Below, in pieces: positions 1 to 64,000 of a DNA stretch of 64,000 nucleotides (position 1 is its first letter; every line of letters starts with the position of its first letter). The notes under the pieces were generated by a model that saw only the letters and a program-made list of their open reading frames with translations, did no database searches and was not told the DNA's origin. Position numbers and translations under genes: made by a program. The DNA is taken from the NCBI RefSeq assembly GCF_022695985.1, contig NZ_JAAPBF010000011.1, forward strand, positions 1 to 64,000, in the 5' to 3' direction. Source of the stretch: Streptomyces sp. NP-1717 (lineage in GTDB: Bacteria > Actinomycetota > Actinomycetes > Streptomycetales > Streptomycetaceae).

Positions 1-797
1 CCGACGGCGGCTACAGCCCGCCCACCACCATGGGCAACGCCCGCATCACCGATGCCCAGCGCGCCCGCGCCGAGGGCCGGTCGCCGATCATCCCGCCCGG
101 TATCCAGCCCGCCGGGCTGACCGCCGTGCTGGCCCTGCTGCTCGCGGGCGGCGCGGCCGTCGGCCCGTACGCGCTGGTCGTCCCGCTCGTCGTCCTCCAG
201 GCGGTCACCGCCGCCGGCTGGTTCCGGCTCAACGGCATGTGGCCCGCCCGCCAGGGCATCGCGCTCGCCTTCGCGGGCGCGCTCGTCGCCGACGTCGCCG
301 TCCTGTCCGTCGGTGACGACCACGCGCTCGCGGCCATCCTCGGCACGCTCGGCGCGTGGGTGCTGCTCACGGTCGTCCTGCAACTGCGCAGCTACGCGGG
401 CGCCGACGAACGGATGCAGGGCCTGATGGCCACCGTCGCCTCGGCAGCGCTCGCCATCATCGCCACCGGGAACCTCGCGGCCGTGCCGGACGCGGTGACG
501 GTGGGCGCGCTCGCCGTGGCCGCCGCGACCGTCGCCCGCGCGCTCCCGCTGCCCGGCGTCGTCTCGGTCGTGGTCGCGCTCGCGGCCGGCGCGGGCGCCG
601 GGGTCGCGGCGGGCGGGCTGACGGACATCGGCGGCCAGGGCGCGCTGCTCGGCCTCGGCGCCGGGGTGTGCGCGCTGATCGGGCTGCGGGTGGCCAGCTA
701 CGACTACCCGTCGCGCTTCGTGCACATGACGGCCGGGGTGGCGCTGCCGCTGACGGTCGCGGTCCCCGCGATCTACCTGCTGGGGCGGGCCCTGTGA
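1..797 (+). CDS. Integral membrane protein, 5' end cut by window
   Basis: Alanine/valine/leucine-rich protein of at least 255 residues with roughly seven to eight hydrophobic segments and short polar loops, so an inner-membrane protein. The frame stays open to the left window edge. The first in-frame ATG (position 30) has no purine-rich ribosome site before it, so the true start is probably outside the window. A conserved-looking ASYDYPSRFVHM loop lies before the last two helices. No catalytic motif is visible and I cannot assign a function. Confidence 0.75.
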   Translation, partial: DGGYSPPTTMGNARITDAQRARAEGRSPIIPPGIQPAGLTAVLALLLAGGAAVGPYALVVPLVVLQAVTAAGWFRLNGMWPARQGIALAFAGALVADVAVLSVGDDHALAAILGTLGAWVLLTVVLQLRSYAGADERMQGLMATVASAALAIIATGNLAAVPDAVTVGALAVAAATVARALPLPGVVSVVVALAAGAGAGVAAGGLTDIGGQGALLGLGAGVCALIGLRVASYDYPSRFVHMTAGVALPLTVAVPAIYLLGRAL

Positions 798-919
798 GCC
801 CGTCCGGCGGCTGAGGCGGGCCGCCCCAGGAACCGAACCGCCGCTCCGGGCGTCGACCCATTAGGCTCACGGCGTCACGGGGGCTGGGCCGGTACGACCA
901 GGGTGGGGGACACCGAGCA

Positions 920-1666
920 ATGCGCGCACTGCGAATTCTGCTGATCTTCGTCGTGATCCTCGGCGGGCTGTTCATCGCCGTCGACCGGGCCGCGGTGTAC
1001 TTCGCCGAGACCGAGGCGGCGAGCAAGATCAGGAGCAGCCAGGGCCTCGGCCGTGAGCCCGAGGTCTCGATCAAGGGCTTCCCCTTCCTCACCCAGGTGG
1101 CGAACTCGAAGCTGGACGAGATCGAGGTCAGCGTCGGCGGGATAACCGCCACCACCGAGGGCCGCGAGGTCGAGGTGACCGAGGTGAAGGCCGAACTGCG
1201 GGACGTGAAGGTGAACAGCACCTTCTCGTCGGCGGTCGCGGGCAGCGCCGAGGGCTCGGCGCTGATCTCGTACGAGGACCTCACCAAGTCCGCGCCCAAG
1301 GGAGCGACGGTCGGCTACGCCGGGCCGGAGCGGGCGGCGAAGGGGCAGGTCAAGGTCTCGGGTCCGCTGGGTGATCTGGTCGAGGGCGCGGGCATCGACG
1401 TGCCCGACGCCTTCAAGGGTCTGCTGCGGGACGACTTCACGGCGTACAGCACCGTCTCGCTGGACGGCGGGGACAAGGTCCGGCTGCGCGCGGAGGACCT
1501 GCCGAGCCTGCCGGTGCCGGGTGTCGAGGACAAGCTGAAGGACGTCGTCGACTACGACCTGACGATCGACGGACTGCCGTCGACGATCAAGCTCGACAAG
1601 GTCACGGCGACCCAGGACGGTCTGCGCTTCTCCGGCACGGGCCAGGACGTGGACCTCACCGGCTGA
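920..1666 (+). CDS. LmeA-family phospholipid-binding protein (DUF2993)
   Basis: 248 residues. Residues 1-22 form one hydrophobic signal/anchor segment after MRALR, and the rest is a soluble beta-rich domain typical of DUF2993. The family includes mycobacterial LmeA, a periplasmic phospholipid-binding protein linked to mannan elongation and envelope upkeep. Family signs are the GFPFLTQ segment (about residues 53-59), the repeated VE-V-E-V strands (about 90-100) and the closing GLRFSGTG-DVDLTG. A GGGG-purine stretch sits just before ATG 920. The protein probably faces the outside of the membrane; its ligand is unknown. Confidence 0.8.
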   Translation: MRALRILLIFVVILGGLFIAVDRAAVYFAETEAASKIRSSQGLGREPEVSIKGFPFLTQVANSKLDEIEVSVGGITATTEGREVEVTEVKAELRDVKVNSTFSSAVAGSAEGSALISYEDLTKSAPKGATVGYAGPERAAKGQVKVSGPLGDLVEGAGIDVPDAFKGLLRDDFTAYSTVSLDGGDKVRLRAEDLPSLPVPGVEDKLKDVVDYDLTIDGLPSTIKLDKVTATQDGLRFSGTGQDVDLTG

Positions 1667-1783
1667 CGCGCGCGGGCCCCACCACCGGCGAGCGGCCGGG
1701 CGGGCAGGCGGCCGGGCTTCAGGCGCCGCGGGCTTCCCCGGCGGGCAACCGGGCAGAAGGGCGTATTCCACCCTCCCCGCCGT

Positions 1784-1903
1784 ATCGTGAGACGCGGATG
1801 TCCATCCCGTAGATGGAACAGCGGTACGAGAGGCCCGGGGGCCAGGTCCGGGCCGCCGGGAACGCCCACTGGTCCCACATCTCGGACGATCCCGTCTCAC
1901 GAT
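1784..1903. promoter_or_regulatory. Inverted pair of ATCGTGAGACG motifs before the sulfur leader
   Basis: The 11-mer ATCGTGAGACG occurs at 1784-1794, and its exact reverse complement CGTCTCACGAT at 1893-1903. Similarity extends past the core: both copies continue with a G, an AT step and GTCC. The pair lies 50-170 bp upstream of the leader peptide in an otherwise gene-free stretch (1667-1951). It looks like two binding sites of one regulator in opposite orientation. The regulator is unknown; control of sulfur genes is inferred from position only. Confidence 0.5.
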
Positions 1904-1951
1904 TCGACACACCGGTGACATCGCACCGTATCCGTCCCTACGATCGGACGC

Positions 1952-2059
1952 ATGCAGTGCTTCATCAGCGGTCTCCAGCAGCGGGGACAGGCGAACCTCA
2001 CGAAGCGGCGGGCAGTCGACCTGTGCCGCGTCGCCGCCATGCTCTGTCGCACCGTCTGA
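1952..2059 (+). CDS. Short leader peptide (35 aa) upstream of the sulfurtransferase gene
   Basis: ATG-initiated ORF of 35 codons ending in TGA. It encodes MQCFISGLQQ followed by a basic C-terminal half, LTKRRAVDLCRVAAMLCRTV. The RR-x-VDL-x-R...LCR pattern is what I recall for actinobacterial putative leader peptides found before sulfur and cysteine genes, where translation of Cys codons attenuates downstream expression. It has three Cys codons, two of them near the stop. The gap to sseA (145 bp) holds two possible RNA hairpins: GGACGCGTCC just after the stop, and GGCCCT (2091-2096) pairing with AGGGCC (2108-2113). Attenuation is inferred. Confidence 0.65.
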   Translation: MQCFISGLQQRGQANLTKRRAVDLCRVAAMLCRTV

Positions 2060-2204
2060 GCGGGACGCGTCCGCCCCGCCACCTCTCTCCGGCCCTTCGA
2101 CCACGTCAGGGCCACCCCGTGCCGTACGCAGCCCGCCGCGCCCCCGTGCCCGGAAGGCGCCGCCGCCCGCACCACCCGCCGCACACTGCCCCGGAGGAGA
2201 ACAC

Positions 2205-3044
2205 ATGAGCCGCAGCGACGTCCTGGTAGACGCCGACTGGGTCGAGGCCCACATCGACGACCCGAAGGTCGTCATCGTCGAGGTCGACGAGGACACCTCG
2301 GCGTACGAGAAGAACCACATCCGTAACGCCGTGCGCATCGACTGGAAGCAGGACCTCCAGGACCCGGTGCGCCGCGACTTCGTCGACCAGGAGGGCTTCG
2401 AGAAGCTCCTGTCCGCGAAGGGCATCGGCAACGACGACCTCGTGATCCTCTACGGCGGCAACAACAACTGGTTCGCGTCCTACGCCTACTGGTACTTCAA
2501 GCTCTACGGCCACGAGGGCGTCAAGCTCCTCGACGGCGGACGCAAGAAGTGGGAGCTGGACTCGCGCGACCTGGTCGACGCGGTGCCCGAGCGCGCGGCC
2601 ACGCAGTACAAGGCCAAGGCCCAGGACACGTCCATCCGCGCCTTCCGTGACGACGTCGTCGCCGCGATCGGCAGCCTGAACCTGGTCGACGTCCGCTCGC
2701 CCGACGAGTTCAGCGGCAAGCTGCTCGCCCCGGCGCACCTCCCGCAGGAGCAGTCGCAGCGCCCCGGCCACGTGCCGAGCGCCCGCAACATCCCGTGGTC
2801 GAAGAACGCCAACGACGACGGCACCTTCAAGTCGGACGACGAGCTCAAGGCCCTCTACGAGGAGGAGCAGGTCGACCTGGCGAAGGACACCATCGCCTAC
2901 TGCCGCATCGGTGAGCGCTCCGCGCTCACCTGGTTCGTGCTGCACGAGCTGCTCGGCCAGGAGAACGTCAAGAACTACGACGGCTCGTGGACCGAGTACG
3001 GCTCCCTCGTCGGCGTGCCGATCGAACTCGGCCCCGCCAAGTAG
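2205..3044 (+). CDS. sseA: Thiosulfate sulfurtransferase (rhodanese)
   Basis: 279 residues in two rhodanese domains: an inactive N-terminal half (about 5-125) and a catalytic half (about 145-275). The active-site loop is CRIGERS, with the persulfide-forming Cys at 233. The family moves sulfane sulfur from thiosulfate to cyanide or thiol acceptors in the cytoplasm. GGAGGAG lies 7 bp before ATG 2205. The gene follows the Cys-containing leader ORF and is 60 bp upstream of sseC, an order also known for cysA2/sseC in mycobacteria. A role in sulfur supply is therefore likely; the physiological acceptor is not visible. Confidence 0.93.
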   Translation: MSRSDVLVDADWVEAHIDDPKVVIVEVDEDTSAYEKNHIRNAVRIDWKQDLQDPVRRDFVDQEGFEKLLSAKGIGNDDLVILYGGNNNWFASYAYWYFKLYGHEGVKLLDGGRKKWELDSRDLVDAVPERAATQYKAKAQDTSIRAFRDDVVAAIGSLNLVDVRSPDEFSGKLLAPAHLPQEQSQRPGHVPSARNIPWSKNANDDGTFKSDDELKALYEEEQVDLAKDTIAYCRIGERSALTWFVLHELLGQENVKNYDGSWTEYGSLVGVPIELGPAK

Positions 3045-3104
3045 TCCAGCCCGCGCGACACCGTCCCGCGAGACCACCTGCCTGACCCGGAGGACAGATC
3101 CCAT

Positions 3105-3392
3105 ATGTGCGGAGCGAAGGCCGGCGGCCCGGACGCCTCGTCGATCAAGCCCGGTGAGACCACCATCCAGGGTTCCGTGACCCGTGACGGCGAGCCCGTC
3201 ACCGGTTACGTACGCCTGCTGGACTCGACCGGAGAATTCACCGCGGAGGTTCCGACCTCGGCGACCGGACAGTTCCGCTTCTACGCGGCCGAGGGCACGT
3301 GGACCGTGCGCGCGCTCGTACCGGGCGGCACGGCGGACCGTACGGTCGTCGCGCAGACCGGTGGGCTGGCCGAGGTGGCCATCGCGGTCTGA
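3105..3392 (+). CDS. sseC: DUF1416 / SseC-like protein
   Basis: 95 residues beginning MCGAKAGGPD. The core, with VRLLDSTGEFTAEVPTSATG and then FRFYAAEGTWTVRAL, closely resembles mycobacterial SseC as I remember it. The sequence looks like a small all-beta carboxypeptidase-regulatory-like fold. There is one Cys at residue 2. GGAGGA precedes ATG 3105. It is 60 bp after sseA and almost certainly co-transcribed. Conserved pairing with rhodanese suggests a job in sulfur-carrier metabolism, but no biochemical role is established from sequence. Confidence 0.85.
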   Translation: MCGAKAGGPDASSIKPGETTIQGSVTRDGEPVTGYVRLLDSTGEFTAEVPTSATGQFRFYAAEGTWTVRALVPGGTADRTVVAQTGGLAEVAIAV

Positions 3393-3523
3393 GTCCGGTT
3401 CGCGGCCGTACGGCCGCTGCCGGGCCGAACGCGGGACATGATCGGCCGGAGGGCCGCACCCCAGGGGGTTGGACGCTTCCTGAGACGGGGTGCGGTCCTC
3501 CGTGCCGTCGTTAAGCTCGATGT

Positions 3524-3790
3524 ATGTACACGCGACGCCGTCGCCGTTACTTCGTGCTGATGGGCGGATGCATCGCCCTGTTCGTCAGCGCCTGGGCGTT
3601 CGTGCGCCTGTGGTCGGTGCCGGTGGCGATCGGCATGTGCGTGGTGGCCATGGTCGTCCCGCCGGTCGCGGCGATGATCGCGAACGCGCGCGGACCGGAC
3701 GACCGCTGGTGGGACGACCCGTCGGGCGACCCGAAGTCGGACGAGTGGTGGGACGAACTGGACGGCAAGAAGAAGCCGCCGCCGAAATGA
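3524..3790 (+). CDS. DUF3099 membrane protein
   Basis: 88 residues: basic N-terminus (YTRRRRRY), two hydrophobic segments (about 10-27 and 32-52), then an acidic, tryptophan-rich tail (DRWWDDPSGDP, DEWWDEL) ending in lysines and prolines. This is the actinobacterial DUF3099 layout. The orientation is probably N-in, C-in by the positive-inside rule. Function unknown. It stands alone, 130 bp after sseC, and is convergent with the DsrE gene. Confidence 0.8.
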   Translation: MYTRRRRRYFVLMGGCIALFVSAWAFVRLWSVPVAIGMCVVAMVVPPVAAMIANARGPDDRWWDDPSGDPKSDEWWDELDGKKKPPPK

Positions 3791-3823
3791 CGCCGCGCGG
3801 GCCCGGGCAGCCGGCGCGGGCCG

Positions 3824-4186
3824 TCAGTACACGAGCGCCTGCGCGTCGTCCGCCATCGCCTCGCTGACGAAGACCTGCGCACCCGCGATCCGTACGCCCT
3901 CCAGCACGTCCTCCTCCGAGATCTCGCGCCGCGCCGCGCACTGCGTACAGAGGGTGATCCGGCCCGCCGACTGGATCGACTCGATCAGATCCGGCAGCGG
4001 CGCGGCGTGCGGCAGCTCGAACCCGGCGGCCCGGCCCGGCAGGGCGAACCACGCCGACTCCCCGGTCAGCCACAGGGAGACCTCCACACCACTGGCCACG
4101 GCGACCGCCGCCACGGTGAACGCCTGGGAGCAGCGCTCGGGGGCGTCGGCGCCTGCGGTTACCTTGATCACGAGCTTCTTCGCCAT
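3824..4186 (-). CDS. DsrE-family sulfur-relay-like protein
   Basis: 120 residues. The start chosen is MAKKLVIKVTAGAD, which begins the first beta strand of the DsrE/TusD-like fold; the frame is open further upstream but that part does not look coding. Cysteines are at 19, 80 and 83, the last two as C-TQ-C in the strand TLCTQC, where DsrE-type proteins can carry sulfur. Family members act in sulfur relay or as small cytoplasmic oxidoreductase partners. The nearby sseA/sseC genes make a thiol/sulfur role plausible, though not proven. Confidence 0.8.
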   Translation of the reverse strand: MAKKLVIKVTAGADAPERCSQAFTVAAVAVASGVEVSLWLTGESAWFALPGRAAGFELPHAAPLPDLIESIQSAGRITLCTQCAARREISEEDVLEGVRIAGAQVFVSEAMADDAQALVY

Positions 4187-4329
4187 GTCCCGAACTGTAA
4201 TGCGCGCCCGTACAACCCCGTTGACGCGCGGCGCCCGGCCGGTCGCACCTCGCAGAGAACGGGCCGGTCCCCACCCATTACGCTGGGGACCGGCCACTCA
4301 CCGCCCCGACGCTCTCCGAGGAGCACCCC

Positions 4330-4431
4330 GTGCTTGAGAACTTCTTCTCCGCCCTGCTCGCCCTGATCGCGGTGGCGATCCTGGCGTTCACCGTGCTGGT
4401 CGTGAAGAAGCTCTACCAGGGCCAGAACTGA
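4330..4431 (+). CDS. 33-residue single-pass membrane peptide
   Basis: GTG start with GAGGAG 8-9 bp upstream. The product MLENFFSALL continues through one hydrophobic helix (about 6-25) and ends KKLYQGQN. The good ribosome site, clean single-helix layout and short gap (63 bp) to the next gene support a real small gene. Such peptides often modulate a larger membrane complex. The partner is unknown. Confidence 0.6.
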   Translation: MLENFFSALLALIAVAILAFTVLVVKKLYQGQN

Positions 4432-4494
4432 CCGGGGCCGGTCCCCGGTCCTCCCACCCGACCACTCCCATCCCTACAGATCGCCTGAGCTGCC

Positions 4495-5067
4495 ATGATC
4501 GAGATCCCGTCCGACCTGAACCCGGGCCTTGTCCCGCTCGCCTTCCTTCTCGGTGACTGGGAGGGCGTGGGTGTCTTCGACTTCCCCGGTGAGGAGAAGG
4601 CCAACTTCGGCCAGGAAGTCTCCTTCAGCCACGACGGCCGGGACTTCATCGAGTACACCTCGCACACCTGGGCCCTGGGCTCCGACGGCGAGAAGATCCG
4701 CCCCATCGAGTCCGAGTCCGGCTACTGGCGCATCGACCAGGACCGCAAGGTCGAGGTCGTCATGGTGCGTGACCAGGGCATCGTGGAGATCTGGTACGGG
4801 GAGCTGGCCGACCAGAAGCCGCAGATCGACCTCGTCACGGACGCGGTCGCGCGTACGGCGTCCGCCGGCCCGTACAACGGCGGCAAGCGGCTCTACGGCT
4901 ATGTGAAGAGCGATCTGATGTGGGTCGGCGAGAAGTCCACCCCCGAGGTCCCGCTGCGCGCGTACATGTCGGCGCACCTGAAGAAGGTCGTCACGCCGGA
5001 GCAGGTCGCGGCCTGGGCGAAGGACCTGGGGGATCTGCCGGACGACGGCATCGCGTTCTTCAAGTAG
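4495..5067 (+). CDS. Nitrobindin-like / FABP-family heme-binding protein
   Basis: 190 residues predicted to form a ten-stranded beta barrel. The family signature G-x-W-x-G-x-G appears as GDWEGVGV (20-27), and a conserved His sits in SAHLKKV near the C-terminus, where nitrobindins bind ferric heme. Relatives scavenge NO or isomerise peroxynitrite to nitrate in the cytoplasm. The gene lies directly before the Fur-family regulator nur (55 bp). That fits a metal/oxidative-stress neighbourhood, although co-regulation is only inferred. Confidence 0.85.
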   Translation: MIEIPSDLNPGLVPLAFLLGDWEGVGVFDFPGEEKANFGQEVSFSHDGRDFIEYTSHTWALGSDGEKIRPIESESGYWRIDQDRKVEVVMVRDQGIVEIWYGELADQKPQIDLVTDAVARTASAGPYNGGKRLYGYVKSDLMWVGEKSTPEVPLRAYMSAHLKKVVTPEQVAAWAKDLGDLPDDGIAFFK

Positions 5068-5122
5068 GCGTGCCCTCCGTTCTCCCTGGGGCGATCGGGG
5101 CGGCGCTGCCTACACTGGGTGC

Positions 5123-5563
5123 GTGGTGAGCACCGACTGGAAGAGTGACCTGAGGCAGCGCGGCTACCGCCTGACCCCGCAGCGCCAGCTTGTCCTCGAA
5201 GCCGTCGACACCCTGGAACACGCGACGCCGGACGACATCCTGTGCGAAGTGCGCAGGACCGCGTCCGGTGTGAACATCTCCACCGTGTACCGGACGCTGG
5301 AGCTGCTGGAGGAGCTGGGCCTCGTCTCGCACGCGCACCTGGGGCACGGCGCGCCGACGTACCACCTCGCGGACCGGCACCACCACATCCATCTGGTCTG
5401 CCGGGACTGTACGAACGTCATCGAGGCGGATGTCTCCGTCGCCGCCGACTTCACCGACAAGCTGCGTGAGACGTTCGGCTTCTCGACGGACATGAAGCAC
5501 TTCGCGATCTTCGGGACGTGCCGCGACTGCACCGCCCGTGCCGCGGCGAGCGACGGATCCTAG
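5123..5563 (+). CDS. nur: Fur-family nickel uptake regulator Nur
   Basis: 146 residues: N-terminal winged helix (about 1-82) and C-terminal dimer/metal domain. It matches S. coelicolor Nur almost residue for residue at the metal sites. His70, His72 and His126 correspond to the nickel site. His33, His86, His88 and His90 correspond to the second metal site. Cys pairs C93-x2-C96 and C133-x2-C136 are also present. Nur with nickel represses nickel uptake genes and switches Fe-SOD to Ni-SOD expression. Start is GTG followed by another GTG (MVSTDWK). Confidence 0.92.
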   Translation: MVSTDWKSDLRQRGYRLTPQRQLVLEAVDTLEHATPDDILCEVRRTASGVNISTVYRTLELLEELGLVSHAHLGHGAPTYHLADRHHHIHLVCRDCTNVIEADVSVAADFTDKLRETFGFSTDMKHFAIFGTCRDCTARAAASDGS

Positions 5564-5584
5564 AGCGGTCGTACGCTTGTCGTC

Positions 5585-6565
5585 ATGCAGCGACACTCAA
5601 CGACCAGCCCGCTCCTCTCCCTGCCCGGTGCCGTGGCCGCCGAAGGGCAGGACGAAGGTGTCGCCGCGCACTACGGCGATCTGTTCCGCGAACAACGCGC
5701 CCTCGCCGACGGCAAGGGCCTGGTCGACCTCTCGCACCACGGCGTCGTCACCGTCACCGGCGAGGACCGGCTGAGCTGGCTCCATCTGCTGATCACCCAG
5801 CACGTCAGCGAGCTGCCCGCCGGCCGGGCGACCGAGGCCCTGATCCTCTCCGCGAACGGCCACATCGAGCACGCGCTGTATCTCGTGGACGACGGCGAGA
5901 CCGTGTGGGCGCATGTCGAGCCGGGCACGCGGGAGGCGCTGATCGCCTACCTGGAGTCGATGAAGTTCTTCTACCGCGTGGATGTCGCGGACCGTACGGA
6001 GGACTTCGCCGTGGTCCACGTCCCCGCCGGGTCCATCGCCGAGGTGCCGGAGGGGGCCGTCGTACGGGAGACGCCGTACGGCCGGGACGTCTTCCTGCCG
6101 CGCGCCGACCTGGAGTCGTACGCCCGGGAGAACGGCCCGCCGGCCGGGATCCTCGCGTACGAGGCCCTGCGTATCGAGGGCCACCGGCCGCGCCTGGGCT
6201 TCGAGACCGACCACCGGACCATCCCGCACGAGCTGGGCCTGATCGGCAGCGCCGTCCATCTGGAGAAGGGCTGCTACCGGGGCCAGGAGACCGTGGCGCG
6301 CGTCCACAACCTGGGGAAGCCGCCGCGCCGGCTGGTCTTCCTGCACCTGGACGGCAGCGAGGTGGTGCTGCCCGGGCACGGCACGCCCGTACGGCTCGCC
6401 GCCGACGGCGAGGAGGGCCGCCAGCTCGGCTTCGTCACGACGTCGGCCCGCCACCACGAGCTGGGGCCGATCGCGCTGGCACTGGTCAAGCGCAACGTGC
6501 CGGTGGACGCGCCGCTGATGGCGGGGAACACGGCGGCGTCGCAGGAAGTGGTCGTGGAGGCCTGA
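5585..6565 (+). CDS. YgfZ/GcvT-like folate-binding protein
   Basis: 326 residues with a GcvT-like N-terminal domain and a C-terminal barrel. The diagnostic motif K-G-C-Y-x-G-Q-E is intact at 228-235 (KGCYRGQE), with the conserved Cys at 230. The family helps repair or assemble some Fe-S enzymes using tetrahydrofolate. The gene is 21 bp downstream of nur on the same strand, so read-through is likely, and is convergent with dtd. Confidence 0.88.
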   Translation: MQRHSTTSPLLSLPGAVAAEGQDEGVAAHYGDLFREQRALADGKGLVDLSHHGVVTVTGEDRLSWLHLLITQHVSELPAGRATEALILSANGHIEHALYLVDDGETVWAHVEPGTREALIAYLESMKFFYRVDVADRTEDFAVVHVPAGSIAEVPEGAVVRETPYGRDVFLPRADLESYARENGPPAGILAYEALRIEGHRPRLGFETDHRTIPHELGLIGSAVHLEKGCYRGQETVARVHNLGKPPRRLVFLHLDGSEVVLPGHGTPVRLAADGEEGRQLGFVTTSARHHELGPIALALVKRNVPVDAPLMAGNTAASQEVVVEA

Positions 6566-6592
6566 GCCCTCCGGCCCGGGACCGCCGACCTG

Positions 6593-7030
6593 TCACATCT
6601 CCAACTGCACCGTGAACGGGCCGTGGTTCGTGAGCGAGACGCGCATGTCAGCTCCGAACCGGCCCGTCTCGACGGTCGCCCCCAGTTCACGCAGCCGCGC
6701 CACGACCTCGTCCACCAGCGGTTCGGCCACCGCGCCCGGCGCCGCGGCGTTCCAGGTGGGGCGGCGGCCCTTGCGGGCGTCCCCGTAGAGAGTGAACTGC
6801 GAAATCACCAGGAGCGGGGCGTTCGCCTCGGAACAGGACTTCTCGCCCTCCAGGATCCGTAGCGTCCAGAGTTTGCGGGCCAGTTGGGCCGCCTTCTCCC
6901 TGGTGTCCTCGTGGGCGACTCCCACCAGCACACACAGTCCCTCGCCCACGATCTCGCCGACCGTCTCGCTGCCCGAATCGGTCACCACGGCGACGCTCGC
7001 GCCGTCCACCCTCTGCACCACTGCTCGCAT
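6593..7030 (-). CDS. dtd: D-aminoacyl-tRNA deacylase (DTD)
   Basis: 145 residues. It starts with the family-invariant MRAVVQRV; the frame continues upstream but that start is not credible. The two active-site signatures are both present: SQFT (77-80) and NHGPFT (135-140), whose Gly-Pro forms the cross-subunit chiral-rejection motif. The cytoplasmic homodimer hydrolyses D-amino acids and glycine mischarged on tRNA. It is convergent with the YgfZ-like gene and divergent from rsiG. Confidence 0.95.
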
Positions 7031-7165
7031 ACGGGCCAACCTATCCGGGCCCTGTTCGTGTCCCGTCCGGCGCCCGTCCAGGGCCGAACGGGTGCAGATC
7101 GCCTGCAGGTGCACGTGCAGGAGTGGCACGATGCAGGCAGGCGGAGCGAGGGGAAGTAAGCAGGC

Positions 7166-7762
7166 ATGAGCACATCTGGTGCCGGGCAGTCGCCCGGCCC
7201 TGTACCGATCGGCAGTACGGCGTCCGGCGAGGGCGCCGGTGCGAGTGCCGGTGCGGCGACGGTCCACCGCCCCGCACCGGGGGGCACAGGTGGTGAGAAC
7301 GCCCTGCGGCTGCCCGAGTTGCGCGCCCTGCGCCGGGACGCGACGCGCGACGAGGCCGACCTCAGCTATCTGCGCCGGCTGCTCCAGGGCCGGATCGACA
7401 TCCTGCGGGCCGAGCTGGCGCGCCGTTCGGCGCCCGAGACGCCGGTGGTGCACCGGCTCTCCGAGATCCTGGCCGACGCCCCCTCCCCCCACCGGTCATC
7501 CGCCCGGCATGTGACTCTTTCCACACCGCGGAACGAGGAGTTCCGGCTGCTGGCCGCCGAGGCGCTCGCCGAAGTGGAGCTGTCCGACCTGGAGGCCCGT
7601 ACGGATGGGGAGTTGAGGGCCGCGATGGGCCGGCTGGTCCGCCACGAGCAGCAGGTTTCGAAGCGCCGGCACGATCTCCAGCGGACGGCGGACGATTGCA
7701 GCGCGGAGATCGCCCGCAGGTACCGTGAAGGCGAAGCACAAGTAGACGACCTGCTCACGTAA
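7166..7762 (+). CDS. rsiG: c-di-GMP-binding anti-sigma factor RsiG (anti-WhiG)
   Basis: 198 residues with a disordered Gly/Ala/Ser N-terminus (1-45) and two predicted antiparallel helices. Each helix carries a complete E-x3-S-x2-R-x3-Q-x3-D c-di-GMP signature: E63-S67-R70-Q74-D78 and E161-S165-R168-Q172-D176. This duplicated motif defines RsiG of Streptomyces venezuelae, which binds two intercalated c-di-GMP molecules and then sequesters the sporulation sigma factor WhiG. No cognate sigma gene is in the window; whiG is normally unlinked. Purine-rich GGGGAAG precedes ATG 7166. Confidence 0.9.
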
Positions 7763-7808
7763 CGCCGTGGCTGCCTTCCGGAGCGGTCCCCGCCCGGAAG
7801 GCCCGTTG

Positions 7809-8840
7809 ATGACGACTCGCAGGACGACGACGCCCACGACCGGGGCCACCACCGGTGCCGTGACCGGGGCCGGGGCCGGGACCGCGACGGAGGGCACCAC
7901 CGGGTCCCCCGTCCTCGCGGAGATCGTGCGGTCCGGCTTCGTGGAGGGCAGGCACCGCGGCTCGCTGGTGCTGCTCGCGGCCGACGGCAGTGTGGAGTTC
8001 GCGCTCGGCGACCCGGACGTGCCGGTCTTCCCGCGCTCCAGCAACAAGCCCCTCCAGGCCGCCGCCGTGCTGCGCGCGGGCGTCGAACTGTCCGGTGAGC
8101 GGCTGGCGTTGGCGGCGGCGAGTCACTCCGGCGAGGACTTCCACCTCGCCCTTGTACAGAAGATGCTCGCCGAGTCCGGGCTGACGGCGGACGATCTGCT
8201 GAACCCGGCGGACCTGCCGCTGGACCGGGTCGAGGCCGAGGCGTATCTGGCGGCCGGACGCATCCGGGACCGCGTCACCATGAACTGCTCCGGCAAGCAC
8301 GCGGCGATGCTGGCGGCCTGTGTGCGCAACGACTGGCCGCTGGACACGTATCTGGAGCCGTCCCACCCGTTGCAGCGGCTCGTGGCCACGGTGGTCGAGG
8401 AGACGTCGGGGGAGCGGGTCGCGGCGGTCGGTACGGACGGCTGCGGCGCCCCGCTGATGGCCATCGGCCTCACCGGACTCGCCCGCGCCTTCCGCCACTT
8501 CGTCCTCGCCGAGCCCGGCTCGGCCGAGCGCCGGGTGGCGGACGCGATGCGGGCGCATCCGTCGTACGTCGCCGGTACGCGCAGGGCCGACACCTGGCTG
8601 ATGCGCGAGGTGCCGGGCGCGCTGTCGAAGATGGGCGCGGAGGCGGTGCAGGCGGTGGCGCTGGAGGACGGCCGCGCGCTGGCGTTCAAGGTCGACGACG
8701 GCGGCCTGCGCGCGCTGGGGCCGGTGCTGGCACGGGCGTTGGGGCTGCTGGGGGTCGAGGGACCGGTGCTGAAGCGGATCGGGCGGGTGCCGCTGCTGGG
8801 AGGCGACGCGGAGGTCGGCCGGGTGCGCGCGGCGTTCTGA
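7809..8840 (+). CDS. L-asparaginase, AnsA/ReAV (asparaginase II) type
   Basis: 343 residues. It matches the Rhizobium etli-type asparaginase, not the E. coli type. Ser77-x-x-Lys80 in RSSNK and Ser107 in SHSGE correspond to the catalytic set. Cys160/Lys163 in NCSGKHAA and the Cys of DGCGAP match the metal-site residues. It converts L-Asn to Asp and ammonia. ATG 7809 was chosen because GGAAG sits upstream; an in-frame GTG at 7767 lacks a ribosome site. Residues 1-32 are a low-complexity Thr/Gly/Ala stretch, not a clear signal peptide. Confidence 0.88.
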   Translation: MTTRRTTTPTTGATTGAVTGAGAGTATEGTTGSPVLAEIVRSGFVEGRHRGSLVLLAADGSVEFALGDPDVPVFPRSSNKPLQAAAVLRAGVELSGERLALAAASHSGEDFHLALVQKMLAESGLTADDLLNPADLPLDRVEAEAYLAAGRIRDRVTMNCSGKHAAMLAACVRNDWPLDTYLEPSHPLQRLVATVVEETSGERVAAVGTDGCGAPLMAIGLTGLARAFRHFVLAEPGSAERRVADAMRAHPSYVAGTRRADTWLMREVPGALSKMGAEAVQAVALEDGRALAFKVDDGGLRALGPVLARALGLLGVEGPVLKRIGRVPLLGGDAEVGRVRAAF

Positions 8841-8915
8841 TCGCCCGCAACCTCCGGTGGGCAAGCGGCGGAAATCCGCAGGACATTTTGCCCCGCCTGT
8901 GTTTAGCGTACGAGC

Positions 8916-10163
8916 ATGGCCATCGACGTCCGTGTGATCAGCGAATCCGACTTCCCCGCCTGGCTCAGCGCCCTGAACACCGGCTTTCTCCGGCCGCCCA
9001 CGGTGAGCGAGGAGAACGTCGCGGACCGCAGGGCGTACATGGACCCGCTCCGGATGCGGGGCGCGTTCGACGAGGGCCGCTGTGTCGCGACGTACCGCAG
9101 CTTCCCGCAGGAACTGACCGCCGTCGGCGGCGCCCCGCTGCCGGCCGGCGCGATCTCCAACGTCACGGTCTCGGCCACGCACCGCCGCCGCGGGCTGCTC
9201 AGCCGCATGATCAACGACGATCTGGCGGAGGCGAAGGAGCGCGGCGACGTCGTCTCCACGCTGATCGCGGCGGAGTACCCGATCTACGGGCGGTACGGCT
9301 TCGGCCCGGCCGCCTGGATCACTGACTGGTCGATCGACGTGCCGCGCGCCGGCCTCGACCCGCGCGCGTCCGGACAGCCGGACGACGGCGGCCGGGTCGA
9401 TCTGGCCGACGCCGGGGACGTGACGAAGCTGGGCCCCGAACTGCACGACCGGCTGCGCTCCCAGCGGCACGGCATGATCAGCCGCAACGAGCGCTGGTGG
9501 CAGGTCCTCACGGGCACGGCCACCTCGTACGGCGCACCCTGGACGGAGCCGTTCCACGCGGTGTACCGCTCGGCGTCGGGCGAGGTGGAGGGCCTGCTGA
9601 CGTACAAGGCGGACGAGGTGTGGGGCGACGCCAAGCAGCCGCTGAACACGGCGACGGTGCTCGACGCGATCGCCGTGACGACGGCGGCGGAGCGCGCGCT
9701 GTGGCGCTACGTCTGCTCGATCGACTGGATCACCACGGTCCGCACGGGCTACCGCGCCCCCGACGACCTGCTCCCCCTCTTCCTCCCGGACCCGCGCGCG
9801 GCCAGGATCGTCACCCAGGCGGACTTCCTGTGGGTGCGGATCCTCGACACCGTACGGGCGCTGGAATCCCGCACGTACGCGACGTCCGGCACCCTGGTCC
9901 TGGACATCCACGACCGCTCGTCCTTCGCCTCGGGCCGCTACCGCCTGGACGCGACCCCGACGGGAACGACCTGCGTCCCGACGACGAGGTCGGCCGATCT
10001 GGCGCTGGACGTACGGGAGTTGGGTGCGCTGTACCTGGGCGACGAATCGGCGGTCCGGCTGGCGGCGCTGGGCACGGTGACGGAGGAAACCCCGGGCGCG
10101 GCATCCCGCACGGACACCCTGTTCCGCACCTCACGCCGGCCTTGGTGCCCGGACGTGTTCTGA
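8916..10163 (+). CDS. Eis-like GNAT N-acetyltransferase
   Basis: 415 residues in the three-part Eis layout: N-terminal GNAT (about 1-150), a second GNAT-like middle domain, and a C-terminal sterol-carrier-like domain. The acetyl-CoA loop is [14 protein letters not shown] (about 85-98). The protein ends in Phe; in mycobacterial Eis the terminal carboxylate is the general base, so the intact C-terminus is meaningful. Eis enzymes acetylate aminoglycosides and other amines at several positions. The substrate here is unknown. Monocistronic. Confidence 0.87.
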
Positions 10164-10255
10164 GAAGGGTGGCCGGTGTATTCGGATATTCACCGGCTTG
10201 TGGCCGGGCGTCCCGCCATCTCCCTTTCGGTGGGGCGGAGTTGTAGCTTCGTTGG

Positions 10256-11145
10256 GTGACTTCTGAGCGCAGTCCACACGACGGCACGGGCCACCTCACG
10301 TTGGACGACGTGGCGAGGATCCTCCGTGAGCGGATCGAGTCCGGCGAACTCGAAGCCGGCTCGCCCATGCCGACACAGGCTCTCCTGGTCCAGGAGTTCG
10401 AAGTCCAGCGCAGTGTGGTCAGGCAGGCCCTGCGGATCCTTCAGCAGGAGGGGCTGCTCACCGAGGTCACCCGGGGATCCCCGGCCCGCGTCGCCGCCCG
10501 CTCCTCCCGCACGGAGGCGGCCGACGGCACGCCCCGGCAGACGATGGTCGCGCTGGGCCCCCGGATCAGCGCGGCCTTCGGCGCCGACGACGTCCGGATA
10601 GACGCGCTGTCCTCACGGCCGAGTCGCTGAGCGCGGCCCTCGGCGAGCAGCGCACCCTCATCCACACCCGTGGATCCGTGCCGCGCACGATCACGGTGCG
10701 CGTGCTGCTGCCCAAGAGGGACATCGACCTGGCCTTCCCCCGGATGATCAGCGATCCCGAGGAGCCCGATCCCGTCCACCGCCGCTGGCTGGCACAGCGC
10801 AACGCGCACGGCATCGTCCTCAGCGACCATCTGCGGGGGCTCGGCGGTGTGCACGGCATCGACGTGGACATCCAGTTCAAGGCGCTGCCCTTCACCCCGC
10901 CGGTGAAGCTGTACCTCCTCAACGGCACGGAGGCGCTGTTCGCCTATTACCAGGTCACGGAGCGCGAGGAACGGATCGGCCCGGAGCCGGTGGCGATGTA
11001 CGACGCGCTGGGGGGAGTGTCGCCGCTCTTCTCGTTCGGCGCGGGAGACGGCCAGGCCCGTCGGGACCACGCGTTCGTGGTGCAGTCGCAGGCCTGGTTC
11101 GACGCGCTCTGGACGACCATCGCCACCGACCTGGTGCTCGGCTGA
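10256..11145 (+). pseudogene. GntR-family regulator, disrupted by a -1 frameshift
   Basis: The first part (10256-10609) encodes a GntR winged helix with SMPTQALLVQEFEVQRSVVR. At about 10610 the frame breaks: it reads ...DAL then SSRPSR-stop, while the next frame continues LTAESLSAALGEQ and runs to a natural C-terminus at 11145. The paralogue at 12308 has DAYSLTTESL at the same place. A single lost C in a C-run after DALS explains the break. The C-terminal domain (FTPPVKLYLLNGTEALFAYY, QAWFDALW) is otherwise intact. The break may be a recent mutation, a programmed shift or a sequencing error. Confidence 0.8.
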
Positions 11146-11182
11146 CGGTCTGTCACCGGACCGGAGCGGTTCCCCCACCTCG

Positions 11183-11356
11183 TCAGCCCATGCCGGGCTG
11201 CATGGCCAGCAGGGCGAGGACGATCGCGCCGATGCCGGCGCATGTGGAGTTCTTGATCTTGAATCCGACGAGAAGCAGGAGCAGCGCGAGCCCTCCCGCC
11301 GTGCCGAACTTCCACTGGACGAACTGCTCCAACACGAAGCCGATCAGAGGCGACAT
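11183..11356 (-). CDS. Small membrane protein (57 aa)
   Basis: MSPLIGFVLEQFVQWKFG, followed by a hydrophobic helix (about 20-33) and a second one ending ALLAMQPGMG. A textbook AAGGAGG precedes the ATG. Two transmembrane segments are predicted. It lies convergent with the frameshifted GntR gene, divergent from the HAD phosphatase, 87 bp from it. Function unknown; its position inside the GntR/HAD cassette suggests it belongs to it. Confidence 0.65.
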   Translation of the reverse strand: MSPLIGFVLEQFVQWKFGTAGGLALLLLLVGFKIKNSTCAGIGAIVLALLAMQPGMG

Positions 11357-11442
11357 GGCCCCTCCTTCAGGGACGGTGTGTGCGGGCCCGCGCCCGCGTG
11401 ACTGGCCGCGACCCATGAGGAGTCGCCGGATAGGGTGCCGCC

Positions 11443-12153
11443 GTGACCGACATTGGTGATCGGCTCTCCGGGGCCCGGTGTGTGCTTTTCGACTTCGACG
11501 GTCCGGTGTGCCGTCTCTTCGCCTGCCGCCCGGCAGGAGGCGTCGCCGAGCGGTTGGTGAAGCGCATCCTGCGGGACATTCCGGCCGAAGAGCTGGGAGA
11601 CGATCTGCTGTCGACCCGGGACCCCTTCCGCGTCCTGCGGCTGTTCGCGAACGAGAGGCCCGGCCACCCGCTCCTGGGGGTACTGCACACCCTGTTCACC
11701 GAGGAGGAGGTACGGGCCGCCCAGTCCGCCAAACCGACCTTGGGGGCGGGTCCGCTGATCCGAACGCTCGCGGGGCTCGGCCGCCGTCTCGCGGTGACGA
11801 CCAACAACTCGGCCGACGCCGCCCGCCCGTACCTCGCGCGCAGAAACCTTCTCCCGTGCTTCGGCGCCGCTCATGTCCACGGGCGGGTCGAGGACATGGA
11901 CCTGCTCAAGCCCCACCCCGATCTGCTGCTGCGCGCGTTGGACGGGCTCGGGCTGCCGGCTTCGGAGGCACTGATGATCGGTGACGGGGCCTCGGACGCG
12001 GCTGCGGCGGACGCGGCCGGGGTGCCGTTCGTGGGGTACGCCCGCAACGAGCGGAAGTACCGCGAACTGCGTGGCGCCGGTGTGTCCGAGCCGCTGATCG
12101 TTCGGAGTCTGGATGTGGTGCGGCGTGAGGTCGCGGAGCTGGCAGAGCGTTGA
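11443..12153 (+). CDS. HAD-superfamily hydrolase (phosphatase-like)
   Basis: 236 residues with all four HAD motifs: I, DFDGPVC with nucleophile Asp17 and acid Asp19; II, TTNNS; III, the Lys of LLKPHP; IV, GDGASDAAAADAAG. An alpha-helical cap separates motifs I and II. The Gly-Pro-Val at the usual D-x-D-G-T position is a common variant in phosphoglycolate-phosphatase-like members. Substrate unknown. It sits between two GntR paralogues, whose C-terminal domains may sense a metabolite related to its substrate (inference). Confidence 0.82.
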   Translation: MTDIGDRLSGARCVLFDFDGPVCRLFACRPAGGVAERLVKRILRDIPAEELGDDLLSTRDPFRVLRLFANERPGHPLLGVLHTLFTEEEVRAAQSAKPTLGAGPLIRTLAGLGRRLAVTTNNSADAARPYLARRNLLPCFGAAHVHGRVEDMDLLKPHPDLLLRALDGLGLPASEALMIGDGASDAAAADAAGVPFVGYARNERKYRELRGAGVSEPLIVRSLDVVRREVAELAER

Positions 12154-12203
12154 AGCAGCCATGATGTCTCCGATGCCGGAGTGAACCTGCCTGGCAACTG
12201 GAC

Positions 12204-12307
12204 TACTTGTCTGCAAGTAAGGCAGGAATCTGCGGCGATTGGCAGTCCAGATAGGCAAGTTGGCTGGAAACTATCCAAAGTGGCTGGTCCGGTTGTAGAG
12301 TGCTGAG
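12204..12307. promoter_or_regulatory. Putative operator/promoter of the intact GntR gene
   Basis: The 16-mer TACTTGTCTGCAAGTA (12204-12219) is an inverted repeat with 6-bp arms and a 4-bp centre, the size and ACTTGT-like shape of GntR-family operators. Two similar direct elements, AAGTTGGCTGG and AAAGTGGCTGG, follow before the ATG at 12308. The stretch is less GC-rich than its surroundings. Autoregulation by the adjacent GntR protein is inferred. Confidence 0.45.
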
Positions 12308-13243
12308 ATGCCTACTGAGCGGCCGAGCATCCCACTACCCCTGCAGATCGCCGACAAGTTGAGGGCGCGGATCGAGGATCAGGTCTATCCGCTGGGGGAG
12401 AAATTGCCCTCCCAGCGCTTGCTCGCCGACGAGTTCGGGGTCTCCCGAGAGACGATCAAGGGCGCCCTGGACCGGCTTGAGAGTGAAGGGTTCATCAAGA
12501 CGCGGCAGGGCGCGAGGTCCGAGGTCACCCGGACGCAGGGGGCTCCGGCTCCGGGTGAGGAGGCGGACGAGACCTCCGTCGTCCGCAGCCGGCAGATCCA
12601 CACGGACGCGCGTCGCGAGGAGGCCGGCGCGCACAGCCTCGAATCAGTCATCGAGCGGGCGTTCCTGGCGAAGGACGTGACACTGGACGCCTACTCCCTC
12701 ACGACCGAGTCGCTGGGCCGCCACCTCGGAAAGCAACTCGACGCGGTGGGCCGGGGCGATCTGCGGCCCGACAGTATTACGCTGCGCCTTCTGGTCCCCT
12801 CGGGAGATTTCCCGCTCGCCTATCCAGCGGCAGTGGACCAGGGCGACAGCCGCCCCTTCGAGCGCTGGCGGCGGAGCGCCGACGAGCACTTGACCACGCT
12901 GAAGAACAAGATCCTGATGGTTCGCGACAGCGACAGGTCGACCACCGACGTCCGGTTGGAGATCAAACGCGTCGAGTTGACCCCCACGGTCAAGTTCTAC
13001 GTCCTGAACAACGAAACGCTGCTGTTCGGGCTCTATACGCTGGCGCCGCGCAACATGATCCTGGACGACGACTCAGTGGTTCTGGCTCTCGATGTTCTTG
13101 GGCTGCAGAGCAATCTCTTCTATCACTCGGCATCCGACAGCGAGACTCAGGGGCATCTCTACTTCACCGAATTCCAGGCCATGTTCGACGGGCTCTGGCG
13201 TCATGCGCACGGCATGCTCAAGATGTATCCGCCCGGCCGATGA
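12308..13243 (+). CDS. GntR-family transcriptional regulator
   Basis: 311 residues. The N-terminal winged helix (about 7-75) has LPSQRLLADEFGVSRETIKG. A charged linker follows (about 80-110), then a C-terminal ligand domain with LTPTVKFYVLNNETLLFGLY and FQAMFDGLW. That domain is paralogous to the one in the frameshifted gene at 10256 and is not one of the classical FadR/HutC/MocR effector types I can name. The two copies flank a HAD phosphatase gene, so the three form one regulatory cassette. Convergent with the ABC permease gene. Confidence 0.82.
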   Translation: MPTERPSIPLPLQIADKLRARIEDQVYPLGEKLPSQRLLADEFGVSRETIKGALDRLESEGFIKTRQGARSEVTRTQGAPAPGEEADETSVVRSRQIHTDARREEAGAHSLESVIERAFLAKDVTLDAYSLTTESLGRHLGKQLDAVGRGDLRPDSITLRLLVPSGDFPLAYPAAVDQGDSRPFERWRRSADEHLTTLKNKILMVRDSDRSTTDVRLEIKRVELTPTVKFYVLNNETLLFGLYTLAPRNMILDDDSVVLALDVLGLQSNLFYHSASDSETQGHLYFTEFQAMFDGLWRHAHGMLKMYPPGR

Positions 13244-13304
13244 GCGAACTGCGCGAACTTCCCGATTCGGCGACGCGTGTGCTGTCGGCTTCGACGGCAC
13301 CGTC

Positions 13305-14093
13305 TCACGCCGTCCGGTTCCTGAACAGCCGCCCCGACATCCCCACCGCCACCAGCAGAATCCCCGCACACCAGGCCAGCGCCACCCAGGGGTCCGAGCC
13401 CACCGGGCGGTTCAGGAGGAGGCCGCGGAGGGATTCGATCACCGGGGTCACCGGCTGGTTGTAGGCGAAGCCGTGGAGCCAGCCCGGCATGGCGGCGATC
13501 GGGGCGAAGGTGCTGCTCGGGTAGGTCAGGAACATCATGAAGAAGGAGAAGGCGCCCGCCGCCTCCGGGGACTTGGTGAGCAGGCCCACCGCCGCCGCCA
13601 GCCAGGAGATCGCCACGATGAAGGCGAGCAGCAGGCCCGCCGCGGCGAGGGCGGCCGGGAGGGTCGCGTTCGGGCGGAAGCCGATCAGCAGGGCCACGCC
13701 GAGGACCAGGACCGTCGAGACGACGTTGCGGACGGTGCTCGAAGCGACATGGCCCGCCAGGAACGCGGCGCCGCCGACGTCGAGGGAGCGGAGGCGGTCG
13801 ATGATGCCGCCCTTCATGTCCTCGTTGACGCTCACCGCCGTGCCGGACGAGCCGAAGCCGGCGCAGAGCAGCAGCACGCCGGGCACGACGTAGGAGACGT
13901 ACGGCCCGCCCGAGCCGGTGTCGATGGCGCCGCCGAAGAGGTAGACGAAGATCAGCATCAGCATGACCGGCAGCATGAGCGAGGTGAAGACGGCGTCGAC
14001 GTTGCGGCTGCTCAGCCGGATCGAACGGCCCGTCATGACAAGGGTGTTGGTGAGCGCCCGGCCGGCCGGGGACATCGTCGCCGCGTCAGACAT
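13305..14093 (-). CDS. ABC-2 type exporter permease (DrrB-like)
   Basis: 262 residues with six predicted transmembrane helices and the ABC-2 layout: cytoplasmic N-terminus, a long loop after helix 2 (NEDMKGGIIDRLRSLDV, an ABC-2 coupling-helix region) and a final basic tail. It overlaps the ATPase gene by 8 bp, so the two are translationally coupled. The pair resembles daunorubicin-type drug exporters. The divergent TetR gene across a perfect inverted repeat suggests drug- or metabolite-induced export. Confidence 0.88.
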   Translation of the reverse strand: MSDAATMSPAGRALTNTLVMTGRSIRLSSRNVDAVFTSLMLPVMLMLIFVYLFGGAIDTGSGGPYVSYVVPGVLLLCAGFGSSGTAVSVNEDMKGGIIDRLRSLDVGGAAFLAGHVASSTVRNVVSTVLVLGVALLIGFRPNATLPAALAAAGLLLAFIVAISWLAAAVGLLTKSPEAAGAFSFFMMFLTYPSSTFAPIAAMPGWLHGFAYNQPVTPVIESLRGLLLNRPVGSDPWVALAWCAGILLVAVGMSGRLFRNRTA

Positions 14094-15081
14094 GGGTCGG
14101 CTCCTCGCTGGTCAGGGGGTCGGTGGCGGGTGTGGGCGCCGTGCCGCGGCCGGTCAGGGCCATGAACACGTCGTCGAGCGTCACGCTGTGCACGGCGAAG
14201 CTCACGATGTCGCGGCGCGCCGGATCGACCTCGTCGAGCAGCGCCCGTACCCGCGCCGCCGTGCCGTCCGTCGGGAGGCCGAGCGTGAGCGTGTCGGGGG
14301 AGCGCCGCACGGCGAGCGGGGCGAGGCGCTCGTACGCCGCCGCGTCGGCGAGCACCAGGTCGAGACGGTGTCCGGAGACCCGGCTCTTCAGCTCCGGCGC
14401 CGTGCCCTCGGCGACCAGCCGGCCGCCGTCGAGCACGGCGATACGGTCCGCCAACTGGTCCGCCTCCTCCAGGTACTGCGTGGTGAGGAAGACCGTCGAG
14501 CCCGCCGCCGACAGCTCGCGCACCACCTGCCACAGCTCCTGCCGGCTGCGCAGGTCGAGCCCGGTCGTCGGCTCGTCGAGGAAGATGACCTCCGGCTCGC
14601 CCACCAGCCCGGCGGCCAGATCGAGCCGCCGCCGCATGCCGCCGGAGTACGTGTGGGTGAGCCGCCGCCCTGCGGCGGTGAGGTCGAAGCGCTCCAGCAG
14701 GTCGGCGGCCCGGCGGCGCGCGTCCGCGCGTGACAGGCCGTGGAGGCGCGCCATCATGCGCAGGTTCTCCTCGCCGGTCTGCTTCTCGTCGACCGACGCG
14801 AACTGGCCGGTCAGGCTCACCGCCCGGCGCACCTGCCGCCGCTGGGTCCGTATGTCGTAACCCGCCACCCGCGCCGTGCCGCCGTCGGCCTCGGCGAGCG
14901 TGGCGAGGATCCGTACGGCGGTGGTCTTGCCGGCTCCGTTGGGGCCGAGGAGGGAGAAGACCGTGCCGCGTTCGACGGTCAGGTCGACGCCGTCGAGCAC
15001 CTTCACCCGCCCGTCCCCGCGCCCGTAGGACTTCTCCAGGCCGATGGCGCTGATCGCTCGTCTCTGGGGGCTCATGGCCAC
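14086..15081 (-). CDS. ABC transporter ATP-binding protein (DrrA-like)
   Basis: 331 residues. Walker A is GPNGAGKTT, the Q-loop lies in SLTGQFASVDE, the signature is YSGGMRRRLDLAAGL, Walker B is VIFLDEPTTGLD and the H-loop region is FLTTQYLEEADQ. A C-terminal extension of about 100 residues (DUF4162-like) matches DrrA-type drug exporter ATPases. The start could be ATG 15081 or the second Met two codons later. Transcription probably begins in the palindromic region at 15114-15156. Confidence 0.9.
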   Translation of the reverse strand: MAMSPQRRAISAIGLEKSYGRGDGRVKVLDGVDLTVERGTVFSLLGPNGAGKTTAVRILATLAEADGGTARVAGYDIRTQRRQVRRAVSLTGQFASVDEKQTGEENLRMMARLHGLSRADARRRAADLLERFDLTAAGRRLTHTYSGGMRRRLDLAAGLVGEPEVIFLDEPTTGLDLRSRQELWQVVRELSAAGSTVFLTTQYLEEADQLADRIAVLDGGRLVAEGTAPELKSRVSGHRLDLVLADAAAYERLAPLAVRRSPDTLTLGLPTDGTAARVRALLDEVDPARRDIVSFAVHSVTLDDVFMALTGRGTAPTPATDPLTSEEPTHV

Positions 15082-15113
15082 CGTTCCTCCGTCGTGCGTG
15101 CTGGCTTGACGCC

Positions 15114-15156
15114 TTATGCGTAACCCTTACGCTTGATGTGTAAGGGTTACGCATAA
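15114..15156. promoter_or_regulatory. Double TetR operator between exporter and regulator genes
   Basis: A perfect inverted repeat: TTATGCGTAACCCTTAC (15114-15130) and its reverse complement (15140-15156), separated by 9 bp. Each half holds a smaller dyad: GCGTAA-CCC-TTACGC on the left and GTGTAA-GGG-TTACGC on the right. This suggests two TetR dimers bound side by side. The site covers the divergent promoters of the ABC operon and the TetR gene. Confidence 0.75.
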
Positions 15157-15213
15157 CTAGGATGGCGTCAAGCGGGAACGGCGGCACGAGCTGGGGAAGG
15201 CGGAGGCGCGGAC

Positions 15214-16071
15214 GTGACGGACGAGGCCATGGGGGAGAGCGCGGGGGACGGCGGCGACGGCGGTACGGGGCTGCCGCCCAGCATCGAAGCCGCCTGGGGA
15301 CTGCGCGCGCGCCCGACGAAGGGCCGCAAACCCGGTCTCAGCCTGGCGCGGATCGTCGACACGGCGGTCACCGTCGCCGCCACCGAGGGACTGCCCGCGG
15401 TCTCGATGGGCCGCATCGCCAAGAAGCTCGGTGTCTCGCCGATGTCGCTCTACCGGTACGTGGCGGCCAAGGACGAGCTGTACGTACTGATGCAGGAAGC
15501 GATCATCGGCGACCCGCCGCCACCGCCCGCGCCGGGCACCGGCTGGCGTACGGCGATGGCCGAGTGGGCGTGGGAGATGCGCCGGATCTGTTACCAGAAC
15601 CTCTGGGCACTCCGTATCCCGATCTCCAGCCCGCCCGCCACGCCCCGGATGGTCGCCTGGTGGGAGTGGGGGCTGGTCGCCCTGGAGGGGACCCGGCTCG
15701 ACTGGAGCGAGAAGCTGTCGGTGATCCTCATGGTCAACGGCCATGTGCGGCACGAGGCGACGCTGATGGCGGACCTGGCCGCCGCCGTCACGGCGAGCGG
15801 CCGATCGGCGGAGGCCGTACTCGCCGGATACGGGCACACGCTGCGCAGGCTGGCCGATCCGGCGCGCTTCCCGTCCGTCGCGGAGATGCTGGCGGCGGGA
15901 GTGCTGGACGTACCGGAGGAACCGGAGAGCCCCGACCACGAGTTCCGCTTCGGCCTCGATCGCATGCTGGACGGCATCGACCTGCTGGTGCGCGAGCGCG
16001 GCGGGGACAGCGGTGTGGGCGGGGGCGCGGGCGGGCGCGGCGGTGAAAAGGGCGCAAAACCCGTCGCATAA
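15214..16071 (+). CDS. TetR/AcrR-family regulator of the adjacent ABC exporter
   Basis: 285 residues with a DNA-binding domain at about 45-95. The recognition region VSPMSLYRYVAAKDELYVLM is characteristic of the TetR subgroup with a TetR_C-like ligand domain. GTG start with GGAGG 7 bp upstream. A Gly-rich low-complexity tail follows residue 265. Divergent from the DrrAB-like operon across a 17-bp perfect dyad, so it is very likely the local repressor. The inducing ligand is unknown. Confidence 0.87.
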   Translation: MTDEAMGESAGDGGDGGTGLPPSIEAAWGLRARPTKGRKPGLSLARIVDTAVTVAATEGLPAVSMGRIAKKLGVSPMSLYRYVAAKDELYVLMQEAIIGDPPPPPAPGTGWRTAMAEWAWEMRRICYQNLWALRIPISSPPATPRMVAWWEWGLVALEGTRLDWSEKLSVILMVNGHVRHEATLMADLAAAVTASGRSAEAVLAGYGHTLRRLADPARFPSVAEMLAAGVLDVPEEPESPDHEFRFGLDRMLDGIDLLVRERGGDSGVGGGAGGRGGEKGAKPVA

Positions 16072-16080
16072 AGTGCGCGC

Positions 16081-17625
16081 GTGGATCATCTCTTCTCGAC
16101 AGCCAACGGGCGGGTACGAGGTCGTGGGACCGCTTCCGGCGTGGTCGCGGTGCTCGGCATCCCCTACGCCGCACCGCCGTTCGGCGCCGACCGCTTCAAG
16201 GCGCCCCGGCCCGCGCCCGCCTGGCGGGGCGTACGGGAGTGCGCCGACTTCGGGCCGATCGCGCCGCAGTCGGCCGAGCTTCCGGGCATGCCGGCGTGGT
16301 CACCCGGCGACGAGGACGTGCTGAACCTCAACGTCTGGACGCGCGAGGGGGAGGGAGAGGAAGAGGGTGCGGGCGCGCGGCCCGTACTGGTCTGGATCCA
16401 CGGTGGCGCGTACACCTTCGGCGCGTCCGCCCAGCCGGACTTCGACGGTACGGCGCTGGTCCGCGCCGGACTGGTCGTCGTCACCCTCAACTACCGGCTC
16501 GGCTTCGAGGGTTTCGGCCATGTCCCCGGCTCGGGAGTCGCCGGCTCCGACGTCCCCGCGAACCGCGGTCTGCTCGACCAGATCGCCGCCCTGGAATGGG
16601 TGCGCGACAACATCGCGGCCTTCGGCGGCGACCCGGCCAACGTCACCGTCGCCGGGCAGTCGGCGGGGGCGACGTCCGTCGCCTGTCTGACGGTGATGGA
16701 GCGGGCGCGCGGGCTGTTCCGCCGCGCCGTCGCCCACAGCCTGGTCGGCCCCGTCCACCCGCCACGGCTCGCCGCCGAGACCACGCGCCGCGTGGCCGCC
16801 GCCGCAGGGGTCCCGGCCACCGCCGAGGCGCTGGCGACGGCCTCCCCGTACGACCTGGTCCGCGCGTCCGACCAGGTCGTCGCCGACTTCCGCGCCGATC
16901 CGGCGGCGGGCGCGCGCCACTACGACCCGGTGCTGTACGGCCCGGTCGCGGACGGGGTCCTGCTGCCCGCCGACCCCCTCGCCGTCGGTCCGGCGGACCG
17001 CGCCGACGTCGACCTGCTGGTCTGCCACACGACCGAGGAGTACTGGCTGCTGGACGCGGTCGGCAGCAGCAAGAGGATCACGACGGACCGTCAACTGGAC
17101 GAGTTCGCGGCGGACTTCGGGCTGCCCGGCGATCTCGTACCGGCATACCGGGCGCTGATGCCCGACGCGCCGGTGCTCGACCTGTACCTCGCGATCTACG
17201 GTGACATGTCCTTCGGCGAGTACAGCAGCCGGTTCGCCGAGCGCCACGCCCGCGCCGCGGGCGGCGGCGGCCGGACGTATCTGTCGCGCTTCGCCAGGCG
17301 GCGCGTCACGGACAGCGGCGTCGTACGGCCCTGGCACTGCGCCGACGTGCCCTTCGCCTTCGGCACCCTCGCCGACCCCGGACTCGCCTTCCTCATCGGC
17401 GGCCCCCCGCTCCCCGAGGACCACGAGCTGTCGCACCGCATGGTGCGGGCGTGGGCGGACTTCGCCGCGACCGGGGACCCGGGCTGGCAGCCGCTGGACC
17501 CGGACGGCGGGCCGGAGCACGTACGGATCTGGGGCTCGGGGGCCGGGGAGGCGGGCGACGGGGGTCTGCACGGCGACTTCCGCGCCGCGTGGCGGACGGC
17601 CGACTACGCCCGTGTCCACCCCTGA
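16081..17625 (+). CDS. Type-B carboxylesterase/lipase family hydrolase
   Basis: 514 residues with an alpha/beta-hydrolase fold. The oxyanion region is WIHGGAYTFGA (about 105-115), the nucleophile elbow GQSAGA carries Ser194, the acid is probably Glu319/320 in HTTEEYW, and the catalytic His is 419 in RPWHCADVPFAFG. No signal peptide, so probably cytoplasmic. It begins 10 bp after the TetR gene and may be co-transcribed, which would link ester hydrolysis to the same inducer as the exporter. The substrate is not predictable. Confidence 0.88.
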   Translation: MDHLFSTANGRVRGRGTASGVVAVLGIPYAAPPFGADRFKAPRPAPAWRGVRECADFGPIAPQSAELPGMPAWSPGDEDVLNLNVWTREGEGEEEGAGARPVLVWIHGGAYTFGASAQPDFDGTALVRAGLVVVTLNYRLGFEGFGHVPGSGVAGSDVPANRGLLDQIAALEWVRDNIAAFGGDPANVTVAGQSAGATSVACLTVMERARGLFRRAVAHSLVGPVHPPRLAAETTRRVAAAAGVPATAEALATASPYDLVRASDQVVADFRADPAAGARHYDPVLYGPVADGVLLPADPLAVGPADRADVDLLVCHTTEEYWLLDAVGSSKRITTDRQLDEFAADFGLPGDLVPAYRALMPDAPVLDLYLAIYGDMSFGEYSSRFAERHARAAGGGGRTYLSRFARRRVTDSGVVRPWHCADVPFAFGTLADPGLAFLIGGPPLPEDHELSHRMVRAWADFAATGDPGWQPLDPDGGPEHVRIWGSGAGEAGDGGLHGDFRAAWRTADYARVHP

Positions 17626-17646
17626 CGGGCCTGACAGGATGGGCGC

Positions 17647-18180
17647 ATGACCGAGATCCGCACACCCCGCCTCCTCCTCCGCCGCTGGACCGACGACGAC
17701 CTCGCGCCCATGGCCGAGATCAACTCGGACCCGGAGGTCATGCGCTGGATCGGCGACGGCTCGGTCCGCGACCTCGCCGAGACCGCCGAGGACATCGAGC
17801 GCTGGGAGGAGGAGTGGGACGAGGAGGGCTTCGGGCTCTTCGCGGTCGAACTCCTCGCCTCCGGCGAACTGATCGGCCTCACCGGTCTCTCGTTGCCCGG
17901 CGATCTGCCCGAGGTGCTGCCCGACGTACAGATCAGCTGGCGGCTCGGCGCCCAGTTCTGGGGCCAGGGTTACGCCTCCGAGGCCGCCCAGGCGGTCCTG
18001 GAGTTCGCCCTCCAGGACCGGGGCCTCGACCGTGTGGTCGCCGTGAACCGGCTCGGCGACGAGCGGTCCGAGAACGTGCTGGGCAAGCTGGACATGGTCC
18101 TCGACCGCGAGACGAAGCACCCCGAGTACGGCTTCGCGCTCAACATCCACTCCATCGACCTCACGGAGTACGAGGGCTGA
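17647..18180 (+). CDS. GNAT acetyltransferase, RimJ/RimL type
   Basis: 177 residues beginning MTEIRTPRLLLRRWTDDDLAP, the standard opening of RimJ/RimL-like N-acetyltransferases. The acetyl-CoA-binding region is SWRLGAQFWGQGYASEA (Q/G-x-G-x-A type). Members acetylate protein N-termini or small amines. It starts 21 bp after the esterase gene, on the same strand. Target unknown. Confidence 0.85.
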   Translation: MTEIRTPRLLLRRWTDDDLAPMAEINSDPEVMRWIGDGSVRDLAETAEDIERWEEEWDEEGFGLFAVELLASGELIGLTGLSLPGDLPEVLPDVQISWRLGAQFWGQGYASEAAQAVLEFALQDRGLDRVVAVNRLGDERSENVLGKLDMVLDRETKHPEYGFALNIHSIDLTEYEG

Positions 18181-18247
18181 GCACCACGAACGCCTCAGCG
18201 AAAGCAGCCGCCGGCCGCGCGACCCTCGCCGCTGCCTCCGCGCGCCG

Positions 18248-18892
18248 CTACCTCCGCCAGAACAGGTGGTGCGCGACGCCGCTCGCGCTGGGGACGACCT
18301 CCAGATGGAAACGGTCCAGCAGGTCGTCGGGTGAGTCCCAGAGACGGAGACCGGACCCGAGTTCCACCGGTGCGACCGCCACGTGCAGGGTGTCGACGAG
18401 GTCGGCGTCGAGGAACTCCCGGACGGTGGTGACCCCGCCGCCCAGCCGGACGTCCTTGCCCTCCGCCGCCTCCCGCGCCCGTTCGAGGACGGTGACCGGG
18501 TCGGCGTCGACGAAGCGGAACGTGGTGTCGGAGAGCGTGATCGAAGGACGTTCGTGGTGGGTCAGGACGAACACCGGCGTGTGGAACGGGGGCTCGTCAC
18601 CCCACCAGCCGCGCCAGTCGTGGTCCTGCCACGGCCCGCGCTGGGGTCCGAACTTGTTGCGGCCCATGATCTCGGCGCCGATGTTGCGTGCGAAGTCCCG
18701 CGTGAAGTAGTCGTCGAGGCCCCTGCTGCCGCCGGGGGCGGTCCGCATGGGCCAGCTCGCCGTCGCGCCGGCCCAGGCGAACAGCCGCCCGGGATCGACG
18801 TGGCCGAACGGCCTTTCGAGGGTCTGGTGCTCACCGGCACCGATCCCGTCACTGGAGACGGTGAAGTTCATGACTTTCAGCAGCTGATCCAT
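18248..18892 (-). CDS. Dihydrofolate-reductase-family protein (RibD C-terminal type)
   Basis: 214 residues starting MDQLLKVMNFTVSSDG with GAGGAG upstream of the ATG. The frame continues upstream but without conservation. The VRLGGGVTTVREFLDADLVD region matches the NADPH-binding G-G segment of the YyaP/YwjB/RibD-C group of DHFR-like reductases. These are stand-alone reductases of uncertain substrate. Convergent with the GNAT gene at 17647. Confidence 0.83.
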   Translation of the reverse strand: MDQLLKVMNFTVSSDGIGAGEHQTLERPFGHVDPGRLFAWAGATASWPMRTAPGGSRGLDDYFTRDFARNIGAEIMGRNKFGPQRGPWQDHDWRGWWGDEPPFHTPVFVLTHHERPSITLSDTTFRFVDADPVTVLERAREAAEGKDVRLGGGVTTVREFLDADLVDTLHVAVAPVELGSGLRLWDSPDDLLDRFHLEVVPSASGVAHHLFWRR

Positions 18893-19037
18893 GTGTTTCT
18901 CCTCGTCCGGTCCTGCCGCGTCCACGTGTGGCGAAGCGCCCCACACCAGGACGTCGAACGGGACACGGCCGGATCGACAGCGGCCGGCGGCTTTCTCTCC
19001 GGCTCTCCGCGGGTTCTCTCCGGTTCCTCCGGCATTC

Positions 19038-19946
19038 CTACCGCGACGCCGCCGCGTGATCCGTCAGAACCTCCGTGATCACATGCCGCGCGTTCGTCGC
19101 GAGTACCGGGTTCGTGTGGAGGTAGTACGGCAGCTGGATGAGCGCCATCGACAGCGCCCAGCCGCGCCCGCGCGCCCACGTCGCGTCGTCGGCGGCCAGA
19201 GCGGCGCGGAAACCGTCCCGTACACCGGCCGGGAGGAGGTTCCACGCGGGGATCAGGTCGGACGCGGGTTCGCCCACCCCCACGGTGCCGAAGTCGATGA
19301 CTCCGCCGAGGCGTCCGCTCCCCGCACTGTCCAGCAGCAGATTGCCCGGCATCAGATCGGAGTGGATCCACACGGGCGGCCCGTCCCACCGGGGCGCCCG
19401 CAGGGAGACCTCCCAGGCCGCGGTCGCCGCCTCGGTGTCGATGACGCCGCCCAGCGCACGGAGTCGTCCGAGCGCGTCGCGCGTCTCGTCGTCCTGCTCG
19501 GACAGCGTCCCGCCCCGGTGGGCGGGCGGCCCGCCCGCGGGGTCGATCCGGCGCAGCGCCCTGACGAAGCCGGCCAGGTCCGCCGCCATCGAGGCGGGCC
19601 GGGTGAGCTGCCCGGCCTCCGGGTGCGCGCCGTCGAGCCAGCGGTGGACCGACCACGGCCACGGGTACCCCTCGGCCGGTGTGCCCGCGCCGAGGACGGC
19701 GGGGACGGGCACCGGCAGGTGCGGGGCGAGCCGCGGCAGCCAGGCCCGCTCCTTTGCCAGGTCCCCGACACCGCCCTCGATACGGGGGAGCCGTACGGCC
19801 ATGTCGTCACCGAGCCGGTACACGGCGTTGACGGTGCCGCTGGACGGGAAGGACTCGACGGGCAGTGCGGCCCACTGCGGGAACTGCGCGGCGAGCAGCC
19901 GGCGCACGAGCGCGACATCGGTCGGGACCTCGTCGGCGTGCATCAT
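19038..19946 (-). CDS. Aminoglycoside-phosphotransferase-family kinase
   Basis: 302 residues with a protein-kinase-like fold. Phosphate loop region VNAVYRLGDDMAVRLPR, catalytic loop IHSDLMPGNLLLD (the H-x-D-x4-N Brenner motif) and metal-binding VIDFGTVGVGEP are all intact. The first ATG (19946) overlaps the deaminase stop codon as ATGA, so the two genes are translationally coupled. The family phosphorylates hydroxyls on antibiotics or other small molecules. The antibiotic-deaminase-like neighbour makes a resistance or salvage pair worth considering. Confidence 0.85.
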   Translation of the reverse strand: MMHADEVPTDVALVRRLLAAQFPQWAALPVESFPSSGTVNAVYRLGDDMAVRLPRIEGGVGDLAKERAWLPRLAPHLPVPVPAVLGAGTPAEGYPWPWSVHRWLDGAHPEAGQLTRPASMAADLAGFVRALRRIDPAGGPPAHRGGTLSEQDDETRDALGRLRALGGVIDTEAATAAWEVSLRAPRWDGPPVWIHSDLMPGNLLLDSAGSGRLGGVIDFGTVGVGEPASDLIPAWNLLPAGVRDGFRAALAADDATWARGRGWALSMALIQLPYYLHTNPVLATNARHVITEVLTDHAAASR

Positions 19947-20392
19947 GCGGGGTCCGTGGGGTCCGGGCCCGCGCTGTCCGGGACGGACTCGTACGCGTAC
20001 GGCAGCAACTCCCGCACCGGCACGGCCCGCAGGCCGTCCTCCGTCCCCACGACGACCTCGATCCGCGGGAAGTAGTCCAGCAGCACCTGCCGGCAGCGCC
20101 CGCACGGCGGCAGCACCCCCCGGCCGTCGCTCCCGACGGCCACGACGGTGGTGAGGTCGTACGCGCCGACGGCGGCCGCCGCACCGATCGTCACCAGCTC
20201 GGCGCAGGGGCCGCCGGTGAAGTGGTACACGTTCAGACCGGTGATGATCCGGCCGTCCCGGTCGCGGGCGGCGCAGGCCACGGTGTGGTCGTCGCCCTTT
20301 GCGCGGGCCACGACGAGCCGGGTCGCCGCTCCGACGAGTTCCGCGAGGTCGGGATCCAAGTCGTCGAGGTCGTGATCGAGGTCAGCAGTCAC
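19943..20392 (-). CDS. Cytidine-deaminase-family enzyme, blasticidin-S-deaminase-like
   Basis: 149 residues from GTG 20392; no strong ribosome site, so the start is uncertain. The zinc motif is C63-A-E65 in GGPCAEL with P96-C97-x2-C100 in PPCGRCRQVLLD. Stretches such as TGLNVYHFTGGPCAELV and the closing VRELLPYAY closely resemble Aspergillus terreus blasticidin S deaminase as I remember it, more than housekeeping cytidine deaminases. It would deaminate a cytosine ring in a nucleoside or nucleoside antibiotic. Coupled by 4-bp overlap to the downstream kinase gene. Confidence 0.85.
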   Translation of the reverse strand: MTADLDHDLDDLDPDLAELVGAATRLVVARAKGDDHTVACAARDRDGRIITGLNVYHFTGGPCAELVTIGAAAAVGAYDLTTVVAVGSDGRGVLPPCGRCRQVLLDYFPRIEVVVGTEDGLRAVPVRELLPYAYESVPDSAGPDPTDPA

Positions 20393-20539
20393 ACGGCGAA
20401 ACGGTACTCGCGGGCCGTCTGCGGCCCCACCGGATAACGCACCCCGGCGCCCGGGTGCGAACCGGCACACGCCCCTGACGTGCGCCGCAGGGCGAAAATC
20501 CCCAGCCATGACCCGGCCGCCGCCGGGTAGCGTGCGTAC

Positions 20540-21034
20540 ATGCCCGAACTTCAACTGCTCCGACTCGACCACGCTCCGGCACTGCTCGCATTCGAGCAGG
20601 AGAACCGGGCCTACTTCGCCGCCTCGATCTCCGACCGGGGCGATTCCTACTTCACCGATTTCGCCGCACGGCACGGCGATCTGCTCACCGAGCAGGGCGC
20701 GGGGCTGCACTACTTCCATGTGCTGGTCAGCGGCGACGGCAGCACGACGGACGAGGTGATCGGGCGTTTCAACCTCGTCGACGTGGCGGACGGGTCGGCC
20801 GAGCTGGGGTACCGGATGGCGGAGAAGGCCGCGGGCAAGGGCCTGGCGACGGACGCCGTCCGCTCGGTCTGCGTCCTGGCGGCGGAGCAGTACGGGCTGA
20901 CCTCGCTGCGCGCGATGACGACCCACGACAACCACGCTTCGCGCGCGGTGCTGGACCGCACGGGATTCGTGGCCACCGGCGAGACCGAGATCGGCGGTCG
21001 CCCCGCCACGACCTACATCCGCACGCTGAGCTGA
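20540..21034 (+). CDS. GNAT N-acetyltransferase
   Basis: 164 residues, a single GNAT domain. The acetyl-CoA region is ELGYRMAEKAAGKGLATDAV (about 92-111), and late strands NHASRAVLDRTGFV are typical. RimJ/RimL-like in layout. It is divergent from the deaminase gene and its end overlaps the next gene by 22 bp in convergent orientation. Substrate unknown. Confidence 0.83.
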   Translation: MPELQLLRLDHAPALLAFEQENRAYFAASISDRGDSYFTDFAARHGDLLTEQGAGLHYFHVLVSGDGSTTDEVIGRFNLVDVADGSAELGYRMAEKAAGKGLATDAVRSVCVLAAEQYGLTSLRAMTTHDNHASRAVLDRTGFVATGETEIGGRPATTYIRTLS

Positions 21035-21783
21035 GCGCCCAGCTCCCGGAAACCCAGGGCGGCGGCCACCCTCCGCGACGGATACGGCCGGGCCCGCCAC
21101 TGCGGCAGCAGACCCGCGTCGAGCGCGTGCGACACCGCGGCCGACGCCACGGTCCCCGCCAGCCGCCGGCCCCGCCGGTGCGGGGCGACCAGGACGCACA
21201 CATGGGCGACCGAGCGCGGCCAGGTCACATAACCGGCCGCCGCCACCACGTCCCCGGCCCCCGCGCCGTTGCCCTCGCGGAGCAGGAACGCGGGTGAGGT
21301 GATCTCGTCGAGCCCGCTCTCGTCCGCGTCGCCCTGCCCGGCACCCGCCAGCAGCGCGGTCAGCGCGATGTCGCCCGGCGCCGCCCGCTCGACGGCCGTA
21401 CCGGCCTCCCGGGGAGGCGCGGGGACGAGCGCGTCCCGGTCCAGGTAGGAGAGCGTGGCGGGTCCCAGCACGTCGAGCACCGGGGCGCCCGTACCGCTCA
21501 GCGCCTCGCCGAGCCGGACGGGGTCGACCAGCTCCGCGTACGCCAGCTCCCGTACCGCCCCGCGCAGTGCCTCGGCGCCCCGCGCGTCGGGCGCGGTGAC
21601 GACGGCGGCGTCACCGATCCGTACGATCCCGGCCCATCCCGGCGGACAGAGGCGGGAGCCGGGCGCGATCACGACGGCGGTGGGGGAGGTGAACTCGACC
21701 GGGACACCGGCGAGTTCACTCCACAGCGCGCGGGCACGGGGCACTGCCGAGGCCGCCTGACGGATGTCGGGGTCCAGGTCCAT
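21013..21783 (-). CDS. GNAT-family acetyltransferase, two-part
   Basis: 256 residues from ATG 21783 (MDLDPDIRQAAS). The N-terminal half is a degenerate GNAT-like module. The C-terminal half carries the acetyl-CoA loop VCVLVAPHRRGRRLAGTV and the ending RRVAAALGFRELG. Overlaps the converging GNAT gene by 22 bp. Target unknown; the tandem domain form recalls FeeM/Eis-like N-acyl enzymes only loosely. Confidence 0.78.
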   Translation of the reverse strand: MDLDPDIRQAASAVPRARALWSELAGVPVEFTSPTAVVIAPGSRLCPPGWAGIVRIGDAAVVTAPDARGAEALRGAVRELAYAELVDPVRLGEALSGTGAPVLDVLGPATLSYLDRDALVPAPPREAGTAVERAAPGDIALTALLAGAGQGDADESGLDEITSPAFLLREGNGAGAGDVVAAAGYVTWPRSVAHVCVLVAPHRRGRRLAGTVASAAVSHALDAGLLPQWRARPYPSRRVAAALGFRELGAQLSVRM

Positions 21784-21959
21784 ACCGCGACGGTAGGGCG
21801 GAACACGGCCGTGGCGCGACCGACTTCTCCGCGCTTCGTCCCCGCGCGGATCCCCATTCTCAACGGGTGGGACTGGCCGAGCCAGGCGGGACTTTCGAAA
21901 CACGCCCTAGGAGCCCCGCCCCGTCCCGCCGGGTGACGTACGGGCGTTCTTCCGTACCC

Positions 21960-23120
21960 TCAGGAGCCGACGCCGCGGGTCTCCGGACGCGCGAGCGCGT
22001 CGACCGCCGCGCGCCGGGGCCCGCTCAGCCCGAGGAAGTCCGTGCTGTCCGCCCACTGGTCCACCCCGCCGGTCAGCGGCAGATCACGCAGTTCGGGGTG
22101 GGTGACGGTCGCCGCGAGGGCCCCGGCGAAGCGTTCGGCGTGCAGAACCTGGAACGGCCTGCTGTGGTACGGCCGGCGGGCCGGGTCCACCGGGGCCGCG
22201 AGCCCCGTGGTGTTCTGGAGCCCGGCCACGTACTCGTACGCGTCACACAGATGCCGCTCCCGCGCCGGGTACTTTGTCGCGGCCAGCGCTCCCGCCAGCG
22301 ACGGGCTCAGATCGCCGGCGACCGCGAGCCGCCCGAACGTGGTGCCCAGCCACTTGCCGTACGGGGCGTACGTCCGCTCCAGCAGCAGGCACAGCCGCAT
22401 CAGATCGCGCACCAGCCGCGCCGCGACGACCGCCGACCCGAGTCCGTCACCCACCTCGGCGCACCGGCCGACGAGCGCCTCCTCCTGGGAGATCCGCTGC
22501 CACTGGCAGGCCAGCAGATAGCGCCACACCTGGTCGGGATACCACGCCAGCCGTTCCCGTACCGCGCCGAGCGTGCCGTGCGTGCCCGGTGCGCCGGGAC
22601 CGTCGTGGAACACCGCGCCGCCGGTGACCTCCGCGAGCCGCTGCTGCGGCATCGCGAGCCAGTCGCGGACCGTGGGCGCCCGCCCCGCCACCGCGGCCAC
22701 ACCGAGCCGGGCGCGCAGCCAGTCGCCGAGGTCGTCGACCGACACCCGGTGGTTGACCGCGCCGTCCGTCAACTCCATGTGGCCGATGGGGACTTCGGGG
22801 TCGGCGTGCCGGAAGTGCGTGGGCCAGCCGCGTACGTGCTTCGGCAGCCGCTCCGCGAGCAGCCGGCTCAGCTCGGCCCCGTGCCGGGCGGCGTCGTCCG
22901 GCGCGAGGAACAGATTCAGCCGAGGCCCCCACTCGTGGTCGGCGGAGCGGGCCGTGTCGAACCCCAGCACCTCCGACCCGGAGCCGATCCGTGCGGCGGC
23001 GTACCGCAGCCCCGGGTACGCGCTGTCGAGGACGGGCCGCACGGCCTCCTCGTAGAGGATGCGCGACAGTTCGAGACCGGGGAGGAAGCCGGCGCCCAGG
23101 GGGGAGCGTTCGCGGTTCAC
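21960..23120 (-). CDS. DUF4037 protein, nucleotidyltransferase-like
   Basis: 386 residues. The N-terminal part has G-S-G-S-E-V-L-G-F-D...S-A-D-H-E-W (about 47-64), which resembles the GS-x-D active-site pattern of polymerase-beta-like nucleotidyltransferases with an extra DHEWG element typical of DUF4037. The C-terminal part (about 190-370) is helical with many Arg/Leu. No experimentally defined function is known to me. Stands alone, downstream of the GNAT gene on the same strand set. Confidence 0.82.
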   Translation of the reverse strand: MNRERSPLGAGFLPGLELSRILYEEAVRPVLDSAYPGLRYAAARIGSGSEVLGFDTARSADHEWGPRLNLFLAPDDAARHGAELSRLLAERLPKHVRGWPTHFRHADPEVPIGHMELTDGAVNHRVSVDDLGDWLRARLGVAAVAGRAPTVRDWLAMPQQRLAEVTGGAVFHDGPGAPGTHGTLGAVRERLAWYPDQVWRYLLACQWQRISQEEALVGRCAEVGDGLGSAVVAARLVRDLMRLCLLLERTYAPYGKWLGTTFGRLAVAGDLSPSLAGALAATKYPARERHLCDAYEYVAGLQNTTGLAAPVDPARRPYHSRPFQVLHAERFAGALAATVTHPELRDLPLTGGVDQWADSTDFLGLSGPRRAAVDALARPETRGVGS

Positions 23121-23199
23121 GGGCTCACTGTGCAGGAGGCCGGCGGGCCTCGGCCACCTGATATGCGCGGGCCCGTGCTCCCCGTGCTCCCCGTCCGGC

Positions 23200-23973
23200 T
23201 CAGCGCGCCGCGCCGCCCACCCGCTCCGCGAGGAACTCCTCCCAGGTGCGCCGCCCGAGGTCGGCCCCGTCGAGGGTCAGATTCTCCCCGGCCCGGTACG
23301 CGCGGCCGACCTTGCCGGGAATCCGGAGCGGAACCGTCGGCCGGCGCTTTCCGCTCGCCCGCAGGTAGCCGCCGCACAACTCCCCGAGCCCGTACACCTT
23401 CGGCCCGGCGAGGTCGGCCACGCGGCCGGCCGGTTCGCCCAGGGTCAGCTCCACGAGGCGCTCCGCCACGTCGCGGGCGTCGACCGGCTGCAGCCGCAGG
23501 CCGCCGGGGACCGGGACCACCGGCAGCTTCGCCATGCCGCGCACCATGGTCAGGGCCAGGTCGTGGAACTGGGCCGCCCGCAGCGTCGTCCAGGGCAGCC
23601 CGGAACCGGCCACGGCCCGCTCCGCGCCCAGCTTGGCTCTGGGATAGCCGAGCGGAATCCGGTCGGCGCCGATGACCGAGATGTAGACCAGGTGCCGTAC
23701 GCCGGTACGCGACGCGGCCCGCGTCAGATTCCCCGTCGCCTTGTCGTCGCCCTTGGCGGCCCCCGCCAGATGCAGCACGGTCTCGGCGCCGTCCAGCGCG
23801 GCCTCGATCCCCTCGCCCTTGAGCAGATCGGCGGCGACGTACTCGACGCCGCCCTCGGACGCCCGGGCGTGCCGGCTCAGCACCCGCACCCGGTGACCGG
23901 TCTCGCGCAGCAGAGGGGTGACAAGGCGACCGAGGGTGCCCGTGCCGCCCGTGACCAGAATCGATGACGTCAT
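23200..23973 (-). CDS. NmrA-like SDR family NAD(P)H-binding oxidoreductase
   Basis: 257 residues with an N-terminal Rossmann fold: ILVTGGTGTLGRLV (G-x-x-G-x-x-G). The Y-x3-K pair survives as Y-PRA-K in GYPRAKLGAE, and ISVIGAD marks strand 5. The atypical SDR/NmrA group includes redox sensors and quinone or ether reductases. It is divergent from the ECF sigma gene by 98 bp. ECF41 sigma factors are usually paired with such oxidoreductase or epimerase genes, so it is probably that factor's target. Confidence 0.86.
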   Translation of the reverse strand: MTSSILVTGGTGTLGRLVTPLLRETGHRVRVLSRHARASEGGVEYVAADLLKGEGIEAALDGAETVLHLAGAAKGDDKATGNLTRAASRTGVRHLVYISVIGADRIPLGYPRAKLGAERAVAGSGLPWTTLRAAQFHDLALTMVRGMAKLPVVPVPGGLRLQPVDARDVAERLVELTLGEPAGRVADLAGPKVYGLGELCGGYLRASGKRRPTVPLRIPGKVGRAYRAGENLTLDGADLGRRTWEEFLAERVGGAAR

Positions 23974-24071
23974 GGTTTCTCCAAGCTCTCGTGGATCTGG
24001 TGTCCCGGCCGCGCCGGCCGGGTTGAGAGGGTCTACCGCGATGACACCCGGCGAACGAGGAATGTGACGTG

Positions 24072-24851
24072 ATGGACGAGAGCACCTGGCTTCTGGAGCG
24101 TTTCGAGGAGGACCGGACCCGTCTGCGCGCCGTCGCCTACCGGATGCTCGGCTCCGCGAGCGAGGCCGACGACGCCGTCCAGGAGACCTGGCTGCGCCTC
24201 AGCGGCGCCGACGCCGGTGCGATCGAGAACCTGCGCGGCTGGCTGACGACCGTCGTGGCGCGGGTGTGCCTCAACATGCTGCGTACGCGGGCCACCCGGC
24301 GCGAGGAACCGCTCGACGCACCGGGCGGACCGGACCCGGCCGGTGCCCGCGCGGAGACGTACGACCCGCAGGAGGAGACGCTGCTGGCCGAATCCGTCGG
24401 GCTGGCTCTGCTGGTGGTGCTCGACACGCTAACGCCGGCCGAGCGGCTGGCGTTCGTCCTGCACGACATGTTCGCCGTGCCCTTCGACGAGATCGCACCG
24501 CTGATCGAGCGCACCCCGGCGGCGGCGCGGCAGCTCGCGAGCCGCGCGCGCCGCCGGGTCAAGGGGGCCTCGCCGGTGCCCGAAGCGGATCTGGCGCGCC
24601 GCCGCCAGGTCGTCGAGGCGTTCCTGGCGGCGTCCCGTGGCGGAGACTTCGAGGCGCTGGTCACGCTGCTCGACGCGGACGTGATCCTGCGCGCGGACCG
24701 GGCGGCCGGCCCCACTCCCGCACCGCTGCTGCTCCGGGGTGCCCATCAGGTGGGCAAGGGCGCTTCGATGGCCGCGGAGCGGGTCAGGTTCACCCAGCCC
24801 GCGCTGGTGAACGGGTGGCCGGGCCTGGTGATGGCCCCCGGCGGGCGGTGA
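24072..24851 (+). CDS. ECF41-like sigma factor, C-terminus truncated
   Basis: 259 residues from ATG 24072 (a GTG three bases earlier is also possible). Sigma-2 is at about 8-75 (YRMLGSASEADDAVQETWLRL), sigma-4 at about 105-165 (VLHDMFAVPFDEIAPLIERTPAAARQ), then a SnoaL-like extension from about 170. The extension ends abruptly at VNGWPGLVMAPGGR. Relatives continue about 35 more residues through a final strand and a conserved DPERL-like motif, and none of the three frames downstream supplies it. In ECF41 factors the extension modulates activity, and trimmed versions can be hyperactive. Confidence 0.85.
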   Translation: MDESTWLLERFEEDRTRLRAVAYRMLGSASEADDAVQETWLRLSGADAGAIENLRGWLTTVVARVCLNMLRTRATRREEPLDAPGGPDPAGARAETYDPQEETLLAESVGLALLVVLDTLTPAERLAFVLHDMFAVPFDEIAPLIERTPAAARQLASRARRRVKGASPVPEADLARRRQVVEAFLAASRGGDFEALVTLLDADVILRADRAAGPTPAPLLLRGAHQVGKGASMAAERVRFTQPALVNGWPGLVMAPGGR

Positions 24852-24970
24852 GCCGGCCGGCCCGGACCTTATCCGGTCGCCGGCAGGGACGACGCCTCGC
24901 CGATCGCCCATTCGGTCATTTCAGGCATATCTTTGTAAGTGGGACCTTCGTCTGGCATCAGGGGGTCATC

Positions 24971-25885
24971 ATGGTCGAGGGACTGGTCATAGCGGTCATA
25001 GCGGTGATCGTCGTGGGTGCGATATTCGCGATGGCGTCCGCCCGCGTCGTCAAGCAGTACGAGCGCGGCGTGGTCTTCCGTCTGGGCCGGCTGCGCGAGG
25101 GCATCCGAGGGCCCGGATTCCAGCTGATCACCCCGTTCGTGGACCGGCTGAGCAAGGTCAACATGCAGATCGTGACGATGCCCGTCCCCGCACAGGACGG
25201 CATCACACGCGACAACGTCACCGTGCGCGTCGACGCGGTGATCTACTTCAAGGTGGTCGACGCGGCGGACGCGCTGATCCGGGTCGAGGACTACCGGTTC
25301 GCGGTCTCGCAGATGGCGCAGACCTCACTGCGGTCGATCATCGGTAAGAGCGACCTGGACGATCTGCTCTCGAACCGCGAGAAGCTGAACCAGGGCCTGG
25401 AGCTGATGATCGACAGCCCGTCCATCGGCTGGGGCGTACAGATCGACCGGGTCGAGATCAAGGACGTGTCGCTGCCGGAGACCATGAAGCGGTCGATGGC
25501 GCGACAGGCCGAGGCGGACCGTGAGCGCCGTGCACGAGTGATCAACGCGGACGCGGAGCTTCAGGCGTCGAAGAAGCTCGCGGAGGCGGCCGGGCAGATG
25601 TCCGACCAGCCCGCCGCGCTTCAACTGCGGCTGCTCCAGACCGTGGTGGCCGTTGCGGCCGAGAAGAACTCCACGCTGGTTCTGCCGTTCCCGGTCGAAC
25701 TGCTCCGCTTCCTGGAGCGCGCCACACCCGCCGAAACGGCCCAGGCCGTCGACGCGGCCTCGAAGGCGCTGCGTTCCGCTCCGGCCCCCGAGCCGGCGCC
25801 GGAGAAGCGGGAGCCCGAGAAGCAGGCGCCGGTGAAGCCGCTGGTGGAGAAGGAGCAACAGGGACGGGAGACGACGACCGTCTGA
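24971..25885 (+). CDS. Slipin (SPFH/band-7 domain membrane protein)
   Basis: 304 residues: N-terminal hydrophobic segment (4-23), SPFH domain (about 25-200) with the slipin pattern EQY/KQYERGVVFRLGRL and GPGFQLITPFVDRL, a coiled-coil (RQAEADRERRARVI), and a Pro/Glu/Lys-rich tail from about 265. Slipins form oligomeric rings in ordered membrane patches. The usual NfeD partner is not adjacent. GGGGG lies just before ATG 24971. A strong bidirectional terminator follows. Confidence 0.87.
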   Translation: MVEGLVIAVIAVIVVGAIFAMASARVVKQYERGVVFRLGRLREGIRGPGFQLITPFVDRLSKVNMQIVTMPVPAQDGITRDNVTVRVDAVIYFKVVDAADALIRVEDYRFAVSQMAQTSLRSIIGKSDLDDLLSNREKLNQGLELMIDSPSIGWGVQIDRVEIKDVSLPETMKRSMARQAEADRERRARVINADAELQASKKLAEAAGQMSDQPAALQLRLLQTVVAVAAEKNSTLVLPFPVELLRFLERATPAETAQAVDAASKALRSAPAPEPAPEKREPEKQAPVKPLVEKEQQGRETTTV

Positions 25886-25903
25886 CCCCGCCGACCTGCG
25901 CCG

Positions 25904-25943
25904 ACGTCCGCGACCCGCGCCCACGAGCGCGGGTCGCGGACGT
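25904..25943. terminator. Bidirectional hairpin terminator
   Basis: Perfect 17-bp stem: ACGTCCGCGACCCGCGC (25904-25920) pairs with 25927-25943 around a 6-nt loop. It lies between the converging slipin and response-regulator genes. Confidence 0.8.
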
Positions 25944-25949
25944 GCGCGC

Positions 25950-26552
25950 TCACAGCCAGTCGTGTTCCCGCGCGTACCGCGCCGCTTCGTGCCGGGTCCG
26001 TGTCTGGGTCTTCTGCATGGCGTGCGAGAGGTAGTTGCGTACGGTCCCCTCCGCCAGGTGCAGGCGGGTGGCGATCTCGGCGGCGGAGTACCCGTCGCCG
26101 GTCGCCCGCAGGACGTCGATCTCCCGGTCGGTGAGCGGGCAGTCGTCCACGACGGCGAGCGCGGAGACGTCCGGGTCGATCCAACGCCTGCCCGCGTGCA
26201 GCGTGTTGATGACCGAGGTGATGTGCGCGGGCTCCGCCGACTTGCTGACGAAGCCCTGGACCCCGAGTCTCAGGGCCTTGCGGAGCACCCCGGGTCTGGC
26301 GTGGCGGGTCAGCATCAGGACCACCTGGTCCGGGCGCTCCCTGCGGATCTGTTCGACGGCGCCGAGTCCGTCCACACCCGGCATCTCCAGGTCGATGACG
26401 AGCACGTCGGGCCGGTGCCGCAGCGCTGCCCGTACGGCCGATTCGCCGTCGTGGGCCTCGGCGACCACGGTGATCTCGCCCTCCAGGGTCAGCAGCGCCG
26501 CGAGCGCCTTACGGAGAAGGGCCTCGTCGTCGGCGAGCACCACGGTGGTCAT
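25950..26552 (-). CDS. NarL/LuxR-family response regulator (DesR-like)
   Basis: 200 residues. The receiver domain (1-120) has the acidic pair D8/D9, phospho-acceptor Asp54 in VIDLEMPG and Lys in FVSKSAEP. The LuxR-type HTH (about 135-195) is LTDREIDVLRATGDGYSAAE...VRNYLSHAM. Its start overlaps the kinase stop by ATGA. The pair is divergent from an ABC exporter operon whose upstream region holds dyads fitting a LuxR-type operator, so it most likely switches on that exporter. Confidence 0.9.
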   Translation of the reverse strand: MTTVVLADDEALLRKALAALLTLEGEITVVAEAHDGESAVRAALRHRPDVLVIDLEMPGVDGLGAVEQIRRERPDQVVLMLTRHARPGVLRKALRLGVQGFVSKSAEPAHITSVINTLHAGRRWIDPDVSALAVVDDCPLTDREIDVLRATGDGYSAAEIATRLHLAEGTVRNYLSHAMQKTQTRTRHEAARYAREHDWL

Positions 26553-27703
26553 CGGTCGTCGTCCTTCCGCGCCGCGGAGCGCGGCGTCGCCGCGCCCAGG
26601 TGGGGGAACTCGGCGGCCGTGAGGAAGCGCCCGTTCTCCTGCTCCACCGTCAGCTCGCCTCCGCTGTCGCCCACGCGTTCCCTGAGAGTGGCCAGTCCGC
26701 CGAGCCCCGGCAGGGGAGCGTCCGGCGCGCCGTCGTTGACGATGCTGATGCCCGACCGCGAGAGGGTGATCCGTACGCGCGTGGCCTGCGCGTGGCGCAG
26801 GATGTTGGTCGTCGTCTCGCGCAGGACCTGGCCGAGCAGCCCGTCGACCCTCTCGTCCACGGCGCCCTCACGGTTGACGCGCACACGGATGCCCGCGGCC
26901 TCGAAGAGGTTCTTCGCGTTCTCCAGCTCCACGGACAGGTTGAGCCGCCGCTGTGCGTAGGCGAGCTGTTTCGTCTGGGCGATGGTGTCGCTGACCAGGG
27001 CGTGCACCTCCCGCAGTTCCTCCTCCACGCGCCCGATGTCACGGCGCACGAGCTTCTCGGCGAGCGTGATCTTCAGCTTCACGACATGCAGCGTGTGGCC
27101 CTGGATGTCGTGCAGGTCGCCGGCGAACCGTACGCGTTCGCGGTAGACGGCCAGCTCCGCCTCGCGTTCCCGCGCCTCCTCGATGATCTCGTAGAACCGC
27201 CGGTTGGCGAACATGAGACAGGTCGCGACCACGACGATCGCCGTGGGGACGAGGACGTACCGGAGCAGTACACCGGGAACGTCGTCCGGCGATTCCAGCA
27301 GCTTGGCCGCGCCGACGGCGGCGACGAACGCGGCCAGTCCCGCGGTCGCCGCGCCCCGGTGGCGCGGCAGCCGGGCCACGAAGAACGGGACCACGATCGT
27401 CATGCCGTAGAACGCCCGGTGGCTGTCGGCCACCAGCACGCCGAACGGCCACACCGCGGCGGTGACGATCAGGCACGGAAGTACGACACGCGCGGTGTCG
27501 CCCGCCGTCCAGCGTTCGAGGACCACCAGGGCCGCCACCACGCCCAGGGCCAGGACGGTGGCTTCCCACCAGTTCCGGGCGTCGGCCGCCACCAGCACCG
27601 CCCCGACGACGGCGAGCGGCGGGAGGAACACGGCGAGGTTCCACCCGCGCAGCCGCCCGTGCGTCGTCGCGGTGTGTCCCATGTGCGCGGGGCTGGTGTC
27701 CAT
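26549..27703 (-). CDS. Sensor histidine kinase, HisKA_3 (DesK-like)
   Basis: 384 residues with five predicted N-terminal transmembrane helices (about 22-165), a linker coiled-coil, a HisKA_3 domain with phospho-acceptor His198 in GDLHDIQGH, and a HATPase_c domain (about 290-375). The layout is that of DesK-type membrane sensors, which respond to membrane state or envelope-active compounds. ATP-lid details are less conserved (VNDGAPDAPLPGLGGLATLRERV). Cotranscribed with the downstream regulator. Confidence 0.88.
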   Translation of the reverse strand: MDTSPAHMGHTATTHGRLRGWNLAVFLPPLAVVGAVLVAADARNWWEATVLALGVVAALVVLERWTAGDTARVVLPCLIVTAAVWPFGVLVADSHRAFYGMTIVVPFFVARLPRHRGAATAGLAAFVAAVGAAKLLESPDDVPGVLLRYVLVPTAIVVVATCLMFANRRFYEIIEEAREREAELAVYRERVRFAGDLHDIQGHTLHVVKLKITLAEKLVRRDIGRVEEELREVHALVSDTIAQTKQLAYAQRRLNLSVELENAKNLFEAAGIRVRVNREGAVDERVDGLLGQVLRETTTNILRHAQATRVRITLSRSGISIVNDGAPDAPLPGLGGLATLRERVGDSGGELTVEQENGRFLTAAEFPHLGAATPRSAARKDDDR

Positions 27704-27771
27704 GTGCGGCTTTCCGGGATGGAACGGCGGGGGTCCGGCCAGTATTCGTCCGGCGCCGCGGGTGGCGCCAG

Positions 27772-27855
27772 TGACACCGTGTCATGCGTGCGCCACGAGG
27801 AATGTCATGGCGAGTGATGACAGGACGCACTGCCGGACAGCCGTGATCACGGCTG
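27772..27855. promoter_or_regulatory. Three dyads between the two-component genes and the ABC exporter
   Basis: TGACA-CCG-TGTCA at 27772-27784, TGTCAT-N8-ATGACA at 27803-27822, and an uninterrupted 18-bp palindrome CAGCCGTGATCACGGCTG at 27838-27855, ending 10 bp before the exporter ATG. The second fits the spacing of LuxR-type response-regulator sites. The last could also block translation or act as a separate operator. Confidence 0.6.
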
Positions 27856-27865
27856 GGATGGAGGC

Positions 27866-28750
27866 ATGACCTCGACACCAGTCATCGACGTTGAACGTCT
27901 GAACCTCAGCTACGGCGACTTCCACGCCGTGAAAGACCTGTCCTTCCAGGTGGGGAAGGGGGAGCTGTACGCGCTGCTCGGCACGAACGGGGCCGGCAAG
28001 ACCTCGACCCTGGAGACCGTCGAGGGCCACCGCAAGGCCACCTCGGGCACCGTCCGGGTCTTCGGGCACAGCCCGCGCGACCGGCGCGCCGTACGGCCCC
28101 GGATGGGCATCATGCTTCAGGAGAGCGGCTTCTCCCCGGATCTGACCGTACGGGAGTCGGTCCGGCTGATCGGAAAGCTCTCCCAGCGCACGGACAGGGT
28201 CGAACGGGTGCTCAGCATCGTCGACCTCACACACAAGGCCGGCACCCTGGTCTCCCAGCTCTCCGGAGGCGAGAAGCGGCGTCTGGACTTCGCCACCGCC
28301 GTGTACGGGAGCCCCGAGCTGATCTTCCTGGACGAGCCGACGACCGGTCTGGACATCCAGTCCCGGGACGCCGTGTGGGACGCCGTGGACAAACTGCGCG
28401 AGGACGGTTCCACCATCGTGCTCACCACGCACTACCTGGAAGAGGCCCAGCAGCGCGCCGACCGTATCGGGCTCATGCACAAGGGGACCTTCCACCAGGA
28501 AGGGACCGTCACCGAGCTGACACGGACCCTGCCCGCCGCCATCCGCTTCTCCCTTCCGGCCTCCGCACCCGCACTGCCCCTCGGGGCGGCGCGCGACAGC
28601 GGCGGGAACTTCCTCATCGAGACCTTCGGCCTCCAGAACGACCTGTACGCCCTCCTCGGCTGGGCGCACACCAACGGGATCGAGCTGCGGGAACTCCAGG
28701 CCGGACCGACCCGCCTCGACGACGTCTTCCGCTCCATCGGCAGCGAATAG
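27866..28750 (+). CDS. ABC exporter ATP-binding protein
   Basis: 294 residues. Walker A GTNGAGKTS, Q-loop region GIMLQESGF, signature LSGGEKRRLDFA, Walker B LIFLDEPTTGLD and H-loop VLTTHYLEEAQQ. A short C-terminal domain follows. GGATGGAGG precedes the ATG. Forms an exporter with the permease 36 bp downstream. The DesKR-like genes across the divergent promoter are the probable regulators. Confidence 0.9.
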   Translation: MTSTPVIDVERLNLSYGDFHAVKDLSFQVGKGELYALLGTNGAGKTSTLETVEGHRKATSGTVRVFGHSPRDRRAVRPRMGIMLQESGFSPDLTVRESVRLIGKLSQRTDRVERVLSIVDLTHKAGTLVSQLSGGEKRRLDFATAVYGSPELIFLDEPTTGLDIQSRDAVWDAVDKLREDGSTIVLTTHYLEEAQQRADRIGLMHKGTFHQEGTVTELTRTLPAAIRFSLPASAPALPLGAARDSGGNFLIETFGLQNDLYALLGWAHTNGIELRELQAGPTRLDDVFRSIGSE

Positions 28751-28786
28751 ACCACTCCCGGAACTTCCCAGAAGAGGACCTTCACC

Positions 28787-29506
28787 ATGCTCTCCATCGC
28801 GCACAGCGAGCTGACCCAGATCTCCCGGAACCGGCTGGTGCTGCTCAACAGCTTCATCATCCCCGTGGCGGCCTGCGCGTTCTTCGTCTACCGGCACGAG
28901 ACCTTCGCGGACCTGTACAGCCTCGGGTACATCGCGGCGGTGGTGATGTTCACCGTCACCGCGTTCGGGCTCTACGCCACCACGGTGACCACGCTCGCCT
29001 CACGCCGGCAGAACCTCTTCCTCAAGCGGCTGCGTTCCACCCCGGCGAGCGACGCGGGCATTCTCTGCGGGCTGCTGCTCCCGGTCACGGTCCTCGCGGT
29101 CGTCCAGGTGACCGTGATCCTCACGGTGCTGGCGGCGGTCGCGGGCGCACCGTCCAACGTTCTCCTGCTGGTGGCGGCGGTCGTCTCGACGGTGGCCATG
29201 ATGCTCGGCCTGGGACTGGCCACGGCGGGAGTGACGAACTCCCCCGAGCACGCCCAGGTGACCACGCTGCCCATCAGCCTCGGCGCCATCGCCGTCACCA
29301 CATGGGTGGGCATCGCAGGCACCGAGCAGATGACCCTGTTCAAGCGCCTGCTCCCCGGCGGCTCGGCCACCGAACTGGCCATCAACGCCTGGAACGGCGG
29401 AGTCCCCGTGACGGACTCCCTGCTCCTGCTGCTGCCCACTCTGGGCTGGGTCGTCGCGGCGATTCTGCTGGCTTCCCGCTTCTTCCGCTGGGAACCCCGC
29501 CGCTGA
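28787..29506 (+). CDS. ABC-2 type exporter permease
   Basis: 239 residues with six predicted helices: cytoplasmic start MLSIAHSELTQISRN, helix 1 at about 20-35, a long region with LASRRQNLFLKRLRSTPASD (coupling segment) and a last helix ending FFRWEPRR. Partner of the preceding ATPase. The DesKR-ABC arrangement is typical of lipid, peptide or drug efflux modules. Exported molecule unknown. Confidence 0.87.
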   Translation: MLSIAHSELTQISRNRLVLLNSFIIPVAACAFFVYRHETFADLYSLGYIAAVVMFTVTAFGLYATTVTTLASRRQNLFLKRLRSTPASDAGILCGLLLPVTVLAVVQVTVILTVLAAVAGAPSNVLLLVAAVVSTVAMMLGLGLATAGVTNSPEHAQVTTLPISLGAIAVTTWVGIAGTEQMTLFKRLLPGGSATELAINAWNGGVPVTDSLLLLLPTLGWVVAAILLASRFFRWEPRR

Positions 29507-29550
29507 CGGCGGCACCGGCTCGGGGGTGAGGGCCGTCTGTTGCGTGGAAC

Positions 29551-29578
29551 ACTTTTGCAAGCGGGTGCTTGCAAAAGT
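29551..29578. promoter_or_regulatory. Perfect inverted repeat before the XRE regulator
   Basis: ACTTTTGCAAGC (29551-29562) and GCTTGCAAAAGT (29567-29578) are exact 12-bp arms around GGGT. A further half-like TTAGCAAGAGT follows. It lies 26 bp before the ATG of the XRE-family gene and probably serves as its autoregulatory operator. Confidence 0.7.
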
Positions 29579-29603
29579 TAGCAAGAGTGGGCACCCTGGA
29601 GTC

Positions 29604-30086
29604 ATGGCATCACTCAACGTCGGCAATCTCGGTGAGTATCTGCGCGAGCAGCGGCGCAACGCGCAGCTGTCGTTGCGGCAGCTCTCCGAAGCCGCCGGGG
29701 TGTCCAATCCGTATCTCAGCCAGATCGAACGCGGTCTGCGCAAGCCGAGCGCGGACATCCTGCAGCAGCTCGCCAAGGCGCTGCGGATCTCCGCCGAGAC
29801 GCTGTACGTGCAGGCCGGGATGCTCGACGAGCGGGAGCGCGAGGAGCTGGAGACGCGTGCCGTCATCCTCGCCGACCCGTCGATCAACGAGCGGCAGAAG
29901 CAGGTGCTCCTGCAGATCTACGAGTCCTTCCGCAAGGAGAACGGGCCCGGCACGGAGACTGAGAGCACGGAACCGGCGGCGACCGCGGGACCGGCCGGTA
30001 AGGGCGCCGGAACCGGTGGCGGGGACGTCGGCGGGGACGCGCCCGGTACGGCCGGCGGCGGTGCCGTCACCCCACCCTCACACTGA
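29604..30086 (+). CDS. XRE-family transcriptional regulator (Rv0474-like)
   Basis: 160 residues. HTH domain at about 8-65 with LREQRRNAQLSLRQLSEAAG then VSNPYLSQIERGLRKPS. An acidic helical part follows (about 70-112), then a low-complexity Gly/Thr/Ala tail. ATG 29604 was chosen because homologues begin at MASLNV; the open frame before it runs through the operator. It precedes an hbhA-like gene by 17 bp, the same order as Rv0474-Rv0475 in M. tuberculosis. Confidence 0.87.
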   Translation: MASLNVGNLGEYLREQRRNAQLSLRQLSEAAGVSNPYLSQIERGLRKPSADILQQLAKALRISAETLYVQAGMLDEREREELETRAVILADPSINERQKQVLLQIYESFRKENGPGTETESTEPAATAGPAGKGAGTGGGDVGGDAPGTAGGGAVTPPSH

Positions 30087-30103
30087 TCCGGAGGACCACA
30101 GTC

Positions 30104-30799
30104 ATGGCCATCGCCGATGACCTGCGCAAGACGTTCAGCGACCCGACCCCCCTCTACTTCGCGGCCGGTACGGCGGATCTCGCCGTCGAGCAGGCCAAGA
30201 AGGTTCCCGGGCTGATCGAGCAGCTGCGCGCGGAGGCACCGGGCCGTATCGACGCGGTGCGGAACACCGACCCCAAGATCGTCCAGGACAAGGTCGCCTC
30301 CCAGGCCAGGGAGGCGCAGACCACCGTCCAGTCCAAGGTCACCGAGGTGCTCGGCTCGCTCGACACCGACCTGAAGAAGCTGGGCGAGACCGCTCAGGAC
30401 CTGGCGCTGCGCAGCGTGGGCGTGGCCGCGGAGTACGCGGTCAGGGCCCGTGAGACGTACGAGAAGGTCGCCGAGCGCGGCGAGCAGTCCGTACGGAACT
30501 GGCGCGGTGACGCCGCGGAGGAGATGACGGAGATCGCCATCGCCGTCGAGCCCGGCACGAAGCAGACGCCGAGGTCGGCTCCCGCGAAGCCGGCGCAGGC
30601 GAAGCCCGCCCAGGCCAAGCCCGCGTCCGCCAGGACCGCCCCCGCCAAGTCGGCGCCCGCGAAGCCCGCCGTCAGGAGCGAGACGAAGGCGGCCAAGCCG
30701 GAGGCCAAGGCCACCGGGGCGAAGCCCGCCGCCAGGAAGACGCCCGCCGCTCGCAAGCCGGCCGCCGCCAAGAAGGCCACGCCGCCCGCGGGCAAGTGA
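30104..30799 (+). CDS. Heparin-binding-hemagglutinin-like (HbhA) protein
   Basis: 231 residues. The N-terminal part (1-150) is a helical coiled-coil with the HbhA-type opening DDLRKTFSDPTPLYFAAGTADLA broken into family-conserved pieces. The C-terminal 80 residues are Lys/Ala/Pro repeats (AKPAQ, AKPAS, PAAKK), like the methylated, heparin-binding tail of mycobacterial HbhA. No classical signal peptide, as in HbhA. In a saprophyte the tail may bind anionic polymers, lipids or DNA rather than host glycans; a storage-lipid role is also discussed for HbhA. Confidence 0.85.
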   Translation: MAIADDLRKTFSDPTPLYFAAGTADLAVEQAKKVPGLIEQLRAEAPGRIDAVRNTDPKIVQDKVASQAREAQTTVQSKVTEVLGSLDTDLKKLGETAQDLALRSVGVAAEYAVRARETYEKVAERGEQSVRNWRGDAAEEMTEIAIAVEPGTKQTPRSAPAKPAQAKPAQAKPASARTAPAKSAPAKPAVRSETKAAKPEAKATGAKPAARKTPAARKPAAAKKATPPAGK

Positions 30800-30887
30800 C
30801 AGGGATATCGGCGGACCGGGCACCCCACGGGTGTCCGGTCCGTTGTACGGGTACCTTGTCGGCACATGATTCGGACAGAAACAGGCG

Positions 30888-31241
30888 GTGGGCAACGTGT
30901 TGATGGCCGGCTTCGACGGTCTCGTGGCCATGTTGAGCATTCCGCTGATCGTGTTCGCCTGCTTCGCGCTGGTCGACGCGTTCATCCGGCGTGAGGACGC
31001 GTTCCGCGCGGCGGACAAGCAGACCAAGCCGTTCTGGCTGATCATTCTGGGGATCTCGCTCGTGGTGAGTCTGATCTTCCCGCTCCTGTCCTTCCTGCCG
31101 ATCATCGGGCTCATCGCGGTCATCGTGTACTTCGTCGATGTGCGCCCCGCGATCAGGCAGGCCGGCGGCGGCGGTGGCGGCCGGAGCCGCGGCGGCTCCA
31201 GCAGCGACGGTCCCTACGGGCCGTACAACGGCGGCCGGTGA
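30888..31241 (+). CDS. DUF2516 membrane protein (Rv0476-like)
   Basis: 117 residues with GTG start; in-frame GTG and ATG codons shortly after make the start uncertain. Two hydrophobic helices: about 12-27, then 48-66 continuing through LPIIGLIAVIVYFVDVRP. The segment RREDAFRAADKQTKPFWLII is the DUF2516 core. A Gly/Ser/Tyr-rich tail follows. Third member of the XRE-HbhA-DUF2516 trio shared with mycobacteria; function unknown. Confidence 0.82.
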   Translation: MGNVLMAGFDGLVAMLSIPLIVFACFALVDAFIRREDAFRAADKQTKPFWLIILGISLVVSLIFPLLSFLPIIGLIAVIVYFVDVRPAIRQAGGGGGGRSRGGSSSDGPYGPYNGGR

Positions 31242-31277
31242 GCGGAGAACTCTGAAGCGGGTCCGGGGGAGCCGGGG

Positions 31278-32561
31278 TCAGCGGCCACCGTGCGGTGAGA
31301 CGGGCGCGTGCTCCTCGACCCGCCCTCGGTCCAGCAGCAGTACGGCCACGTCGTCGGTCAGCTCGCCGCCGTTCAGCTCGCGCACCTGAGCCACCGCGGC
31401 CTCCAGCAGCTCCTCGCCGCTCAGGCCGCGCGCCAGCTGGGCGGCGATCACCTCGACCATGCCCTCCTGGCCCAGCCGCTGCTTGCCCGCCCCGACGTGG
31501 CCCTCTATCAGCCCGTCGGTGTACATCATCAGGCTCCACGCCTCACCCAGGTCCACCTCCCGGCGCGGCCAGCGGGCGCGCGGGAGCAGACCGAGCGCGG
31601 GGCCGCCCTCGTCGTACGGCAGGAGTTCGGGCGCCCGGCCCGCGCGGACGACCAGCGGGGACGGGTGGCCGGCCAGGCAGAGCCCGGCCCGCCGGCCGTC
31701 GGGCGCGATGTCGACCGTGCAGAGCGTCGCGAAGATCTCCTCGCTCTCCCGCTCGTGCTCCAGCACTTTCTGGAGCGTCGAGAGCAGGATGTCCCCGCTG
31801 AGCCCGGCGAAGGTCAGCGCCCGCCAGGCGATGCGCAGCTCCACCCCCAGCGCGGCCTCGTCCGGGCCATGGCCGCAGACGTCGCCGATCATCACGTGGA
31901 CCGTGCCGTCGGGCGTACGGACCGTGTCGTAGAAGTCGCCGCCGAGCAGGGCGCGGGAGCGGCCGGGCCGGTATCTGGAGGCGAACCGCAGGTTCGACCC
32001 CTGGAGAAGAGGGGTGGGCAGCAGCCCCCGCTCCAGCCGGGCGTTCTCCTGCGCCCGCAGCCGGGACTCGGTGAGCTGGCGCTGCGCGACGTCCGCGCGC
32101 TTGCGTTCGACGGCGTAGCGGATGGCGCGGCTCAGCAGCCGGCTGTCGAGCTCCTCGCGGAAGAGGAAGTCCTGCGCGCCCACCCGTACGGCCGCGGCGG
32201 CGCGCTCGCTGTCCCCCTCGGCGGCCAGCGCGAGTACGGCGTGGCGGGGCGCGAGCCGCAGCACGTGCCGGAGCGGCGCGAGTCCGTCGTCGTCGCCGTC
32301 GTCCGGGCCCGACAGAGCGAGATCCACGAGGACGCACTGGATGTCGTCGGTGAGCAGCCGCTCGGCCTCGGTGAGGTTGCGCGCGGTGCGGATACGGACC
32401 CGGGTGCCTGCCGCGTCGGGCAGTTCCGGTGCGCTGAAGGTGCCGGCGGGGTCGTCCTCGATGACGAGCAGCGTCAGGTCGCCGCCGGCGGTCTCCCGGG
32501 CGGGCGCACTCTCGACTGTCGAGCCCGTGCGCTGTCGCGGCACAGGTACAGGTACGGCCAT
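31278..32561 (-). CDS. SpoIIE-type PP2C phosphatase with receiver-like domain
   Basis: 427 residues: a receiver-like N-terminal domain (about 28-155), a short coiled-coil (KRADVAQRQLTESRLRAQ) and a SpoIIE/PP2C phosphatase domain (about 190-425). Metal-binding aspartates appear in LGGDFYD, IGDVCGHG and MYTDGLIE, and the end ELTDDVAVLLL is typical. In the receiver the Asp lies in LVDLAL but the usual Lys is Arg in FLFREE, so phosphorylation is uncertain. Such proteins dephosphorylate anti-anti-sigma factors; the partner is not local. Confidence 0.87.
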   Translation of the reverse strand: MAVPVPVPRQRTGSTVESAPARETAGGDLTLLVIEDDPAGTFSAPELPDAAGTRVRIRTARNLTEAERLLTDDIQCVLVDLALSGPDDGDDDGLAPLRHVLRLAPRHAVLALAAEGDSERAAAAVRVGAQDFLFREELDSRLLSRAIRYAVERKRADVAQRQLTESRLRAQENARLERGLLPTPLLQGSNLRFASRYRPGRSRALLGGDFYDTVRTPDGTVHVMIGDVCGHGPDEAALGVELRIAWRALTFAGLSGDILLSTLQKVLEHERESEEIFATLCTVDIAPDGRRAGLCLAGHPSPLVVRAGRAPELLPYDEGGPALGLLPRARWPRREVDLGEAWSLMMYTDGLIEGHVGAGKQRLGQEGMVEVIAAQLARGLSGEELLEAAVAQVRELNGGELTDDVAVLLLDRGRVEEHAPVSPHGGR

Positions 32562-32875
32562 CGGTCTGTGAGTCCTTCCCTCCCCCCGGGGGCGCGATGC
32601 GGCGACGATCGACGCCCCACCGACCGGGACCTTAGCGGTAGCCGGCGCCGGAAAGGAATGGCGTAAGGAACGCCGCGCGGAGAAGAACCCGCGTCATATG
32701 CCGCTTCCCACCACGCATCCGGCGCGATCGGTGCGCCGGGGCGGCTCGAAACGGCCATGACAAACATCACGTGGGAGGAGAGCGGCGGAGAGCCGCCGGG
32801 GACGAATGGGGTAATCGCGCCACAGAAGAGGCGAAGCGGTCCGAGAAGTGCGGAGTGGGCGGCCCGGCGCCGCTC
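32562..32875. other. Gene-free stretch between phosphatase and NlpC/P60 genes
   Basis: It holds the upstream region of the minus-strand phosphatase gene (32562 onward) and the 3' side of the NlpC/P60 gene. I see no convincing small ORF, tRNA or strong terminator. Open frames across it are high-GC artefacts. Confidence 0.5.
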
Positions 32876-34024
32876 CTACTTGTCCGGCCTGACGACCCCG
32901 AGGATCACCATCGAGCCGGCCCCCGTCAGCGTCACGTGCCGGCCCGGCCGCGGCGCGTGGACGATCGAGCCGTCGCCCACGTACATGCCCACATGGCTCG
33001 CGTCGTCGTGATAGATGATCAGGTCGCCGGGCCGCATGTCCGCCAGGGGGACCCGGGGGAGCAGCCGCCACTGTTCCTGCGAGGTACGCGGGATCACCTT
33101 GCCGGCCGCCGACCACGCTTCGGAGGTCAGCCCCGAGCAGTCGAACGACGACGGCCCCTCGGCGCCCCACACGTACGGCTTGCCGACCTGCGCCATCGCG
33201 TACTCGATCGCCTTCTTGCCCTGCGCGCTGGCCTCGCCGTTGATGTCCTTGAGCGCGCCCGAACTCAGCCAGGCCGCCTGCGCCTTGGCCGCGTCCTCCT
33301 GCTCCAGCATCAGCAGCCGGTCGCGCTCCTCCTTCTCCAGCCCCGCCTCGATCTTCTTGGCGGCCTTGATCTGCCGCTGGATCTCCTTCTTCGCCTTCGC
33401 CTGCTTGACCCGGCTGGCTTCGAGCTTGGTCCACTCGGCGCCGGCCTTCTTCGTGTACGCCGTCAAGTCGTCCTGGGCCTTGGTCATCTGGCCGAGGAGG
33501 TCCCTGGTCGCCTTCTGGCCCCGCTGGACCCTGCCCGCCCCGTCCAGGAAGAGCTGGGGGTCGTCGGTGAGCATCAGCTGGGCCTCGGGCGGCAGTCCGC
33601 CCGCGCGGTACTGGGCGCGGGCCGCGGCGCCCGCCTGCTGCTTGAGCTTGTCGATCCGGACCTGGCCGTTGACGATCTCGCCGGCCAGCCTGACCAGTTC
33701 GGCCGACTGTTTGTCGGCGCGCTCCTCGGCGAGGTTGTACGCGTCGGTGGCCGAGGTCGCCCTGCCGTACAGCCCGTCGATCTTCCTGCGTACCGCTTCG
33801 AGCTTCGAGTCGTCCGCGGCGGGGGTCTTGCCGTCCGCGCCGGGCGGCAGGGACCGGTCGAACGGCCGGGGCGCGACAGGCGGGTCGGTCGGCGATGTGG
33901 GCGATGCCGGGGAGGCGGGAGACGCGGGAGCCGCGTACGCCTGGTTCAGCAACGCCGGTGACGTGAGCACCGACAGAGCGCAGACGACCGTGATCGCGAC
34001 TCTGACGCAGCGGCGTCGGTTCAC
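32876..34024 (-). CDS. Secreted NlpC/P60 peptidoglycan hydrolase with coiled-coil
   Basis: 382 residues from GTG 34024 (GGAGGGGGAG upstream). Signal peptide about 1-32 (VNRRRCVRVAITVV...AYA). A Pro/Ser-rich spacer precedes two long coiled-coil helices (about 70-245, RipA/PcsB-like), which are followed by an NlpC/P60 domain (270-380). Catalytic Cys296 is in FDCSGL, His344 in SHVGMYVG, and the third polar residue is probably His356 in IVHAP. The family cleaves D-Glu/mDAP bonds in stem peptides outside the membrane. The coiled-coil suggests FtsEX-like or self-inhibitory control. Confidence 0.9.
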   Translation of the reverse strand: MNRRRCVRVAITVVCALSVLTSPALLNQAYAAPASPASPASPTSPTDPPVAPRPFDRSLPPGADGKTPAADDSKLEAVRRKIDGLYGRATSATDAYNLAEERADKQSAELVRLAGEIVNGQVRIDKLKQQAGAAARAQYRAGGLPPEAQLMLTDDPQLFLDGAGRVQRGQKATRDLLGQMTKAQDDLTAYTKKAGAEWTKLEASRVKQAKAKKEIQRQIKAAKKIEAGLEKEERDRLLMLEQEDAAKAQAAWLSSGALKDINGEASAQGKKAIEYAMAQVGKPYVWGAEGPSSFDCSGLTSEAWSAAGKVIPRTSQEQWRLLPRVPLADMRPGDLIIYHDDASHVGMYVGDGSIVHAPRPGRHVTLTGAGSMVILGVVRPDK

Positions 34025-34109
34025 AAGCTCCCCCTCCGGACAACTGCCTCGGCGACTGCTCTGCCGACACTCGAAACTTTCCGAACACGTAAGGCCGAAT
34101 ACATCTGAC

Positions 34110-34122
34110 TTACTGTCAGTAA
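34110..34122. promoter_or_regulatory. 13-bp dyad upstream of the NlpC/P60 gene
   Basis: TTACTGTCAGTAA is an inverted repeat with one central base, 86 bp before the hydrolase GTG in an AT-richer stretch. Possible operator or promoter element; the protein is unknown. Confidence 0.35.
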
Positions 34123-34225
34123 CTGTTCCCCGCCGACGTGATCGTGCCATGCCGGCCCCCGGAACGACAGAGGGCGTTACCGGCCCGCGGTCGTGTCTAC
34201 CCCTCAGGGACGAACGGCCCGCCGC

Positions 34226-35077
34226 TCACGTTCCCCCGGGCGCGTCCCTTTCGCCGGAACCCGGCGCCAGCGCCGTCCACTCCACCGTCACCTCTCCCTG
34301 CCGCCATCTGCTCGCGCCGCCACCCGCCGCCGGGCCGGCCAGCGGCCAGTCCGCCGACAGATCCCGTACGGCCCTGATCCACCGCTGCCGCGCGCCCAGC
34401 GAGGCGTACGGGGCGGCAGCGGCCCACGCCCGGTCGAAGTCCCGCAGGAACGCGTGCACCGGTTCGCCCGGCACATTGCGGTGGATCAGCGCCTTCGGCA
34501 GCCGCTCGGCCAGGTCCGAGGGGCGGTCCAGCGAGCCGAGCCGGGTCGCGAAGGTGACCGTGCGCGGACCCTCCTCACCGAGGGCGACCCAGACATGGCG
34601 CCGCCCGATCTCGTCGCACGTCCCCTCGACCAGCAGCCCGCCGGGCGCGAGGCGTGCGCGCAACCGCTCCCAGACGGCCGCGACCTCGCTCTCCTCGTAC
34701 TGCCGCAGGACGTTCGCTGCCCGGATCAGCAGCGGCCTGCGGCCGTCCGGCAGCGGGGTCTCGAAACCGCCGTGGACAAAGCTGAGCCCGTCCTCCTCGT
34801 AAGGAAGCGCCGCCGTGACCCGCGAGGGCTCGATCTCGACGCCCACCACCTCGGTGCGCGGCTCGGCGGCGCGCAGCCGCCTCAGCAGTTCGACGGCGGT
34901 CCAGGGCGCGGCGCCGTACCCGAGGTCGACGGCGACGGGATCGGCCGAGCGGCGCAGGGCGGGGCCGTGTACGGCGGCGATCCAGCGGTCCATGCGGCGC
35001 AGCCGGTTCGGGTTGGTCGTACCGCGCGTGACCGTGCCCACGGGGCGGCGGGGCGAGGAGGACGGGCGCGCGGGCAT
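34226..35077 (-). CDS. SAM-dependent methyltransferase-like protein
   Basis: 283 residues. A class-I Rossmann methyltransferase core at about 45-160: motif I VAVDLGYGAAPWTAVELL, acidic end of strand 2 in VVGVEIEPSR, then LIRAANVLRQY. N-terminal extension is basic and Pro-rich. Substrate not predictable; motif I is D-L-G-Y-G-A rather than the usual D-x-G-x-G. Divergent from mshA with 241 bp between. Confidence 0.78.
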   Translation of the reverse strand: MPARPSSSPRRPVGTVTRGTTNPNRLRRMDRWIAAVHGPALRRSADPVAVDLGYGAAPWTAVELLRRLRAAEPRTEVVGVEIEPSRVTAALPYEEDGLSFVHGGFETPLPDGRRPLLIRAANVLRQYEESEVAAVWERLRARLAPGGLLVEGTCDEIGRRHVWVALGEEGPRTVTFATRLGSLDRPSDLAERLPKALIHRNVPGEPVHAFLRDFDRAWAAAAPYASLGARQRWIRAVRDLSADWPLAGPAAGGGASRWRQGEVTVEWTALAPGSGERDAPGGT

Positions 35078-35225
35078 GCGGCCGAGCCTAACGACGCGGC
35101 GGACGAGCCCGACGACGCGGCCGACGCCGACCGCCGTTACGGGCTCCCCACCGCTCCCGTCACCCGCCGGGTCCCCGGCATCCCCGGCCAGGGTTGAGCA
35201 CTCAACGGCAATGATTCGGTAAAGC

Positions 35226-35252
35226 CGGAAATGAAAGAGGCGATTCCGGTGT
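35226..35252 (+). promoter_or_regulatory. SigR-type promoter of mshA
   Basis: GGAAA (35226-35230), 19 bp, then GTT (35250-35252), matching the SigR consensus GGAAT-N18/19-GTT except one base. It lies 67 bp before the mshA GTG. mshA is a known SigR (thiol-oxidative-stress) target in S. coelicolor. A separate palindrome GTTGAG-CA-CTCAAC sits just upstream at 35193-35206. Confidence 0.7.
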
Positions 35253-35318
35253 TGCCGCGTCCCAGAGGGTCACCCCACGCCCTCTCCTTGCCATGCTCCG
35301 AGCGAGAGGTCCTTCGAC

Positions 35319-36662
35319 GTGAGCCAGTACGTGTCCAGGCTTGCCGGCACCCTGGTGTCACCACCCCGGCTCCGGATCCCCGGCCACCCCCGCAAACCGC
35401 GGCGGGTCGCCATGCTCAGCGTCCACACCTCCCCGCTGCACCAGCCGGGCACGGGCGACGCGGGCGGCATGAACGTCTACATCGTCGAGCTGGCCAAGCG
35501 GCTGGCCGACATCAACATCGAGGTCGAGATATTCACGCGCTCGACCACCGGCGGGCTGCCGCCGAGCGTGGAGCTGGCGCCGGGCGTGCTCGTACGGCAC
35601 GTGGACGCCGGTCCCTACGAGGGCCTGGCGAAGGAGGAGCTGCCCGCCCAGCTGTGCGCCTTCACGCACGGTGTGATGCAGGCGTGGGCCGGTCAGCGCC
35701 CCGGTTACTACGACCTCGTCCACTCCCACTACTGGCTCTCCGGCCATGTCGGCTGGCTCGCCGCCGAGCGCTGGGGCGCGCCCCTCGTACACGCCATGCA
35801 CACCATGGCCAAGGTCAAGAACGCCGCGCTCGCCGAAGGCGACACACCCGAACCGGCGGCACGGGTCATCGGCGAGACGCAGATCGTGCGCGCCGCGGAC
35901 CGGCTGATCGCGAACACCGCCGAGGAGGCCGACGAACTCGTCCGCTTCTACGAGGCGGAACCCGGCAAGGTCGCGGTCGTCCACCCCGGTGTGAACCTCG
36001 ACCTCTTCACCCCGGCCGACGGCCGGGCGGCGGCGCGCGCCCGGCTCGGGCTCCCGCAGGACGCGTTCGTCCCCCTCTTCGCCGGCCGTATCCAGCCGCT
36101 CAAGGCACCCGACATCCTGCTGCGGGCCGTGGCCGTCCTGCTGGACCGTGAACCCTCCCTCCGTAGAAGGCTGGTCGTCCCGGTCGTCGGCGGCCCGAGC
36201 GGCAGCGGTCTCGCGAAGCCCGAAGGGCTGCACAAGCTCGCGGCCAGACTCGGTATCGCCGATGTCGTACGGTTCCGTCCACCGGTCGGTCAGGAAGGGC
36301 TCGCCGACTGGTTCCGCGCGGCGTCCGTGCTGGTCATGCCGTCGTACAGCGAGTCCTTCGGGCTCGTCGCCATCGAGGCGCAGGCGGCGGGGACCCCGGT
36401 GGTCGCGGCCGCCGTGGGCGGTCTGCCGGTGGCGGTGCGGGGCGGCCAGACCGGCTTCCTGATCCCCGGTCACGAGCCGGAGGCGTACGCCCAGGCGCTC
36501 GCCCGCTTCGTCGACCGGCCCGAACTCGTGGACCGGATGGGGCTGGCGGCCTCGCGGCACGCGCAGTCCTTCGGCTGGGACACGGCGGCGTCGGCGACGG
36601 CGGACGTCTACACGGCCGCCGTACATGATCACCGAGGTCGCGTACGCTCGCACCATGGCTGA
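35319..36662 (+). CDS. mshA: D-inositol-3-phosphate glycosyltransferase (mycothiol synthesis)
   Basis: 447 residues, GT4-family GT-B fold. It joins UDP-GlcNAc to 1L-myo-inositol-3-phosphate in the first step of mycothiol synthesis. Family features: N-terminal [21 protein letters not shown], the [12 protein letters not shown] strand, [11 protein letters not shown], and the C-terminal donor site with E-x7-E in [22 protein letters not shown] start. It overlaps the next gene by 8 bp. The upstream SigR promoter fits thiol-stress induction. Confidence 0.95.
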
Positions 36663-37239
36663 CGAAGCGCGAGCCGACGCGAACGGAAGCACCTCCTACG
36701 CCGGGACGGACCCCGCCACCGGGGCCGTCCACGCCACCGGCCTCGTCCAACGGGCCCTGGAATCCGCCGGCGACTCCGGGCTGAAGTGGGAGAGCCCCGA
36801 GCCCGGCGCGTTCGTCGTGACGCTGCCCGGCACCCGCAAGCTCTCCACGACCTGCTCCCTGCGCGTGGGCCGCCACTCCCTCTCCGTCAACGCCTTCGTC
36901 ATCCGGCACCCGGACGAGAACCAGGAAGGCGTCCACCGCTGGCTGCTGGAGCGCAACCTCAAGCTGTACGGGGTGGCGTACGCGGTCGACCGGCTCGGCG
37001 ACATCTACCTCTCCGGCAAGCTGCCGCTGTCCGCCGTCGGCGAGGACGAGGTGGACCGGCTGCTGGGCTCCGTACTCGAAGAGGCCGACGGCTCCTTCAA
37101 CACGCTGCTGGAACTGGGGTTCGCGAGCGCGATCCGCAAGGAGTACGCGTGGCGGATCTCCCGGGGCGAGTCCACGCGGAACCTCGACGCCTTCAGCCAT
37201 CTCACGGGGCAGCCGGACCCGGCCCGGCCGACCGGCTGA
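36655..37239 (+). CDS. YbjN domain-containing protein
   Basis: 194 residues from ATG 36655 ([10 protein letters not shown]). A type-III-chaperone-like YbjN alpha/beta fold: [30 protein letters not shown] and [12 protein letters not shown]. Homologues follow mshA in other Streptomyces. The start overlaps the mshA end, so translational coupling is likely. An in-frame ATG at 36625 is less likely. Function unknown; its conserved link suggests a role near mycothiol metabolism or as a chaperone. Confidence 0.82.
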
Positions 37240-37382
37240 GCCGTCCCCCTCCTGCACGCATACGGTCCGAGCACATTCGGCCCTTCCGGGGTCGCCCGCC
37301 GGCCCGCGCCCACCGAGGATCGAGCTGACAGCACACAGGCAGCGCACGGGCAGCACGTGGGCAGGACGCGTGGGACGGGCCG

Positions 37383-39014
37383 ATGGGCGACGAAGCGGCG
37401 AACCAGGGGGACGGCGAGCACGCCGGGCGACTGGACCGCCGCCGTTTTCTGGGCGCCGCCGCGGCCGGGGCCGCCGGGATCGCCGTGGGCGCGGTGACCG
37501 GCTGCGACTCCCCGGCGGGCGAGGGCCCCGAGGCCGCGCCGAGCCGTACCGGCGCCGACTCGACGGACGCCGACGCCGCCGCCGAGCGGGCGCGGTCCGG
37601 CAGCCCCGACTGGCGCATCCGGTCCGTCGGACCGCCCGGGGCGATCGAGGGGTACACGGACGCGGTGAGCGTGGAGCCGGGCGACGAGTTCGGCCTGTAC
37701 GTCTCGACCACCGCGCCCGGCTTCCGGGTCCGCGCCTACCGCGTCGGCTGGTACGGCGGCGCCCGGGCCCGGCTGGTCTGGCAGTCCGACCGGGTGGCCG
37801 GCCGCGTCCAGCGCGACCCGCGCCTGGACACCTTCACCGACACCGTGCGGGCGGACTGGGACCGTACCCTCGCCGTCCGCGCCGACGGCTGGCCCGAGGG
37901 CGCCTACCTGCTGCGGCTGGACGCGTCGAGCGGACACCAGCGGTACGTCCCGCTGATCGTCCGCTCGCCGGGTGCCGCGGGCCGGACGCTGCTGATGCAC
38001 GCGCCCGCGACCTGGCAGGCGTACAACCTGTGGGGCGGCTACAACCTCTACGAGGGCAAGGACGGCGCGTACGGGACCCGTTCACTGGCCGTCAGCTTCG
38101 ACCGGCCGTACGACGGATACGGCGCCGACAAGTTCCTGACCTACGAACGCGCCGCCGTGGTCCTCGCCGAACGCCTCGGCATCCCGCTCGCGTACACCAC
38201 GGGCATCGACATCCACCTCGCCCCCTCGGTGCTGCGCGGCGCGAGGTGCGTGGTCTCGCTCGGGCACGACGAGTACTGGACCCCCGAGCAGCGCGAGCAC
38301 GTCACCCGGGCCCGTGACTCCGGGACCAATCTGGCCTTCCTCGGCGCCAACACCTGCTTCCGCCGCATCCGGCTGGAGCGCGAGGGCGACGGCGGCCCCG
38401 TCCGTACGGTCGTCTGCTTCAAGACCGACCACGAGAAGGATCCGTACCTCGTCGAGCACCGCACCATGGCGACCACCGACTTCCGCGTGCCCCCCGCCGC
38501 CGACCCGGAATCGTCCCTGACCGGCGTGCTGTACGAGGGCTTCCCCACCGACGCCCCCTACGTCGTCCACGGCGCGGACCACTGGATCTTCGAGGGGACC
38601 GGGGTGCGGCGCGGCGACTCCTTCGACCACCTGGTCGGCGTGGAGTACGACCGGGTGACCCCGGGACAGCCCACGCCGTCGCCGCTGGAGATCGTCGCGC
38701 ACTCCCCGCTGGTCTGCAAAGGGCGCGACAGCCACGCGGACTCCGCGTACTACACCGTCCCCGGCGGTGCGGGCGTCTTCGCCTCCGGGACGATGCGGTG
38801 GGTCGAGGGCCTCATGGCGGGGAGCGGCGAGAACGGGCGGAATCACGGGATGGACGCGCGCACCGGCGCATTCGTCACCCGTACCACCGAGAACGTGCTG
38901 CGCGCCTTCGCGGAGGGCCCGGCCGGACGGACCAGACCGGCGCCCAAGGACAACGTGCGGAGCGTGTACGGGGACGCGGCGGCGGAGAGCCGGTCCTCGG
39001 CCCCGGTGATCTGA
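37383..39014 (+). CDS. Tat-exported lipoprotein, N,N-dimethylformamidase beta-subunit family
   Basis: 543 residues. The N-terminus has a twin-arginine motif (LDRRRFLGAAAAG) followed by a lipobox ending TGC at Cys42, so the protein is probably folded before export and then lipid-anchored. The rest matches the dimethylformamidase large-subunit C-terminal domain: GYNLYEG, FLTYERAAVVLAERLG, LGHDEYWTPEQRE and GANTCFRRIR. The original enzyme hydrolyses DMF with an Fe site, but most members have unknown substrates and may act on polysaccharides. Confidence 0.85.
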   Translation: MGDEAANQGDGEHAGRLDRRRFLGAAAAGAAGIAVGAVTGCDSPAGEGPEAAPSRTGADSTDADAAAERARSGSPDWRIRSVGPPGAIEGYTDAVSVEPGDEFGLYVSTTAPGFRVRAYRVGWYGGARARLVWQSDRVAGRVQRDPRLDTFTDTVRADWDRTLAVRADGWPEGAYLLRLDASSGHQRYVPLIVRSPGAAGRTLLMHAPATWQAYNLWGGYNLYEGKDGAYGTRSLAVSFDRPYDGYGADKFLTYERAAVVLAERLGIPLAYTTGIDIHLAPSVLRGARCVVSLGHDEYWTPEQREHVTRARDSGTNLAFLGANTCFRRIRLEREGDGGPVRTVVCFKTDHEKDPYLVEHRTMATTDFRVPPAADPESSLTGVLYEGFPTDAPYVVHGADHWIFEGTGVRRGDSFDHLVGVEYDRVTPGQPTPSPLEIVAHSPLVCKGRDSHADSAYYTVPGGAGVFASGTMRWVEGLMAGSGENGRNHGMDARTGAFVTRTTENVLRAFAEGPAGRTRPAPKDNVRSVYGDAAAESRSSAPVI

Positions 39015-39020
39015 GCGATC

Positions 39021-40430
39021 TCACAGCCGTTCGGTCGCCTCGCCCGACACCGCCGCCCTGCCCGGCACGACCGCATCCGCGACGGGTTCGGCCCCCTTGT
39101 CCGGCCCGCTCCTCACCGCCCCGTTCGCGTCCTCCGCGTTCCCGTCCGCCCCGTTCCCGTCCACCCCGTTCGCGTCCGCCGCGTTCCCGTCCACCACCAC
39201 ACCGAGGTCGGCCTCGTCCGCCGGCAGCGCCCGCATCAGCAGCCAGTAGCCGCCCGCCGCCACCGAGCCCAGCACCGCGCAGACGCCCCACAGCCAGTCG
39301 GCGCCGTAGTGGTCGATCAGGAAACCCGCCATCAGCGGCGCGACCAGACCGGCCACCGCCCACGACATCGTGTACATGCCCTGGTAGCGGCCCCGCCCGT
39401 CGACCGGTGACAGCCGCACCACGAGGCTGGTCTGCGTCGGCGCGTTGACGATCTCGGCCAGCGTCCACACGCACACCGCCAGCACATAGAGGGCCAGCGA
39501 CCCGGCGAAGGCCGTCAGCCCGAAGCCGTACCCCGCGAGCGCCGAGGAGAGGATCAGCAGCCGGCGGGTGTCGCGGTGCTCGATGAATCGGGTCACCGGG
39601 ATCTGGAGCGCCACGATCAGCACGCCGTTGAACGCGATGACCATCCCGAAGTCGGAACTGCTGAACCCGTCCGCGCCCATCGCGACCGGCAGCCCCACGA
39701 ACGCCTGCTGGAAGATCAGCGCGACCACGAACGACAGCCCGACGACACCCATGAAGCGGCCGTCCCGCAGGACCGTCCCCATCCCGGTCTCCGGCGCGCT
39801 CCGGCCGTCCACGAGGACGCGTTCGGGCCGGGACTCGGGCAGCTTGACGTAGATCAGCACGGCGCAGGCCAGCGTCAGCGCCGCCTCACCGAGGAAACCG
39901 GCCAGATAGCTGTACTCGGCGATGAAGCCAGCCACCCCCGCCGAGACCGCGAACCCCAGGTTGATCGCCCAGTAGTTGAGCGAGAACGCCCGCACCCGGT
40001 CCTCGGGCTTCACGATGTCCGCCATCATCGCCTGCACCGCGGGGCGCGAGGCGTTGGAGGTCATGCCGACCAGGCACGCGACGGCGGCGATGCCCACGGG
40101 GTCCTGCACGAAGCCGAGCAGCGCCACGGACGCGGCCGTCGACGACTGCGCGATCAGCAGCGTGGGCCGCCTCCCGAGCCGGTCGGTCATCACGCCCGCG
40201 CCGACCGCGGAGACGACACCGCCGAGACCGTGGAGCGCGGCGACGAGACCGGCGTACGACGCCGAGTAGCCGCGCTCCACGGTCAGGTACAACGCCATGA
40301 AGGTGGTGACGAACGCGCCCAGCCGGTTGACCAGCGTGCTCGTCCACAGCCACCAGAACTCACGCGGCAACCCCGCGACGCTCCTTCTGACGCTCTCCCC
40401 CGCGGAGCGTCCCAGTGCGGCGATGGACAT
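39021..40430 (-). CDS. MFS transporter
   Basis: 469 residues with about twelve transmembrane helices and the MFS loop motif [10 protein letters not shown] (about 80-89). The Asn/Gly/Asp-rich cytoplasmic tail after residue about 405 repeats DGN and DAN units and is coded by a degenerate tandem repeat. Drug/proton antiporter-like; substrate unknown. It is divergent from gpmA. Confidence 0.87.
39119..39200. repeat. Degenerate tandem repeat in the MFS C-terminal tail
   Basis: Repeats of about 12-15 bp built on CCGTTCCCGTCC and GTTCGCGTCC, all in frame on the minus strand. They encode Asn-Gly/Ala-Asp units in the last part of the transporter. Likely slippage-prone and length-variable between strains. 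Confidence 0.6.
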
Positions 40431-40517
40431 GCGGCGTTCCCCCCGAGGACTCCGGCGTGGTAAGTGGCCGATCGGCCAACCGCAACTTACGTACGGGCGT
40501 CACCGAGCCGCCAGTCA

Positions 40518-40536
40518 ATTGACGGCAACCGTCAAT
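40518..40536. promoter_or_regulatory. Inverted repeat upstream of gpmA
   Basis: ATTGACG (40518-40524) and CGTCAAT (40530-40536) around GCAAC, 27 bp before the gpmA ATG. TTGACG inside the left arm could be a -35 box, but no well-spaced -10 is clear. Confidence 0.4.
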
Positions 40537-40563
40537 CGGAAACGTTCGATTAGGCTCGGACCC

Positions 40564-41325
40564 ATGGCCGACGCACCGTACAAATTGATCCTCCTCCGCC
40601 ACGGCGAGAGCGAATGGAACGCGAAGAACCTGTTCACCGGCTGGGTGGACGTCAATCTCACGGACAAGGGCGAGAAGGAGGCCGTGCGCGGCGGTGAGCT
40701 GCTGAAGGACGCCGGTCTGCTCCCCGACGTCCTGCACACCTCCCTGCAGAAGCGCGCGATCCGCACCGCCACGCTGGCGCTGGAGTCCGCCGACCGCTCC
40801 TGGATCCCGGTCCGCCGCTCCTGGCGCCTGAACGAGCGCCACTACGGCGCGCTCCAGGGCAAGGACAAGGCGCAGACGCTCGCCGAGTTCGGCGAGGAGC
40901 AGTTCATGCTCTGGCGCCGCTCGTACGACACCCCGCCGCCGGAGCTGGAGGACGGCACCGAGTTCTCGCAGAGCGACGACCCGCGCTACGCGACGATCCC
41001 GCCGGAGCTGCGCCCGCGCACCGAGTGCCTCAAGGACGTCGTCGTCCGCATGCTGCCGTACTGGTACGACAGCATCGTCCCGGACCTGCTGACGGGCCGC
41101 ACCGTCCTGGTCGCCGCCCACGGCAACAGCCTGCGCGCGCTGGTCAAGCACCTGGACGGCGTCTCGGACGCGGACATCGCGGGCCTCAACATCCCCACGG
41201 GCATCCCGCTCTCCTACGACCTCGACGCAGAGTTCCGCCCCCTCAAGCAGGGCGGCACCTACCTGGACCCGGACGCGGCGGCGGCCGCGATCGAGGCCGT
41301 GAAGAACCAGGGCAAGAAGAAGTAG
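40564..41325 (+). CDS. gpmA: 2,3-bisphosphoglycerate-dependent phosphoglycerate mutase
   Basis: 253 residues. Histidine-phosphatase fold with the phospho-acceptor motif [10 protein letters not shown] (His11) near the N-terminus, ERHYGALQG, and the second catalytic His in [16 protein letters not shown]. It interconverts 3- and 2-phosphoglycerate in glycolysis. Ends in a Lys-rich tail (GKKK). Followed by a strong hairpin terminator. Confidence 0.96.
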
Positions 41326-41341
41326 TACGCGAGCCATTAGC

Positions 41342-41385
41342 AGGGCCCGGTCCGGGTGGAGGTCTTCACCACCGGACCGGGCCCT
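41342..41385. terminator. Bidirectional terminator after gpmA
   Basis: AGGGCCCGGTCCGG (41342-41355) pairs perfectly with CCGGACCGGGCCCT (41372-41385), with extra pairs inside the loop. It separates gpmA from the converging Cys-rich peptide gene. Confidence 0.8.
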
Positions 41386-41393
41386 TGTCAGTG

Positions 41394-41543
41394 TCAGCCG
41401 CAGCTGCCCCCGCAGGCGCACGGAGCGCCCGACTGGCAGCCGCAGCCGCAGCCCGAGCCGCAGCCGCAGGCGCCGAGGATCGGCAGCCGCGCCCGTTCGA
41501 CGGGCGCTTCCTGCTGGGTATCGGTCATGGGGGACTTGGCCAT
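41394..41543 (-). CDS. Cys/Gly-rich 49-residue peptide, metallothionein-like
   Basis: ATG 41543 has GAGGAGG upstream. The first half (MAKSPMTDTQQEAPVERARL) is ordinary and charged. From residue about 24 it reads LPILGACGCGSGCGCGCQSG then APCACGGSCG: eight Cys among Gly in 24 residues. No CxxC zinc-finger spacing. This could be a small metal-binding protein, or less likely a Gly/Cys-rich peptide precursor with a leader-core layout; no modifying enzyme is nearby. It ends 8 bp past the shared terminator and lies upstream of phoU's 3' end. Confidence 0.65.
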   Translation of the reverse strand: MAKSPMTDTQQEAPVERARLPILGACGCGSGCGCGCQSGAPCACGGSCG

Positions 41544-41720
41544 GGTTCCTCCTCGAAGGTGTGCACGGGCGAACGTGGGTGCGTGTCCGTTCATTGCACC
41601 GGCACCGGGGCGGGCGCATCAACGGCGCATGCGCGCAGGCGCCGCCCAATGCCACCCCGGCACGCCCCCGTGCGCCCCCCACGGCCCCGTCCCACGAAGC
41701 CCATGCGGCACACCCGGCCG

Positions 41721-42401
41721 TCAGGCCCCTTCGACCGGAGCCTCCGCCTGCTGGATCTCGTCCGCGTGCTCACCCGTCACCAGGTAGACCACACGCTTGG
41801 CCACCGACACCGCGTGGTCGGCGAACCGCTCGTAGTACCGGCCGAGCAGCGTCACGTCCACCGCCGTCTCGATGCCGTGCTTCCAGCGGTCGTCCATCAG
41901 GTGCTGGAAGAGCGTGCGGTGCAGCAGATCCATCTCGTCGTCGTCCTGCTCCAGCTGAAGCGCCAGATCGACGTCCTTGGTGATGATGACCTCGGCCGCC
42001 TTCGCCATCAGCCGCTGCGCGAGCTGCCCCATCTCCAGGATGGTCGCGTGCAGGTCGTGCGGCACGGCGTTGACCGGGAAACGGAGCCGGGCCAGTTTGG
42101 CGACGTGCTGCGCCAGGTCGCCCGAGCGCTCCAGGTCCGCGCTCATCCGCAGCGACGTGACCACGATCCGCAGATCGGTGGCGACCGGCTGCTGCCGCGC
42201 CAGCAGCGCGATGGCCCTGGCCTCCAGGTCGTGCTGGAGGTCGTCGACCTTCTGGTCGCCGGCGATCACGCTCTCGGCGAGCTTCAGATCGGCGTCGAGC
42301 ATGGACGTGGTGGCGCGCCCGATCGCCGACCCGACCAGCCGGGCCATCTCGACCAGGCCCTCGCCGATCGAGTCAAGTTCCTCGTGGTACGCGTCCCGCA
42401 T
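41721..42401 (-). CDS. phoU: Phosphate signalling regulator PhoU
   Basis: 226 residues in two PhoU three-helix repeats. Metal-cluster-type E/D-x3-D patterns appear in DQKVDDLQHDLEARAIALLA and DEMDLLHRTLFQHLM. PhoU links the Pst transporter to the PhoR kinase. In Streptomyces phoU is divergent from phoR-phoP and activated by PhoP through the shared PHO box, as here. pst genes are not in the window. Confidence 0.95.
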   Translation of the reverse strand: MRDAYHEELDSIGEGLVEMARLVGSAIGRATTSMLDADLKLAESVIAGDQKVDDLQHDLEARAIALLARQQPVATDLRIVVTSLRMSADLERSGDLAQHVAKLARLRFPVNAVPHDLHATILEMGQLAQRLMAKAAEVIITKDVDLALQLEQDDDEMDLLHRTLFQHLMDDRWKHGIETAVDVTLLGRYYERFADHAVSVAKRVVYLVTGEHADEIQQAEAPVEGA

Positions 42402-42573
42402 GGGTGTCCCTCTCTGGATTTTCCTGCTGGTGGTCCGGGGTGTCCGAGTACGTCGAAATGGCCCCCGAACAGCACCGTCCTCGTCGCACGGACCGGCGAC
42501 GGACCGTCAGGGGTAGGGGCTGTCGAACCCCCACGGTCCCACGTTCGGGCCGTCAGGAGTCCGGATGCTCCCT

Positions 42574-42606
42574 CCCAAGTGAACCGGCACTTTCTCCACG
42601 GTGAAC
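42574..42606 (-). promoter_or_regulatory. PHO box (PhoP binding site) between phoU and phoRP
   Basis: On the minus strand three adjacent 11-bp units: GTTCACCGTGG (42606-42596), AGAAAGTGCCG (42595-42585) and GTTCACTTGGG (42584-42574). The outer units fit the GTTCACC direct-repeat consensus of Streptomyces PHO boxes, and the middle one is weak. Position and spacing match the known phoU-phoRP control region. Confidence 0.8.
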
Positions 42607-42679
42607 TCTGGGCGACGAGTGTTCGAGAAGACACCTGTACGGCTGGGAGAGTGTCGCTGACCGCGCATAACCTGGATAC

Positions 42680-43942
42680 ATGGACGTGAACGCGGCAGTC
42701 GCCGCAGTGGCAGCGATCGCCGGGGCGTGCACCGGCGTGATCGCCATGCTGGCGTTCCGCTGGAGCGAGCGCGACCAGGCCAGGCCCACCCGTAGCTCAC
42801 TGCATACGGAAGCCGGCCTCCCGCCCGGTGTCGACACCGTGCTCTCCGTCCTCCGCTCCTCCGCCGTCGTGCTCGACGAGAGCGACTCGGTCGTCAAGGC
42901 CAGCTCGGCCGCGTACGCGCTGGGACTCGTCAGAGGCGGCAAGCTGGCCGTCGACCCGATGCTGCACATGGCGCGCGACACCCGCCGCGACGGCGAGATA
43001 CGCCAGGTGGAGCTCGATCTTCCCCGGCGCGGCACCGGCCGCGGCGAGGCCCTGGCCGTCTCGGCCCGGGTCGCGCCGCTCGGCTCCCGTCTCGTACTGC
43101 TCCTGGTCGAGGACCTCACGGAGGCGCGCAGGATCGAAGCGGTCCGGCGTGACTTCGTGGCGAACGTCAGCCATGAGCTCAAGACCCCCACCGGGGCGCT
43201 CTCCCTGCTCTCCGAGGCCGTCATGGACGCCTCCGACGACCCCGAGGCGGTCACCCGCTTCGCCGGGCGGATGCAGATCGAGGCGACCCGGCTCACCAAT
43301 CTCGTACAGGAACTCATCGACCTCTCGCGCGTGCAGAACGACGACCCGCTGGAGGACGCCGAGCCCGTACGGGTGGAGGAACTGGTCGCCGAGGCCATCG
43401 ACAGGTCCCGGCACGCCGCCTCCACCAAGCAGATCACCATGGCCGCCGGAGGCGCCGCCGATCTGCGGGTCTGGGGCAACCGCGGCCAGCTCGCCGCCGC
43501 CCTCGGCAATCTCGTCGAGAACGCCGTCAACTACTCCCCCGCCCGCACCCGCGTGGGCATCGCGGCGCGGCGCGTGGCCGCGCCCGGCGGGGATCTGATC
43601 GAGATAGCCGTCACCGACCAGGGGATCGGCATCTCCGAGAAGGACCGGGAACGCGTCTTCGAGCGGTTCTACCGCGTCGACCCGGCCCGCTCCCGAGCCA
43701 CGGGTGGTACGGGCCTCGGCCTGGCCATCGTCAAGCACGTGGCCGCCTCGCACGGCGGGGAGGTCACGATGTGGAGCTCCGAAGGCCAGGGCTCCACCTT
43801 CACCCTGAGGCTCCCCGAGGCGGGCGCCGGACGGGACCGCACACCCACCGGCCCGGACGAAGACGCCCAGCGCCGCTTTCACCACGACGTCAACGATCTT
43901 GAACAATCGACTGAGATCCCTGCCCCGGAGGTCCTTCCGTGA
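42680..43942 (+). CDS. phoR: Phosphate-starvation sensor kinase PhoR
   Basis: 420 residues: one N-terminal transmembrane segment (about 7-26), a PAS-like region (50-140), HisKA with phospho-acceptor His165 in VSHELKTP, and HATPase_c with N-box NLVENAVNY, G1 VTDQGIGI and G2 GGTGLGLAIVKH. Streptomyces PhoR has this single-helix layout. The stop overlaps phoP by 4 bp. Confidence 0.95.
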   Translation: MDVNAAVAAVAAIAGACTGVIAMLAFRWSERDQARPTRSSLHTEAGLPPGVDTVLSVLRSSAVVLDESDSVVKASSAAYALGLVRGGKLAVDPMLHMARDTRRDGEIRQVELDLPRRGTGRGEALAVSARVAPLGSRLVLLLVEDLTEARRIEAVRRDFVANVSHELKTPTGALSLLSEAVMDASDDPEAVTRFAGRMQIEATRLTNLVQELIDLSRVQNDDPLEDAEPVRVEELVAEAIDRSRHAASTKQITMAAGGAADLRVWGNRGQLAAALGNLVENAVNYSPARTRVGIAARRVAAPGGDLIEIAVTDQGIGISEKDRERVFERFYRVDPARSRATGGTGLGLAIVKHVAASHGGEVTMWSSEGQGSTFTLRLPEAGAGRDRTPTGPDEDAQRRFHHDVNDLEQSTEIPAPEVLP

Positions 43943-44619
43943 CCCGAGTGCTCGTCGTCGAGGATGAGGAATCCTTCAGCGACGCCCTTTCCTACATGCT
44001 CCGCAAGGAAGGCTTCGAGGTCGCGATCGCGACCACCGGGCCCGCGGGGCTCGACGAGTTCGAGCGCAACGGCGCCGATCTCGTCCTCCTCGACCTGATG
44101 CTGCCCGGTCTGCCCGGCACCGAGGTGTGCCGCCAGCTGCGCGGGAAGTCCAACGTCCCGGTGATCATGGTGACCGCCAAGGACAGCGAGATCGACAAGG
44201 TCGTCGGCCTGGAAATAGGAGCCGACGACTATGTGACCAAGCCGTTCTCCTCACGGGAGCTGGTGGCGCGCATCCGCGCGGTGCTGCGCCGCAGGGGCGA
44301 GCCGGAGGAGGTCACGCCGGCCGCCCTGGAGGCGGGGCCGGTCCGGATGGACGTGGACCGCCACGTCGTGACGGTCTCCGGCGGCAAGGTCGACCTGCCG
44401 CTGAAGGAGTTCGACCTCCTGGAGATGCTGCTGCGCAACGCGGGCCGGGTGCTGACCCGTATGCAGCTCATCGACCGGGTCTGGGGCGCGGACTACGTGG
44501 GGGACACCAAAACCCTCGACGTCCACGTCAAGCGGCTGCGCGCCAAGATCGAGCCGGATCCGGGGGCGCCGCGGTATCTGGTGACGGTGCGCGGTCTCGG
44601 CTACAAGTTCGAGCCGTAG
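43939..44619 (+). CDS. phoP: Phosphate response regulator PhoP
   Basis: 226 residues, OmpR/PhoB family. Receiver (1-120) with acidic pair Glu8/Asp9, phospho-acceptor Asp52 in LLDLMLPG and Lys in YVTKPFSS. Winged helix (about 130-225) with LPLKEFDLLEMLLRNAGRVL and VKRLRAKIE. PhoP-P binds PHO boxes, activates phosphate scavenging and also represses antibiotic and nitrogen genes. Coupled to phoR by ATGA-type overlap. Confidence 0.96.
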   Translation: MTRVLVVEDEESFSDALSYMLRKEGFEVAIATTGPAGLDEFERNGADLVLLDLMLPGLPGTEVCRQLRGKSNVPVIMVTAKDSEIDKVVGLEIGADDYVTKPFSSRELVARIRAVLRRRGEPEEVTPAALEAGPVRMDVDRHVVTVSGGKVDLPLKEFDLLEMLLRNAGRVLTRMQLIDRVWGADYVGDTKTLDVHVKRLRAKIEPDPGAPRYLVTVRGLGYKFEP

Positions 44620-44658
44620 ACCGCCGAACCCCACGTTTCACCCGCGGTCACACGTGTA

Positions 44659-44691
44659 AGGGCGCCGCACCGGAACTCCGGTGGGCGCCCT
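44659..44691. terminator. Bidirectional terminator between phoP and the lipoprotein gene
   Basis: AGGGCGCCGCACCGG (44659-44673) pairs with CCGGTGGGCGCCCT (44678-44691) around a 4-nt loop with one internal mismatch. Confidence 0.7.
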
Positions 44692-44716
44692 CACGCGTAC
44701 GGCCGGTGGCCGGCGC

Positions 44717-45445
44717 TCAGTGCTCGGTGTCCGAGGACGCCGAGGCGGAGTCCGTCGGGGTCGACTGCTCGCCCTCCTCGGTGCCCTGGTCCGCGCCCTC
44801 GGCGGTGCCACCCGGCGCCTCGGACTCGCCGTTGGCGCCGTCGTCCGCCCCCCCGTCACCGGGGGCGCCGGACGCGCCGTCGGTCGGGGTGCCGCTCGGC
44901 CCTTCCGAGGGGCCGGTCGTCGGCGACGGCGGCGCGCTCGGTCCGAAGCCCGTGAAGGGGCCGGTCGCGGGGACCACGAAGGCGTCGAGTGCGACGTCGC
45001 CGGTCTCGCTGAACTGGAACACGACCCGCTGGGCTTCGCCGTTGCGCGCCGGCTCGTTGCCGGTCTCGATCACGGCGGAGGCGTTGCCCTCGCCACCGAT
45101 CAGGACCGAGCCGCCCGCGGGCACCGTGAGCGGTCCCTTGCCCTTGACCGGGGTGATCTTCACCGTGTTGCCGCTGCCCGGCAGCGTGATGGCGTCCAGC
45201 GTCTGCTGGGTACCGCCGTTGTTGAAGAGCGTCGCCGTGATGACGGCGGGGCCATCGGTGGCGGCCTTGGGCTGAGTGACGACCGTGGCGTTCTGGACGC
45301 TGATGTCGCCGATCGAGGTCGAGGCGTTGCCAGGTCGGACGCCGAGCGTCTGCGCGTTGTTGCCGGCACCGCACGCGGCGAGCGAGGCGATCGAGAACGC
45401 GATGGCAGACGCGGCGAGGGTGCCGCGTCGAAGGCTGCGGCTCAC
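44717..45445 (-). CDS. DUF461-type lipoprotein
   Basis: 242 residues. Signal peptide 1-24 with lipobox LAAC at Cys25, so membrane-anchored outside. The middle part (about 40-165) is a beta-sandwich of the PCu(A)C/DUF461 type (VITATLFNNGGTQQTLDAI, VPAGGSVLIGGEG). The last 75 residues are Pro/Ser/Gly/Glu low complexity. A typical methionine/histidine copper pair is not obvious, so metal binding is uncertain. Divergent from carD across a long control region. Confidence 0.83.
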   Translation of the reverse strand: MSRSLRRGTLAASAIAFSIASLAACGAGNNAQTLGVRPGNASTSIGDISVQNATVVTQPKAATDGPAVITATLFNNGGTQQTLDAITLPGSGNTVKITPVKGKGPLTVPAGGSVLIGGEGNASAVIETGNEPARNGEAQRVVFQFSETGDVALDAFVVPATGPFTGFGPSAPPSPTTGPSEGPSGTPTDGASGAPGDGGADDGANGESEAPGGTAEGADQGTEEGEQSTPTDSASASSDTEH

Positions 45446-46104
45446 GGCGGCGGCAACTCCTTGGACTTGTACGTGCGGACGGGCTGAGGACGGCTCAACG
45501 CTGGTTCAGCGGCCCAGGTTACCGAGCCCCTGTCACGGCCCCGCACCCGACCCGCCCTCTACGGCACCCGGCCCGCGGCGGGGGCGACGGGTGGTGGGAC
45601 CGGAGTGAGATGGCAGTGAGACCGGGGTGAGGTCCGCGGTGAGGTCCGGGGCGGGGTGCTAAGCGTGGCGAAAGTAAGTGGCCACGGCATGTTTAGTACG
45701 CCGTTCACATAAGTCCGGTGATCAATTCCCCGACCCGACACACATTCCTTACGAATAGCGCCGGATAGCTTCGTAAACCGCCGGTGATCAAATTCGGATT
45801 GCGTTCGCACTTCCGTCCGCACGTGTGACCGACATCCGAACGGAGCAGGGGAAGTTCAGCCTTCGGAACCAGACATATGTGGACGTTCGGCCCATCGTGG
45901 CGGGGTTCGGGGCGGTGGAACACGTGTGTTTCTGTCCGGCTTCGCAGCCGCTCCCACCTGCGAATACCTCGTTCCGGAAGCCGCTCGCAGCACGTTCCCA
46001 TTGCTGTTGTCAAGCCCCGAGATGCGCCCTGACCTGCGAAAACGCCATTCAGAAGAAGCCGTTCCCGTGTTACCCTGGATAGCCACGGAAGGGGTACCTG
46101 TCAC
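45446..46104. promoter_or_regulatory. 659-bp AT-richer control region before carD
   Basis: No credible gene. From about 45660 it is clearly AT-richer than the flanks. The 11-mer CCGGTGATCAA occurs twice, 66 bp apart (45715-45725 and 45781-45791). A dyad TTACGAA-N14-TTCGTAA (45749-45755 and 45770-45776) lies between them. GGAAGGGG at about 46087 is the carD ribosome site. The region probably holds several promoters, perhaps also a non-coding transcript; I cannot define starts. Confidence 0.5.
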
Positions 46105-46587
46105 ATGACGTTCAAGGTTGGCGACACCGTGGTCTATCCCCATCACGGGGCCGCGCTGATCGAGGCTATCGAAACTCGTCAGATCAAAGGCGTGGACAAG
46201 ACCTACTTGGTGCTCAAGGTCGCCCAGGGCGACCTGACGGTTCGTGTCCCGGCGGACAATGCGGAGTTCGTCGGAGTGCGCGATGTGGTCGGTCAGGATG
46301 GGCTGGACCGGGTCTTCGAGGTGCTCAGGGCACCGTACGCCGAAGAGCCGACGAACTGGTCCCGGCGCTACAAGGCAAATCTTGAGAAGCTCGCCTCCGG
46401 CGATGTCATCAAGGTCGCCGAAGTGGTCCGTGACCTCTGGCGTCGGGAGCGAGAGCGCGGACTCTCCGCAGGTGAGAAGCGCATGCTCGCCAAGGCGCGC
46501 CAGATTCTGGTGAGCGAGCTGGCTCTCGCGGAGAACACGAACGAGGACAAGGCCGAGGCTCTGCTCGACGAGGTCCTCGCGTCCTGA
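46105..46587 (+). CDS. carD: CarD-family RNA-polymerase-binding regulator
   Basis: 160 residues. N-terminal RNA-polymerase interaction domain (1-60; [13 protein letters not shown], a Tudor-like barrel) and helical C-terminal DNA-contacting domain (about 65-160) with [13 protein letters not shown], the conserved Trp that props open the promoter bubble. CarD stabilises open complexes at rRNA and other promoters. Placed before ispD as in many actinobacteria. Confidence 0.96.
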
Positions 46588-47060
46588 CCGGGGCCTGACC
46601 CGGACGCCCCGGCTGTCGTACGCGGTCGATGTGCGCGCCACGCGCGCACGGACGCGGAGCAGCAGCCGGGCGTGAAGCAGGACCAGGCATCAATGCCGCG
46701 GTGCCCGCTGACCAGCAGTGATTCACACGCTGTGTCGCCGGGCACTGCGGCATGCCCGGAGGAGTCAGCAGATCCCGGGAAATGAAAATCTCTTCGGCGG
46801 GACCTCTTCACGAGCCTCGTCCGGCCCTAGGATCTACTCGGATGTGACACCACGTCACAACCGAATATTCCCCGCAGTCCCCGTATCCGTACTCGAATCC
46901 GACACACGCGCCTGCGCCCGATCCTGGTGTGCCGGGCCCGGGCAGCTGGCGCAGCTGGTCTCAACCAGTGTCACGGAAGGGTCCGGTCAAGGCGCCGCGC
47001 CCGGCACGCTGTGGCCATACCCATGTCGGCCGAGGAAACAAACCTGCCGGAGTGCAACCG
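46588..47060. other. 473-bp gene-free stretch between carD and ispD
   Basis: No supported ORF. It contains a TAGGAT (46828-46833) that could be a -10 box, and a dyad TGTGAC-N5-GTCACA (46843-46859) just after it. Either could drive or control ispD-ispF. Ribosome-site-like CCGGAG precedes ispD. Confidence 0.45.
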
Positions 47061-47807
47061 ATGTCAGACGAATCGAGCCCACACCGCACCGCCGCCGTGA
47101 TCCCCGCGGCGGGCCGTGGCATACGGCTCGGCCCCGGCGCCCCCAAGGCGCTCCGCACCCTGGGCGGCACCCCGATGCTGGTCCACGCGGTACGGGCCAT
47201 GGCGGCCTCCCGCGCGGTCTCCCTCGTGGTCGTGGTGGCCCCGCCCGACGACGCGGCGGCGGTGAAGCTGCTCCTCGACGAGCACTCACTGCCCACGCGC
47301 ACCGACTACCTCGTGGTACCGGGCGGCGAGACCCGCCAGGAGTCCGTACGGCTCGGCGTGGAGGCCCTGCCGGACGACATCACCACCGTCCTCGTCCACG
47401 ACGCGGCCCGGCCGCTCGTGCCGGTCGACACCGTGGACGCGGTGGTCGACGCCGTACGGGCCGGAGCGCCCGCCGTCGTCCCCGCCCTGCCGCTCGCCGA
47501 CACCGTCAAAGAGGTCGAGCCCGGGGAGAAGGACCAGCCCGAGCCCGTCGTCGCCACCCCCGAGCGGGCCAGGCTGCGCGCCGTACAGACCCCGCAGGGC
47601 TTCGACCGGGACACGCTCGTACGCGCGCACCTGACCGTGCCGCTCGCCGGCCAGGGCGCGACGGACGACGCCGGGCTCGTCGAACAGCTCGGCGCGCCCG
47701 TCGTGGTCGTGCCGGGCCACGAGGAGGCGTTCAAGGTGACCCGCCCGCTGGACCTGGTGCTCGCCGAGGCCGTACTCGCCCGCAGGAGGGCCAACGATGG
47801 GTTCTGA
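47061..47807 (+). CDS. ispD: 2-C-methyl-D-erythritol 4-phosphate cytidylyltransferase
   Basis: 248 residues, single Rossmann-like cytidylyltransferase fold. The CTP loop is [11 protein letters not shown] with Lys29 in [16 protein letters not shown] carries the substrate Asp, and PQGFDRDTL and [10 protein letters not shown] are family-typical. Third step of the MEP isoprenoid pathway. ATG 47061 was chosen; the open frame upstream shows no conservation. Overlaps ispF by 11 bp. Confidence 0.94.
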
Positions 47808-48309
47808 GTCCGTACCGCCCGCCGGTCTGCCGCTGATCGGCATCGGCACCGACGTGCACGCCTTCGAGGCCGGGCGCGAGCTGTGGTGCGCCGGTCTGCT
47901 CTGGGACGGCCCCGAGAACGCCGGCCAGGGCCTCGCCGGCCACTCCGACGGCGACGTCGCCGCCCATGCCGCCTGTGACGCGCTCTTCTCCGCGGCCGGC
48001 GCCGGAGACCTCGGCGCGCACTTCGGGACCTCCCGGCCCGAATGGTCCGGCGCCTCCGGCGTCACCCTCCTCAAGGAGGCGGCCAGGATCGTCCGCGCCG
48101 AGGGCTTCGTCATCGGGAACGTCGCCGTCCAGGTCATCGGCGTACGGCCGAAGATCGGCAAGCGCCGCGACGAAGCCATGAAGGTGCTGTCGGAGGCCGT
48201 CGGCGCGCCCGTCTCCGTGTCCGGCACGACCACCGACGGGCTCGGGCTGACGGGGCGCGGCGAGGGCCTGGCCGCGATCGCCACGGCGCTGCTCGTGCGC
48301 GCCCGCTGA
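47797..48309 (+). CDS. ispF: 2-C-methyl-D-erythritol 2,4-cyclodiphosphate synthase
   Basis: 170 residues, slightly longer than usual because of a 12-residue N-terminal extension. Metal ligands lie in GTDVHAF (Asp19, His21) and in [21 protein letters not shown] and VIGVRPKIG and the C-terminal [18 protein letters not shown] complete the family. Homotrimeric MEP-pathway enzyme. Start overlaps ispD, so coupled synthesis. Confidence 0.95.
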
Positions 48310-48449
48310 CCCGCGGGCGGGCAGATCCGCCCACACCGAGTGCCCCGACCCGAAATACCGGGAGGCCGGCATCGGTTGAGAAGTCATCGAGGGGTACGCG
48401 CACCACGGCGTACCCCTCCCGCGCACCCCTCCTCAGGAAGGCAGCATCG

Positions 48450-48854
48450 ATGGCAGTCGCTCTCTCCGAGAAGCTCAAGGAGCTCCTCGACAGCCCCGTC
48501 TTCGTCGCGATCGCCACCATCCAGCCCGACGGCAGCCCCCAGGTGTCGCCGGTATGGGTGAAGCGCGACGGCGACGACATCCTCATCTCGACGACCGTCG
48601 GCCGTCGTAAGGAGGAGAACCTGCGGCGCGACCCCCGAGTGACGGTCATGCTCCAGCCCTTCGACGCCCCGTACTCGTACGCCGAGATCCGCGGGTCGGC
48701 CACCCTCACCACGGAGGGCGGACAGGAACTCATCGACGAGCTGGCCGTGAAGTACGTCGGGAAGACGTACGGCGAGTTCAACGCGAACGCGGCCCAGGAC
48801 GACGAGCGCGTGGTCGTCCGGATAACCCCGCGCAAGGTCGTCGGCCGCATCTGA
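48450..48854 (+). CDS. PPOX-class F420-dependent oxidoreductase
   Basis: 134 residues, a split-barrel flavin/deazaflavin-binding domain. Start MAVALSEKLKELLDS with AGGAAGG upstream. PDGSPQVSPVWVKRDGD, STTVGRRKEENLRRDPRV and the closing VVRITPRKVVG are typical of the small F420-dependent PPOX group. It may reduce biliverdin- or quinone-like substrates; substrate unknown. A very strong terminator follows. Confidence 0.87.
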   Translation: MAVALSEKLKELLDSPVFVAIATIQPDGSPQVSPVWVKRDGDDILISTTVGRRKEENLRRDPRVTVMLQPFDAPYSYAEIRGSATLTTEGGQELIDELAVKYVGKTYGEFNANAAQDDERVVVRITPRKVVGRI

Positions 48855-48884
48855 CCGCCGGCCGCGTCCGACGCCCTCCGGGCG

Positions 48885-48924
48885 ACCACCGGGCACTGTC
48901 CGTCATCGGACAGTGCCCGGTGGT
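48885..48924 (+). terminator. Hairpin terminator after the PPOX gene
   Basis: An 18-bp perfect stem (48885-48902 with 48907-48924) centred on CACCGGGCACTGTCCG and a TCAT loop. One of the strongest hairpins in the window; it isolates cysS from the isp operon. Confidence 0.82.
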
Positions 48925-49047
48925 GTTCCACGACAGCCGTCCGAACAGCCCCTGACGAGGGCCGTCGGACGGTTCCAACGTCACGCTTCGGTGTCCCGTC
49001 TCCCCAAGGGGCCCGGTGCACTGCCTCCGGAGCACTACCCTTGTCGG

Positions 49048-50466
<1,419 letters not shown>

Positions 50467-50483
50467 GCGGGGCGAACACCACG

Positions 50484-50501
50484 GCCTCCTGAAGAGGAGG
50501 C
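50484..50501 (+). terminator. Small hairpin after cysS
   Basis: GCCTCCT-GAAG-AGGAGGC, a 7-bp stem with tetraloop, 17 bp after the cysS stop. Short but well placed. Confidence 0.5.
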
Positions 50502-50631
50502 GCCGGGCGGTCCGGGTGCCGCGGGGCCTCGACCGGGGGCCCCGATTGTGCTGTCCGGCCGCCGGGCGGCACACTCGCGTGAACGAAGTGAAGTTCTCAC
50601 GAACCGACGGAAGCAACGAAACAGGTAGGTC

Positions 50632-51582
50632 ATGGCCGGGAACAGCCAACGCAGGAACCGCCGCACGTCCAACAAGAAGGGCGCGCAGGTCGGCAGCGGT
50701 GGCAAGCGACGCCGCGGCCTGGAGGGCAAGGGCCCGACGCCGCCCGCGTCCGCCCGCAAGGGCCATGTGCAGAACCGTGTCTCCAACGCCAAGGCCAAGC
50801 TGACCGCACGCCGCCAGGTCACCCGGCGCGGCGGCAAGGGCACCAGCGAGATGGTCGTCGGCCGCAACCCCGTCTTCGAGGCGCTGCGCGACGGCGTACC
50901 GGCGACGATGCTCTACGTACAGCAGTACATCGACAACGACGAGCGCGTGCGCGAGGCCCTTCAGCTCGCCGCCGACCGCGGTGGCATCCACCTGATGGAA
51001 GCCCCCCGGCCCGAGCTCGACCGCATGACCAACGGCCTCAACCACCAGGGCATGGTGCTCCAGGTCCCGCCGTACGAGTACGCGCACCCCGAGGACCTGG
51101 CCGCCGCCGCCTTCGACGACGGCGAGGACCCGCTGATCGTCGCGCTCGACGGCATCACCGACCCGCGCAACCTCGGCGCCGTCGTCCGCTCCGTCACCGC
51201 CTTCGGCGGTCACGGCGTCGTCGTGCCCGAGCGGCGCGCGGCCGGCATGACCGCCGGCGCGTGGAAGACCTCGGCCGGCACCGCCGCCCGTACGCCCGTC
51301 GCCCGCGCCACCAACCTCACCCGCGCGCTGGAGGGTTACCAGAAGGCCGGTCTGACCGTCGTGGGTCTGGCCGCCGACGGCGACACCGAGGTCGGCGACC
51401 TCCCGGCGCTCGGCGGCCCCGTCGTGATCGTGGTCGGCAGCGAGGGCAAGGGCCTGTCCCGGCTGGTCGGCGAGACCTGCGACTACCGGGTGCGCATCGC
51501 GATGCCGGGCGGCGCCGAATCCCTGAACGCGGGCGTCGCCGCCGGAGTGGTGCTGTACGAGGCGGCCCGCCGGCGCGGCTGA
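50632..51582 (+). CDS. rlmB: 23S rRNA (guanosine-2'-O-)-methyltransferase RlmB-like
   Basis: 316 residues. A long basic N-terminal extension (1-70, rich in Arg/Lys/Gly) is followed by the SpoU substrate-binding domain (72-145) and the knotted SPOUT domain. Motif 1 is [13 protein letters not shown], motif 2 [12 protein letters not shown], motif 3 [21 protein letters not shown]. It should methylate G2251-equivalent of 23S rRNA; some relatives in producers modify other positions for antibiotic resistance, but no sign of that here. Confidence 0.92.
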
Positions 51583-51733
51583 GCGGCCCGGCGGCGCGGG
51601 CCCGGCGACGGGCACCGCGCCGGGGCGGTACGACGCACCCTTCGTACAGATGTCCCCGTCCCGCCACTCTTGACGGGTCTCGGACATTTCCCGGCCGTCA
51701 AGGCAGTGTCCTAAACACAAGTCACTCGGTTAG

Positions 51734-53476
51734 ATGAGTGTGGACACCAGAACGCCCCGGCCCGGGTTCGACGAACAGCCCCCGCTGAGCATGGTCAAGG
51801 TGGACTGCGATCCCGCGCAGGTCATCGTGAACCACGCCAGCTTTCGGGTGAAGCTCGCAACGAGCCAGCGCCCCAGCCCCGTACGCGCCACGGCGGACAC
51901 CGCGCGGATCCCCGCGATGAGCCGCCCCCGAGGCGCGGCCCGCCGCCGGGCCCCCGTCGTCTGGAGCGGCAGGTCGGAACCGGGCGACCTCGGAGCCACC
52001 GGGCTCCTCCAGGCCGTACGGAACTCCTCCGCGACAGCAGCGGGCGCGGCCCTCGCCGAAGCACCGCGCGGCCCCTACGAGGCGGGCGTCGCCGGCTCCA
52101 CCCAGGTCATCCCGCGCATCGACCTGGGCGACGACACGATGCCGACCCCCCGCGTACCGCACCCCGGCGGCGGGACCGACGCCCCCCTGCTGCCTCCCAT
52201 GCGGCAGGCCGTCGGCGCGTACGACGCACCGGAGTACGACACCTACGGCACCGGCGGCGCGCGCCACCGCGGCGGGCACGACGACCGCGACGACTTCGAG
52301 TACGAGCGCGACCACGAACGCGAACGCCGTGGCCACGACGGCCCCGACTACGACGACGACCCGCGCGGAGAGCGCAGCGACCTCTCGGCGTCGGAGGCCG
52401 CCGTACGGCACGCCTACTACCCCGGCCGCCGCATGAACCTCGGCGTGGTGCTCCTGCCGCTCCGCGTCTTCCTCGGCCTCATCTCCATCTACGCGGGCAT
52501 GGGCAAGCTCTGCGACCCCGTCTACTTCGACGGCGGCAAGCGCGGCTCCATGGTCACCTGGCTCACCTCGCTCCAGCCGTGGGCACTCGCCGAACCGCTG
52601 CGCGACTTCGCCCTCTCCCACCCCGTCGGCGCCGGACTCAGCGTCGCGTTCCTCCAGGTCGTCGCCGGTGTCCTCACCGTCCTCGGCCTCTGGCAGCGCC
52701 TCGCCGCCTGCTTCGGGGCGCTGCTCTCGGCCGCGCTGATCCTCACCGTCAGCTGGCGCACCGTTCCCGTCTACGACGCGCCCGACATCATCTACCTGGC
52801 CGCCTGGTCCCCGCTGATCATCGCGGGCGCCCCCGTCTACTCCCTGGACGGACGCCTGGCCGGCGAGGCCTGGCGCAAGCTCGGCCCGCGCTCCCCGCTC
52901 AGGGAACTGCGGCGCCGCGTCCTGCGCCGCGGCGCGGTCGTCGCGACCGTGGTCATCGGTCTGACGCTGCTCATCGGCTCCATGCTCGGCGGCGCCGTCC
53001 GGTCCACGGAGATGGTGACCGTGCCCGGCCCGAACAACCCGGTCAACCAGCTCCCCGGCTCGCCGCTCCCGCAGAAGTCCGGCAGGAGCAGCGCGTCCGG
53101 CTCGCCCACCGGCGAGGCCCGGCAGAACGGCGGCAGCGCCGCGCCGACGGCCGGCCAGACCAGCGGTCCGTCGGCCGAGCAGTCGACGCCGGGCCGCAAC
53201 CCCGCCCGCGAGCCCGGCCAGACCGGTGCGAGCGGCCGGCCCAGCCAGTCCCAGGGCACCGGCCAGGCACCCCCGCAGACGTCTCAGCAGCAGCAGGCAC
53301 CGCCGCCGTCCAGCAGCCAGGGCCCCGCCACGAGCGGCGGCTCGACGGGTGGCGGCGGAGGAGGAGGCACCACCGGCGGCGGAGGCGACGGCGGCGGCAC
53401 CACGGGCGGTGAGGGCGGCTCGTCCACCGGCGGCGGTGGCGGCGCCAAGAACCCGATCGGCGGCCTGCTCGGCTGA
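51734..53476 (+). CDS. DoxX-family membrane protein with long disordered ends
   Basis: 580 residues. N-terminal 230 residues are polar and partly low complexity (clusters of Asp/Arg/His). Four transmembrane helices of the DoxX type follow (about 236-370; PLRVFLGLISIYAGMGKLCD), then another hydrophobic segment (about 400-420) and a 150-residue Gly/Ser/Thr/Gln tail ending in poly-Gly blocks. DoxX relatives take part in thiol or redox complexes in mycobacteria. ATG 51734 has no ribosome site; leaderless or ATG 51791 are alternatives. Confidence 0.8.
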   Translation: MSVDTRTPRPGFDEQPPLSMVKVDCDPAQVIVNHASFRVKLATSQRPSPVRATADTARIPAMSRPRGAARRRAPVVWSGRSEPGDLGATGLLQAVRNSSATAAGAALAEAPRGPYEAGVAGSTQVIPRIDLGDDTMPTPRVPHPGGGTDAPLLPPMRQAVGAYDAPEYDTYGTGGARHRGGHDDRDDFEYERDHERERRGHDGPDYDDDPRGERSDLSASEAAVRHAYYPGRRMNLGVVLLPLRVFLGLISIYAGMGKLCDPVYFDGGKRGSMVTWLTSLQPWALAEPLRDFALSHPVGAGLSVAFLQVVAGVLTVLGLWQRLAACFGALLSAALILTVSWRTVPVYDAPDIIYLAAWSPLIIAGAPVYSLDGRLAGEAWRKLGPRSPLRELRRRVLRRGAVVATVVIGLTLLIGSMLGGAVRSTEMVTVPGPNNPVNQLPGSPLPQKSGRSSASGSPTGEARQNGGSAAPTAGQTSGPSAEQSTPGRNPAREPGQTGASGRPSQSQGTGQAPPQTSQQQQAPPPSSSQGPATSGGSTGGGGGGGTTGGGGDGGGTTGGEGGSSTGGGGGAKNPIGGLLG

Positions 53477-53500
53477 CGCGGCGCGGCGACGACCGGAACA

Positions 53501-53547
53501 CGTACGAGGGCGGCCACCCGGCGGGATCGGGTGGCCGCCCTCGTACG
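53501..53547. terminator. Very long hairpin terminator
   Basis: A perfect 20-bp stem: arms 53501-53520 and 53528-53547, left core GTACGAGGGCGGCCACCCG, loop GCGGGAT. It lies between the converging DoxX and nucleotidyltransferase genes. Confidence 0.85.
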
Positions 53548-53681
53548 CGTGCTGTGGGCCCGTCTGCGGGCTTGAGACCTACCCGTACGTCGGGAGAGTC
53601 GCCCAGGGCGTCTCGGCGCCCGTCAGGCCCCGCCAGGAGCGCTCCGCACGGCGCGGCGGTCGACTGGTCAGCGCGGGACGG

Positions 53682-54398
53682 TCAACGCGCGGCGGTCGCC
53701 AGCTCCTTGGCCGCCTCCGTGAGGTCCTTCGCGGTGTCGATGGCCCGCCAGTACGCGCCCTGCGGCAGCGGGAAGCCCGCCAGAAGCCGCTCGCGCGCCA
53801 GCCGGGGAAAGGTCGTCCGCTCGTGGTCACCGCGGTCGGGCAGCAGACCCGCGAACGCGGACGAGAACACGTACACACCGGCGTTGATCAGATACGGCGA
53901 CGGCGGCGACTCGATGAAGTCCAGCACATGGCCGAACTCGTCGGTCTCCACGGCCCCCCAGGGAATCCGCGGCCGGGCGAGGGCGAGCGTCGCGGTGGCA
54001 TCGCGCTCGGCGTGGAACGCGGCCATCTCGCGCAGCGAGAAACGCGTCCAGATGTCGCCGTTGGTCGCGTACCAGGGCTGCCCGGGCTCGGGCAGCCGGG
54101 CGGCGGCGTATTTGAGACCACCGCCGCGGCCGAGCGGCTCCTTCTCCACCACGGTCGTGACACGCAGCGGGAGTTCCGACGAGTCCAGCCACTCCTGGAG
54201 CACCTCGGCGAGATGGCCGCACGAGACAACGGCGTCCGTGACGCCCTCGGCGGCCAGCCAGGCAAGCTGATGGCCGATGATCGGGGTCCCCGTCCCGGGG
54301 ATCTCGACCATCGGCTTGGGACGGTCGTCGGTGTACGGGCGCAGCCGCGAACCCTGGCCGCCCGCGAGGACCACGGCCTGCGTCGGAAACGTCATCAT
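53682..54398 (-). CDS. Sugar-phosphate nucleotidyltransferase
   Basis: 238 residues, NTP_transferase fold. The signature AVVLAGGQGSRLRPYTDDRPKPM is intact in pieces (GGQGSRLRP; KPM with catalytic Lys). GDIWTRF gives the metal-binding Asp, and PSPYLINAGVYVF is typical of mannose/glucose-1-phosphate nucleotidylyltransferases. No left-handed beta-helix domain. It starts MMTF; a ribosome site is not obvious. Substrate sugar unknown. Confidence 0.88.
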   Translation of the reverse strand: MMTFPTQAVVLAGGQGSRLRPYTDDRPKPMVEIPGTGTPIIGHQLAWLAAEGVTDAVVSCGHLAEVLQEWLDSSELPLRVTTVVEKEPLGRGGGLKYAAARLPEPGQPWYATNGDIWTRFSLREMAAFHAERDATATLALARPRIPWGAVETDEFGHVLDFIESPPSPYLINAGVYVFSSAFAGLLPDRGDHERTTFPRLARERLLAGFPLPQGAYWRAIDTAKDLTEAAKELATAAR

Positions 54399-54436
54399 GC
54401 CGTGAACGATAGGCGGGGCGGTCGGGGAGGCGGTGC

Positions 54437-54859
54437 TCAGTGCCCGGCGGTCTGCTGGGAGACCCCGTAGGCGAACGAGGTGTCGCACACGGGGCGGGAG
54501 AACGACTGCGCGCGGGTGGGTCCGTAGTGCGCGACCGCGGCACGGCCGAGCGCGCGGGCCAGGGACATGCAGTGCTTGGCGAGCGAGGGGCGCTCCTCGA
54601 TCTGGCGCTGGAGGTGGGTCAGGGCGATCCCCGGGTCCTTCTCCTGGAGCTCCACGAGCAGCTTGTCGCGGAGAACGTCCTGGGGGGCGCGGGACTTGGC
54701 GCGTACGGACGCCTTGTCCGATGACGCGGTGAGGATCTGTGCCTCGGAGCTCTTCGCCGCCCACGGGACGGTCGCGACCGCGAGGGTTCCGGAGAGGACG
54801 AGGACGACGGGCAGTACGAGGGCGAGAGTTCGGCCGATTCGGCGGGCAGTGTGGGTCAC
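54437..54859 (-). CDS. Secreted protein of unknown function
   Basis: 140 residues. N-terminal signal/anchor about 10-33 (TLALVLPVVLVLSGTLAV) after twin basic residues. The mature part is helical and charged with two cysteines (KHCMSL and RPVCDTSF), which may form a disulfide outside the cell. No family recognised. On the same strand as the nucleotidyltransferase, 39 bp upstream of it. Confidence 0.68.
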   Translation of the reverse strand: MTHTARRIGRTLALVLPVVLVLSGTLAVATVPWAAKSSEAQILTASSDKASVRAKSRAPQDVLRDKLLVELQEKDPGIALTHLQRQIEERPSLAKHCMSLARALGRAAVAHYGPTRAQSFSRPVCDTSFAYGVSQQTAGH

Positions 54860-55010
54860 GGAGGCGAGCGTAGCGGTCAGTGATGATTTGGCGACATTTA
54901 GTCACTCGGGTGAGGGATGGTTCGACTGGGCTTTTCGAATCGGGTGTTGACGTACGCGAATCGAAATGGCCTGTGTGCCGGGGTATTTGTCCGCCCGGGC
55001 GGCATACGCA

Positions 55011-55040
55011 AACGGCCCCGCACCGAAGTGCGGGGCCGTT
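55011..55040 (-). terminator. Terminator downstream of msiK
   Basis: AACGGCCCCGCAC (55011-55023) and GTGCGGGGCCGTT (55028-55040) form a 13-bp perfect stem with a CGAA loop; on the minus strand it continues into T-rich sequence, 16 bp after the msiK stop. Confidence 0.8.
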
Positions 55041-55055
55041 AGTACGTTCTTCGGG

Positions 55056-56192
55056 TCAGTCGCTGAGGCGCTCACCCGTGGACGAGGCGAAGACGTGCGT
55101 CTCGCCCGGACGCGGCACGACGTGCAGCTTCGCGCCCTTCTCGGGAACGGCACGGCCGTTGACGCGGACCACCAGGTCCTTGTGCTCGCCGCCGACCTGC
55201 GCGTCGCCGTAGACGTAACCGTCGGCGCCCAGCTCCTCGACGACGTTGACGGTGACGGCCAGACCGGCCGGCGCGTCGTCGGCGTCCTTCGACAGCGTCT
55301 TGGCGACCTCGCCGCCCTGCTCCACGATGTCGAAGTGCTCCGGGCGGACACCGACGGTGACGGTGCTGTCACCACGGTCGGCCGCGGCGGACAGCGCCTC
55401 ACGGGAGATCGGGACGACGCTGTTGCCGAACTTCACACCACCGTCGGTGATCGGGACCTCGACCAGGTTCATGGCCGGGGAGCCGATGAAGCCGGCGACG
55501 AAGAGGTTGGCGGGGCGGTCGTACATGTTGCGCGGCGAGTCCACCTGCTGGAGCAGACCGTCCTTGAGGACGGCGACCCGGTCACCCATGGTCATGGCCT
55601 CGACCTGGTCGTGCGTGACGTACACGGTCGTGATGCCCAGACGGCGCTGGAGCGAGGCGATCTGCGTACGGGTCGACACACGGAGCTTGGCGTCGAGGTT
55701 CGACAGCGGCTCGTCCATGAGGAACACCTGCGGCTCACGCACGATGGCGCGCCCCATCGCCACACGCTGGCGCTGACCACCGGAGAGCGCCTTCGGCTTG
55801 CGGTCCAGGTACTCGGTGAGGTCGAGGATCTTCGCGGCCTCTTCGACCTTCTTACGGATGTCGGCCTTGTTGACGCCCGCGATCTTCAGCGCGAAACCCA
55901 TGTTGTCGGCGACCGACATGTGCGGGTACAGCGCGTAGTTCTGGAACACCATCGCGATGTCCCGGTCCTTGGGCGGCAGGTGCGTGACATCGCGGTCACC
56001 GATGCGGATCGCTCCGCCGTTGACGTCCTCAAGACCCGCGAGCATGCGCAGGGAGGTCGACTTGCCGCAGCCGGAGGGCCCGACGAGCACGAGGAACTCG
56101 CCGTCCGCGACGTCGAGCTCGAGCTGGTCGACGGCGGGCTTGGTGGAACCCGGGTACACACGGGTCGCCTTGTCGAACTGAACAGTGGCCAT
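55056..56192 (-). CDS. msiK: Multiple sugar-import ABC ATPase MsiK
   Basis: 378 residues. Walker A GPSGCGKST (38-46), Q-loop MVFQNYALYPHM, signature LSGGQRQRVAMGRAI, Walker B VFLMDEPLSNLDAKLR, and a C-terminal OB-type TOBE domain (about 235-375). Stand-alone MsiK energises many sugar importers in Streptomyces (cellobiose, chitobiose, maltose). No permease or binding protein adjoins it, which fits a shared ATPase. A dre-like DasR site lies 80 bp upstream. Confidence 0.95.
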   Translation of the reverse strand: MATVQFDKATRVYPGSTKPAVDQLELDVADGEFLVLVGPSGCGKSTSLRMLAGLEDVNGGAIRIGDRDVTHLPPKDRDIAMVFQNYALYPHMSVADNMGFALKIAGVNKADIRKKVEEAAKILDLTEYLDRKPKALSGGQRQRVAMGRAIVREPQVFLMDEPLSNLDAKLRVSTRTQIASLQRRLGITTVYVTHDQVEAMTMGDRVAVLKDGLLQQVDSPRNMYDRPANLFVAGFIGSPAMNLVEVPITDGGVKFGNSVVPISREALSAAADRGDSTVTVGVRPEHFDIVEQGGEVAKTLSKDADDAPAGLAVTVNVVEELGADGYVYGDAQVGGEHKDLVVRVNGRAVPEKGAKLHVVPRPGETHVFASSTGERLSD

Positions 56193-56271
56193 GGTGATGT
56201 GGTCCCTTCACCGGCAGGAACGTGCCGGACGATCCGAGTAAAGGAATGGCTCCCCCGCCGAGGGGCGGAGG

Positions 56272-56287
56272 ATGGGTCTAGTCCACC
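56272..56287. promoter_or_regulatory. Probable DasR-responsive element (dre) upstream of msiK
   Basis: On the minus strand GGTGGACTAGACCCAT matches the 16-bp dre consensus ACTGGTCTAGACCACT at 11 of 16 positions, including the central CTAGACC. DasR represses N-acetylglucosamine and chitin uptake genes, and msiK feeds those importers. Confidence 0.55.
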
Positions 56288-56359
56288 TGGATGAACTTGA
56301 GGTGACGCTACCCCGCGTTTCAAGATCTGTCAGTAGGTGAGCAGCATCCAAATTCCCGG

Positions 56360-56387
56360 CTGACCTGTGATCCGTGCCGGTTATAGT
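56360..56387 (+). promoter_or_regulatory. Probable promoter of tRNA-Thr
   Basis: CTGACC (56360-56365), 16 bp, then TATAGT (56382-56387), ending 10 bp before the tRNA. HrdB-type promoter shape. Confidence 0.5.
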
Positions 56388-56397
56388 TTTCCCGCAC

Positions 56398-56471
56398 GCC
56401 TCCTTAGCTCAGTTGGCCAGAGCAACGCACTTGTAATGCGTAGGTCGTCGGTTCGAATCCGACAGGGGGCT
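56398..56471 (+). tRNA. tRNA-Thr (anticodon TGT)
   Basis: Cloverleaf of 74 nt. Acceptor GCCTCCT pairs with AGGGGGC; the T-arm has GTTCGAATC; the anticodon stem ACGCA/TGCGT encloses loop CTTGTAA, anticodon TGT at 56432-56434. Discriminator is T and the 3' CCA is not encoded. No integrase or duplicated 3' end nearby, so it is not occupied as an attachment site here. Confidence 0.96.
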
Positions 56472-56523
56472 CGGGGGAAGGCCAGGTCGTCCGTGATGAC
56501 CTGGCCTTTCGGCGTTGAGGGGG

Positions 56524-57918
56524 TCAGTGGCGGCCCGAGATGCGGTTCGCCGTGCGGGCGAGGGTGGGGGTGGTCGTCGTGTGGGTCGTGGACTCCTGGC
56601 GGTCCGCCGTGCGGTAGGCCGCGTAGAGGGTGTGGACTCCCAGCCAGCGCAGGGGCTCCGGTTCCCATTTGCGGACCTTGTGGTTGACCCAGGGCAGCGT
56701 CGTGAGGTCCGTGGGGCCGGCCTGGCCCGAGTCCTGCTGGATCAGGTCGCGCAGGGTGCGGGCCGCGAGGTTGGTCGTGGCGACTCCGGAGCCGACGTAG
56801 CCGCCCGCCCAGCCGAGGCCGGTGGAGCGGTCGAGGGTGACCGTGGCGCACCAGTCGCGGGGGACGCCGAGGACCCCCGACCAGGCGTGATCGATGCGGA
56901 CACCGGCCGTGGTGGGGAAGAAGCGGACCAGGATGTCGCGCAGGGCGGCGATGGTGGCGGGCTGGGTGCGGCCGTCGTTGTCGGTTCGGGAGCCGTAACG
57001 GTACGGGACCCCCCGGCCGCCGAGCGCGATGCGGTCGTCGGCGGTGCGCTGGGCGTACATGTAGGCGTGCGCCATGTCGCCGAGGGTTTCGCGGCCTTCC
57101 CAGCCGATGGTGTCCCACACCGCGGCGGGCAGCGGTTCGGTCGCGATCATCGAGGAGTTCATGGGGAGCCAGGTGCGGCGCTCGCCCTTGAGGCCGGCGG
57201 TGAAGCCCTCGGTGCAGCGCAGGATGTAGGGCGCGCGGACGGTGCCGTACGGGGTGATCGCGTGTTTGGGCTTGATCTCGGTGACGGGCGTCGATTCGTG
57301 GATGGTGACGCCGAGTGCCTCGACGGCCGCGGCGAGGCCCTTGAGGAGTTTGACGGGGTGCAGCCGGGCGCCGTGCGGGGTCCAGGTGGAGCCGACGGCT
57401 CCGGTGACCCGTACGCGTTCGGCGGTCTCGCGTGCGCCGTGCAGGGTGCGGTCGGTCTCGCCGAAGGCGATCTCGGTGGTGTGGAACTCCTTGAGGCGGG
57501 CGAGTTGGGCGGGTGTGTACGCGACTTCGAGGACGCCGCCCCGGTGGATGTCGGCGTCGATCGTCTCTTCGGCGGCGACGCGTACGACTTCGGCCACGGT
57601 GTCGTTCATGGCCCGCTGGAGGCGTACAGCGGCGTCCTGGCCGTGTTTGAGGGCGTAGGCGTCGCGGCCGGCGATGCCGTTGTAGAGCCAGCCGCCGTTG
57701 CGCCCGGAGGCGCCGTATCCGCAGAACTTGCCTTCCAGGACGGTGATGTTGAGGAAGGGCACGGCCTTCTTCAGGTAGTAGGCCGTCCACAGGCCGGTGA
57801 AGCCGCCGCCGACGACGCAGACGTCGGCCGTCGCGTCGCCGGGGAGGGGTTCGCGGGGCGCGGGTATGCCGTCCTGGGCGTACCAGAAGGAGATGCCGCC
57901 GTTCGTGGTGCTGCTCAT
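56524..57918 (-). CDS. FAD-dependent amine/amino-acid oxidase (DAO family)
   Basis: 464 residues. N-terminal GxGxxG in VCVVGGGFTGLWTAYYL binds FAD, and YGASGRNGGWLYNG is the typical DAO/gamma-glutamylputrescine-oxidase segment. The C-terminal GVATTNLAARTLRDLI completes the FAD site. Residues after 430 are a Thr-rich tail. Probably deaminates an amine or N-methylated amino acid in the cytoplasm; substrate unknown. Divergent from the kinase gene. Confidence 0.87.
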   Translation of the reverse strand: MSSTTNGGISFWYAQDGIPAPREPLPGDATADVCVVGGGFTGLWTAYYLKKAVPFLNITVLEGKFCGYGASGRNGGWLYNGIAGRDAYALKHGQDAAVRLQRAMNDTVAEVVRVAAEETIDADIHRGGVLEVAYTPAQLARLKEFHTTEIAFGETDRTLHGARETAERVRVTGAVGSTWTPHGARLHPVKLLKGLAAAVEALGVTIHESTPVTEIKPKHAITPYGTVRAPYILRCTEGFTAGLKGERRTWLPMNSSMIATEPLPAAVWDTIGWEGRETLGDMAHAYMYAQRTADDRIALGGRGVPYRYGSRTDNDGRTQPATIAALRDILVRFFPTTAGVRIDHAWSGVLGVPRDWCATVTLDRSTGLGWAGGYVGSGVATTNLAARTLRDLIQQDSGQAGPTDLTTLPWVNHKVRKWEPEPLRWLGVHTLYAAYRTADRQESTTHTTTTPTLARTANRISGRH

Positions 57919-57992
57919 GACGGTGTTCGTACACCGCTTTCCGAGGCTGTGTCCAGGTTCGGGGGAGGGGGCGTGCTCGTAGGCTCGGGGTG

Positions 57993-58910
57993 ATGGAGAT
58001 TCCGGCGGAGCTGGTGAGGACGCAGTCGACGTTTCAGGGTGCGCGGGGGCGCGCGTTCATCGCCGCGCTGCCGGCGCGCGCGGCCGGCTTTCTGAAGAGG
58101 TGGGAGCTTCGGCGTACGGGGCCGGCGATGCACGGTATGTGCGCGCTCGTCCTGCCGGTGGAGCGGGCGGACGGTACGCCGGCCGTGCTGAAGCTCCAGG
58201 ACCTCGACGGGGAGACGGCCGGTGAGCCGGTGGCGCTGCGGCTGTGGGACGGCGACGGCGCGGTGCGGCTGCTGGAGTACGACGAGGCGTCGGGCACGCT
58301 GCTGCTGGAGCGGCTGGACGCGGCGCGGGATCTGGCCGGTGTCCCGGTACGGGAGGGGGTGGCGGTCATCGCCGGGCTGCTGGCCCGGCTGACGGCGCGG
58401 CCCGCGCCGGCGGGCCTGCGGACGCTGGGCGGGATCGCGGGGGCGATGCTCGACGAGGCGCCGGTGGCGGTGCGGTCGCTCCCGGCAGGCGCGGAGCGCC
58501 GGCTGCTCCTGGACTGTGCGGCGGCGGTACGTGAGGTGGCCGGTGAGCCGGGGGAGCGGCTGCTGCACTGGGATCTGCACTTCGAGAACGTGCTGGCGCC
58601 GGTGCCGGACGCCGGGGCGGCGGCGGGGGCGGGGGTCCGTGAGCCGTGGCTGGCCATCGATCCGAAGCCGCTGGCCGGGGATCCGGGGTTCGAGCTGCTG
58701 CCCGCCCTGGTCAACCGGTTCGACACGGGCGACATCATGTGGAGGTTCGATCTCATGACGGAGGTCATGGGGCTCGACCGGGAGCGCGCGCGGGCGTGGA
58801 CGCTGGGGCGGGTGCTCCAGAGCTGTCTGTGGGACATCGGCGACGGGGATCGGGGGTTGTCGCCCGTGCACCTGGCGGTGGGGCGGGCGCTGCGGGAGCG
58901 CCGTGGCTGA
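57993..58910 (+). CDS. Aminoglycoside O-phosphotransferase APH(6)-like
   Basis: 305 residues from ATG 57993 (a GTG just before is possible). Matches the streptomycin 6-kinase/hydroxyurea-kinase group: MHGMCALVLPVERADG, LLHWDLHFENVL (catalytic loop), and WLAIDPKPLAGDPGFELLPAL with the metal Asp. Could inactivate streptomycin-type antibiotics, or act on another cyclitol. No biosynthesis genes are near, so housekeeping or cryptic resistance is equally likely. Confidence 0.87.
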   Translation: MEIPAELVRTQSTFQGARGRAFIAALPARAAGFLKRWELRRTGPAMHGMCALVLPVERADGTPAVLKLQDLDGETAGEPVALRLWDGDGAVRLLEYDEASGTLLLERLDAARDLAGVPVREGVAVIAGLLARLTARPAPAGLRTLGGIAGAMLDEAPVAVRSLPAGAERRLLLDCAAAVREVAGEPGERLLHWDLHFENVLAPVPDAGAAAGAGVREPWLAIDPKPLAGDPGFELLPALVNRFDTGDIMWRFDLMTEVMGLDRERARAWTLGRVLQSCLWDIGDGDRGLSPVHLAVGRALRERRG

Positions 58911-59003
58911 CGCCGCAGGCGGGACCGTTCGACGACGGAGTGCCGAGCGCGGCCGGCCCGGTCGCCGCTGGCGCGACGGCCGGGGAAAGGGCAGGCTGCG
59001 GGC

Positions 59004-59483
59004 ATGATTCGTACGGCGACGGCCGCCGACGTTCCGGTGATCCACGCGATGATCCGTGAACTGGCGGCATACGAGAAGGCCCCGGACGAGGCGCGGGCGA
59101 CCGAGGCGCAGTTGCGCGAGGCGCTGTTCGGGGAGCGGCCCGCCGCGTACGCGCACGTCGCGGAGACGGACGACGGCGAGGTGGCGGGGTTCGCGCTGTG
59201 GTTCCTGAACTTCTCGACGTGGCGCGGGGTGCACGGCATCTACCTGGAGGATCTGTACGTCCGTCCGGAGCGGCGCGGTGGCGGGCACGGCAAGGCGCTG
59301 CTGACGGAGCTGGCGCGGATCTGTGTGGAGCGCGGGTACGAGCGGCTGGAGTGGTCCGTACTGGACTGGAACGAGCCGTCGATCGCCTTCTACCGGGCGT
59401 TGGGGGCGCGGCCGCAGGACGGGTGGACGGTGTTCCGGCTGACGGACGGGGAGTTGGCCGCGCTGGGGGCGCCCGGGGCGTGA
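59004..59483 (+). CDS. GNAT acetyltransferase, SSAT-like
   Basis: 159 residues. The sequence IRTATAADVPVIHAMIRELAAYEKAP and GFALWFLNFSTWRGVHGIYLEDLYV with RRGGGHGKALL match the diamine/spermidine N-acetyltransferase-like subgroup (thialysine acetyltransferase type). Probably acetylates a small diamine. Codirectional with the kinase gene, 93 bp downstream. Confidence 0.86.
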   Translation: MIRTATAADVPVIHAMIRELAAYEKAPDEARATEAQLREALFGERPAAYAHVAETDDGEVAGFALWFLNFSTWRGVHGIYLEDLYVRPERRGGGHGKALLTELARICVERGYERLEWSVLDWNEPSIAFYRALGARPQDGWTVFRLTDGELAALGAPGA

Positions 59484-59556
59484 GAGCGCGGCGTTGTCAG
59501 TGGGTCCCTCTACTCTCGGTGACGAGTGTGGAGACCGACTTCTGTGGGGGGACCGC

Positions 59557-60045
59557 GTGTCCGGGACGACGATCCAGCAGCCCGATCCGGTGACGGCGGA
59601 GATCGGCCGTGGCATGGAGCTGGGGCAGCGTGGTGAACGGGACGCCGCCCGGCGGGTGTTCGCCGGTGTGTGGGACCGGCTGGGCGCGGACGGCGACCCG
59701 TTCCACATATGCGCGCTGGCCCACTCGATGGCGGATGTCCAGGACGATCCGCGGGAGGAACTGGTCTGGGACCTGCGGGCGTTGGAGGCGGCGGATCTGG
59801 TCTCGGACGAGCGCGCGCGGCTCGCGGGGGTGGCGAGCCCGGTGGCCGCGTTCTACCCGTCGCTGCATCTCAACCTGGGGGATGTGTACCGGCGGCTGGG
59901 CGATCTCGACCGGGCCCGCGATCATCTGGCGCGCGGGCTGGACGCGGTGGGCACGCTCGGCGACGACGGTTACGGGCAGCTGATCAAGGGCGGTCTCGAC
60001 CGGCTGGCCGAGCGACTGTCGGCCCCCGGCTCGTCGGCGGACTGA
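59557..60045 (+). CDS. TPR-like hypothetical protein
   Basis: 162 residues from GTG 59557 (GGGGGG upstream). All helical; HLNLGDVYRRLGDLDRARDHLARGL fits one TPR repeat (given here as a pattern, residues about 115-138), with DPFHICALAHSMADVQ forming a similar pair. Probably a scaffold or binding protein. Partner unknown. Confidence 0.75.
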   Translation: MSGTTIQQPDPVTAEIGRGMELGQRGERDAARRVFAGVWDRLGADGDPFHICALAHSMADVQDDPREELVWDLRALEAADLVSDERARLAGVASPVAAFYPSLHLNLGDVYRRLGDLDRARDHLARGLDAVGTLGDDGYGQLIKGGLDRLAERLSAPGSSAD

Positions 60046-60052
60046 TCTCCGG

Positions 60053-61072
60053 TCAGTCGTGCCGCGGGGCGAGCGGCGGCTCCAGGACCACCTTGCCCAT
60101 CGTGCCGCGCGTCTCCAGCGCGCGGTGCGCCCCGGCCGCGTCGGCGAGCGGGAAGCGCTGTACGGCCGGGCGCAGGCGGCCCGACGCGGCCTCCGCCAGG
60201 GCGCGGACCTCCAGTGCGCGTACGTCGCCGCCCGCCTTCTGGATCATGACGGGCCCGAGGACGCCCTCCGAGGTGATGCCGCGCTCCGCCTGCTCCTCTT
60301 CCGTGTAGCTCAGCGGTTCGCCGTCGAGGATGCCTTCGCCGGACCAGCCGAAGACGAGGTGTCTGCCGCCCTTGCCGAGGAGGTCGACGGCGGCCCGGCC
60401 GGTGTCGCCTCCGACGGAGTCGAAGACGACGGTGGCCGCGCGGCCCGCGAGGTGGGCGCGGACCGTCTGCGGCCAGTCGGGCCGGGTGTAGTCGACGGCG
60501 AGGTCGGCGCCGTTCTCGGTGACGCGCGCGACCTTGACGGGTCCGCCGGCCAGGCCGATGACGGTGGCGCCGGCGTTCTTCGCGTACTGGACGAGGAGGG
60601 TGCCGATGCCGCCGGCGGCGGCGGGGACGATCGCGACGTCCTCGGGGCCGAGGGCGGTGAACTGGAGGATGCCCATGGTGGTGCGGCCGGTGCCGATCAT
60701 GGCGACGGCTTCGGCGGCGTCGAGGTTGCCGGGGATCTCGTGGAGCCGGGCCGCGTCGGCGACGGCGAGTTCCGCGTAGCCGCCGGGGGCCATGCCGAGG
60801 TGGGTGACGACCCGCTTGCCGAGCCAGCCCGGGTCGGTGCCGTCGCCGAGCGCGTCGACCGTGCCGGCGACTTCGCGGCCGGGGACGGTGGGCAGTTCGA
60901 CGGGCGCGGGGTACGGCCCGGTCATGCCCTGGCGCAGGGCGGTGTCGAGGAGGTGGACCCCGGCCGCGGCGACGGCGATCCGGACCTGGCCGGGGCCGGG
61001 GACGGGGTCGTCGGTCCGCTCGTGGACCAGGTTCTCGGCGGGCCCGTAGGCGTGGAGGCGGATGGCGTGCAT
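60053..61072 (-). CDS. Zinc-type NADPH:quinone oxidoreductase (MDR family)
   Basis: 339 residues. GroES-like domain (about 1-125) then a Rossmann domain with AAGGIGTLLVQYAKNAGATVIG. PGREVAGTVDALG and FDSVGG-TG are typical of quinone reductases and crotonyl-CoA-like members. Zinc ligands of alcohol dehydrogenases are absent. Reduces quinones or enones with NADPH; physiological substrate unknown. Convergent with the TPR-like gene. Confidence 0.87.
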   Translation of the reverse strand: MHAIRLHAYGPAENLVHERTDDPVPGPGQVRIAVAAAGVHLLDTALRQGMTGPYPAPVELPTVPGREVAGTVDALGDGTDPGWLGKRVVTHLGMAPGGYAELAVADAARLHEIPGNLDAAEAVAMIGTGRTTMGILQFTALGPEDVAIVPAAAGGIGTLLVQYAKNAGATVIGLAGGPVKVARVTENGADLAVDYTRPDWPQTVRAHLAGRAATVVFDSVGGDTGRAAVDLLGKGGRHLVFGWSGEGILDGEPLSYTEEEQAERGITSEGVLGPVMIQKAGGDVRALEVRALAEAASGRLRPAVQRFPLADAAGAHRALETRGTMGKVVLEPPLAPRHD

Positions 61073-61220
61073 GGCTGGCTCCCTCGTCGGGTCCCGGTAC
61101 GTCGCGAGCGCGGTCCGGCGCGTTCGCGCGCGCCGGGTTAGCGGCGCGTGCGGTCCGGTGCGTCGCGCCGTTCCGGGGCGGCGTACGGCAGTCAGCCTCC
61201 GACCTCAAGCGGACTTGAGG

Positions 61221-62387
61221 TCAAGCGGAGTGCCGGAGCCGTACGCCGCCGACCCTCAGCAGCGCGAGCGAGGCCGCCTCGATCGCGCTGTTGAACGAGA
61301 CCTCGGACAGGACGCCGGGCGCGGCGACCTGGTCCCCGACGAGATAGACGCCGTCGCCCCGGTCGATGCGCGGCCGGTCGCGCCAGGTGGTGCCGGGCAG
61401 GTCGACCGCTCCCGTACGGCCGGCGGCGAGTGACTGGCGCCGCCACAGGGCCCGTTCGCGCCACTCGGGGAAGCCGAGGTCGAGCAGGTTCTCCGCGCGC
61501 GCGATGCCGACGGCCGCGGACTCGCCGGGGGCGACCGGGAATTGGCCCTGGAGGAGTTGTTCACCGGCCGGTGCGAGTGAGGTGTCGGCGGCGGTGAACC
61601 GTTCCAGCCAGCCCGGCGCGTCGAGATCGCAGATGACGAACGGGTCGCCCCTGCGCGTGGTGAGACCGAGGTCCAGCAGGGCGGTGCGCCCGCTCTCCCA
61701 CCGCAGGCTGTCGTCGCCGAGCAGCGGCCGGGCCGATTCGAGCGACGTCGCGACGATCACGGGGCCGTCCTCGGGGAGGGTGTCGACGCGGGAGACGGTC
61801 TCGATGCGTACGCCCAGGTTCCAGGCCCGTCCGAGCATCCGGTCGATGACCTGGCTCCAGCCGCCGACCGCGATGTGCGCCTCCGGCGGGATGGTCGCGG
61901 CGCGCCGGAGCCTTTCCTGGACGAAGGCGGCGGAGAGGGAGCCCGGATCGTGGTGGAAGAGGACGACGGCGGCGTAACGGGCGGCGGCGACGGCCGCGTC
62001 GTGACCGTGCCGGTCGGTGGCCCAGGTGTGGAAGTCGACGTTCACGGGCGCCCGTTCGGCCCGGCTCCGGCTCGCCTTGAGGAGCCCGAAGGGCGGGGCC
62101 TTGCGGAGCGCGCCGTCGCGGTGGAAGCGGAGGCGGGCGGCTTCGAGGGCCGGGACGCGCGCCATCGGGCCGAGGAGACCGCGCTGTCGGAGCCAGGTCC
62201 AGTGGGGGCCGCGATGGTAGAAGACGTGCGGCCCTTCGTTGGCGCGGTACGGGCCCTCGGTGGTGCGGGCCCGCCCGCCGAAGGTGTGGTGCGCCTCGAA
62301 GACGGTCACTCTGGCGCCCGACTCGGCCGCCGAGATGGCCGCGGTGAGTCCGGCGAAGCCGCCGCCGACGACGGTGATGTGATCCAT
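61221..62387 (-). CDS. FAD/NAD(P)-dependent oxidoreductase, phytoene-desaturase-like
   Basis: 388 residues. ITVVGGGFAGLTAAISAAE binds FAD, then EAHHTFGGRARTTEG (the GGRA motif of carotenoid/amine oxidases). C-terminal GVYLVGDQVAAPGVLSEVSFNSA is the second FAD region with the conserved GD. Shorter than phytoene desaturase and lacking carotenoid neighbours, so its substrate is open. Confidence 0.84.
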   Translation of the reverse strand: MDHITVVGGGFAGLTAAISAAESGARVTVFEAHHTFGGRARTTEGPYRANEGPHVFYHRGPHWTWLRQRGLLGPMARVPALEAARLRFHRDGALRKAPPFGLLKASRSRAERAPVNVDFHTWATDRHGHDAAVAAARYAAVVLFHHDPGSLSAAFVQERLRRAATIPPEAHIAVGGWSQVIDRMLGRAWNLGVRIETVSRVDTLPEDGPVIVATSLESARPLLGDDSLRWESGRTALLDLGLTTRRGDPFVICDLDAPGWLERFTAADTSLAPAGEQLLQGQFPVAPGESAAVGIARAENLLDLGFPEWRERALWRRQSLAAGRTGAVDLPGTTWRDRPRIDRGDGVYLVGDQVAAPGVLSEVSFNSAIEAASLALLRVGGVRLRHSA

Positions 62388-62531
62388 GGCTGGTGCCCCT
62401 TCACTCGTTTCACTCGTTCCCGGTGTGCCTGCGCGTGGTCCTCACGGATGTGACGAGAAACGGGCGTGGTTTGTGACATTACGAGTCGGGCATTTCGGTC
62501 GGCTGTCAGTGGGGTACGTCACGATGGATCC

Positions 62532-63257
62532 ATGGTTCGCAGAGCGGTGACGCGCAAATCGACGGCGGGGAAGGCAGGAAAGGCGGGGGCGGCCGGCCGG
62601 AGCGTGCCGGCGCGGCGGCCGGAGGTCCGGCTGCCGCCGCTGGCGGCGTACGGGGGAGAGCTGGAGCCCGACGGGGATTACGACGGGCAGGAGTTCGGCG
62701 GCCTGGATCTGGCGGATCAGGAGGGGCCGGGGTCCCGGTTCATGGACTGCGCGCTGCGCGAGTGCGGGCTCGACCGGACGGACCTGGGCCGGGCGCGCTT
62801 CATCGACTGCGTCCTCGAAGGGATCCGCGGGGTGGGCACGGATCTGGGGGAAGCGTCGCTGCGCGATGTCGAGGTGGTGGACGCGCGGCTGGGCGGGGTG
62901 CAGATGCACGGCGCGGTCTTCGAGCGGGTGCTGATCCGGGGCGGCAAGATCGACTATCTGAATCTGCGCGGGGCGAAGCTGAAGGACGTGGTGTTCGATG
63001 GCTGCGTCCTGGCCGAACCGGACTTCGGGGGAGCGGAGTTGGAGCGCGTCGAGTTCCGGGACTGCGTCCTGAGGGAGGCGGACCTCAGCGGCGTCCGGAT
63101 GAAAGATGTCGATCTGCGGACCGTCGCCGAGCTGGGCATCGCGCGCGGGGTCGACCGGCTGGCCGGTGCCGTGATCAGTACGGCGCAACTGCTCGATCTG
63201 GCACCCGCGTTCGCGGCGCAGATCGGCGTACGGGTGGAGGACGCGCCGGGCGGCTGA
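62532..63257 (+). CDS. Pentapeptide-repeat protein
   Basis: 241 residues with a basic N-terminus (VTRKSTAGKAGKAG). From about 70 to 200 it shows repeated A(D/N)LxX units such as ADLSGVRMKDVDL, AKLKDVVFDGCVL and AELERVEFRDCVL, which build a right-handed beta-helix. Some relatives mimic DNA to protect gyrase from quinolones; others are of unknown role. ATG 62532 lacks a ribosome site, so it may be leaderless. Confidence 0.85.
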   Translation: MVRRAVTRKSTAGKAGKAGAAGRSVPARRPEVRLPPLAAYGGELEPDGDYDGQEFGGLDLADQEGPGSRFMDCALRECGLDRTDLGRARFIDCVLEGIRGVGTDLGEASLRDVEVVDARLGGVQMHGAVFERVLIRGGKIDYLNLRGAKLKDVVFDGCVLAEPDFGGAELERVEFRDCVLREADLSGVRMKDVDLRTVAELGIARGVDRLAGAVISTAQLLDLAPAFAAQIGVRVEDAPGG

Positions 63258-63269
63258 GGGCTCATGCGG

Positions 63270-63303
63270 AAGGCCCCGACCGTGGGGGGTGGGTCGGGGC
63301 CTT
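63270..63303 (+). terminator. Terminator after the pentapeptide-repeat gene
   Basis: AAGGCCCCGACC (63270-63281) pairs with GGTCGGGGCCTT (63292-63303), loop 10 nt, 13 bp after the stop. Confidence 0.75.
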
Positions 63304-63474
63304 CAATGCGCTCCGGGGGCTCAGCCATGTGGGGGGTGAACCTGGTTGGGTTCCTGGTGGCGTCCCGGCAGGACTGCGTCTGCCCGGTCCCGGCGGCTGT
63401 ATTCCTGCCAATCCGAAAACGTCCCACAGGGTCGTGTGGATTCACCCGCGTCCACCCATGTCGACCCATACCGT

Positions 63475-63504
63475 CCGGTGTCCGCCGGTGTCCGCCGGTG
63501 TCCG
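63475..63504. repeat. Three tandem copies of a 10-bp repeat
   Basis: CCGGTGTCCG is repeated at 63475, 63485 and 63495 in the gap between the pentapeptide gene and the last gene. Gap 63305-63546 otherwise shows no gene. Confidence 0.75.
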
Positions 63505-63546
63505 CCCACAACAGCCGATGTCGGCTCGCTTCGTCGGGGCGGACGA

Positions 63547-64000
63547 TCAGACGCGGGGGAAGCGGGCCTGGATGTCCCAGATCGCGGGATTGTCCATCAG
63601 CCCCTCGTGCATGTCCCCGAGATCGGCCAGCAGGTCGTGCAGGAAGTCGCGCGACTCGCGGCGCAGCAGCCGGTGGCCGAAGGTGAGCGGGGGTTCGTCG
63701 GCGGGCATCCAGTCGGCGGTCACGTCCACCCAGCCGAAGCGCCGCTCGAAGAGCAGGCGGTCCGTCGACTCGGTGAAGTCCAGTTCGGCGTACTGCCGGT
63801 TGGCCGACCGGTTGCCGCGCGGATCGCGGTCGACCTGCTCCACGATGTCGCACAGCGCCCACGCGAAGTCCAGCACCGGCACCCAGCCCCAGCCCGTGGA
63901 CACCTCGCGGTCGGCCTTGGTGTCCGCGAGATACACGTCGCCGCAGAACAGATCGTGCCGCAGGGTCCGGACATCGGCGAGGCGGTAGTCCGTCTGCGGG
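63547..64000 (-). CDS. Hypothetical protein, 5' end outside the window
   Basis: At least 151 residues, frame open to the right edge: TDYRLADVRTLRHDLFCGDVYLADTKADRE, split as an alpha/beta start, then VSTGWGWVPVLDFAWALCDIV and ELDFTESTDRLLFERRFGWVDVTAD. Tryptophan-rich and acidic, like small immunity or barrel proteins, but no family is recognised. A GTG at 63936 is probably an internal codon. Confidence 0.7.
   Translation of the reverse strand, partial: PQTDYRLADVRTLRHDLFCGDVYLADTKADREVSTGWGWVPVLDFAWALCDIVEQVDRDPRGNRSANRQYAELDFTESTDRLLFERRFGWVDVTADWMPADEPPLTFGHRLLRRESRDFLHDLLADLGDMHEGLMDNPAIWDIQARFPRV

Follow-up and report, generated by a model that had tools for sequence, protein, structure and literature searches.

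The genes sseA and sseC of Streptomyces sp. NP-1717 are preceded by a short open reading frame with cysteine codons, which raises the question whether their expression follows the supply of cysteine and, if so, which part of the reading frame would sense it. The locus was analysed within a window of 64,000 nucleotides, the whole stretch of DNA under study. The reading frame (1952-2059, forward strand, as all features below unless stated otherwise) comprises 35 codons plus stop and is translated into MQCFISGLQQRGQANLTKRRAVDLCRVAAMLCRTV. Its stop codon is separated by 145 nt from the ATG (2205) of sseA (2205-3044), which encodes a two-domain rhodanese-type sulfurtransferase (PF00581 in two stretches, 1.6e-32). 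The gene of an sseC-type DUF1416 protein is located at 3105-3392 (PF07210, 4.8e-36). A DsrE-family sulfur-relay-like gene (PF02635) lies near sseA-sseC on the minus strand (3824-4189).

Family and layout of the leader peptide

The peptide was assigned by comparison to two leader families. It reached 28.7 bits (E 6.8e-7) with NF042934 (cis_reg_atten, 'putative leader peptide'; cut-off 27), and 43.5 bits (E 1.8e-11) with NF042933 (leader_Ms5788A), below the 45-bit cut-off of the latter. A six-frame search of the own 8.03-Mb genome with NF042933 gave 7 matches (E <= 10), the best of which was the window leader (E 7.2e-10). Because of this top rank and the score above the NF042934 cut-off, the leader pattern is not due to chance, and the 35-codon leader with RR-x-VDL-x-R...LCR proposed in the initial annotation was confirmed. 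As NF042933 calls for, the window leader stands before a rhodanese-type sulfurtransferase gene.

With a threshold of E 0.001, NF042933 found a match in 58 of 61 related genomes, own genome included, and the match exceeded the cut-off in 15 of the 61. Within the own genus, 36 of 37 genomes had a match, the sole miss being an assembly that is 79% complete. The sseA gene was present at all 58 loci defined by the best match per genome. Upstream of sseA, 54 of them have a leader with the strict KRRAVDLCR sequence, and L016, L068 and L069 have variant leaders; at the last, L070, a family match is present and the pattern search found no leader before sseA. Conservation in other Streptomyces sseA leaders had been set beforehand as the check on which the reading frame could fail, and it did not fail. 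A scan of a genome collection, made with nothing but SseA, gave a leader at each of the 80 named loci kept of 577 relatives, nearly all Streptomyces and some of them the same strains as genomes of the G-labelled set; the leader of the eightieth, L107, is a variant with Ile for Val. A class sample gave matches in 107 of 148 genomes. NF042934 matched in 5 of 90 sampled genomes, all of the same class as the host of the window, and at E 1e-4 in none of the 82 genomes sampled outside that class within the phylum.

The window leader contains three Cys codons, TGC at 1958-1960, TGC at 2024-2026 and TGT at 2045-2047. All three had been counted in the initial annotation, and two of them are conserved. 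The first lies in an N-terminal extension of approximately nine codons (1955-1981) and has no counterpart in the usual Streptomyces leader peptide, which is MKRQADLTKRRAVDLCRVAAMLCRTF-like and 26 aa long; extensions of similar size occur in a minority of leaders, e.g. at L050, L054 and L126. The other two belong to the conserved core KRRAVDLCRVAAMLC (2003-2047). The Cys codon two positions after the Asp of VDL (D+2, 2024-2026) is TGC in 147, TGT in 12 and another codon in 2 of 161 sseA leaders. The terminal Cys codon is located at D+9 (2045-2047).

What is conserved in the peptide is, by sequence comparison, its layout rather than the number of Cys. In a wider set of 116 leaders, defined as the family matches reaching the last profile position among the matches listed, Asp at -9 and Arg at -6 from the terminal Cys were present without exception. 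If D+9 is the stall codon, conserved residues at a fixed distance, as expected for nascent-chain arrest, are thus given. From the core onward, 149 of 161 sseA leaders contain 2 or 3 Cys: the Streptomyces type ends in MLC (two Cys), and many other class members end in CLC (three Cys with D+2). Ends with runs of Cys (AGCCCCC...) were found at L014, L164 and L166, all in one family. These data suggest a design in which two or three Cys codons are usual and of which the poly-Cys run, the hallmark in published work, is one form.

The same counts bear on plain attenuation of the mycobacterial kind, by which any Cys codons would be enough to delay the ribosome, the peptide sequence and the UGU spelling being incidental. 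Such attenuation is reported for poly-Cys leaders (Canestrari et al. 2020), and the three poly-Cys loci above would suit it, but it does not account for the low number of Cys, for the invariant Arg and Asp-to-Cys spacing, or for one Cys codon being invariantly UGU with the others mostly UGC. It is regarded as unlikely for the family.

It is very improbable that the peptide is a small functional protein instead of a cis-acting leader. Its strongly conserved amino-acid sequence would favour a protein, but most of this conservation lies at or before the terminal Cys. In addition, tail and N-terminus differ in length among copies, and the copies stand before different sulfur genes. Other leaders of the own genome precede genes for an SsuA-like sulfonate-binding protein, a nitrite/sulfite reductase, ThiS plus cysteine synthase (CysM), cysteine dioxygenase plus rhodanese, an aldo/keto reductase and a dicarboxylate-type symporter; no gene was assigned behind the seventh, L012. 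The window leader is a member of a set of probable cysteine sensors that is widespread in actinobacteria.

Some of these loci have peculiarities. The leader before cysteine dioxygenase and rhodanese (L008, own genome, C441; VHMDLVRYAGCVC) has TGT for both Cys of its CxC motif. It does not fit simple induction by starvation, since the induction of a cysteine-degrading enzyme by shortage would make little sense. The leader before the sodium:dicarboxylate-type symporter (L011, own genome, C224) has three Cys codons, and the symporter may import cystine or another sulfur compound. In several lineages (L014, L020, L038) leader and sseA are approximately 500-650 nt apart, with longer gaps at L068, L165 and others. 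A DUF4395 gene is located between leader and sseA at L014, L020 and L038 and would be the first controlled gene there.

The terminal cysteine codon

In all 161 sseA leaders, TGT encodes the terminal Cys, which follows the Asp of VDL at a distance of nine residues. Leader L169, with Q before RRA, is outside the pattern of this count and enters the wider set as L222. All 116 leaders of the wider set, among the matches listed, have TGT at this position as well; their other Cys codons are 114 TGC and 21 TGT. When both sets were pooled and made non-redundant over 48 nt of DNA, terminal TGT was found in 149 of 149 leaders before various genes, again among the matches listed; these are kin by descent and do not represent 149 independent events. 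Within the same 149 stretches, the other Cys are encoded by TGC 121 times and by TGT 15 times (15/136).

The rule held in every further group of leaders. Terminal TGT was present in 60 of 60 leaders collected after the rule had been noticed (among the matches listed). All 7 other own-genome leaders have it too, as do all 13 rows obtained from a further 12 loci, of which L079 contributed none. Of 20 weaker leaders, the 14 with Cys at D+9 all use TGT. The remaining six, which were chosen as partial matches ending at profile position 17 or 18, have AGC, AGC, GGC, AGT, TGA and TAG there. In a sub-type at L305, L306, L307 and L308 (RRHIDLLRVCSA(I/L)(S, G or stop)), Cys is absent from D+9 and one TGC is located at D+5.

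TGC is the usual Cys codon in these G+C-rich loci. A set of 17 own-genome open reading frames, chosen by the authors and checked for their family in part, contained 23 TGC and 2 TGT (2/25). A larger count gave 63 TGC and 20 TGT with a loose filter for reading frames, which probably overstates TGT and still leaves it in the minority. Locus G+C was 65% or more at 140 and 55% or more at 148 of the 149 loci. For every one of the remaining 15 codon positions in the 149 leaders, the commonest residue is spelled by at least two codons. The Ala codon of RRAVDL (2012-2014 in the window) is the rare GCA in 136 of 161 sseA leaders; with this frequency it was rejected as an invariant rule, being weaker than the UGU rule.

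The codons that flank TGT vary widely, so that the codon itself and not a surrounding nucleotide motif seems to be under selection. A triplet fixed at the nucleotide level could also be kept for a reason outside decoding, i.e. contact of a protein or RNA with the triplet, or a frameshift site. This is improbable: the flanking codons are free to vary, and the six leaders without Cys at D+9 keep neither UGU nor, except for one AGT, the final U. Frameshifting at UGU into sseA was rejected as not conserved, since a frame shifted after UGU stays open and enters sseA in phase at no more than 32 (+1) and 18 (-1) of 127 loci.

At candidate loci located by a pattern search, which covered 6 of 8 genomes, ARAGORN predicted tRNA-Cys with anticodon GCA, with one copy each in five genomes of the genus and two copies in G054. 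UGU is read by tRNA-Cys(GCA) via a G-U wobble and should feel a shortage more than UGC. No statement of the UGU rule was found in the searched literature at the level of passages, and an earlier mention is possible in studies of mycobacterial leaders. As far as these sequences go, what is new here is that one synonymous codon is fixed wherever the terminal Cys is present.

Promoter, hairpins and spacer

A -10 element, TACGAT (1939-1944), ends 7 nt before the leader ATG and is preceded by the -35 element TGACA (1916-1920). Among 130 sseA leaders with an ATG start, TANNNT was found 6-8 nt before the ATG in 123, exactly 7 nt in 116, and all 123 have TGACA 17-18 nt further up. In control windows taken further upstream, the hexamer occupied the same slot in 161 of 44,882 cases (0.36%); a smaller control for the -10 element gave 0 of 660. 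Its place immediately downstream of a conserved promoter makes the leader ATG the probable 5' end of a leaderless mRNA.

Both candidate hairpins of the initial annotation were recovered downstream of the leader. H1 (2060-2079) directly follows the stop codon. Stems of at least 5 pairs that start 0-3 nt after the leader stop were present in 74 of 104 Streptomyces-type loci versus 29% of shuffles, and the arms change together among species (GCGGGA/TCCCGT, GCGGAAG/CTTCCGC, GCGGAGGC/GCCTCCGC). H2 (GGCCCT..AGGGCC, 2091-2113) was identified by reading, and similar hairpins were seen by eye in relatives. A consensus fold of the whole leader-to-sseA region with MAFFT and RNAalifold is not claimed, as spacer lengths differ and the alignment was poor. 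For the same reason RNAalifold gave almost no energy on 39 nt around H1, and anchored stems were therefore compared to shuffles instead. An Rfam search returned no match up to E 1 within 1600-4500.

The U-run of an intrinsic terminator, which a trp-type attenuator would have, is absent from 2060-2204 by reading. The spacer (2060-2190) is C-rich, with a C over G skew of 0.32, and might load Rho. Its skew averaged 0.28 in 127 loci versus 0.04 (sd 0.15, maximum 0.38) in 27 control upstream regions of the window. Rho-dependent attenuation of transcription would have this spacer load Rho once the ribosome leaves the leader, with a stalled ribosome or H1 blocking it. A C-rich, G-poor spacer and the missing U-run agree with such a step, which was raised for mycobacterial cys leaders (Seliverstov 2005, PMC1262725, in the part available). 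C skew alone is weak evidence, however, given a control region at 0.38. It is also not obvious that a ribosome stalled in the leader would cover the spacer, and the strong Shine-Dalgarno site permits control of initiation too. Rho-dependent attenuation is considered rather unlikely.

The Shine-Dalgarno site of sseA, GGAGGAG (2193-2199), was read from the sequence, and sites of this type were also read in the inspected Streptomyces-type loci. In folding predictions of the free RNA, the site pairs partly with the leader 3' end. No conserved partner sequestering it was found by folding of 105 loci. Pairing of GGGCAGT in the leader with ACTGCCC just before the site was rejected: the prediction exceeded 3 pairs at no more than 6-10 of 105 loci, varying with the state, and at none with the ribosome at D+2, and by reading the ACTGCCC partner is absent in several species with no compensation.

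Accessibility of the Shine-Dalgarno site was calculated for successive positions of a ribosome footprint on the leader, using a random draw of 45 short-spacer loci. Its mean was approximately 0.20 early in the leader, 0.41 with the A site at D+8, 0.37 at D+9 and 0.30 at the stop codon, where the footprint caused the loss of H1. The difference between D+9 and stop was 0.059 +/- 0.018 versus 0.008 +/- 0.006 with shuffled spacers (40 loci), and the gain over free RNA fell from 0.097 to 0.052 with shuffled spacers (40 loci). In an earlier folding of 105 loci, accessibility relative to the stop state rose by more than 0.05 in 51, fell by more than 0.05 in 7 and differed by 0.05 or less in 47. H1 forms in the free RNA too, and thus H1 alone does not separate the states. 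These predictions weakly support a stall that raises sseA expression; the calculated effect on the site is small, which counts against the proposed RNA step. The folding likewise lends weak support to the 'translation-coupled' control of the initial annotation.

Proposed control of sseA-sseC

A sensor of Cys-tRNA that consists of the single codon UGU 2045-2047, assisted by the nascent chain, with a stall that raises sseA-sseC expression, is considered the likely mode of action. The ribosome would translate the leader from the first codon of a leaderless mRNA, and under shortage of Cys-tRNA it would wait at one fixed codon. UGU 2045-2047 was taken as this codon because no other Cys is held strictly to one position (nine residues after Asp, six after Arg) and to one spelling. 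In this state the conserved R(R)xVDLxR segment would be inside the exit tunnel, where it may reinforce the stall. The stalled ribosome would leave H1 free to form and would cover the leader 3' end, which could otherwise pair with the Shine-Dalgarno site of sseA; a ribosome at the stop codon would melt H1. Expression of sseA-sseC would be raised by the stall mainly through translation of sseA. Sensing by a single codon is unusual, and the several adjacent Cys codons of the mycobacterial model count against a UGU sensor. In arrest peptides of the TnaC type, one sensed codon stands at a fixed distance from conserved upstream residues. The window leader differs from these in that the expected signal is shortage of cysteine and not excess, and in that its arrest is predicted.

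By sequence, the window peptide corresponds in Streptomyces to the Ms5788A leader of mycobacteria, a uORF that precedes cysA2/Msmeg_5788, a sulfurtransferase gene of the sseA kind, and shows ribosome occupancy in M. smegmatis (Shell 2015, PMC4633059, in the part available). The initial annotation had read the reading frame as a Cys leader in an unexpected place. The leader is real, conserved and of this kind, but with Ms5788A before cysA2 its position before sseA-sseC is not unexpected: elements of this kind are known already, best of all before sulfurtransferase genes, and the present one is not a first. The Ms5788A family (NF042933) and the window share the kind of operon and a leaderless start, predicted in the window, and the LTKRRAVDLCR core is common to the window and the poly-Cys leaders L014 and L166. 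Unlike Ms5788A and the mycobacterial poly-Cys attenuators with their run of adjacent Cys, the window core has Cys only at 2024 and 2045; poly-Cys leaders have seven or eight Cys codons versus two conserved ones in the window leader. With NF042934 the window shares the RxxVDLxR-x5-C layout and UGU at the Cys, but this is a general family before various genes, and its model states no mechanism.

In 2005, leader peptides with runs of Cys were described in Mycobacterium and P. acnes before the cys operons, with Rho suggested (PMC1262725), and cysteine-responsive attenuation was later demonstrated (Canestrari et al. 2020, doi 10.1111/mmi.14498). The cysS uORF of Rhodobacterales (uORFC-8-2; PMC8632094) resembles the window in having conserved Cys codons before a cysteine-related gene. 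Its Cys codons are in tandem and followed by an intrinsic terminator, and UGC dominates, so that a fixed UGU is not general to Cys uORFs. The accessible portions of a reannotation of S. lividans list eight leader peptides and describe none as Cys-dependent (PMC8079986).

In S. coelicolor, SCO4164-SCO4165 were induced 8-10 fold alongside sulfate-to-cysteine genes in a redox-stress experiment; SCO4164 is annotated there as cysA, thiosulfate sulfurtransferase, and SCO4165 as an adjacent hypothetical gene (PMC4991794, in excerpt). From annotation and neighbourhood, we infer that the pair is orthologous to sseA-sseC. Binding of NdgR at SCO4164-SCO4165 has been reported (PMC4340878), and SCO4164 shows a transient peak that is absent in an afsS mutant and common to other sulfate assimilation genes (PMC2267785), both according to the portions available. 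The searched literature, as far as its passages were accessible, contained no test of Cys-dependent control of sseA-sseC in Streptomyces. On the sequence features described above, such control is plausible.

More tentatively, and as a possibility that falls short of being probable, the leaders may form a class-wide family that joins a fixed nascent chain to a step specific for one synonymous codon. UGU would be required and UGC would fail, as wobble reading or a sulfur-dependent modification of tRNA-Cys would set the stall, and the family would run the whole sulfur/cysteine regulon with no protein regulator. The rule is sharp and can be tested, since of all core codons only one is fixed to its synonym, at a place where UGC would be the usual Cys codon. 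It indicates where the stall codon would lie in all members, including those annotated merely as 'putative leader peptide', and offers a direct way to ask whether bacteria tune the sensing of amino acids by the choice of synonymous codons.
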